From Candidatus Hydrogenedentota bacterium (lineage in GTDB: Bacteria > Hydrogenedentota > Hydrogenedentia > Hydrogenedentales > SLHB01), in contig JADLCA010000695.1 of NCBI GenBank assembly GCA_020847495.1, positions 1-34,157 of the forward strand: DNA of 34,157 bases, given 5' to 3'. The position numbers and the translations under genes are program-made. Position 1 is the stretch's first letter. Each line of letters begins with the position of its first letter. Under the pieces are notes generated by a model. That model had not been told where the DNA came from and did not search any database. It saw only the letters and a program-made list of their open reading frames with translations. Below are positions 1 to 34,157 of this stretch, piece by piece.

Positions 1-1056
1 GAGAGGCAGCGGATAGGTGAAGGTGCTGCTCCCGGTCTTCGTGATCTGGAAATGACCGTTGTACTCAGTCTGGTTGGCCCCTGAAATCACAACGCGCCAG
101 TCAGTCTCCATGCGATGGTCCGCAAGCGTGGCCGTCGCCACGGCGTCCTGCTGACCCTCAACGGCCTCCGGGATAACCCACTTACCGCACTTCTTCAGCG
201 CGCCGCTGGCGGGCGTCGCGGGCGTCCCGGACACGGTGTAGTCGAAGGTGTCCGTGGTCACGTTGAAGATCGTAAATGTGCCGTTGTACTCGGTCTCGGT
301 CACGCCATCGATGAAGACGGAGTCTCCATTCGAGAACCCATGGCCAGCGCTCGTCGCCGTCGCCGTGGACCCGGACCGCGTGATGCTGCTGACGGCCAGT
401 TCTTTCGCATATTTCCCGACCGCCGTAACCTGGTCAGGGTTTCCTGGAACGCCATAGGTGAACGTGTCTGCGGTCTTCGCGGTGACTTGCCTGCGCCCGT
501 CGTAACCGGTCTCCGCAATGTCTTCGACCCGGATGTAGTCGCTGACCAGCAGTCCATGCGCTGTATGCGTCACGAGCACGTTCGAGTTTCCGCAGGTCAC
601 CGACGTAAGTGTCTTCTCGTTCACCGTGCAGGAGTGCAGCCAAAGGCCTGAGAAATCCGAGGCTGTTGGCTTAGGCTTCGTCGTAAAATCGTTGTCGTAG
701 ACGAAGAGTGTATAGGGCTTCCCAACCTGGCGCGTCCCGGTCGTTGGCGTTGTCGGTGTGCCCGTGATGGTGAACGTGAACGTGGTCGTGTCGGAAACCG
801 TAATCTTCCAGTCGCCGTTGTATTCGGTCTGGTCGCAGCCTCGGATCTTCACCCAGTCGTCGGTCGTATATCCGTGCGCGGCGGAGGTGACGACGGTCAC
901 GGTCGATCCGGAGCGCGTCATCGTGGAGATGGTCTTCCAGCCCGTGAAGCTGGCGGCTTCCCGTTCATTGACAGCGATGCAGAGCTGCGAGAGGATGTTC
1001 TTGATGTCCCCCTCAGCCTTCAGGCCACCCCACGATCCGCTGTTATACCAGGCCAT
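1..1056 (-). CDS. Phage tail/fibre-type structural protein with tandem HG..GD.V.I.G...TEYNG repeats (E1-FCCH-like); partial, runs off the low end of the window
   Basis: Minus-strand frame opens with ATG at 1054-1056 (MAWYNSGSWGGLKAEGDIKNILSQ...) and stays open to base 1, so it is absent from the ORF track. Three or more repeats of the type 'VTSAAHGYTTDDWVKIRGCDQTEYNGDWKITVSDTTTFTFTITGTP'. Confidence 0.75.
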   Translation of the reverse strand, partial: MAWYNSGSWGGLKAEGDIKNILSQLCIAVNEREAASFTGWKTISTMTRSGSTVTVVTSAAHGYTTDDWVKIRGCDQTEYNGDWKITVSDTTTFTFTITGTPTTPTTGTRQVGKPYTLFVYDNDFTTKPKPTASDFSGLWLHSCTVNEKTLTSVTCGNSNVLVTHTAHGLLVSDYIRVEDIAETGYDGRRQVTAKTADTFTYGVPGNPDQVTAVGKYAKELAVSSITRSGSTATATSAGHGFSNGDSVFIDGVTETEYNGTFTIFNVTTDTFDYTVSGTPATPASGALKKCGKWVIPEAVEGQQDAVATATLADHRMETDWRVVISGANQTEYNGHFQITKTGSSTFTYPLPL

Positions 1057-1059
1057 GTA

Positions 1060-2691
1060 CTACTCCAAGAAGTTCAACGCATCCCACCCGTCATTTGCAG
1101 CATTCCTGCAATACATCCGACCTTCTTCGCTTCCGCCCGTGACCCGCCCGATCGCCGTCTCGTCGAGGCCTTCTGTTGGAAGCTCCGCCTTGCTGGCCGC
1201 CGTCACGAGCTGAATGCCCAGATGCACATGATCGGCTCGTGCGTAGTCGGCTGACGTTCCGGCAGCCGGGGTGAGAATGATCGCCTGCGGTGTCGCGTCT
1301 GATGGCGCCGCGCCGCCCCCGCCTATTGAATCGATGAAATCTTCCAGAGCTGTCTGTACGCCCGTATCCGCAGCAATAGCGTCTTCGACGATGTCGTATA
1401 CAACATCGTCGTCAATGTCATGGCTGTGATCGCTCCGGGCCGCGGTCGTCGCCACGCCCGCGGTGCCTACTCCAACGGCAGGCGGCTCCGTACTGGAAAG
1501 CTCGAGCGGCGGCTCTGCGGTGGCGTTCTCCAACGCACGGATCCGGTCCTCGAGCGAATCGAGATAGTCGCTCAGCTCGGGCACCTTCATCCCGAGTTCG
1601 ACCTTGACCGAAAGCGGGTTGTCCAGGTCGTATACGACGCGCTCGACGATGGTCTCTACGTCAATACCGAGCACCTCGTCAATGACAGTGAGCGTGCTGC
1701 CAAGGTCGATTCTGTCGAAATCGAAATCGTATCCGTCGTTGCTCTGGGAAAGGTCAACAAGGTCAATCTCGTAGCTCGTGCGCGGAACGCTGTAGATGTC
1801 GATCATTTCCTGCGCACAGAGGAGGAGCGTCGCTGGCGTCTTGATTTCCTTCCGCGTGAAACCGCGCGAGACGATCCCGTATGTCCCGGTGTTCTGCTGG
1901 ATGTACTCGTTGGACTCACCGGCATCGATGAGGTTCAGGCCGGCGTCACCATACAGGTAGAGCCGTGTGAACATGTCCCGCCTGCTCTCGCGGCGCTTGA
2001 TGGACGTCATGTTCTTGCGGTACCGTACCTGCTGGCCGGTGTCGCGACCGATGCGGGTTTTCCAACAGAACCGGCGCGAGGAAGGCTCGACGTAGATGTA
2101 GCCATCGCCGACCGTGTCAAACAGGTCATCGATGGCCTTGCGCATGCTCTGGCCACCGACGGCCATCGCGCGCGATTCGCCCGACCAGGCCGATGCGATG
2201 GTCCCCGGGTAGATCTTCGGCGTCCCGGCCTGGTGCGTCTTCAGCCATTCCACGATGTGCTCACGCACCGTTGCGGTTTCTTCGTAACTCGCAATCCATT
2301 CGTCCGAAAGCCGCGCCAGCAGGCTCTCGCCTTCAACCTCTACCTCGACTCGCGCGCCGGACCTGCCTGGAATAGCGTCCTGAATGGTGAACTCTTCGAG
2401 CAACTGACCGCGCTCGTCACGCAGCCAGATCTGGTTTGAGGTCGTGAGGTACTGGGCCTGCTCGGCGGTGGCGTCATACACGAAGCGGAGTTGGCCAGCC
2501 TGGTTGACGCGCCGTTCCCAGGTCCCGCCATAGAACTCAGGCAGATAAGCGAGGAGCGTCCCGGTCCGCGATCGGACCTCCATCCGATACCGCAACACGG
2601 CGTGCTGCGCCTGCGCGGAGGCTGCCTCGCAGACTCCGTTGAGCGTCGCGGTATTCAGCAGGCACGAGTTCATCAGTGGAACGCCACCCAT
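1060..2691 (-). CDS. Phage minor tail protein (siphovirus Gp37-like / tail tip)
   Basis: 543-aa ORF; N-terminal 'YRMEVRSRTGTLLAYLPEFYGGTWERRVNQAGQLRFVYD' style; position downstream of the tail module; C-terminal 'TEPPAVGVGTAGVATTAARSDHSHD' collar/fibre-like segment. Confidence 0.7.
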   Translation of the reverse strand: MGGVPLMNSCLLNTATLNGVCEAASAQAQHAVLRYRMEVRSRTGTLLAYLPEFYGGTWERRVNQAGQLRFVYDATAEQAQYLTTSNQIWLRDERGQLLEEFTIQDAIPGRSGARVEVEVEGESLLARLSDEWIASYEETATVREHIVEWLKTHQAGTPKIYPGTIASAWSGESRAMAVGGQSMRKAIDDLFDTVGDGYIYVEPSSRRFCWKTRIGRDTGQQVRYRKNMTSIKRRESRRDMFTRLYLYGDAGLNLIDAGESNEYIQQNTGTYGIVSRGFTRKEIKTPATLLLCAQEMIDIYSVPRTSYEIDLVDLSQSNDGYDFDFDRIDLGSTLTVIDEVLGIDVETIVERVVYDLDNPLSVKVELGMKVPELSDYLDSLEDRIRALENATAEPPLELSSTEPPAVGVGTAGVATTAARSDHSHDIDDDVVYDIVEDAIAADTGVQTALEDFIDSIGGGGAAPSDATPQAIILTPAAGTSADYARADHVHLGIQLVTAASKAELPTEGLDETAIGRVTGGSEEGRMYCRNAANDGWDALNFLE

Positions 2692-3146
2692 GTCGCCGCC
2701 GTCTCGCTGCCAACGGTGCAGCCATAGAACTTGCTGTCATTCTCGTTGAAGACGACTTCGCCTTGAACGCCAGGGACATCCGTCATGCCTGCATCGTTGA
2801 CATGACGAGGCTGCACGCGTGCCTCCAGCGCATTCACCGCATCCTGCAGTTCGGTGATGTGCTCTGCTGTCAGTAAGCACTCTACAAGGGCCCCGGACTC
2901 GTGGCCTGACGCAACGGTGCCCTGCTCGCCTCGGGCTGCCAGCGTCAAAGCATCACTGCTTCGGCTGGATGCCTCGACAATTTCGCCGGCATAGGCGGAC
3001 GTGCGCCCAATCGTCAGCCACTGCAACGCCGTTGAGAATTCCGCGCCATCTCCGGACGCAACGGACAGGCTCAAATCGTCGTCGTCAATCGTGGCAGCAA
3101 GCGTGCTGGCCGCGTTGTTCGTGACCTTGTGAAAACTGGTGGCCAT
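2673..3146 (-). CDS. Hypothetical phage tail-associated protein
   Basis: 157-aa ORF in the tail operon, overlapping its neighbours' starts/stops. Confidence 0.6.
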   Translation of the reverse strand: MATSFHKVTNNAASTLAATIDDDDLSLSVASGDGAEFSTALQWLTIGRTSAYAGEIVEASSRSSDALTLAARGEQGTVASGHESGALVECLLTAEHITELQDAVNALEARVQPRHVNDAGMTDVPGVQGEVVFNENDSKFYGCTVGSETAATWVAFH

Positions 3147-3976
3147 CAGTGATACCGCTCCCTGTAGGTTACGACGAGTGTCCCGGTCCCGGTCAGGCCT
3201 GTGATTTCAATCGCGTTGGACACGCCAGGCGAGAGCCTCGGGAAGATCGACGCCGGGCTAAGCACCGACATGAACGATGCCCAGGTAACCCCGCTATCAT
3301 CGCTGTACTCGAGGATGCCTCGGCGCGTTGCATCGAAACGGACCCAGCGGGTTGAAACGATTGTGGTATTGACGCCTGCCAGTTCGCTCCTGCTGGTATT
3401 CTCAACGCTGGGAGCTGCTGCGCCCGCCCCAGTGGGCTTGAGCACCCAGACCGGGTCAGCCTCCGCGGACCCTCCCACAACGCCGCTGGCTGGCACCGTG
3501 GCGTTCGTGACGCCTGCCGTCAGATTGATTGTCTGGACGGTCTCCGTCGTGCTGTAGGCGCGCGGGTCAGGCGCGACGAAAGACAGCTCAAACACGGCCC
3601 CGTTGCGAGCGGGTGTGACCCGCCCAGGCCGCTGGGCCCGGACCATCCAGAACCGATCATCAACGTCATCGAATCGCAGGCTCATAAGGCCATTCCGGGT
3701 CAGCAGGAGATTCAGCCTGTCGAGTTTCGCGCGCACTTCGGTCCAGGACTCTCCGAGCATCCAGCACTTGACCGGGATGACCCGCCCTGGGTAGTGATGC
3801 CCCCAGCTCACCCCGCCGAATCCGTATGGCACGTCCTGGACGTTCGCATCGATGCTCGCAAGCAGGTCCGCTTCATCCATGTTCAGCGTGATGCCGTAGT
3901 CGTCATCCCCGAGATAGACCACGTCGCTTCCCAGCGGATCGTCAGCGGGGCCACCGAGGTAGAGCGAGTGTCCCAT
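3146..3976 (-). CDS. Phage distal tail protein-like / siphovirus tail component
   Basis: 276-aa ORF directly downstream of the tape measure gene; 'KLDRLNLLLTRNGLMSLRFDDVDDRFWMVRAQRPGRVTPARNGAVFELSFVAPDPRAY' is typical of Dit-like tail proteins. Confidence 0.65.
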   Translation of the reverse strand: MGHSLYLGGPADDPLGSDVVYLGDDDYGITLNMDEADLLASIDANVQDVPYGFGGVSWGHHYPGRVIPVKCWMLGESWTEVRAKLDRLNLLLTRNGLMSLRFDDVDDRFWMVRAQRPGRVTPARNGAVFELSFVAPDPRAYSTTETVQTINLTAGVTNATVPASGVVGGSAEADPVWVLKPTGAGAAAPSVENTSRSELAGVNTTIVSTRWVRFDATRRGILEYSDDSGVTWASFMSVLSPASIFPRLSPGVSNAIEITGLTGTGTLVVTYRERYH

Positions 3977-3977
3977 C

Positions 3978-5609
3978 TCACGCCCTCCCCATGGCCAACT
4001 GACGGCGCATCAGCACGCGGCTGACCTCGTCGGCAATCTCGCGTGGATCTCGGTTCGCGCCGTTGATCGTGATATTGATGGGCTGGCCGCCACCCATGAA
4101 CGCCGCGGTGTCGCTGGCGTTCACAATGCGTCCGTTTGACTCTGGAACGAAGAGTTCGTCCCCGCGCTCGCCAACGATATAGGGAAGCCCAGCCTGCACT
4201 GGTCCGCCCGATGCGCGCGCCCCGACGCCTGGCGAAACATTGACGTTCAGGTCGCCACCGCCGAATCCGAACAGGCCAGCGATGTAGGAGATGGCGTCAA
4301 CAATCCCCTGCACGCCTGCGTGAATCATGCCCATGATGAAATCCCAAACGGCCATGATCTTGTCAGCGGCCCATTCAAAGATGCCGATGACTCCATTCCA
4401 CACCGATTGGATGACGTCCCAGAACCACTGGAACACGTCGGCTATCCCGTGGAATACGGCCCAGAACGCATCAGAAAGCGCAGTGAAGACCTTCTTCAAG
4501 ATGTTGACCTGGAACGTGAAGTAGGCCACGAGGGCGTCCCACACAAATTCAGCGGCTTTCTTGATGCTTTCCCAGACCTTCTTGAGGGCCTTGCTGATGG
4601 ATTCCCAGTTGTAGACGACGACGGCGCCGATCGCGATGACGGCCGCGATCGCCGCGATGGCGATGGCCACAGGCGCTGATATGGCCGCGATGGCAGCGGA
4701 CACGACGCCGAACGCAGACACGATCCCGGGTAGAATCACGAGTATGGGGCCCAACACGGCCATGAGCGCACCGATGACAGCAACTACCTTCACGATGGTG
4801 GCGGTCAGCTCGGGATTGGCCGTAATCCACGCAGCGACCTTCTCGATAATCGGCACTAACGACTGAGCCATCTGCTGGAGCACCGGCATGAGTGCTGTTC
4901 CGATTTGCTCCATGACATCGCCCAGTTGGTTCTTGAGCTGCTCCATCTGCCCGGAGAATGTGCCCGCTGCGGCCGCCGCGCTGCCTCCAAACTCCTTGTT
5001 GAGCTCGGCTAGAATGAGCTTCTGCGCGCCCATGACGTTCCCGGCCTCGACCATGGCCTCTATCTGGGCCTTCTGCTGTTCAGTGAACGACACCCCGACT
5101 CGAGACAATGCAGTAATGCCCTGGATCGGGTCGTTGAGCGCCTTCCCAAGCTGCACCGTGCTGCTATTCAGGTCCTGGCCGAGCGCCGTTGACATGTCGA
5201 GGATGGTTTCGATCGCCTGCGGGAACACATCCCTGCCGACACTGGTGAACGTCAAGAGGAGAGATTGCGCGCCCGTAATGGCGTCGTCTTCGAACGTCGT
5301 CGTTTTCTGCAGGGCCGCGGCCATATCGTTGAGCGCTTGCTGGGTGAGCCCTGCGGCGCCGCCTGTGCTCTTCAGAACCGCGGCAAGCTGCGCCTGGCCC
5401 TTCTCAGCGTCCGCCGCAGCGTCGACGGCCAGGCCGAGTATCCCCGTGATGGCACCGCCGACCGCCGTCATCCCGATTCCGATTGCCTGAGAGTGCGCGA
5501 GGATCCCGTCCATGGCCCCTTTGACGGAGGCTTGCGCCGATTGCAGCCCCTGCTGGAGCGGGCTATCGTCGCTGCGAATCAGCCATACCGCATCGCCCAA
5601 CGTAATCAC
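3978..5609 (-). CDS. Phage tail tape measure protein
   Basis: 543-aa ORF; 'LAAVLKSTGGAAGLTQQALNDMAAALQKTTTFEDDAITGAQSLLLTFTSVG' plus hydrophobic Ala/Val/Ile-rich central region and Trp/Phe-rich repeats; GTG start overlaps the upstream TGA (GTGA). Confidence 0.9.
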   Translation of the reverse strand: MITLGDAVWLIRSDDSPLQQGLQSAQASVKGAMDGILAHSQAIGIGMTAVGGAITGILGLAVDAAADAEKGQAQLAAVLKSTGGAAGLTQQALNDMAAALQKTTTFEDDAITGAQSLLLTFTSVGRDVFPQAIETILDMSTALGQDLNSSTVQLGKALNDPIQGITALSRVGVSFTEQQKAQIEAMVEAGNVMGAQKLILAELNKEFGGSAAAAAGTFSGQMEQLKNQLGDVMEQIGTALMPVLQQMAQSLVPIIEKVAAWITANPELTATIVKVVAVIGALMAVLGPILVILPGIVSAFGVVSAAIAAISAPVAIAIAAIAAVIAIGAVVVYNWESISKALKKVWESIKKAAEFVWDALVAYFTFQVNILKKVFTALSDAFWAVFHGIADVFQWFWDVIQSVWNGVIGIFEWAADKIMAVWDFIMGMIHAGVQGIVDAISYIAGLFGFGGGDLNVNVSPGVGARASGGPVQAGLPYIVGERGDELFVPESNGRIVNASDTAAFMGGGQPINITINGANRDPREIADEVSRVLMRRQLAMGRA

Positions 5610-5878
5610 AGCACACCTCTATCCTGGAGCCAGGCCTTGTATCTCATTCGCTTCGAGCCTTTTCCCTTGCTCATGCGTTGCCTCGAATTCTCCTGGCGCT
5701 CGAACAACCGCTCACACATCATGGCGAATTGCCTGTCCGTCCAATGGTTCTCGATATGGTCGAACGGGATACCCCATTCGGTCATGAGCATCTCGTATAG
5801 GCGGCTCTCTAGGTGCTCGTCTTTTGGTCTGGAGCCGCCTTGAAAGGGCGCGACACGAGCTGCACGATCGCGCTCCAC
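5606..5878 (-). CDS. Tail assembly chaperone extension (-1 frameshift partner, gpT-like); probably translated only as a fusion with 5809-6195
   Basis: ORF overlaps the upstream chaperone ORF in the -1 frame, sits immediately upstream of the tape measure gene, and the overlap contains a C CCT TTC slippery heptamer (plus strand 5842-5848 gaaaggg). Confidence 0.6.
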   Translation of the reverse strand: MERDRAARVAPFQGGSRPKDEHLESRLYEMLMTEWGIPFDHIENHWTDRQFAMMCERLFERQENSRQRMSKGKGSKRMRYKAWLQDRGVL

Positions 5879-6195
5879 GCCCTGCCTATCTCGACCTCTG
5901 TCGCGTTGTCCGACGCCGATTTGTCCCGCGCAAGCTCAGGCATGAACTCGCACAAGAAGTCGAGCATGTCATCGAACGCCGGCAGCATGGCGAGCATCTG
6001 TTCCGGAGCGAGCAGCTTCGGATCGATGTTCGTCAGCGGACGGCCGTCCGGCCCCTTTGGCAGCATGGCGATGGTTCGGTTGATGCGCGTGAGCATCTGC
6101 CGCGCCACGCGCCTTACGGGTTCACTGAACCGGAACGGCTTGCCGCCAAGGACCACGGTGATGGTGTCGGCTTGCAGGATCTCGGAATCCGTCAT
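5809..6195 (-). CDS. Tail assembly chaperone (gpG-like)
   Basis: In-frame ATG at about 6195 (MTDSEILQADTITVVLGGKPFRFSEPVRRVARQML...); located between the major tail protein and tape measure genes. Confidence 0.65.
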   Translation of the reverse strand: MTDSEILQADTITVVLGGKPFRFSEPVRRVARQMLTRINRTIAMLPKGPDGRPLTNIDPKLLAPEQMLAMLPAFDDMLDFLCEFMPELARDKSASDNATEVEIGRAWSAIVQLVSRPFKAAPDQKTST

Positions 6196-6197
6196 GC

Positions 6198-6743
6198 TTA
6201 GGCTCCGTTGAACCCGATCCACTTCCGGCCGGAAGGAATCGAGCTGGTGCCGAATACCTTGCACTCGAACTGGACCTTGCGGAGTTCCTTGATCCCGCCC
6301 GGGCTGCCGGTGACCTTCACGCGCACCTTCGGGTAGTACTCATACCCCTTGCCGGTGACCTCGATGATGGCCGCACGGTAGGTGATCGCCGTTCCTTCTT
6401 CGACTTCGTTTTCGCTCTTCTGCGCCGTGCTCGACAGCGCATAGACGTTCTCGTCGACGCTGTAGCACGCAAAACCGAACGAATCGGCCCCGTTCTTGAA
6501 CAGGATCTCGTCTTCGCGGTTCTGAGCAAGCGGCGGGTCGATGTCGATGCCCTCCTCGCGTGGCGTGACCTCAATGCTGTCCTCGTCGAGGTCTGCAATG
6601 TCGCCCTGCTCGATCGCCCCGAGAGTGGTGAATGCCGTGAACGACGACCAGGTCGTCAATCCGCCAGCGGCCGGAGTTGGGCTCGGCGGAGCGGTCCCGT
6701 CCGCGGCAAACGCGATCTTGCGAATCACACCAGATGCACTCAT
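6198..6743 (-). CDS. Phage major tail protein
   Basis: 181-aa ORF at the canonical position upstream of the tail chaperones; beta-rich sequence with 'GYEYYPKVRVKVTGSPGGIKELRKVQFECKVFG'. Confidence 0.65.
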   Translation of the reverse strand: MSASGVIRKIAFAADGTAPPSPTPAAGGLTTWSSFTAFTTLGAIEQGDIADLDEDSIEVTPREEGIDIDPPLAQNREDEILFKNGADSFGFACYSVDENVYALSSTAQKSENEVEEGTAITYRAAIIEVTGKGYEYYPKVRVKVTGSPGGIKELRKVQFECKVFGTSSIPSGRKWIGFNGA

Positions 6744-7315
6744 GTTCCGTTTCCTCCTATGACGACGCGGTGCGTCGCAATTGATAGCGGGTAACCCGTA
6801 TCGGGCTCTTCAGTGTCCTGCACGGCACTGATAAGCTCGGCCACGTTGATGCGGCCCGAGTACATCTCGGCGCCGCGGCATGCGCGCATCTTCTGCTCGA
6901 GCGCCCGATAGACAGCGCGCGCGTCTTTGTGCAGGGCGGTCCCTCCATAGCATTTCGTGACCATCTGGCACTCGATGCCATCGCCGTTTGGATGCGTGCG
7001 CTCGTTAATGTGGAATACGATGGCCGCGGCGTCGTTCGTCCATCCCTGCTTCGGGGCCTTCGGTCCCCATATTCGGGCACCGACCAGGTCGTACAAGTCG
7101 CTTCCGGATTCGCTCAGATACTCGTACATGACCTGGAACGTGTCGATGACATCACCAGCAACCGCGCCGCCGCCGACCGGGAGAATCCCGACCAGGTTGC
7201 CATAGTCATAGACGACACCTGCCCGAACGTTGCTCGGGTCAGCATGGTCAGGCTCGCTGCTGACCTCCTGGAGGTGCCCGAGGCTCGATAGCACTGTTCC
7301 CACGATGCGCCTCAT
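6740..7315 (-). CDS. Hypothetical phage protein (tail terminator/completion position)
   Basis: 191-aa ORF; synteny only. Confidence 0.5.
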   Translation of the reverse strand: MRRIVGTVLSSLGHLQEVSSEPDHADPSNVRAGVVYDYGNLVGILPVGGGAVAGDVIDTFQVMYEYLSESGSDLYDLVGARIWGPKAPKQGWTNDAAAIVFHINERTHPNGDGIECQMVTKCYGGTALHKDARAVYRALEQKMRACRGAEMYSGRINVAELISAVQDTEEPDTGYPLSIATHRVVIGGNGT

Positions 7316-8868
7316 GCGGCTTGGATCTCCCCCCCCACAATGGTTGTCGTGTTGGTGATCGCGGCCCCAGTGATGGACTGGAGGTTCTTCACGAGCAGGT
7401 CCGTCGTGGTCCCCTTCTCGCGAATGCGCAGCACGTATTGCGCGGGGTTGCTCGTATCGACGAACATGTCCGCCTCGAGCAACTTCTTGAGCAGCGCAAG
7501 CTGCGTGCTGTTGGAGTCCACCTCGCTGCGGATGGTCGCTGCTGTCGGTGGAGTCGTGGTGTTCGCGCCGTCCGTCCCGCGCATCGCTGTACCCATCGGC
7601 TCGGTATCGCGCAGTGCTTCAAGGCTATCGGTGGAAGGCGCAAACGTCCCGCCAATGTCGGACGGAGTTGCAGCCGCCTTATTGAGCGCGGCCTTGAAGA
7701 ACCCAAGCACCGTGTTGTCCCCGCTTCCCGTAATAGCGCCCACTCGTGCAATGAGTGCATCGATGAGCAAGTCAAGCCGTCCACCGTCTGTCCAATCGCT
7801 GTTGAGCGCTTCCAGCTTCAAGCGGTCAGCAGCAGTAAAGTCCACCGCCGTTGTATCCACGATGAGACTCGTGTTTCCGTACTGCCGCGTAGCGCCGCCT
7901 TCCACGACGCTGAACGTCCAGACCAGTTGTTCAAGGTCATCCGTATCGGACGCCGTGTAGACCGCCCTGTAGCGGCCCGTGGACACCAGCGACATGGTGG
8001 TGCTGTCGAGCCTCGCGGATAGGTCCGTGCCTCCCTGATCCACGAGGTCGATGGTTGGCGCGGAGTCGGGGGCTTCCATATTGCCGGTCGCATCGTAGAG
8101 GAGCAGTTCGATCCGGTGCGTCACGGTTCCTGAATCGGGACGTTCGATCACGGTCGGCACCACGCGCACAACGCGGGTGTTGTTCTGAATCGCCGTCACT
8201 TCCGTGCTCGTGGCGAGTCCGCTCTGCATTTGAGAAACCGCCGTGGCGTTCCACGTCGTGCCGCCATCGGACTTCGGCACCTTCGCAAGTTCGCTGGCCA
8301 GCGCCGCGTTGTCCGTGCCACGCATGTCAGTATTCGCTGTGCAGGTATCCACGAGCGTAATCTGATTCATCGTGGATGTCGGGGACGCGATGTTGAAGAA
8401 TTTCTTGAACCCTGCGGCAAGGTATCCAGCCGTCTCCGTCAACGCCGTGCCGAGAATCTGCGCTAGATTTGACTTGACTACTCCTGACGTGAAATCGAGT
8501 TGCCCCGCGCCCGTTCCCGCGCTAACCTTGACCCCATCAGTGCCTGTGTCCGCGAGTATCGCCGCCGTGTCCGTCTTGACTTCGCCAATCGTGTTTGCGT
8601 CGGTGTAGATGGTCGCCGTCCAAGGAACGCAGCCGCTCGTGTTGTCAACGACGTACAGGTCGATCACATCGGCGTTCATCTCGGTTGCTGTCAGCGCCAG
8701 CTTGATCTGGCCATAGGTGGAGTCCTCTTCGGTTACCGTTCCAACATCACCGTAGTCCCCAAAGTCCTTGCTGATTTTCGCCGTGATGGTTCCAGGATTC
8801 GTTATGAGCGTTCCATCGCTTTTGTAGAGCGACAGGCTCACGCTAAATGCTGTGTTCTTCTTCGGCAT
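7312..8868 (-). CDS. Phage structural/fibre-like protein
   Basis: 518-aa ORF; beta-rich, with 'VKTDTAAILADTGTDGVKVSAGTGAGQLDFTSGVVKSNL' repeat-like segments. Confidence 0.5.
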   Translation of the reverse strand: MPKKNTAFSVSLSLYKSDGTLITNPGTITAKISKDFGDYGDVGTVTEEDSTYGQIKLALTATEMNADVIDLYVVDNTSGCVPWTATIYTDANTIGEVKTDTAAILADTGTDGVKVSAGTGAGQLDFTSGVVKSNLAQILGTALTETAGYLAAGFKKFFNIASPTSTMNQITLVDTCTANTDMRGTDNAALASELAKVPKSDGGTTWNATAVSQMQSGLATSTEVTAIQNNTRVVRVVPTVIERPDSGTVTHRIELLLYDATGNMEAPDSAPTIDLVDQGGTDLSARLDSTTMSLVSTGRYRAVYTASDTDDLEQLVWTFSVVEGGATRQYGNTSLIVDTTAVDFTAADRLKLEALNSDWTDGGRLDLLIDALIARVGAITGSGDNTVLGFFKAALNKAAATPSDIGGTFAPSTDSLEALRDTEPMGTAMRGTDGANTTTPPTAATIRSEVDSNSTQLALLKKLLEADMFVDTSNPAQYVLRIREKGTTTDLLVKNLQSITGAAITNTTTIVGGEIQAA

Positions 8869-10202
8869 TACACGACTCCCAGCCCAATGCTTCTATGGAA
8901 TGCGTAGTTCATGTTGCGCGACCATGGCTTGCCAGTAGCCGCTACCAGGTCTTCCGCCACCAAATCATCGCACTCTGCTGTGCCAGTGGCGGTATATCCG
9001 ACTATTCCAACGCGTGTGTAAGGGATTGAGGTAGGGTCGGTTATGGTCTCGCGCAGCGTCCCGGCTTGATAGCTACGTAGGGTAGTTCCATCCACTTCCA
9101 ATTTGTATGACTCTGGAATAGAAATAGTAATTGATGGAGGCGTTCCTAGAAGCGTAGTTGTTCCGGTAATTCGTTTATTGGTTCTAAGCGTATCCGTTTC
9201 TTGGTACGGAGCACAGAAAAAGAACGTTTGAGCATCGGACTTGAATCGTACGCATGGCCCACAGATCACAGTGCTTGCACCAGACCCGAGTGCGGTAACA
9301 GTCACTTGACAATAGTGATCGTCACTTGAAAGATCAGATTCCAGCCGACCAGCAGCCACTGTGCCCGTTCCGCCGACGCGCGCCCGATTGCTCACGATAT
9401 CCCAGTCACCAGCCACTTCCGCCCACGTATTGTCGCCAGCCAGCGTGTCGCCGTCCGACGCCGTGAATGATTCGTTTAGCGTGGTGGTAGGCTTCTTCGG
9501 CTCTTTGTCCTGCAACTCTTTCGGCGCGATCTCTTTCCAATCGACTTGGTATTTTGCCACCTGAGCGCCAAGCCACTTCCGCGGGTGTTCTTCTGCCTGC
9601 TTTGACATGAGCGCCTGGGCTTCTCGCGGGGTCATTTTCTCGGACAGTTTTGCGGCAGTCCTGAGCAGCACGTTTTTCTCTGTCCGTGCATTTGCCGCTG
9701 CGATATCAGCCACGCGCAGCTTATCCACTGCCACTTTTAGGGCATCTGCGTCGGCCCGAATCTCGGAATAGCTGCGGCGCAAAACGGCCTGAATCTTCGG
9801 CCACTTTGGATCGCCAAGCCCAGTAAACTTCCGCGTACGGACAAGAGAATGCCCGCCGATCCACAACTCCAAGTCGCGGTTATACGTCGGCACCAATGGC
9901 AGCAAATCCCACAGCGCATCGAGCAGGGTTGCGCCATCCGCGACAGACTCACCTGTCAGCGTCTCCCAGTCGGCGCGCTCCTGCGCGGTCATCACATACG
10001 AGTTCAATTTTGTCCCGTCACCGAACGCTGTGTATCCAGCCGCGTCAGCCATCGGTTCATGGAACGCGAAGAACCCATTGCCGCCTATACTCGCGTCTTC
10101 ACGAATGTCTATAAGCCCAATGCAGCCAGATGGAGCGCGGAAGAACGGCTCTGCCTCGCTCGTGTCCCAAACCCACGGCCCTATGTAGTAGTAATACGCC
10201 AT
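8868..10202 (-). CDS. Phage structural protein with a C-terminal lectin/LamG-like domain
   Basis: 444-aa ORF; C-terminal half 'NESFTASDGDTLAGDNTWAEVAGDWDIVSNRARVGGTGTVAAGRLESDLSSDDHYCQVTVT...VGIVGYTATGTAECDDL' resembles jelly-roll carbohydrate-binding modules. Confidence 0.5.
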   Translation of the reverse strand: MAYYYYIGPWVWDTSEAEPFFRAPSGCIGLIDIREDASIGGNGFFAFHEPMADAAGYTAFGDGTKLNSYVMTAQERADWETLTGESVADGATLLDALWDLLPLVPTYNRDLELWIGGHSLVRTRKFTGLGDPKWPKIQAVLRRSYSEIRADADALKVAVDKLRVADIAAANARTEKNVLLRTAAKLSEKMTPREAQALMSKQAEEHPRKWLGAQVAKYQVDWKEIAPKELQDKEPKKPTTTLNESFTASDGDTLAGDNTWAEVAGDWDIVSNRARVGGTGTVAAGRLESDLSSDDHYCQVTVTALGSGASTVICGPCVRFKSDAQTFFFCAPYQETDTLRTNKRITGTTTLLGTPPSITISIPESYKLEVDGTTLRSYQAGTLRETITDPTSIPYTRVGIVGYTATGTAECDDLVAEDLVAATGKPWSRNMNYAFHRSIGLGVV

Positions 10203-10236
10203 CTCCTACCTCGCGCGCCGGTAGTCCCGCGCGCTG

Positions 10237-10596
10237 CTAATCAACTCTGCCGCCTCGGTCCACAATCACGCTCCATGCATGCGCGAACGCCGGTGCAAGA
10301 TACGGACGTGCCGCCATGCGTGACGTCCCGAGTTCGACCCATGCGCCATACCCCGTTTGCGTGAACACCTTGACCAGACCTTGCTCGCGCTCCTCGGTGA
10401 AGTCGATGGAGTCTCGGAGGTTCCCGGTATCAACCGGCACGATGTCTTTCGCCTCATCGACCATTTCCTCGGCAAAATCGCGAAGCCGATCGGCGTGGAG
10501 GCCCTGCATGGTCTTGAGGGCCTCCGCAGTGCGGTCTGTGATGACAACGGCACTGCTCTTTACAAATCGACCCTTGCTATCACGCGCCGCAGGCAT
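10237..10596 (-). CDS. HK97 gp10-like head-tail protein
   Basis: 119 aa; 'MVDEAKDIVPVDTGNLRDSIDFT...GYGAWVELGTSRMAARPYLAPAF' is the characteristic HK97 gp10 pattern. Confidence 0.85.
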   Translation of the reverse strand: MPAARDSKGRFVKSSAVVITDRTAEALKTMQGLHADRLRDFAEEMVDEAKDIVPVDTGNLRDSIDFTEEREQGLVKVFTQTGYGAWVELGTSRMAARPYLAPAFAHAWSVIVDRGGRVD

Positions 10597-10602
10597 GGCG
10601 GC

Positions 10603-10959
10603 CTATTTGAAGACGGCGATGTCAATCTCTTCGGGTGCCGTCCCGCCGAAGTCGATTTGCACACGGCCCGCATCGACCCCACTCGAGACGTTGAACACGT
10701 TCGGCGGAAATGGGCCGAAAACATTGCGGGCGAGCGCCGGGAGCGTGAAAGCCGCCGACGCTACGAATCCATACCCAGAAGATGAGCCGCCCTTCTTGAT
10801 CGTGATGGTCGCGCTGTCGGTGGCATCGTTGTTCACGACCTCGATGTAGGTCTTACCATCGTTCGAGAAGGAATTCCCGTTCGCCTCATCTGCATCGGTG
10901 AAGGTCAACGCCGATCCGCCAACGCCTGCCGTCTGCACATCCAAACTGGTGTAACCCAT
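10603..10959 (-). CDS. Hypothetical phage structural protein
   Basis: 118-aa ORF in the head-tail operon. Confidence 0.5.
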   Translation of the reverse strand: MGYTSLDVQTAGVGGSALTFTDADEANGNSFSNDGKTYIEVVNNDATDSATITIKKGGSSSGYGFVASAAFTLPALARNVFGPFPPNVFNVSSGVDAGRVQIDFGGTAPEEIDIAVFK

Positions 10960-10972
10960 GTCAAGACTCCTC

Positions 10973-11377
10973 CTACTTGACGGATCGCTCGTCCGTCAGT
11001 CGTTCCACATTGCATACGAGCGCGGTCTGTCCGCGCCGTGGTTCGCCGATTACGGCGTAGTACTCTGGAATAGCCAACGCCTCGCCCGTGCGCTGCGTCA
11101 GCATGATGCGGTCCTGGCCAGCGATGACCGTGCCCAGCGGGAAACGAATCGTTGCGCTGGTCAGCGTGCTCTGCGGACCATCGTCGGATTCATCGCTGCT
11201 CCCAGCGTCAAATCCGCAGGACAGCGCATTGCCGTAGCTGTACTCAGCAGGGTCCTCGGGCTCCGGGCCCGTGGCCTTCTTCGCGCCAGCCCACGTGCCG
11301 ACCCTGCAACGATCGAAGAACGTCGCCACAGCCGTACTGCGCATGCGCGTGAATTCAGCTGTCGAGATGGCCCTCAT
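10973..11377 (-). CDS. Head completion/closure-like protein
   Basis: 134-aa ORF between connector-like and gp10-like genes; synteny and sequence character. Confidence 0.45.
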   Translation of the reverse strand: MRAISTAEFTRMRSTAVATFFDRCRVGTWAGAKKATGPEPEDPAEYSYGNALSCGFDAGSSDESDDGPQSTLTSATIRFPLGTVIAGQDRIMLTQRTGEALAIPEYYAVIGEPRRGQTALVCNVERLTDERSVK

Positions 11378-11808
11378 AGCTCACGGTCCTCAAGCTCAGT
11401 GGACCCATATGGATTGTTCGGATGATCCATGCGCTGCACGGAGATCGAGTACTCATCGAGGTACGGCGCCGCTCTCGTCTCCAAATCCTGCACGCGCTCT
11501 TGGGCCATCTGGTTGACCTGGCTGCGTGAGTAGCTGGCACCGTCCGCGGAAAAGTCGTGGTCCCCGGCAGTGTGCTCGAGCACGCGCCGCCATGCCGCCA
11601 GTTTGCCGAGCAGGCGCAGCTTCTGAATGTTCTCCGCGCCAGTGATGCCGGCGATATCCGTGACGCCGTACATGAGCAACGCGTCGTTCACGGCCTCGTC
11701 GTAATCGCCGGCGTCAACCGTCCATGCCAGAGACGACGCAACCGGCCCAAGCTCACTGTGGAGATAGGCCGCGAACGTCGCCTCGGTGTAGGACGTTGGG
11801 ATAGCCAT
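11374..11808 (-). CDS. Head-tail connector-like protein
   Basis: 144-aa ORF; 'TSYTEATFAAYLHSELGPVASSLAWTVDAGDYDEAVNDALLMYGV' and position. Confidence 0.45.
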   Translation of the reverse strand: MAIPTSYTEATFAAYLHSELGPVASSLAWTVDAGDYDEAVNDALLMYGVTDIAGITGAENIQKLRLLGKLAAWRRVLEHTAGDHDFSADGASYSRSQVNQMAQERVQDLETRAAPYLDEYSISVQRMDHPNNPYGSTELEDREL

Positions 11809-12215
11809 TACTTCCGCTTCCTGGAAGTCTTGGGCTCCTGCTCCGGTTCAACGGCAGGCTCCGGTGCAGGCTCCGATTCATGCTCTGGCTCTGGATCGGG
11901 CATCTCGCCATCCAGCCCAAGCTCGACGGTCTCGAGAGACTCCGCGTCCTGCTCAAGCGGCTTAGGCTCTGCCTCGGGTTCCGATTCCGGCTCCGGCAGC
12001 ATCGGCGCGACGGCCATGTCTACCCCGATCGCCGCACCGATCTCCTTGAGCCGCGCGTCAATCCATTCGACGAGGAGTAGCGCGCGCACAGCCGGATCGC
12101 GGTGATTAGGTGGCCCGATCACGTTGATGCCAAGACTTTCCCCGAACGCTTCGATAGACGCCACGATGCTCCGCTGCGCATTCATCAGGCGTCGTGCCAT
12201 CACGGATGGTGTCAT
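11808..12215 (-). CDS. Hypothetical protein with a Pro/Glu-rich C-terminal tail
   Basis: 135-aa ORF; C-terminus 'PEPESEPEAEPKP...DPEPEHESEPAPEPAVEPEQEPKTSRKRK'. Confidence 0.5.
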   Translation of the reverse strand: MTPSVMARRLMNAQRSIVASIEAFGESLGINVIGPPNHRDPAVRALLLVEWIDARLKEIGAAIGVDMAVAPMLPEPESEPEAEPKPLEQDAESLETVELGLDGEMPDPEPEHESEPAPEPAVEPEQEPKTSRKRK

Positions 12216-12219
12216 GGGC

Positions 12220-13269
12220 CTACTCCAGTGCGGCCAGGCCGTGAATCGAATTCGCGCTCTGGTCGGTTACGGCAATGAGGAAATCATTGCCAGTCTCGTA
12301 ATGCACGATGAAGTCCGTTCCCTCTGCGAGCAGAATGGGGGTGTTCGCGCCTGCCGCGGCAGTGACAACGCCGAAGGCCGCAACGACGCCGTCCTCGTAG
12401 ATGTCAATACCGAGCGCCTCCTCGGTTGCGCCGTCCCATTTCCACATGTAGTCGCAATAGAGGTTGAACGCGCCCTGAGCGGTCGCGCCGGCAGTGGACA
12501 GGTCGATAGCGATGGACTGAATCACGTCCTTGCTGGTGTTCTCTACTCCACTGATATCGAGTTCGCACCACGTCCATGTATTCGCGGCCACCGCAGGGAA
12601 ATCGACCAGCGAAGCGGCAGCAACGGAGTCCGTGATCTCGAGGACCACGTCTCCCGCCGTGAGCGCCGCGGACGAATACACCCATAGCCCGACCGACTCG
12701 TCATCGGTCCAGTCCTGGTCTCCGCCAGAGAGCGTGTTATCCGCTCCATTTCCGGCCACCGCCGCAGCGGTGAACGCAAGTTTCAGCGATGCGGTCCCCT
12801 TGCGAAACGTCGTGCTCTCTGTCGAATCGGTGACGTTCGTGGTTCCGGTCCACTCGCCCGCTGGCGTCTCGTCGATATACGCGCCGACCGTATTCGTCGT
12901 GCCGTTCGTGCTACCGGCGACCGCGAAACCAGCGAGTTTCGGGATCCCGGTGAACTTGTTCACAACGTTCCCCGTCCCGCCATTCGTCGGAGGGAACAGC
13001 GTAATCGCGTCAATCTTCCCGGCTGAATTGGCCACAATCGCTTTGCTGGCCGTCACGGCACCAGGCGTCACGTCGGTGTAGTTGAGTTCGGCAACCGTCG
13101 CCGTGATGCCGTCGAGCGCGTTCAGTTCGGTAGCGGTCGAGGTCACCTGAACGCCGTTGATTGATAACGCTTCGCACACGACATGCGGGAACTTCGCCTT
13201 GCTCGCGGCGATGAGAAGCGGCACCGCCAGGATCGCCAGTGCCGTGAGTACGATGAATCTGCGTTTCAT
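12220..13269 (-). CDS. Fibre/decoration-like protein with a predicted N-terminal signal peptide
   Basis: 349 aa; 'MKRRFIVLTALAILAVPLLIAASKA' followed by 'TATELNALDGITATVAELNYTDVTPG', a phage structural repeat style. Confidence 0.55.
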   Translation of the reverse strand: MKRRFIVLTALAILAVPLLIAASKAKFPHVVCEALSINGVQVTSTATELNALDGITATVAELNYTDVTPGAVTASKAIVANSAGKIDAITLFPPTNGGTGNVVNKFTGIPKLAGFAVAGSTNGTTNTVGAYIDETPAGEWTGTTNVTDSTESTTFRKGTASLKLAFTAAAVAGNGADNTLSGGDQDWTDDESVGLWVYSSAALTAGDVVLEITDSVAAASLVDFPAVAANTWTWCELDISGVENTSKDVIQSIAIDLSTAGATAQGAFNLYCDYMWKWDGATEEALGIDIYEDGVVAAFGVVTAAAGANTPILLAEGTDFIVHYETGNDFLIAVTDQSANSIHGLAALE

Positions 13270-13293
13270 TTCGAGGATCTCCCGTTGTGAGAA

Positions 13294-13317
13294 GGGCGGG
13301 AGCCGTAGCCCCCGCCC
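13294..13317 (-). terminator. GC-rich hairpin downstream of the major capsid gene (terminator-like)
   Basis: gggcggg/cccgccc 7-bp stem (13294-13300 with 13311-13317), extended by 2 bp after an A/C mismatch; loop cgta; on the minus strand it lies after the 13351 stop and is followed by TTCT. Confidence 0.4.
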
Positions 13318-13350
13318 ATGGGTTCATTCGTTCACGTCACGCGCGGGGCG

Positions 13351-14421
13351 TTAGCTGATTGGGTTCTCGTAGCCTGTCGGGATGACGTAAGCGCCACCGC
13401 CGACGTAATACACGACGGCCGCTACGCGGTTCATCGCGCCGAAGCCCGCATACCGGTAGAAGCTGGTCTTTGTGAGGTTGCCAGCGGGCTGACTGTTTCG
13501 CGTGAAGAGACCTTGCAGTTCCGGCGCGGGATACTGGCGCATCCCAAGGACAGGGCCTGCACCGATGGCGTGTGCCACGATATGCGTACTCGGCAATCCC
13601 CGAGCCTCCACGATCCAGCACTTGTCCACCTTCCCAAGCACCTCGTCGCCCCATCCGCGCACGGCGGTGGAGTTCGCAACCAGGCGGTCACTGGCGATGC
13701 CAGGCGCGATGTCCGGGTCCACGACCGGCACGAACGAGGTCAGAGCTTCAATGGCCGCCGTCAGCGCACTCGGCACGTAACACACGACCGGCCCCGAGTT
13801 GCTCGGGTGCTCCATCAGTTCGTCGTAGATGGTCGGGAAAGGATTGGCCACGTCGCTGATGGCTGCGGCCTGCGCGAGGTAGTGCGTGTCGGTCGAAGAC
13901 GACCCACCCTTGCGCACGTACACGACTGCGTCGCCATTGGCAAGCGGCTGAATCGTCAACGATCCGTACTGCGGATCGGTGTAGGTCCATGTCGTATTGT
14001 CGAGCATGGCCGACAGCATGTGACGGATCATCCAATCCTTGTCCTGCTTCAGCGCTTCAACCGTGAGCCGGTTGGCTTCCGCAACGGTCATGAGCGCTTC
14101 GGACACAATGTTCTTTCCGAACGCCGTGCCGCCGCCTTGGATCGGATACGCCACGTCGTAATACCCGGACGGGCGTACCGGGACAGGCTCTCCGTTCTCG
14201 TCGAGGGGTTGCAACGTGCCGGTACCGGGGAGCGTGAACCGGTCCGTATGTTTCGTCACTGGCAATGCCAGCATAGAGATCATTTCGCTGGCCACGCGGT
14301 TGTACTCCGCGGCGCTCTCCTGAATCGCCGCGAAAATCGCCGCTTCACCGACCGTGGTGACCCGTTCGGCCGCAAGGTGCGAGTACTGAACGAATCCGTA
14401 TGCAAGTGCGTTCGCTGCCAT
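13351..14421 (-). CDS. Phage major capsid protein (HK97-fold-like)
   Basis: 356-aa ORF following scaffold and decoration genes; 'QYPAPELQGLFTRNSQPAGNLTKTSFYRYAGFGAMNRVAAVVYY' capsid-like C-terminus. Confidence 0.7.
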   Translation of the reverse strand: MAANALAYGFVQYSHLAAERVTTVGEAAIFAAIQESAAEYNRVASEMISMLALPVTKHTDRFTLPGTGTLQPLDENGEPVPVRPSGYYDVAYPIQGGGTAFGKNIVSEALMTVAEANRLTVEALKQDKDWMIRHMLSAMLDNTTWTYTDPQYGSLTIQPLANGDAVVYVRKGGSSSTDTHYLAQAAAISDVANPFPTIYDELMEHPSNSGPVVCYVPSALTAAIEALTSFVPVVDPDIAPGIASDRLVANSTAVRGWGDEVLGKVDKCWIVEARGLPSTHIVAHAIGAGPVLGMRQYPAPELQGLFTRNSQPAGNLTKTSFYRYAGFGAMNRVAAVVYYVGGGAYVIPTGYENPIS

Positions 14422-14434
14422 GGTTCAGTACTCC

Positions 14435-14842
14435 TTACAGGTCGAGGCGAAGCAGTTTGTCTGCCGCGCTCGGGTAGTTGGAATTGGGGACGACGGTCCC
14501 GACGATTACGTCAACCGTCGGCGCGGCGTCGTCTGCGAGCAGGCCATCCGTGTCGCTGAGGTACACGTCGTCGTCGTACGTCAGGTCGCCAAGCACGTCG
14601 CCGACATCGACAATGCCTTTGCGGAGCACGGTGTAGACGCCGGTGCCGTCCTTGCTGACGGCCATCCCGCACGCGCGGGCCTCGGCGGCCGATGTTCCAT
14701 TGGCGTTGGTGAGCAGCCCGCTCGATGTGTTGTATCGCACGATCGCGCCGATCGCGATGGCCTCTTCGGCGCGCGCAGTGAATTTCTCAATGCACGTGAC
14801 GATGGCCACATCTCCCGGCGTTGGCGTGAGGTTTGCACTCAT
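14435..14842 (-). CDS. DUF2190-like capsid decoration protein
   Basis: 135 aa; Ala/Gly/Val-rich beta protein 'AEEAIAIGAIVRYNTSSGLLTNANGTSAAEARACGMAVSKDGTG' immediately upstream of the capsid gene. Confidence 0.6.
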   Translation of the reverse strand: MSANLTPTPGDVAIVTCIEKFTARAEEAIAIGAIVRYNTSSGLLTNANGTSAAEARACGMAVSKDGTGVYTVLRKGIVDVGDVLGDLTYDDDVYLSDTDGLLADDAAPTVDVIVGTVVPNSNYPSAADKLLRLDL

Positions 14843-14859
14843 GTTCTAACTCCTGGCCG

Positions 14860-15513
14860 CTACCAAATCTTCACGGCCTGTTTGCGTTTCTCTTCATCCG
14901 TGAGTTTGCCGTTCCCGCCACTTCCTAGCGGCGTGCCCGGCAATCCCTTCGCAGTAGTCAGCTTCTCGCGATTCTTCGCGATCCAGCGGAGCTGCTCGAC
15001 GGCCGACTTCCCGGTCAGCAGTTCTTTGGTGGGCTCGTCGAGATTCAGGGCCTTGAGTTCAGCCGCAAGGAATTCAGTGAGTACTGCGGCCTGGTCATCG
15101 GCCTGCGCTTTCAGAGCGTCACGCTCCTGGGCTACCGTTTGGACCTTCGGCTCCAGCTCGTCGAGCTTCGCCTTGCGGGCATCGGCGAGTTCCTGGAACT
15201 TCTTCTGCTCTTCTAGGGCCTTCTCTTCGGCTTCTTTGCGTTCGCGCTCACGGTCGGCCTTGCCCTTCTCGGCGGCCTTGCGTGCCTCGCGTTCCGCATC
15301 GAGCGCGGCCTTCAATCCCTTGACGGATTCTTCGCCATGCTTGGCCAGCGCGGCCCGCACGTTCTCGGGCTGTTCCTTCAACCACGTCTCGTAGTTGAAG
15401 TCTTCGGGCTTCCCGCCATCGCCGCCACCACCAGAACCGCCGCCGCCGTCTCCATCGAAAAACACCCGATGATTCAACTGTCCGAATCGCATACACTCTC
15501 CTTTGGCTGGCAT
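14860..15513 (-). CDS. Phage scaffold protein
   Basis: 217 aa; long charged coiled-coil 'ALDAEREARKAAEKGKADRERERKEAEEKALEEQKKFQELADARKAKLDELEPKVQ'; upstream of capsid genes. Confidence 0.75.
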   Translation of the reverse strand: MPAKGECMRFGQLNHRVFFDGDGGGGSGGGGDGGKPEDFNYETWLKEQPENVRAALAKHGEESVKGLKAALDAEREARKAAEKGKADRERERKEAEEKALEEQKKFQELADARKAKLDELEPKVQTVAQERDALKAQADDQAAVLTEFLAAELKALNLDEPTKELLTGKSAVEQLRWIAKNREKLTTAKGLPGTPLGSGGNGKLTDEEKRKQAVKIW

Positions 15514-15638
15514 CCCGCCTGCGCCAGCATCCCGCGTGGCGCGCGCCCTTGGTTGTCTAGGCCGCAGTATATGGTCGTAGATGGAAGGCGGACAGGATAT
15601 GGATCAGTGATTCGGAAAAGATGCAGATGTGATGTGTA

Positions 15639-15881
15639 TCAGGCGGGTTCTTTCAGAATGGCAGTCGCTTTTGTCTGCGCATCTCGAAGTACCTTCAGTG
15701 CCTTCCGCGTTCTGAAAATGGCTTCACAGTCTGATGGCTCGTGGCACTCGAATGTCCAAAACTTGTGTTTACAGGATAGACATTCGCGGCGCCTTCGATT
15801 GTAGCTCTCGCCGCTAATTTCGCGCACGTGCTTGCCGATAGTGACGTGGTTGTTGTCTTCTCCGCAATTGGGACACCGCAT
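15639..15881 (-). CDS. NrdR-like zinc-ribbon protein (no ATP-cone)
   Basis: In-frame ATG at 15879-15881: MRCPNCGEDNNHVTIGKHVREISGESYNRRRRECLSCKHKFWTFE..., the CPxC...RRRxECxxC pattern of the NrdR N-terminus. Confidence 0.65.
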   Translation of the reverse strand: MRCPNCGEDNNHVTIGKHVREISGESYNRRRRECLSCKHKFWTFECHEPSDCEAIFRTRKALKVLRDAQTKATAILKEPA

Positions 15882-16711
15882 TATGCTGACTCTCCTGATT
15901 TGGCGGCCTCGGTCTTGTCGGCACGACGCTCGGCCCGCTCCTGCGCGCGTTCCAGTTGCTCGTCGCTGGTGATATAGGCGAGAGAGCAACGGCAGTTCGG
16001 ATGCTGCGGCGGCCGGTCCACGCCCCCGCTGAAGGTTTGGTCTATCGGGATGGGCCCTTCGGCCTCGTTGCCCTGGCATTCATCGGACACGCGCGCGTCC
16101 TGCGTGGTGACCCACACCTTGAAGCGCGCCCCGCGGGTCTTGGCGTTCTCGAGGCCGGCCTCGGCCGTGGCCTGACGGGCCTCGGTGCGCGCAATGGTCT
16201 CGCGGCGATCGCGGAGGAGCTGATCGTGCTTCCTGGCCACCTGCTTGGCGATCTCGTCGTCGGAGAGCCCGGATGCGCGCAGCTTCTGTTCGTAATCCAG
16301 GAGCGATTTGGCGCGCTGCGGGTCCAGGTCTTTGACGACGTCCAGGCGGCGCGCGATATCCTTCGGCCCTACGCCGTCAATGAGCCCTTTACCGATAGTC
16401 TCACCGATGGTGCGTAGTTGCTGCTTGGTCATATCGACGGCCAGTGTCTGCGCTTGCCGCCGCGCCTGGTCGCGCCACATTTCCTCAGCAGCCTTCAGGG
16501 CCTTCGGGTCTATTGGCGCCGTGATGGAGGCGCGAATCTGTTCGTACAGATCCTGCTCGATCATCTTGGCCGTGAGGTCAACCTGATTGACCATGTAGCC
16601 GACCCAGTCGAGCATTTCCGGTGGAATAGCAGCGCCCTTCGCTCCGGCTGCCGCAACCGATTCCTTCAGAATGCTCTCTGCCTCGTCCTTGGTGAGGGCC
16701 GGATCGCTCAT
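15881..16711 (-). CDS. Phage head morphogenesis protein (SPP1 gp7 / Mu gpF family)
   Basis: In-frame ATG at 16709-16711; 'RRETIARTEARQATAEAGLENAKTRGARFKVWVTTQDARVSDECQGNEAEGPIPIDQTFSGGVDRPPQHPNCRCSLAYI' is diagnostic. Confidence 0.85.
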   Translation of the reverse strand: MSDPALTKDEAESILKESVAAAGAKGAAIPPEMLDWVGYMVNQVDLTAKMIEQDLYEQIRASITAPIDPKALKAAEEMWRDQARRQAQTLAVDMTKQQLRTIGETIGKGLIDGVGPKDIARRLDVVKDLDPQRAKSLLDYEQKLRASGLSDDEIAKQVARKHDQLLRDRRETIARTEARQATAEAGLENAKTRGARFKVWVTTQDARVSDECQGNEAEGPIPIDQTFSGGVDRPPQHPNCRCSLAYITSDEQLERAQERAERRADKTEAAKSGESA

Positions 16712-18321
16712 GCGGTAGCACTCCCATTCCCCTTGGCTATGGTCATCCGTTCGAGCGCGCCGCTCTTCACCAGCGCGTCGATCGCGCCCGTGCTGATGGT
16801 TTCCAGCGCCTGTTGAACGATAGGCCCGATCTTCTGCGAGGCCGCGGCAACGATGGCCTCTTGCTCGGCCGCTTGCTGTTCGGGCGATTTCAGGTCCGCG
16901 GCGCGCGCGTCCAGCGCATCGGCCTGTTCTGCGGTCCAACCGGCGTAGCGCTGCAACGACTGCCCGAGCGGCACGCCCATGTCCACGAAGACCTTTGCCG
17001 TGTTCCCGCGATCGTCATCGGTCAGCGGAATCACGTCGCGCGATTTGAAGGTGTGCTCGAAATCGCCCTTCTTGTAGTCGCCAACGCCGGCGAACCCGGA
17101 GATCCCAAGGCTCTTGCCAATCGTCAGCGCCATCTGGTGCGCGCGAATGATGGCCGTCTCGGCGTTGCCGCGGGATTCGAGTACGCGCATGATCGCGGGC
17201 CCCATCTTGAGCAGGAGGGCTCGTCCGGACACGTCACCCGATTCCATGAGGTCGTAATAGCGGACCTCGGGCAGGTCGCGCGCGATCTCGGCGAGGTCGT
17301 CCGTGATCTGGTCTCGGTGCGACTGCCAGTTCAGGTCCGGGATCAGGAAGTCGACGGAGCTGTTTCCGGGACACTGCCAGACCTCCATGTCGCCAATGCT
17401 GAGGCGGTCCGTGTCGCTCTTCTTCTCGCCGCTGAGCTTGAACGTCGGCGCCGGCAGCGGCCGGCCGTCCGGGGCCACCGCGTTGGCCTTGGTGGCCAGG
17501 TGCGGCTTGTTGAACATGAACATGAGCTCGGCCAGCCGCGTGCCCTTCCGGTTGCACTCGTCGATCTTATCGATCGCAGGCCATATCGCCGGCATCCCGC
17601 GCTTGTCGCCGATGTCCCGGAATGGCGCGTGCACCCATGGGACAAAGTCGAGGCCAGGCACCAGCTCGCCCAGGGCCGACTCTGTGCTCGGGTTGCCGAG
17701 CCGGTCCAGTTCGGCGTCGAAGCCTCGGGTATGTTCCCAGAGACGGTAGCGCTCCCGGTCCCATACCTCGGTGTGGGTATACGGTTCGTTACGGCCATCG
17801 GCGCCGCGGCGCAAGCATTGGACCTCGTATCGCAGCCACGTGATGAAACCGCGCTCGTCCACGTCGAAGTCGCTCACGTTCTTGCCGTCGATGACCTGGA
17901 GGTAAACGCGCTCCCGGTCGCGCGTGGCCACCTTGACGAACAGGTCGCCGATCATGGCGTACTTGCGCGCGGCAACCTGCTTCTTCACGCCCCAGTTCGA
18001 CCACTGCCAGATCTGCTTGATGGGTTCCACAATGGCATCATGCTCCGTGACGATGGGTAGCGCGTCAGGCAACGGCCCTGGCCATAGGGTCATGGCGTAG
18101 AACTCCACGACCGCATAGGTGGGATTGCGCAGCGCGGCCATGTTCGGCGTCCAGAGATTCTCGCCGCGGAAGAATTCGAGCAGGTTCGTGTAGAGGCTGT
18201 TGTTGATGTAGTAGTCCTCGAGCATCTGGGCAAGCTGGCGCTCGGTCAACTCGTTCGGCTTCCTCACCGCGGTCGTACCAAACATTCGCGCGAGGCCCCT
18301 GGTTACGCGGCTAAGCAACAT
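16708..18321 (-). CDS. Phage portal protein
   Basis: Likely start MLLSRVTRGLARMFG at 18319-18321, just overlapping the terminase stop; 'PTYAVVEFYAMTLWPGP...WSNWGVKKQVAARKYAMIGDLFVKV'; follows TerL. The longer ORF to 19113 only extends out of frame through terL. Confidence 0.8.
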   Translation of the reverse strand: MLLSRVTRGLARMFGTTAVRKPNELTERQLAQMLEDYYINNSLYTNLLEFFRGENLWTPNMAALRNPTYAVVEFYAMTLWPGPLPDALPIVTEHDAIVEPIKQIWQWSNWGVKKQVAARKYAMIGDLFVKVATRDRERVYLQVIDGKNVSDFDVDERGFITWLRYEVQCLRRGADGRNEPYTHTEVWDRERYRLWEHTRGFDAELDRLGNPSTESALGELVPGLDFVPWVHAPFRDIGDKRGMPAIWPAIDKIDECNRKGTRLAELMFMFNKPHLATKANAVAPDGRPLPAPTFKLSGEKKSDTDRLSIGDMEVWQCPGNSSVDFLIPDLNWQSHRDQITDDLAEIARDLPEVRYYDLMESGDVSGRALLLKMGPAIMRVLESRGNAETAIIRAHQMALTIGKSLGISGFAGVGDYKKGDFEHTFKSRDVIPLTDDDRGNTAKVFVDMGVPLGQSLQRYAGWTAEQADALDARAADLKSPEQQAAEQEAIVAAASQKIGPIVQQALETISTGAIDALVKSGALERMTIAKGNGSATA

Positions 18322-20767
18322 GAGACAAACCCTCCCGTGCTCGCCAACCCTCGGCGAGAATGTGTTCCAAATAGATGACGCCCTGGTTGAAGGCGTCGAT
18401 CGAGTCCTTGAACGTGATGTGCGGGAACCCTTCCAGGTCGCGCTCGAAGTCGCGCAGCCAGGGGACCTTTTCGTGTGGCGACGGCAGCAACACGGAGCCG
18501 CGCTTGCAGTGGAGCGCCGCGCGCTGGGGACGCTCCCGGAGCTTGTCGCCGTACAGGGCCGGGTTGAATGCACGCACCAGGTTGGATATCCAGTCCTGGC
18601 GCTGCCGCAAGGCCTGAATGGCCGTGACCCCGCTGTCGCGGTCCTCGATGACGATCGCTGCGAGCTTCTCGTCGTAGTTCCAGCGTGTCGCGTCCTGTAC
18701 GACAAAATCCGGAACGTTGGTGCCGAGGACGCGATCCTTCCACGCGTCGCGGACGATGACGCGGTAGTCCGGAAGCAGCTCGAAGGCCACGCGCGCCGTG
18801 TAGGCGTTGTGGTCATCGGTCTTGCTGGCCGTGTCGTACGAGAGGATGCGGGATACCGCGCGGTTGTAGACGTGGGGCGTGCTCGGGTCGTACCGGTTCG
18901 TTCCAGCCCACCAGGACATGTCATACGGTTTCCCGCGCGGATCGACAACCCACAGGCCTTTGCGTAATTGCATACGCAGCGTCTCATCCAATTCTGCCAA
19001 GTTGGACTCGTACTGCTCGATGTCGATAAACGGGTTGTCGTCGAGCAGGGCCGGGATGAATGGGAAGCGCGCGCCAGTGGCCACGAACCGTTCATAGACC
19101 CATTGATGCCCAACTCCGCCAGGGTTCGAAGCTGAGCGAATCCGGAGCGGGATGTCGCTGCCTTCGTGCCGACGCAGTCGTGACAACAGGTAGGTGTACT
19201 GGAACTCCTCGAACTGGGTCAGCTCGTCCCATCCAACGAAATTGTAGGCCGCGCCCTGGTACTGGTACACGTCATTCGTGTGGTCCATGTACCCGAATTC
19301 GAGCGTGGCGCCGGACGGAAACGTCCACCGTTTCTTGTTGTCGTTCCATCTGGCACCTGTTCCGTTCAGCCACTGGTGCGCGCGTGGAATGAGCGAGTCT
19401 GCCTTCTCTAAGTCACGAAAGCTGCGGCGGAGCAGCAATGCCGAGTAGGTAGGTATTTGAACGAACTGCAGCGCAGCCATCAGCAAGGCGTCGCTATTGT
19501 GTGTAGGAATGAACGAATGCCCAACGAGAAACATCCCGTCGGCTGCATCCACTTTGATGCAACGAACCGGAACGCTCGTTACTGGCTCCACACTGACGAT
19601 GTAGCGATAGCGTGTTGTCCGCCTCAGATTGTCAGTGCGCTGGCGATCGGCCTTTCTTGCGATCCGGAATACGGTATCTGATGGTGTCCACTTCACTCGA
19701 TACTTGGGGCCAATGTCCCTGCCGTTCAGTTTTGCACGGCCTTCTGATACACGCGCTTTCCAGCCCAGGGAACAGGCAATCTCGCATACTGAATCGGCGA
19801 GGACGCGCGTCGTGCTCGTGAACTCGACAGAGCCGCTCTCGCATGCACATCCGTCTGTATCCATTAGACCCTGTAAGAGCGCAAGGCGTTGCTCGCGTGA
19901 AGCGCGGAAATACTCATTGGGGACATGCTTGCAACCAAGAAGCCCAATCTTCCTGAGATTGCCATATAGACCGTACGTTCCGTATGAATAGGTCGTGCTG
20001 CGCTTCGATACGCCAAATCCTGCGTCACGGATGAAATCGAGAATCTCTGGATCTGCCGTAGTTATCCCACCATTTGCCGTATTACCATCGCCAAGCCACA
20101 CCCCAAGCACATACGGATCAATTGGAAGCTCGGCATTGGGGCATTCAATCGCTCCACAAACCGGAATGGCATGATGAATCTGACGCTTCCGAACGCAGGC
20201 GCTAGCAGCAATCTGTGCAGTTGTTCTGAGAGATCCTGTTGGCGGGCTAATTGCCATCGGAGGCAATCGTCTATTTCTATCCGTTATCGCAGCAACAAAT
20301 GCTGCCGATCTTAGCCCTGTGGCCCTACTTGGCCTTTTGGCGCGGCGCGCGGCGCGCCACTCTGGATTACGGCGAGTAAGCGCGGCAAGTTCGGCCACAC
20401 TGAATGTAAGCCAGATATGATCCGCATCGGCGACGATCACGCTGCCATCATCGAATGACAATCGGTAGCACGGACGGCCATGCATCACGGGGGAGCATCC
20501 GAGGACCCGCGTTGGCCGTCCATCCATCCCGAACACTGTGTCGCCAGGCTGGACAGATCCCATCGTGGTCCAGCCATCAGGAATCGGAATAGGTGTGTCG
20601 ATAGACAACGCTTTCCCGCCGCCTACCGCGCCACCGTACAGCGCCTCGCGCTCGTGGAGTAAGAGGAACTGAGCCTGCTTGCGCGTGGGCTCGTGCGGAA
20701 TGAACGGATTGCTCAACACGGAGGTGCGGAGCAGGTCGGTATTCAGCGTTATGAGGTCGGCGGACAT
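18311..20767 (-). CDS. terL: Terminase large subunit precursor, interrupted by an intein
   Basis: 818 aa; Walker A 'YGGAVGGGK|...|SDALLMAALQF', exteins continue 'RRSFRDLEKADSLIPRAHQWLNG...YQGAAYNFVGWDELTQFEEFQYTYLLSRLRR...RIRSASNPGGVGHQWV', then a nuclease-like 'SYDTASKTDDHNAYTARV'. Confidence 0.93.
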   Translation of the reverse strand: MSADLITLNTDLLRTSVLSNPFIPHEPTRKQAQFLLLHEREALYGGAVGGGKALSIDTPIPIPDGWTTMGSVQPGDTVFGMDGRPTRVLGCSPVMHGRPCYRLSFDDGSVIVADADHIWLTFSVAELAALTRRNPEWRAARRAKRPSRATGLRSAAFVAAITDRNRRLPPMAISPPTGSLRTTAQIAASACVRKRQIHHAIPVCGAIECPNAELPIDPYVLGVWLGDGNTANGGITTADPEILDFIRDAGFGVSKRSTTYSYGTYGLYGNLRKIGLLGCKHVPNEYFRASREQRLALLQGLMDTDGCACESGSVEFTSTTRVLADSVCEIACSLGWKARVSEGRAKLNGRDIGPKYRVKWTPSDTVFRIARKADRQRTDNLRRTTRYRYIVSVEPVTSVPVRCIKVDAADGMFLVGHSFIPTHNSDALLMAALQFVQIPTYSALLLRRSFRDLEKADSLIPRAHQWLNGTGARWNDNKKRWTFPSGATLEFGYMDHTNDVYQYQGAAYNFVGWDELTQFEEFQYTYLLSRLRRHEGSDIPLRIRSASNPGGVGHQWVYERFVATGARFPFIPALLDDNPFIDIEQYESNLAELDETLRMQLRKGLWVVDPRGKPYDMSWWAGTNRYDPSTPHVYNRAVSRILSYDTASKTDDHNAYTARVAFELLPDYRVIVRDAWKDRVLGTNVPDFVVQDATRWNYDEKLAAIVIEDRDSGVTAIQALRQRQDWISNLVRAFNPALYGDKLRERPQRAALHCKRGSVLLPSPHEKVPWLRDFERDLEGFPHITFKDSIDAFNQGVIYLEHILAEGWRAREGLSHVA
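19496..20611 (-). other. Intein (about 372 aa) with LAGLIDADG-type homing endonuclease, inserted in the TerL Walker A loop
   Basis: N-terminal block 'ALSIDTPIPIPDGWTTMGSVQPGDTVFG', 'DADHIWLT', 'LGVWLGDGNTANGG' and 'LLQGLMDTDG' endonuclease motifs, C-terminal 'VRCIKVDAADGMFLVGHSFIPTHN' followed by +1 Ser. Confidence 0.93.
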
Positions 20768-20934
20768 GCCTCTGCCTCGAGTTTGCGGAGCCGGTCCAAA
20801 TCGGCACGCACCGCCGCAAACGATAGCGCAATCAGGTCGCGGTCGCCCTGGGTCAAGCCCATCGGCCCCTGGCTCGTCGAGATCGTGCTGATGTGGTCCA
20901 CGTACCTCTTAATCGCGTCTAGGCCCGGTTCCAT
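20749..20934 (-). CDS. Small hypothetical protein overlapping the terL start
   Basis: 61-aa ORF MEPGLDAIKRYVDHISTISTSQGPMGLTQGDRDLIALSFAAVRADLDRLRKLEAEACPPTS. Confidence 0.5.
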   Translation of the reverse strand: MEPGLDAIKRYVDHISTISTSQGPMGLTQGDRDLIALSFAAVRADLDRLRKLEAEACPPTS

Positions 20935-21000
20935 ATGGCCTCCTGTTCTGCCAGGAGGAATATCACGAAAGGGGGTTTATGTCTAGGGGCGGGCATGAAG

Positions 21001-21027
21001 AGACCCGGTCCGAAGTGGACCGGGTCT
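21001..21027. terminator. Perfect 11-bp inverted repeat (AGACCCGGTCC-gaagt-GGACCGGGTCT), terminator or RNA-stability hairpin at the end of the TIGR-like locus
   Basis: Exact complementarity of 21001-21011 with 21017-21027, 5-nt loop; no clear U tract on either side, so terminator function is uncertain. Confidence 0.5.
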
Positions 21028-21139
21028 CGCTAACCTTTAATGGTTTTCTTCTTCAGATTGGCTCGCTTTGATTCTGTGGTCTCCTAAATCCGCCTGGATC
21101 GCTGAAAGCATTCGGGTTTCTATATTCTTCTGGCTAAGC
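21023..21139. repeat. Short degenerate TIGR-like dual-spacer array, distal to the 3' end of the tas-like gene (about 3 units)
   Basis: GGTCTCGCT-aacctttaa-TGGTTTTCT(21041)-tcttcagat-TGGCTCGCT-ttgattctg-TGGTCTCCT(21077)-aaatccgcc-TGGATCGCT-gaaagcatt-CGGGTTTCT(21113)-atattcttc-TGGCTAAGC; exact 36-nt period retained although the repeats decay. Confidence 0.8.
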
Positions 21140-21994
21140 AGCCTTATGGACCTTCCCGAGCTTAGCAACGCTGTATGGCTCCGATACTGGCAATCCTTCG
21201 ATGCGCCGCCATTCCATGTGAAGGTCAACAAGAAACATCTTGATCATGTACCGCATGGCCATGTTGTGCCGGTGCCCCTTCGTCTTCTCCTTGTGAACCT
21301 CGTGGTTCTCCAACCGGTTCTTGTAGTCCCGGTAGATGGCAGAGTACTTGTTGTCCCCTGCCCGAAGGAACGACGACGCGAGAACACCAACCAGCTTCGT
21401 TTTCAGGAACGGGTTGAACGTGATGCCGACACGCTTTGCCGGTTCACCTTCCTTGTTCACGTAATCGCGCTCAACTAGATGCTCCTTCTTGCGGCAACGC
21501 CCGTTTCCGTCCTGCGCTACGTCAAGCCCTGCGTATGCCCACAGGGAAGACGGATACTGCGCTTTGTGAATGTCGATCTCGCTGATGATGACACCGGCCA
21601 TGAGCGGGCCAACACCGGGCACGCCATGCAAGAACTCATTCCAGATGGCGAATCCCGAGAGCATTGACTTGATTGTCTTCTCCTGCTGGTTCTCGGCGTA
21701 TTCGAGATCGAACAGTCCCTTCACTAGACGCAACTCACTGTATGTGTCGATCACCCCATCGCCTTTGAACGTTGCCTCTCTCGGAAACGTCTTCACCCCA
21801 TCTGTGATTTTCCTGTATGACTTTCTGAGCCGTGCGAGGATTTCCTGGCCGACTTTATCAAGTTCATCCTCAGACTCGCCCGGCGCTTGGCCGAGCTTCA
21901 CCTTGAAGTTGCCAACAACACGGTTCCCCATCTGGATGCGCAACTTCTGGATGTCGTACATTCCTCTCACTACGATTCGCATTGACTCTTTCAT
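21134..21994 (-). CDS. Tas-like (TIGR-associated) protein: Nop/IS110 Transposase_20-like domain, no recognisable nuclease domain
   Basis: 286 aa; N-terminal helical region, then 'FLHGVPGVGPLMAGVIISEIDIHKAQYPSSLWAYAGLDVAQDGNGRCRKKEHL...FNPFLKTKLVGVLASSFLRAGDNKYSAIYRDYKNRLENHEVHKEKTKGHRHNMAMRYMIKMFLVDLHMEWR', matching the C-terminal pattern of IS110-type proteins; no N-terminal DEDD/RuvC motif; flanked by 36-nt dual-spacer arrays. Confidence 0.75.
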   Translation of the reverse strand: MKESMRIVVRGMYDIQKLRIQMGNRVVGNFKVKLGQAPGESEDELDKVGQEILARLRKSYRKITDGVKTFPREATFKGDGVIDTYSELRLVKGLFDLEYAENQQEKTIKSMLSGFAIWNEFLHGVPGVGPLMAGVIISEIDIHKAQYPSSLWAYAGLDVAQDGNGRCRKKEHLVERDYVNKEGEPAKRVGITFNPFLKTKLVGVLASSFLRAGDNKYSAIYRDYKNRLENHEVHKEKTKGHRHNMAMRYMIKMFLVDLHMEWRRIEGLPVSEPYSVAKLGKVHKAA

Positions 21995-22008
21995 GATGTC
22001 CTCATTTT

Positions 22009-22386
22009 TTGAACGCTACTGGACTGTGGTTTTCTAAACGGACCCGACTCGCTGCCTTATTGTGGTTTTCTTCGGTCATTTGGTTCGATCCAACGACATG
22101 GTTTTCTTCGCACGTATGGCTCGCTTCACCATATTGGTTTTCTGGTCCTCGGTGACTCGCTAGAGTTGTGTGGTTTTCTAAGGAACTATGGCTCGCTTAA
22201 TACAAATGGTTTTCTAAGAAGGGGTGGCTCGCTGCGCATCAATAGATTTCTAGCCTCGGCTGGCTCGCTAGGTAATCTTGGTTTTCTAAGGCTTGCTGGC
22301 TCGCTTGCCATTATTGGTTTTCTTCGCCATCCTGACTCGCTACGTACCGGTGGATTCATTTTCGGTACTGGCATTCTAGGTGCTAT
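22009..22386. repeat. TIGR-like tandem dual-spacer array: (TGGTTTTCT-N9-TGGCTCGCT-N9)n, 36-nt period, 9 clear units plus degenerate terminal units
   Basis: Repeat 1 at 22027, 22063, 22099, 22135, 22171, 22207, 22243 (TAGATTTCT), 22279, 22315 and 22351 (TGGATTCAT), each exactly 36 nt apart. Repeat 2 (TGGCTCGCT/TGACTCGCT and variants) starts 18 nt after each. Spacers differ in every unit. Confidence 0.93.
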
Positions 22387-22673
22387 TTCCTGTTTGGCGT
22401 CCTCCCAGTTCTCTTTCCAAACACCACATCCGCCCTGGCTTTCGCGGCAGCCAGGGATTCGGCGTCATCCTGTGGGCGCCCGTGCGCCTTCAGCCAGGCC
22501 AGCACATCGGCGGGATCGAAGAGCGTCTTCTTGGACCCGGGAAACACGATGCATGGCAGCCCCATCTTGCGCCCGAGGTCCAGGAGGTCAGTGCTCACGG
22601 ACAGCGCCGCGGCCATGCCCTCTCGGTCAAGAAGCACTCTAGTGATGGGTGCCATTTCATACCTGTCGCTCAT
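22383..22673 (-). CDS. Small HTH/excisionase-like DNA-binding protein
   Basis: 96 aa; 'GMAAALSVSTDLLDLGRKMGLPCIVFPGSKKTLFDPADVLAWLKAHGR' resembles HTH_17/excisionase-type winged helix. Confidence 0.6.
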   Translation of the reverse strand: MSDRYEMAPITRVLLDREGMAAALSVSTDLLDLGRKMGLPCIVFPGSKKTLFDPADVLAWLKAHGRPQDDAESLAAAKARADVVFGKRTGRTPNRK

Positions 22674-22879
22674 TTCAGAAACCCTTTCGTTGCCAGCCGT
22701 TCAAGCGCCTTGAGTCCGCGCCGTATCGACCCGCGCGCGTGACCAGTGCAGAGCATGTCAAGCGCCTCCGTGCGAAGCTGCCAGCATTCCACATCGCAAT
22801 ACCCCGAATACTGCGTCTCGGTATCTACAAGCCGCTTACCGCATGACCTACACCGGTTTGGCCGCTGCTGATTGCCCAC
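22670..22879 (-). CDS. Small zinc-ribbon protein
   Basis: 69 aa; 'CRSCGKRLVDTETQYSGYCDVECW' four-Cys motif; ATGA-type overlap with neighbour. Confidence 0.55.
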   Translation of the reverse strand: MGNQQRPNRCRSCGKRLVDTETQYSGYCDVECWQLRTEALDMLCTGHARGSIRRGLKALERLATKGFLK

Positions 22880-23436
22880 GGGAAATCTCCGTGATGACCT
22901 CGTTGTACTTCTTCAAGACCTCACAGAGTTCCTGTGCGTTCTTAGTCTCCGTCTGGATGGGCTGGCCGTCCTTCCCTGTATGCTCGTATTTGGCCGGCGC
23001 GTTCAGGCCCAGGATCTCGCAACGCTTGTTGATGCACCACTGGACCTTTTCCAGGTAGCGCGGGTCGGCGAGGCGCCCCTCTACCACGCGCTTGGTTGAT
23101 GCGCCCTCTTCGTCCGAGGTCTCCTCGTGGCGCTCCTTGTCCAGCCTGCTACGCTCCCATTCCGCCCATGCCTCCCGCTCGATCATGTTGAGCTTGGCCA
23201 GCTCCTCGGCCTTCAGCTTGTCAACGTTACGCACCATGACTTGCCGCCACCTGTCAAGAATTGTCTCGATGTCGCGACAGATGGTTTGGTGGCTCACGGA
23301 ATACGTGCGCATCCCTCCAAGCCGTTGGGCTATAGTACGTTGCGAATCGCCACGAACATACCAATCCTGAATCAGGACGAGGTCCGCCTCGCGCTCTGCT
23401 GTGGTTCGCTTCGGGCCGGTTCTTGATCCAGCCATG
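22848..23436 (-). CDS. Terminase small subunit-like HTH protein
   Basis: Likely start MAGSRTGPKRTTAEREADLVLIQDWYVRGDSQRTIAQRLGG...VSHQTICRDIETILDRW; HTH N-terminus, located upstream of terL. Confidence 0.5.
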
Positions 23437-23487
23437 GCAATACTCCTTTGGCAAAACCCGTCGCGCCGCTGTGTCGGCGTTCCGGTA

Positions 23488-23521
23488 GGCCTCCCGGGGA
23501 GTGACCGCTCTCCGGGAGGCC
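23488..23521. promoter_or_regulatory. Strong GC-rich hairpin (GGCCTCCCGGGGAG...CTCTCCGGGAGGCC) between two minus-strand genes
   Basis: 10 perfect bp plus 4 more with one G-U, 6-nt loop; sits between the stop at 23533 and the start near 23436; no U tract. Confidence 0.45.
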
Positions 23522-23532
23522 GCTTGTTCAAC

Positions 23533-23742
23533 TCATGCCGCGCTGCTTCGCGACTTCAGATAGGTCTCCGCCAGTCGCTCTATGTGTTGACCGTCCGATT
23601 GGAGCATGGAAATCAGGTTCGCGTTCGGGTCACGAATCCCGAGCGCCTGGGCGCGTTTGATTCCGAGCACGTCCGCCACGTGAGGCTCGCATCGGATCTC
23701 CCACGCGCCGCGCTTCCATTTTACGCTGCCAAACGACTTCAC
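23533..23742 (-). CDS. Small hypothetical protein
   Basis: 69-aa ORF MKSFGSVKWKRGAWEIRCEPHVADVLGIKRAQ... Confidence 0.4.
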   Translation of the reverse strand: MKSFGSVKWKRGAWEIRCEPHVADVLGIKRAQALGIRDPNANLISMLQSDGQHIERLAETYLKSRSSAA

Positions 23743-24094
23743 AGAACGCCTCCATGGTCGCGGCCACGAGCACCTGCTTCCCGTTCAGGATTTGCGGAAC
23801 GCGTGACAGTTGAAGCCTCGTCGTCGCCAATACCAGAACCTTCACACTCTCACATTGGGCGTACCGATGAAGTTGCCGAGTCACCGAAGAGAGGGATCCG
23901 GCGATTTTGCATTCCAGGGCCACGTTGCCCACCATGAAGTCAACGACATCGCGCCTGTTCAGATGGAATTCGCGCTCGAATGCAATGCCGGATTTACGGA
24001 GCACTTCTGCGATCCCATCCTGGAACCGCTCTTCGCTCGACTCGTCGAACCGATGGCTCTCGATGCAGTTGCAGATCTGTTCCTCGATACTCAT
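23630..24094 (-). CDS. PD-(D/E)XK-like nuclease-fold protein
   Basis: In-frame ATG at 24092-24094 (MSIEEQICNCIESHRFDESSEERFQDGIAEVLRKSGIAFEREFHLNRRDVVDFMVGNVALECKIAGSLSSVTRQLHRYAQ); D-x-VDF...ECK matches a restriction-endonuclease-fold core. Confidence 0.5.
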   Translation of the reverse strand: MSIEEQICNCIESHRFDESSEERFQDGIAEVLRKSGIAFEREFHLNRRDVVDFMVGNVALECKIAGSLSSVTRQLHRYAQCESVKVLVLATTRLQLSRVPQILNGKQVLVAATMEAFCEVVWQRKMEARRVGDPMRASRGGRARNQTRPGARDS

Positions 24095-26250
24095 GCTGCC
24101 CCCTTCGCCATCATGCGGGACGTCCGCCAGGCTTCGAGCGCCTTCACCACAACCTTGCGCTTCGAGTACTGACCCTGCTCGATATGCCGGATGATCGCGT
24201 CGCAGCACGCCAGTACGGCCTCGTCGCGCTTGGGAAACGACTCGCCAGTAAGCGAAGGCAAATCGCCGAATGCTCCGTCGCCTACGCCGGTATTGCCATA
24301 TTCCACGCTCTTTCCAACACGCCAATCCCCGGGCGAGGCCTCGATCACCAGGATCTCCACCTTCGCGCCTGACCCCCGCGGCATCGGCACCTCCACCCGC
24401 TCATACCCATCACAAAACGTACCGTTCACGTTCACCCGCGGGTCCCCTTCCCACGGCGTACCCTCGAGCCCAGTCCGCCCATCAGCGCAATGCGTGCACA
24501 ACGTCCTCGTCTTATCGGCCCATGCACACGCATCGCCGTACTCATCCAAGCAAGCATTCCCCTCAGTGCACCCACACACGCGGCACATGCCGGGCTTCGC
24601 GCCAGCCGCGTCCTTGCTGCCCTTGGCCCCCTTCGCCCCCTTCGTGCCCTTGCTTGCCTTGGCCTTTGCGTCCTTTGCGTCCTTTGCGTCCTTTTTGTCC
24701 TTGCCGTCCTTGCCGTGCTTCCCGCCGGATTCCAGCTTCCCCCACCCCTTCGGCTCCGGCATCTCCGCGGCCACCTCCGCGCGCAACTCATCGAGCGGCC
24801 ACTCAAACAAGTCGCACACCCCGGTTACATCGGTCATCCTGACATCGTCCCTGTAGGCCGCCTCACGCACGCACTCGCGCAGCCTGCGCTTGATTACCCC
24901 CAACGCCATGAAGCCCAAGCGGAGGGCCACTTCATCGCTGCTGGAACTCTTGCTCACCCGTTCCAACTCTTCCCAGGCCGAATCTTTTGGGTAACGATCA
25001 TCGTCGTGCAGCGTCGGCGTGGGCGACCCAAAGACAGCGGCAAGGGCACATAACCATCCGCCGGACAGCTCCGGAATATCCTTGTGCGTTTCCTCGTTTG
25101 GGATCTTATCCAGCAACTTCTCAATCAGCGCCAGGTCACGCCGCTTCTGCAGCGCCTTCCGCTTATCCTTCAAACTCTTCTCTTTCTTCCCCCCGTCCGT
25201 GCCCCACAGCTTCTTGCCCCAATACATCGTCCCGTTCGCCGTTACGCACGGCACCGCGCCAGGCTCAGACTTCTTGCACCCACTAACGGCATACTTGCCT
25301 GTCGCCTGCTCAGCTAATTGCTCGGGCATGCCATCGTAGTGGGATTTGACAAGCAGCGGCTGCACTCCCGTCTTCGCCTGGACCTCCTCAAGACGCCGCT
25401 CCAGGAACTTCCGATGCTTCACTTCCCAGCACGCCGCGTCCAGGCACCGCGCCCCAGGCTTCACTGGCTTCCCATCACCTTGCGTGTCGAAGTCTTCAAC
25501 GTCGAACAGCAACGGCTCCGTATCGCTCCGCTTCGGACAATTCGCGCACGCGCCGATCGCCGGACACAACGTCTCGTCATCCAACGGCCAGGGCGCAAGG
25601 TCCAAGGCCTGGAGATAATCCGCCGTCGCGCTCCGCAGGTCGCTGGCGCTCATGTCAAACCACTGGGAGTATTTCTTCTTTGCCTGGCCGCGCAGCTCGT
25701 CCTGCACTGTCTCAGGGAACCGAGCGATGATCTCGAAGTGCTCCGCGGTCCAGTGTGTGGCTTCCCCCTGCATCGCCTCCATTTGCCACTCCGGGGTCAG
25801 CTTCACCAACTGACGCCGCCGCGCGCACCACTTCGCGCTCCGCCCCAGCCGGTCCCCGATCTGTTCGAGCGTCCAACCATGCGCGTGCAGCTTCTCGATG
25901 CCCTGGGCTTCCTCCAACGGGTGCAGGTCCTCCCGCTGCAGGTTCTCGGTCACCGTGATGGTCCAGGCCTCCTCGTCGCTCATCTCGCGCACGATGACCG
26001 GGACCTCCTTCAGTCCCGCCAGAACCGCGGCCCGATACCGCCGCTCGCCTGCGCGCAGGTCGATCTTCCCGCTCTGCTCCGGATGCGGCCGCCCAAGCAG
26101 TGGCTCCAGCACACCCAACGCCTTGATGGAGGTAGCCAGCTCCACCAGGCTTGGGTTTTCCCCGTCCGGGCCCGCAAAGATGCGCGGATTGTCCGGACTC
26201 GGAATGATCTGCTTCACCGGCACCATCGTGATTTGAATTGTCGTCGTCAT
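24091..26250 (-). CDS. ParB/Srx-like DNA-binding protein with a Lys/Ala-rich linker and C-terminal Cys cluster
   Basis: 719 aa; 'VPVKQIIPSPDNPR...SLVELATSIKALGVLEPLLGRP...DLRAGERRYRAAVLAGLKEVPVIVREMSDEEAWTITVTENLQREDLHPLEEAQG' canonical ParB N-terminus; C-terminal 'CRVCGCTEGNACLDEYGDACAWADKTRTLCTHC'. Confidence 0.88.
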   Translation of the reverse strand: MTTTIQITMVPVKQIIPSPDNPRIFAGPDGENPSLVELATSIKALGVLEPLLGRPHPEQSGKIDLRAGERRYRAAVLAGLKEVPVIVREMSDEEAWTITVTENLQREDLHPLEEAQGIEKLHAHGWTLEQIGDRLGRSAKWCARRRQLVKLTPEWQMEAMQGEATHWTAEHFEIIARFPETVQDELRGQAKKKYSQWFDMSASDLRSATADYLQALDLAPWPLDDETLCPAIGACANCPKRSDTEPLLFDVEDFDTQGDGKPVKPGARCLDAACWEVKHRKFLERRLEEVQAKTGVQPLLVKSHYDGMPEQLAEQATGKYAVSGCKKSEPGAVPCVTANGTMYWGKKLWGTDGGKKEKSLKDKRKALQKRRDLALIEKLLDKIPNEETHKDIPELSGGWLCALAAVFGSPTPTLHDDDRYPKDSAWEELERVSKSSSSDEVALRLGFMALGVIKRRLRECVREAAYRDDVRMTDVTGVCDLFEWPLDELRAEVAAEMPEPKGWGKLESGGKHGKDGKDKKDAKDAKDAKAKASKGTKGAKGAKGSKDAAGAKPGMCRVCGCTEGNACLDEYGDACAWADKTRTLCTHCADGRTGLEGTPWEGDPRVNVNGTFCDGYERVEVPMPRGSGAKVEILVIEASPGDWRVGKSVEYGNTGVGDGAFGDLPSLTGESFPKRDEAVLACCDAIIRHIEQGQYSKRKVVVKALEAWRTSRMMAKGAA

Positions 26251-26261
26251 TGAAAGATCCT

Positions 26262-27062
26262 CTATGGTTCTACTGTTGGTTCGCCCACGCTCAAGGTAAT
26301 AGGGAATGTCATGCGATGCGTGCTGCCATCGCTACCAATGGCATTCACCTGAATCGGAAGAAAGACCGAGTAGGTGTATTTGACGCCCGGCGCCGGCGCA
26401 GGTTCGGGCTCTGGCGTCGGCTCCGGTTCCGGTGTGGGTTCAGGCTCAGGTTCGGGCTCCGGCGTAGGACTAGGCTCTACCGGCGGAGCCCCAAACTTCA
26501 CGGCCCATACGTCGTCAATGAGCAGTCCGGTGGAACTTCCAGCACCGAAGTACAGATCATCAACGACACTGAATGCGTCATTCCCTGCGTCTATCCCGTA
26601 CAGTGGAATTCGGACAAGCGTCCAACCCGGCAGCACGGTCTGTGTGTACCCGCTCGATCGGCCTTTCCAGCTTCCAAGCTGAAAGGTCGCCTGCCCTTCG
26701 GCTGGCAGATTCGTCCATATCCAAAGTTCATCCGCCCAAGAAATATCTGTGCGGGCCCATCGCACCTTCGGAGTCACCCACTGCGTTGGAAGTCCGCGCG
26801 CGCACTGTGCGCCGCTATGGGCCCTTGGATCGAGGGCCCAATACTCCCCAGTCACCTGGGGCTGCTCTGCGTCGAACAGACTTTGCTTACGCAACACCGT
26901 GTAAGAGTCCGTGTCCGCAGGCTGCCAGATGCTCATCTCCAACGTCGCTGGCGGCTCATCCTGGGCGAGTACGCCATCGAGCGCAGGCGCGGCCAGAAGC
27001 GTAGCCAAAGCTACAATAACGGCGATGATACCGGTGATGACGATTGCGGGGTTCTTTCTCAT
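26262..27062 (-). CDS. Putative secreted/membrane-anchored protein with a Pro-Glu repeat stalk
   Basis: 266 aa; hydrophobic N-terminus 'AIVITGIIAVIVALATLLAAPALDGVLAQ', globular domain, then 'PSPTPEPEPEPEPTPEPEPTPEPEPAPAPG'. Confidence 0.55.
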   Translation of the reverse strand: MRKNPAIVITGIIAVIVALATLLAAPALDGVLAQDEPPATLEMSIWQPADTDSYTVLRKQSLFDAEQPQVTGEYWALDPRAHSGAQCARGLPTQWVTPKVRWARTDISWADELWIWTNLPAEGQATFQLGSWKGRSSGYTQTVLPGWTLVRIPLYGIDAGNDAFSVVDDLYFGAGSSTGLLIDDVWAVKFGAPPVEPSPTPEPEPEPEPTPEPEPTPEPEPAPAPGVKYTYSVFLPIQVNAIGSDGSTHRMTFPITLSVGEPTVEP

Positions 27063-27376
27063 GATCTGTCTCCTTCATCCTTGTAGGTCGCCGACTTTTG
27101 GTAGAGCTTTGTGATGTAGTTTGGGCTCGCCCTATTCAGGAAGTTGTCCACCGCGGTTAATACCGCCAGCTTCTTCAATGCAAATTCATCGCTCGACGTT
27201 TCTGACGTGCACATCCGCCACCGAATGACGGCCGCTACCACCCGATTCGCCTTCGCTGAATTCTCGCGGTAGTCCGCAAACGCCTTCTGCTCGGCCGAAA
27301 GCGCGCGTTGCAACCTGGCGATCTCCGCGTTGAACATCGCCGCGTCATCATTCGATATTCGGACCACGGCGGTCAT
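27059..27376 (-). CDS. Hypothetical protein
   Basis: 105-aa ORF with overlapping start/stop within the operon. Confidence 0.45.
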   Translation of the reverse strand: MTAVVRISNDDAAMFNAEIARLQRALSAEQKAFADYRENSAKANRVVAAVIRWRMCTSETSSDEFALKKLAVLTAVDNFLNRASPNYITKLYQKSATYKDEGDRS

Positions 27377-27846
27377 TTCACCCCGGGTAGCAGCGGGAGC
27401 ATTTTCCCATTCGAGTAGCTGGCCTCGATCGCGGACCGCACGTGGTCGCGGACCTGGCTGCCATCGGCCAGAACGATATGGGCAAGGAACTCATCTTCGA
27501 ACTCCGTGATGCCAGATTCGACGGCCTCCAACTTCGCCTTGATGACCAGCGCCAGTGCACGGTATCGCTGCCTGCACGCTTGTTCCCACGCCGCCAGGGC
27601 CTGGCTCGCACTCCGTGGGCGACCGCGCGCCTCCGTATGCGTGAACTCGCGGTCATCACGGTCGGGCATGGTCAGTTGAAAACGCACGCGGCGCTCACAC
27701 ATCTCGAACTGCACCATCGCAGTCTCACCCTTCCAGCCATGGAGAAACCCATCGGCGCCATAGCGCTGGAGCGTCGATTGAATCTCCGCGATGGACCGCT
27801 CCACGCTCACGCTCGTGTCTACGCCGTACTTGCCCATACTGGTCAT
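27373..27846 (-). CDS. Hypothetical phage protein
   Basis: ORF frame 27373-27906; likely start MTSMGKYGVDTSVSVERSIAEIQSTLQRYGADGFLHGWKGE. Confidence 0.55.
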   Translation of the reverse strand: MTSMGKYGVDTSVSVERSIAEIQSTLQRYGADGFLHGWKGETAMVQFEMCERRVRFQLTMPDRDDREFTHTEARGRPRSASQALAAWEQACRQRYRALALVIKAKLEAVESGITEFEDEFLAHIVLADGSQVRDHVRSAIEASYSNGKMLPLLPGVK

Positions 27847-28541
27847 CCCCACACATGTTCGGTTGCGAAAACAGAACTGTCGGCTGGCATCCAGTCGCGC
27901 ATCCAACGGATGATCTCCAGAGCATCAGATTGACGCGAGAACCGAATAGCTTGAGTGGAGTCCGTGGTCCATTGATGGTTCAATCCGCCCTGCCACCATT
28001 CGGCGCGATCATCAGCATTCTTTTGTTCAATCAGCCAGCCATTTTCTTGCGCAGGCTCGGCCAATCTGGTGCGAAGGTGCCGAAGCATGCGGACCGCCAT
28101 TTCGCACGCCGATTCATCCTGGGTGGGTCCGCCAAACTCTTCGAGCAGGACTTTTGCGAGTGGGCCGATCTGCGTGTCACGCAGTCGCTCGACCTCCGCG
28201 CTGGACTCGGCGAGTTCAGCTCGAAGTCGGGAGATTTCCCGCATACGCTCCTCGGCTGCCGTGCTCGATTGAGTTCCATGAACGAGCTTGTCGAGTCGCT
28301 CGGCCTCCGCGCGCAGATCCTCGATGTCCTCAACAGCGCCACGCTTCGGGCCAGTTACCTCACCGACTGCGGCTGCATGCATCTGAACGATGGTCTTACA
28401 GGTACCTTCGTAGTTGTCTTGCGCTTCCGCCTTTTCCCGTTCGAGCGTTGAGATCTGCGTCTTCAGTTTCGAGATTTGCCCAAGCGCCTGGCCCATGACG
28501 GCCTGGGCCGATGGCTGACACATTCGCTCTGTTCTTTTCAT
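27843..28541 (-). CDS. Hypothetical coiled-coil protein
   Basis: Likely start MKRTERMCQPSAQAVMGQALGQISKLKTQISTLEREKAEAQ; heptad-like sequence. Confidence 0.5.
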   Translation of the reverse strand: MKRTERMCQPSAQAVMGQALGQISKLKTQISTLEREKAEAQDNYEGTCKTIVQMHAAAVGEVTGPKRGAVEDIEDLRAEAERLDKLVHGTQSSTAAEERMREISRLRAELAESSAEVERLRDTQIGPLAKVLLEEFGGPTQDESACEMAVRMLRHLRTRLAEPAQENGWLIEQKNADDRAEWWQGGLNHQWTTDSTQAIRFSRQSDALEIIRWMRDWMPADSSVFATEHVWG

Positions 28542-28670
28542 AAATCCTCCGCAATCAACCTTGTAAGTGCCGGGCGCTCCATGTGCGCGGAGACCCCGGC
28601 CCGCTACGGTTTCGGCGGTGTCCACCTTGGTAAGTGACGCGCACTTTCACCGGACCCGCCTGTGGTATAT

Positions 28671-29363
28671 CTACGCAGCGCCCCTCTTGCGCCCGCGACG
28701 CGCCGCCGGTGCCTCGGCCTCCACCACCTCAGCCTCTGGCGTCTCGGCCTCCGCCATCGAATCGCAATCATCTCCGGGCGTAGCATCGGCGGCTGGCGCG
28801 CCGTCGTTTTTCCACCAGTCCGGCAACTTGCGCGGCGTGCCGTCCTCATTGAACTCTGCTGTGCCGAGGTCTTGCGTCTCACCCTCAGCTTCCTCGCCCT
28901 GAGTCTCGTCGCCTTCAGGGGCCTCGCCCTCGGTCAGAGCCTCACCAAGGTCCATCTGGCCACCAGCTTCGCCAGCTACTTTTGGCGCGACCGTGTTCGG
29001 GATGACGGTCTGTAATCCGTGGATGGACACGCCCGAGCCCATCTCAGCCAGCGAGATGATGTTGTCCGGCGTGTTGAGCGCCGAGACAGTGACCGTGACG
29101 CCCTTGCCAGGCTGGAACGTCACCTTGTCGATACTGCCGCGCACCGTCAGCACGTCGCCGGCGTCGCAGTAGTAGGTTGCCGCGAAGTTCGCGCACCGTT
29201 CCGCGGCCTCGAGAATCGTCTCGTGCAGGTACAGGCGCTGCTCGTCGTTAATCAGCGCCAGGGCCTTTTCGTCGATGCACTCAATCTGCCCGATGATGTT
29301 GCCACAGGCGGTAAGGAGGATTTGTTCGATAGCTTCCTTCAGTCGGTCTCGCGTCGTCGTCAT
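28671..29363 (-). CDS. Hypothetical protein, acidic Ala/Glu-rich C-terminus
   Basis: 230-aa ORF, overlaps the DUF1064 gene start by a few nt. Confidence 0.5.
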   Translation of the reverse strand: MTTTRDRLKEAIEQILLTACGNIIGQIECIDEKALALINDEQRLYLHETILEAAERCANFAATYYCDAGDVLTVRGSIDKVTFQPGKGVTVTVSALNTPDNIISLAEMGSGVSIHGLQTVIPNTVAPKVAGEAGGQMDLGEALTEGEAPEGDETQGEEAEGETQDLGTAEFNEDGTPRKLPDWWKNDGAPAADATPGDDCDSMAEAETPEAEVVEAEAPAARRGRKRGAA

Positions 29364-29785
29364 GTGATGCTCCTCGTTGGTTTCCCATTCCGAATAACCC
29401 GCAGCTCCACCTGTGGATACCGCTTTCGGAACAGCTTCTCCTTCAGTTTCCAGACGGGCGTATCGACGCCCTTCACGTCCTCCACCACAACGCGCCCGGA
29501 TGCCTCCGCGTACTGAAAGTCGGCGCGGTACTCGATGGCGCGGTAGCGCGCGCCCGTGGCGTCCCTAAACGATTCCTGAAGCACGAAGCGCGGTTGTAGT
29601 CGGATGTCGTGTACGAGGCCCTCGCGCTCCATAAGGCGCAGTTCCGCGTAACGCTTCGCCTCGGCCTGGCTGTCGAAGCGGTGGCCGTCGAGTTCGGCGT
29701 GCTTCGCGTGGTACTTGTGCGCGCGCTTCGGCTTGGCCGTGGCCATGTGACGGTACTCGTCGGCTGTGATGACGGCGTGGTTCAC
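29360..29785 (-). CDS. DUF1064-type phage endonuclease-fold protein
   Basis: 141 aa; 'KYHAKHAELDGHRFDSQAEAKRYAELRLMEREGLVHDIRLQPRFVLQE...RAIEYRADFQYAEASGRVVVEDVKGVDTPVWKLKEKLFRKRYP' is the classic DUF1064 pattern. Confidence 0.85.
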   Translation of the reverse strand: MNHAVITADEYRHMATAKPKRAHKYHAKHAELDGHRFDSQAEAKRYAELRLMEREGLVHDIRLQPRFVLQESFRDATGARYRAIEYRADFQYAEASGRVVVEDVKGVDTPVWKLKEKLFRKRYPQVELRVIRNGKPTRSIT

Positions 29786-30393
29786 CAGATTTCCTCCGCC
29801 AGGACCACCTCGACAAACACGCCCGTTGGGCTCATCAGCCGAATCTGCGCGTGTTGACCTTGCTTACAGGCCTTGCGAATCGCCTTGTAGAGCTTGTCCA
29901 CCTGGTTGCGCTTGTGCTCGGCGTAGAGCGCCGGAGTCATGCAGAATTCGCCGCGCTCATTGACCATACCGGGCTTCAGTAGCGGCCGAGGCTTCGGCGG
30001 AGACTCGGTGAGTACAAACCCGTCCTCGCGATGTTTGCGCTCGGTCGGCGGTGCCGAAACGCCACACTTGCGACAGACGTCCTGACCACGCTGAAACGCG
30101 GTCACCCCTTTCGTTTCGCCACACACCGAGCAGCGCCGCGGCTGTTTGCCGCGCACACAGGTGCTCACACGGGCGCTCTTCTTCGACGGCTTCACGCGCA
30201 CAATCGGCGCTGGGAGAGCTCGCGGAACAACCTCAAAACCGGTGTCCGTTGGCTTGGCGAGCAGGGATAGGATGTTTGGCGCTCCGGATTCAAAGGCCTC
30301 AAGCAACTGAATCACTTCACGTGCGGCCTCGGCCTTCTTGCGCAAAGAGTCTTCCAGGGCTCTCAGATGCCGGATCGTTTCACTGTTCGTCAT
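29782..30393 (-). CDS. Zinc-ribbon hypothetical protein
   Basis: Likely start MTNSETIRHLRALEDSLRKKAE; 'RRCSVCGETKGVTAFQRGQDVCRKCG'. Confidence 0.5.
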   Translation of the reverse strand: MTNSETIRHLRALEDSLRKKAEAAREVIQLLEAFESGAPNILSLLAKPTDTGFEVVPRALPAPIVRVKPSKKSARVSTCVRGKQPRRCSVCGETKGVTAFQRGQDVCRKCGVSAPPTERKHREDGFVLTESPPKPRPLLKPGMVNERGEFCMTPALYAEHKRNQVDKLYKAIRKACKQGQHAQIRLMSPTGVFVEVVLAEEIW

Positions 30394-31367
30394 TGCGCCA
30401 CCTCCGCTTGTTCCGTAAGCCACGCCGCGGTCTGTTTGTTGAGCCACGCGCTCGGGTTCTTCACTGCGCCGTTAAAGCCCTTTGTCTCACGCAGCCGCGG
30501 GTCATCACGGTTGTCGAGCTCCTGGAGTAGTTCCCAGCACCGGTCCTCGCCTCCTGGAACCTTGGCCATTTCCTTCAAGCGCCGCTCCCAGAATGAGCGC
30601 CTCGAACGGCGAGCGTCAGGCTGCTCGTGAGCAACGAATCTTTCGATGAGCGATTCTGGTTGCGGTGGAAGGATGTCCGCGATGGCTGTCGGTTTTGCGT
30701 TCTCCCGGCTGGATGTACCTCCGCCGAGTGCCGATCCGCCGGGCGCGTTGGTTTCCCCCGATCCCCCTTCCGATCGGCGCTTCGGCTGAGATAGATCTTT
30801 CTTTTCTTTAGTCTTTAAGTCTTTAGTCTTTAGGAGCATGCCTTTCGCATCCGTTTCGCATTGCGGATCGCATGCTGGCGCGCATGCCGTTCGCATGCCG
30901 TTCGCATATGCCTTCGCACTGCGTTCGTATTGCGTTCGCATTGCGTTCGCATCGGTTTCGCCGCCCGATTTCCACCTGGAATTGGCCGACTCGCGCGCCA
31001 TCTGAGAGCGCCGCGCCTGTGCCTGGACCTCCTTCCGAAGGCCGTTGCTCACGTAGCACCCGTCCTCTTCGCGGAGTAGAGGATTGGCCGGATTCTGAAT
31101 CTCGCGCATCGCGGCGTTGAGCTTGCGGCCAGATAGCCCCGTGGCGCGCGTCAAGACGGAGTTGTCGATAGGGATGCTGCACTGGTCGTTCCCGTCGCGC
31201 CACATGTAGCAGAGGATCATGTGATAGGCCCGGTAGGCCTCCGCGCTCAGGCTGAAGGTTGCCGCGATCCACTTGTCGGGATAGAACACAAACCCACATC
31301 GACGACTACTGTCACTCACGCGATCAGCTCCATCTGTTTCGGTTCCGCCACGATGCGGTAGAACCAC
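30390..31367 (-). CDS. Phage replication initiator-like protein (DnaD/DUF1376-like N-terminus)
   Basis: 325-aa frame; 'FVFYPDKWIAATFSLSAEAYRAYHMILCYMWRDGNDQCSIPIDNSVLTRATGLSGRKLNAAMREI...RSQMARESANSRWK' winged-helix replication protein pattern. Upstream start not certain. Confidence 0.65.
   Translation of the reverse strand: MVLPHRGGTETDGADRVSDSSRRCGFVFYPDKWIAATFSLSAEAYRAYHMILCYMWRDGNDQCSIPIDNSVLTRATGLSGRKLNAAMREIQNPANPLLREEDGCYVSNGLRKEVQAQARRSQMARESANSRWKSGGETDANAMRTQYERSAKAYANGMRTACAPACDPQCETDAKGMLLKTKDLKTKEKKDLSQPKRRSEGGSGETNAPGGSALGGGTSSRENAKPTAIADILPPQPESLIERFVAHEQPDARRSRRSFWERRLKEMAKVPGGEDRCWELLQELDNRDDPRLRETKGFNGAVKNPSAWLNKQTAAWLTEQAEVAQ
30791..30952. repeat. Candidate replication origin inside the initiator gene: about 11-nt iteron-like TTCGCAT repeats next to an AT-rich AGTCTTTA tract
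   Basis: TTCGCAT-type motifs starting at 30890, 30901, 30913 (TTCGCAC), 30924 (TTCGTAT), 30935 and 30946; adjacent AT-rich 30791-30832 atagatctttcttttctttagtctttaagtctttagtcttta. Confidence 0.5.
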
Positions 31368-31573
31368 TTCTTCCCCCGCTGGTCGACTTCGATGCGCTCA
31401 TCGCGCCCGGAGGCCTCCAGTTGCGCGCGGACCTCGCTCACGCGCGTACTGACCGCCGTCGTGCGCGTCTCGGTCATGAGCACCCAGGCGTCACACCACT
31501 GGCCACGCCTGGCGCTCAGGTCGCGGTAGATGCGGCCGGCCGCGGTGTCGCGGTCGAGGTTGCCGTAATGCAT
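31316..31573 (-). CDS. Hypothetical protein
   Basis: 85-aa ORF with overlapping stop/start. Confidence 0.5.
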   Translation of the reverse strand: MHYGNLDRDTAAGRIYRDLSARRGQWCDAWVLMTETRTTAVSTRVSEVRAQLEASGRDERIEVDQRGKKWFYRIVAEPKQMELIA

Positions 31574-31962
31574 CAGGCGCTCTCCTTCTGGTCTCTATAG
31601 ATGCGCCGCACGGCGCGGATCACGGCCTCACACAGCTCGCGGCTCATGTGGCCGATATGGCATTCTGCCGGCGGGATTCCCATCGTCGTGGACAGCCAGG
31701 CGTAAGCGGAGGCCCGGCACATGCGCTTGTCCTGGCCCTTCTTCCATAGCCGGTCGAAGTGTGCGTGTGCGGCGATCCGCGCGGCCCTCGTGCGCTTGTC
31801 GGATAGATGGAACCTGCCGTCAAACTCCGAGAAGGCGCCCATCCACTCACACTGGGCCGCGTCGCCGTATGGGCACACGTAGTACGGACCGAAGCGGCCA
31901 TCGCGCTGGACCATGCGCAGGTTGTGCACGGGGCAGGTTCCTACTTTGGCCTGGTGTTTCAC
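31573..31962 (-). CDS. Zinc-finger phage protein (DUF3268-like)
   Basis: 129 aa; 'TCPVHNLRMVQRDGRFGPYYVCPYGDAAQCEW...HFDRLWKKGQDKRMCRASAYAWLSTTMGIPPAECHIGHMSRELCEAVI'. Confidence 0.6.
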   Translation of the reverse strand: MKHQAKVGTCPVHNLRMVQRDGRFGPYYVCPYGDAAQCEWMGAFSEFDGRFHLSDKRTRAARIAAHAHFDRLWKKGQDKRMCRASAYAWLSTTMGIPPAECHIGHMSRELCEAVIRAVRRIYRDQKESA

Positions 31963-32144
31963 TGGGTTCTTTCCATCCTGGCCGCCAGCTCCATCGCCGC
32001 GTCCGCCGCCATTTGCAGACCCTGCGCGAGACGCCGCGCGTATTCAGCGTTCGGGATGCGCTCGTTTGGTGTGGGCTCCGGGACAGACGCGCCAGGGCCG
32101 CAGCCTGAGCGCGGTACGGACGGCTCAGAATGGGAGATCGTCAT
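31959..32144 (-). CDS. Small hypothetical protein between ssb and the zinc-finger gene
   Basis: In-frame ATG at 32142-32144, MTISHSEPSVPRSGCGPGASVPEPTPNERIPNAEYARRLAQGLQMAADAAMELAARMERTQ; fills the gap with operon-like overlaps. Confidence 0.5.
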   Translation of the reverse strand: MTISHSEPSVPRSGCGPGASVPEPTPNERIPNAEYARRLAQGLQMAADAAMELAARMERTQ

Positions 32145-32574
32145 CACACACCCCCTCTTCCTCGACGGGCTTTTGCTTCGCCGACTCCGTGCGCGTCGCC
32201 GGCGCTTGGGTCTGCCCGCCGTCTTTGTCGGCCCAGTCCAGCGGCTGCACGCGGATCGCGTTGATCTTCGTGCGGCTCTTCTTTGCGCCGTCCTTGCCCT
32301 CGTATTCGTCTGTCGCAAGCGAGCCCTCGACGAGCACCGGGCGGCCCTTCTTGAGTTCCTGCCCCAACCATTCCGCCATCTTCTGCCACGCCTCGACGTT
32401 GCCGAAGTAGACCTGCTCCTTCGTCTCCCCATCCTTGGTCTTGAACTTCCGCGAGACCGCGACAGAGAACGTGCAGACAGCCGCACCGCTGGGCGTGTAG
32501 CGCAGGTCCGGGTCGCGCGTGAGACGGCCCGCAAGGGTGACGTGGTTGATCTCGGGCATGCGTAGGTTGCTCAT
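32125..32574 (-). CDS. ssb: Single-stranded DNA-binding protein
   Basis: 149 aa; 'NHVTLAGRLTRDPDLRYTPSGAAVCTFSVAVSRKF...VYFGNVEAWQKMAEWLGQELKKGRPVLVEGSL' and acidic C-terminal tail 'DDDLPF'. Confidence 0.95.
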   Translation of the reverse strand: MSNLRMPEINHVTLAGRLTRDPDLRYTPSGAAVCTFSVAVSRKFKTKDGETKEQVYFGNVEAWQKMAEWLGQELKKGRPVLVEGSLATDEYEGKDGAKKSRTKINAIRVQPLDWADKDGGQTQAPATRTESAKQKPVEEEGVCDDDLPF

Positions 32575-32576
32575 GG

Positions 32577-34157
32577 TTACGCGGCCTCCTCAGTGGTCGC
32601 CGATGCGATCGCTCCGTTTTCGACCCACACGATGCGCGCAGGCGCGAAGGCCGCGGCCAGACTCTCAATCTCTGGCTCCTTGGCGAGATTCCAGGCGCCG
32701 GCGAGAATCACGGTGCCCTCGCACCGTTGTAGGCGCAGCCGCACCTGCTCCTTGTTCCGGCCGTCGAGATGGTCGAGGTTGTCTAACAGCACCGGACCTT
32801 CGCCGGAGAAGCCAAGGCACAGCGCGAACTGGGCAATCCACTTCTCGCCCTGGCTACCCCGGGCGAGCGGCCGCAGGCGTCTGGAGTGGCGGAGGGTTGA
32901 ATCGTGCACGTGGCCACCAAACATGACCGCCCAGGCTTTGCCCTCAGGCTGCAGGTCGAGCTGGTACCCGAACGGTGCGAGCTCATGGTTTACGCGCGCC
33001 AGAAGCTCGTCCTTCTTGTCGCACGCCGCAAGTTCGTTGAGCACCTGGCCGTCCTTCAGTGCCTTCACGCCCCAGTTGAAGTGCTCAAGTTCCGCCTCCA
33101 TCTCCTTCAAGCGCTTGGATAGCCCGATGTGGTTCGCGTGTCGGCTTAACTGTTCGAGGATGGTCTCCCCCTTGGCGACTTCGACCTGTACGGCGTCCAG
33201 TTCTTCCTGGACCACGCGCTCGGCCCGCTCGGCAGGACGTTCGCGTTGCAGCCCGGCAACCGCGGCCGCGGCCTTCGCGCGCGCGCTTTCCGCTTCGCCG
33301 AAGGTGGATCGTACTGCGTTCAGTTTTGCCACGAGCTCCTTGGAGGTCCGTGTCGCACTCGCGAGCTTCTGTTCCACCTCCGCCTTTTCCGCGGTGAGCG
33401 CGCTCAGTTCGGCGACGGCTTCCCCCGTCAACTCTTTGAGCTTCTTCTCGCTGAGTTCAGACTTGCACTTGTCGCAACGGCCATCCTTGAACCGGTTGGC
33501 GCGACTCTCGAGCTCGACATGCCTGGACCGGAGCTGCGATTCCCGGTTCGCCAGGCCGCGCGCTTCCACTTCGGCGTCCTGCTTGGCCTGCTCGATGCGC
33601 GTGAGTTCGTCCCGGGCCTTAGCCAGCTTCTTTTCTGCAATATCCAAGTCCTTCATGGCCTTAGTCACGTCGCGCTTGATGGTCTCCTTACTGCGGGCCC
33701 CACGAGCCGCGCCCAGCTCGATGTGGAGTTGATCGCGGCGTTTGTGCGCTACGTCGACCTTCCCCCTGATTGTGTCGAGGCTATCCAGGTCGATACGGTT
33801 GCCCGATTCGTCGACCGGCGACACGGTAAAGCCGAGCGCCTCCACTTCGTAGGCCATCTCTTTCAGTTGCCGGTTCTTCTCAGTCCGGTCCTCGTAGATG
33901 CCCTTGCCGATCCCGCGCCACTCGTCAACGCCGAATGCGGGCTTGATGTGCGTCCTCGCCTTGAGCCAGCGTTGCAGCCACTCGGCGTGCTCCTCGGCCT
34001 TCTCGAGCACGTCGGCCACGGGTATTTCCTCGGCCAGGTAGGCACCGATGACCGTGGAGAAGTCCGCGCCGGCCAGAAACTGGCCCATGGCCGCCTGCAT
34101 CTCGGCTTGGGATGTGGGGATGCCCAAGGCGTACCAGAGACCCTCGCGCGTTTCGGC
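32577..34157 (-). CDS. SbcC/Rad50-like coiled-coil ATPase (5' part lies beyond the window)
   Basis: Long coiled-coil with CxxC zinc-hook-like 'RCDKCKSELSEKK', C-terminal 'GSQGEKWIAQFALCLGFSGEGPVLLDNLDHLDG' signature/Walker B-like. The frame is open to the window end (TTG 'start' at 34127 is internal). Confidence 0.7.
   Translation of the reverse strand, partial: AETREGLWYALGIPTSQAEMQAAMGQFLAGADFSTVIGAYLAEEIPVADVLEKAEEHAEWLQRWLKARTHIKPAFGVDEWRGIGKGIYEDRTEKNRQLKEMAYEVEALGFTVSPVDESGNRIDLDSLDTIRGKVDVAHKRRDQLHIELGAARGARSKETIKRDVTKAMKDLDIAEKKLAKARDELTRIEQAKQDAEVEARGLANRESQLRSRHVELESRANRFKDGRCDKCKSELSEKKLKELTGEAVAELSALTAEKAEVEQKLASATRTSKELVAKLNAVRSTFGEAESARAKAAAAVAGLQRERPAERAERVVQEELDAVQVEVAKGETILEQLSRHANHIGLSKRLKEMEAELEHFNWGVKALKDGQVLNELAACDKKDELLARVNHELAPFGYQLDLQPEGKAWAVMFGGHVHDSTLRHSRRLRPLARGSQGEKWIAQFALCLGFSGEGPVLLDNLDHLDGRNKEQVRLRLQRCEGTVILAGAWNLAKEPEIESLAAAFAPARIVWVENGAIASATTEEAA

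What the first reader, a model, noticed from the sequence alone, without database searches (positions are those of the whole stretch)
21134..21994. IS110/Nop-like protein that has lost or never had the nuclease half
Seen: the N-terminal about 120 aa are charged and helical, with none of the DEDD-type acidic motifs expected of IS110 catalytic domains. The C-terminal part keeps the helix-hairpin-helix-like 'GVPGVGPLMAGVIISEI' and the 'AYAGLD...G..RKK...FNPFLKTKLVGVLASSF' blocks. The region where IS110 enzymes usually carry the catalytic Ser (Gly/Ser-rich after AGL) reads 'AQDGNGRCRKK', with no obvious serine. No IS ends or target duplication were noticed. Inference: an RNA-binding scaffold rather than an active transposase.
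Basis: partly seen in the sequence, partly recalled or inferred. Interest (0 to 1): 0.85.

Follow-up and report, generated by a model that had tools for sequence, protein, structure and literature searches.

The report
Phage TIGR-TasA RNA-guided DNA-binding system
The protein is TasA, the nuclease-free member of the recently described TIGR-Tas family: a phage protein that probably uses short paired guide RNAs, encoded in two arrays on either side of its gene, to bind chosen DNA sites without cutting them. It is a new example of a known kind of system, but its relatives gave a rare clue to what such systems aim at: transfer-RNA genes.

Summary
ORF 21134-21994(-) is a 286-aa Nop-domain protein with no nuclease domain. 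It is TasA of a dual-repeat TIGR-Tas system (Faure et al. 2025): NCBIfam TIGR_Tas_endo E=2.3e-37, above its cut-off; closest solved structures TasR (9mty) and TasH; predicted fold (pLDDT 88.7) matches these before IS110/IS621. The deciding arrays lie outside the given coordinates. Ten 36-nt units lie directly upstream and three directly downstream of tasA, same strand: edge AGCGAGCCA, 9-nt spacer A, loop AGAAAACCA, 9-nt spacer B (11 matches versus 0.04 expected). The downstream array starts in tasA's stop codon and ends in a truncated edge repeat fused to a strong hairpin. The contig is a tailed phage. Likely mechanism: RNA-guided binding of both DNA strands without cutting, acting as a roadblock. 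No target was found for the window's own guides. Across about 85 related loci (1,371 guide pairs) there is no self-targeting. One guide kept in six related phages while its neighbours changed matches tRNA D-arms exactly in the published geometry: 38 gap-free viral hits, 34 inside tRNA genes. A second matches a phage replication helicase gene (suggestive). New member of a known kind; the natural-target lead is the interesting part.

The parts
21134..21994 (-). tasA, 286 aa: N-terminal helical coiled-coil (residues ~2-112) plus IS110/Nop-type RNA-binding domain (~115-283); no nuclease domain
   Evidence: NCBIfam NF052498 TIGR_Tas_endo E 2.3e-37, cut-off passed; TasR/TasH by sequence and fold; Pfam Transposase_20; AF2 pLDDT 88.7
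22009..22375 (-). TIGR array 1, upstream of tasA: 5' truncated edge AATGCCA, then 10 units (spacer A 9 / loop 9 / spacer B 9 / edge 9); last edge AGCGTTCAA is degenerate and lies just before the tasA start region
21026..21137 (-). TIGR array 2, downstream of tasA: truncated edge TTAGCCA contains the tasA stop codon, 3 units, ends in 3' truncated edge AGCGAG
21000..21028 (-). 12-bp hairpin fused to the last truncated edge repeat; terminator-like, but with only a weak T tract
   Evidence: -29.2 kcal/mol, z -5.2; not called by the T-run terminator scan
24091..26250 (-). ParB-like protein (ParB_N + HTH), same strand, about 1.7 kb upstream of array 1; context, not shown to belong to the system
   Evidence: Pfam PF02195 E 7e-20, PF17762; PHROGs ParB-like
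18311..20767 (-). terminase large subunit (with intein), next large gene downstream of tasA; shows the contig is a tailed phage

Best explanation
The locus is a phage-borne dual-repeat TIGR-TasA system. Array 1, tasA and array 2 are probably transcribed together on the minus strand. The RNA would be processed into about 36-nt tigRNAs (half edge, spacer A, loop, spacer B, half edge). A TasA dimer would hold the two box C/D-like repeats of one tigRNA. Spacer A pairs with one DNA strand and spacer B with the other over an 18-bp site (A followed by the reverse complement of B, gap 0-2). Having no nuclease, TasA would bind, unwind and bend the site, and so block transcription or replication of the target. 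Shown here: protein family and fold, absence of a nuclease domain, array anatomy, strand and placement, conservation of this layout in about 85 relatives, and for one relative group a guide whose two halves match tRNA genes in exactly this geometry. Inferred from Faure et al. on TasR/TasH: processing, dimerisation, DNA binding, bending. Inferred without direct evidence: the roadblock effect and which replicons are affected. The stated confidence is for identity as a TIGR-TasA system; the roadblock step alone is nearer 0.5-0.6.
For: NCBIfam TIGR_Tas model over its curated cut-off. TasR 9mty E 4e-12 and TasH E 1e-8 by single sequence, 1e-23 and 3e-19 by profile. Foldseek top hits are TasH and TasR, then IS621. 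Array statistics and anatomy match the array features listed in PMC12045711, including 5' and 3' truncated edge repeats. Relatives: 1,602 units parsed, essentially all on the tas strand and next to tas. Dual-strand geometry supported by the tRNA-matching guide.
Against: No expression or processing data. No target found for the window's 13 guides: none in the window; 7 of 13 searched in the host-bin genome gave only one 2-mismatch hit, equal to the control; one guide scanned in viral contigs gave no gap-free hit. Box D here is AG rather than the UG of TasR. No sigma-70-like promoter was found and the terminator T tract is weak. The roadblock step rests on analogy only.
Confidence: 0.93

Rival explanations
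1. A degenerate IS110 transposase remnant that has lost its DEDD half, with no function in RNA-guided targeting.
For: Pfam names it Transposase_20, PHROGs 'transposase'.
Against: Arrays with matched repeats abut the gene on both sides. Intact ORF, 40-65% identical across dozens of phages that nearly all keep arrays on the same strand. IS110 NCBIfam score 25.9 is far below its cut-off of 140. No IS ends.
Confidence: 0.02
2. TIGR-TasA whose role is not interference but assistance to DNA transactions of the phage itself (for example a DNA-bending partner of an integrase, ParB-like or packaging proteins).
For: Faure et al. propose integrase aid and describe tasA-parB operons. A ParB-like gene lies 1.7 kb away here. 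A small ParB-like gene adjoins tas in a separate clade of 9 relatives. The tRNA-gene target in relatives is compatible with attachment-site biology.
Against: No guide targets its own phage within 10 kb in about 85 loci: true pairs equal controls. The window's ParB belongs to another family and is not adjacent. The tRNA match is in the D-arm, not the usual integration part of tRNA genes (own knowledge).
Confidence: 0.2
3. TasA recruits a separate nuclease in trans and the system cuts its targets.
For: Nop5 recruits fibrillarin in an analogous way (PMC12045711). A Holliday-junction resolvase-like gene (29360-29785) and a ParB-like protein are encoded in the same phage.
Against: Neither is adjacent to tasA, and no nuclease family recurs next to tas across relatives.
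Confidence: 0.08

Closest known systems
TIGR-TasA, dual-repeat type (e.g. FpTIGR of Flavonifractor plautii; Faure et al. 2025, PMC12045711)
   Same: Solo Nop-domain protein; alternating edge and loop repeats of 9 nt with 9-nt spacers, 36-nt period; arrays upstream and downstream; truncated edge repeats at array ends; in a tailed phage.
   Different: Box D dinucleotide AG instead of the UG reported for TasR arrays; array 2 overlaps the stop codon; short arrays (10 + 3 units); TasA-specific activity untested.
TIGR-TasR (PDB 9mty) and TasH (PDB 21kl, 9w02-9w04, 9vzx)
   Same: Nop/coiled-coil fold, sequence similarity, tigRNA array logic.
   Different: The window protein has no RuvC or HNH nuclease domain.
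IS110/IS621 RNA-guided transposases (PDB 8wt6-8wt9)
   Same: Homologous RNA-binding domain; weaker fold and sequence match.
   Different: No DEDD domain, no catalytic Ser, no element ends; array of guides instead of one bridge RNA.
Box C/D snoRNP Nop5/Nop56/58
   Same: Nop fold and box C/D-like guide anchors (family knowledge, PMC12045711).
   Different: Only a weak structural match (3nvi_A, rank 44, E 3.1); guides target DNA, not RNA methylation.

Membership tests
TIGR-Tas (TasA) | Nop-domain protein of the Tas family | tested here: met
   NCBIfam NF052498 129.1 bits against cut-off 100; TasR/TasH homology; fold
TIGR-Tas (TasA) | No nuclease domain (TasA as opposed to TasR/TasH) | tested here: met
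   AF2 model and domain scans show only coiled-coil and Nop domain in 286 aa
TIGR-Tas (TasA) | Adjacent array of two alternating 8-12-nt repeats with ~9-nt spacers | tested here: met
   13 units, 36-nt period; 11 motif matches against 0.04 expected
TIGR-Tas (TasA) | Arrays begin and end with truncated edge repeats, then a terminator | tested here: inconclusive
   Truncated edges found at both array starts and at the array 2 end; hairpin z -5.2 but poor T tract
TIGR-Tas (TasA) | Box C (CCA) and box D shared by edge and loop repeats | tested here: met
   Both repeats begin AG and end CCA in the window and in most relatives; AG replaces UG
TIGR-Tas (TasA) | tigRNAs processed to 36 nt, binding DNA by tandem spacers on opposite strands | not testable with these tools
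   Only indirect: tRNA match of a relative's guide in the A + rc(B) arrangement
IS110 transposase | DEDD/RuvC-like catalytic domain and catalytic Ser | tested here: not met
   Absent; IS110 NCBIfam 25.9 bits against cut-off 140
IS110 transposase | Element ends / bridge RNA flank | tested here: not met
   No flanking inverted repeats; arrays instead
Box C/D snoRNP Nop protein | Nop5/56/58 similarity with L7Ae/fibrillarin partners | tested here: not met
   No sequence hit; structural hit only E 3.1

The most novel reading that the evidence does not exclude
TIGR-TasA systems of phages carry a fast-changing set of guides against rivals plus, in some lineages, a fixed guide aimed at host or phage tRNA genes (the D-arm, most often tRNA-Ile GAT). 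TasA would then be a programmable, non-cutting repressor or site-blocker of tRNA genes. In six related viral loci this one guide is kept with its unusual loop repeat while both neighbours differ, and its two 9-nt halves read as A + rc(B) match 38 gap-free viral sites, 34 inside predicted tRNA genes.
Probability: 0.5. Interest if true: 0.75.

Novelty: new member of a known kind. Interest (0 to 1): 0.42.

Why it matters
Faure et al. state that genuine targets of TIGR spacers are hard to identify and that the function of nuclease-free TasA is unclear. This locus adds a clean dual-repeat TasA in a phage binned with a bacterial genome. Its relatives yield two concrete target hypotheses, a tRNA D-arm and an AAA_25 replication helicase gene, and a clear negative on self-targeting within about 10 kb. 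That makes the question of what TasA is for directly testable.

Tried and rejected
(1) Self-targeting: A + rc(B), gaps 0-2, up to 3 mismatches, in about 85 loci: no excess over four control pairings; no offset or orientation spike up to 45 nt. (2) Similarity between spacers A and B of a unit (palindromic targets): none. (3) Differences between homologous guides falling in one codon phase: none; synonymous-change test p about 0.10, not significant. (4) Targets of window guides in the host-bin genome: 7 of 13 searched, nothing beyond chance. (5) Targets in E. coli rRNA: none. (6) tRNA matches among all other guides: none beyond background. (7) Two other conserved guides scanned in viral contigs, GTATGCTRA/AATGGGCTT and GCAAGCAAG/CRTACTRTA: no gap-free hits. 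(8) ParB as a fixed partner: a small ParB adjoins tas only in one clade; the window's ParB is another family. (9) Own-phylum survey: tasA found in the window's assembly only, 1 of 68 genomes, so it is phage cargo rather than a host gene. (10) Rfam: no family in the region. (11) One motif check was mis-specified and was replaced.

Full report
Observation. The ORF at 21134-21994 (minus) exists and reads as quoted. It is intact, 286 aa. The N-terminal region is helical and charged. No nuclease domain is present: the 41-sequence AlphaFold2 model (pLDDT 88.7, pTM 0.81) has three long N-terminal helices followed by the Nop/IS110-type domain. Domain scans find only Transposase_20 in the C-terminal part (Pfam).

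Identity. NCBIfam assigns it to NF052498 TIGR_Tas_endo (E 2.3e-37, 129 bits, cut-off 100); the IS110 model scores 25.9 against a cut-off of 140. The word 'endonuclease' in that model name does not fit this protein, which lacks a nuclease. phmmer against solved structures gives only TasR (9mty, E 4e-12) and TasH (E 1e-8); the family profile gives E 1e-23 and 3e-19, with IS621 at 0.09. Foldseek ranks TasH and TasR first (E ~1e-9 to 1e-6), then IS621/ISCro4 (E >= 1e-3).

Arrays. The deciding evidence lies outside the given coordinates. [quoted passage not shown] It ends directly before tasA. Array 2 (21137 to 21026) starts with a truncated edge repeat that contains the tasA stop codon, has three units, and ends in a 3' truncated edge AGCGAG that runs into a 12-bp hairpin (21000-21028; -29.2 kcal/mol, z -5.2). 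The T tract after the hairpin is poor and the simple terminator scan does not call it. Edge-N9-loop occurs 11 times with up to 3 mismatches against 0.04 expected. This matches the published TIGR array description (8-12-nt alternating repeats, 9-nt spacers, arrays upstream and/or downstream, truncated edges). Box D is AG instead of UG, in both repeats, as the reported covariation would predict.

Context. The contig is one of 800 in a 6.9-Mb assembly and is a tailed phage: tail-tip, Dit, tape measure, portal, terminase large subunit, resolvase and ParB-like genes. The terminase large-subunit gene is the next large gene downstream of tasA on the same strand. No tasA was found in 67 other genomes of the phylum, so it is phage cargo.

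Relatives. Scans gave 4 and then 80 viral loci and 10 genome loci. A parser seeded with the edge/loop consensus recovered the window's 13 units and 1,602 units in total (1,371 distinct spacer pairs), essentially all on the tas strand. Guides turn over quickly: loci whose tasA is 97-99% identical can share only one or a few units.

Targets. By the published cutting geometry (and the C-5 rule) a target reads A followed by rc(B). Within the held flanks (up to 10 kb each side) true pairs match no more often than A+B, rc(A)+B, B+A or cross-edge pairs, and no other offset is favoured. So there is no sign of self-targeting. The window's own guides have no target in the window. Seven of 13 searched in the assembly gave one 2-mismatch hit, the same as the control. 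One scanned in viral contigs gave no gap-free hit.

Two conserved guides of relatives did better. (a) CTAACCARA / ATAGCTCAG occurs in L021 and L023-L027, whose tasA genes are as little as 82% identical. Both neighbouring units differ between L021, L023 and the L024-L027 set (between L024 and L026 only the unit before it differs), while this unit, with its odd loop GCACAACCA, is kept. A viral-contig scan with gap 0-2 returned 43 stretches: 38 matches at gap 0, 3 at gap 1, 3 at gap 2; 34 of the 38 lie in ARAGORN tRNA genes, most often tRNA-Ile(GAT). Other 18-mer scans returned 0-5 hits per gap. Spacer A is complementary to the tRNA strand and spacer B identical to it, which is what dual-strand DNA targeting predicts; an RNA target would be paired by A only. 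Among all 1,371 guides only this one matches a tRNA set without mismatch in the true arrangement, and none does in the controls. That tRNA set includes tRNAs retrieved by this very pattern, so the zero-mismatch count is not independent; the collection scan and the conservation are. An alternative parse is A = CTAACCAR (8 nt) with loop AGCACAACCA and a 1-nt gap, also within the published tolerance. (b) TAGAGGTCA / AGCGAACTA, present with variants in the L009/L011/L013/L016/L047 group, matches two homologous phages gap-free (L142, L145) within an AAA_25 helicase gene at codons for RGHSSL. Variants at spacer positions correspond to Arg (AGA/CGA/CGT) and Leu (CTx/TTx) codons, with one exception (AGT, Ser). 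Only the consensus form was found in the collection, other guides of the group do not match these phages, and the general synonymous-change test is not significant. This is suggestive only.

Mechanism. Shown: family, fold, no nuclease, array anatomy, conservation of layout. Inferred from TasR/TasH biochemistry (PMC12045711): processing to 36-nt tigRNAs, symmetric dimer, dual-strand pairing, sharp bend. Inferred without test: TasA as a programmable roadblock. Rivals (aid to own DNA transactions; recruitment of a nuclease in trans) are less supported.

Literature. In the held library (open-licence PubMed Central) a search for TIGR-Tas terms found the founding paper and otherwise mostly reviews and passing mentions. 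Its main text names no tRNA target and says genuine targets are hard to identify. Its supplement and subscription papers could not be checked.

Verdict. The finding is correct and its protein is a new member of a known kind, TIGR-TasA. The added value is the target lead in relatives and the negative on self-targeting.

Noticed in passing
L021:7120-7165, L023:8016-8061, L024:9616-9661, L026:11766-11811 (approximate): A single tigRNA unit (CTAACCARA / ATAGCTCAG) is conserved with its atypical repeats while neighbouring units differ; its target A + rc(B) is the tRNA D-arm, with 34 of 38 gap-free viral hits in tRNA genes.
   Followed up: yes
L142:1590-1607 and L145:5985-6002: Gap-free exact match of the most conserved guide of the L009/L011/L016 group inside an AAA_25 replication helicase gene (motif RGHSSL); most guide variants look like synonymous codons. 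Arrays occur in metagenomes 3300021960 and 3300021962, the target in 3300021961, consecutive dataset numbers.
   Followed up: partly
window 18311-20767 (-): Terminase large subunit is interrupted in its Walker A motif (VGGGK|SDALL) by what looks like an intact LAGLIDADG intein, starting ALSIDTPIPIPDG and ending GHSFIPTHN|S.
   Followed up: partly
window 24091-26250 (-): ParB_N/HTH protein with a long C-terminal extension, 1.7 kb upstream of the array; its similarity group has members in two other tas loci, apparently L008 and L090, not adjacent to tas.
   Followed up: partly
L072-L076, L078, L083-L085: Clade in which a ~230-aa ParB-like gene adjoins tas (eight upstream, one downstream in L076), probably the published tasParB-tasA arrangement.
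   Followed up: partly
L015, L035, L036 and the L009/L011/L047 group: Several guide families keep spacer A identical while spacer B changes, or reuse one spacer with different partners (e.g. L015), hinting that the two halves can evolve or recombine separately.
   Followed up: partly
NCBIfam NF052498: The model is named 'RNA-guided endonuclease', but it is only 215 positions long and is matched end to end by this nuclease-free TasA, so automatic annotation will mislabel TasA proteins as endonucleases.
   Followed up: no
L030:1-3500: A 58% identical tasA relative without a recognisable array in the held stretch; the contig starts about 1 kb upstream of tas.
   Followed up: no
window 30836-30952: Imperfect tandem repeat of GCATGCCGTTC-like units, periods 11/23/34, overlapping predicted ORFs; not examined.
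   Followed up: no
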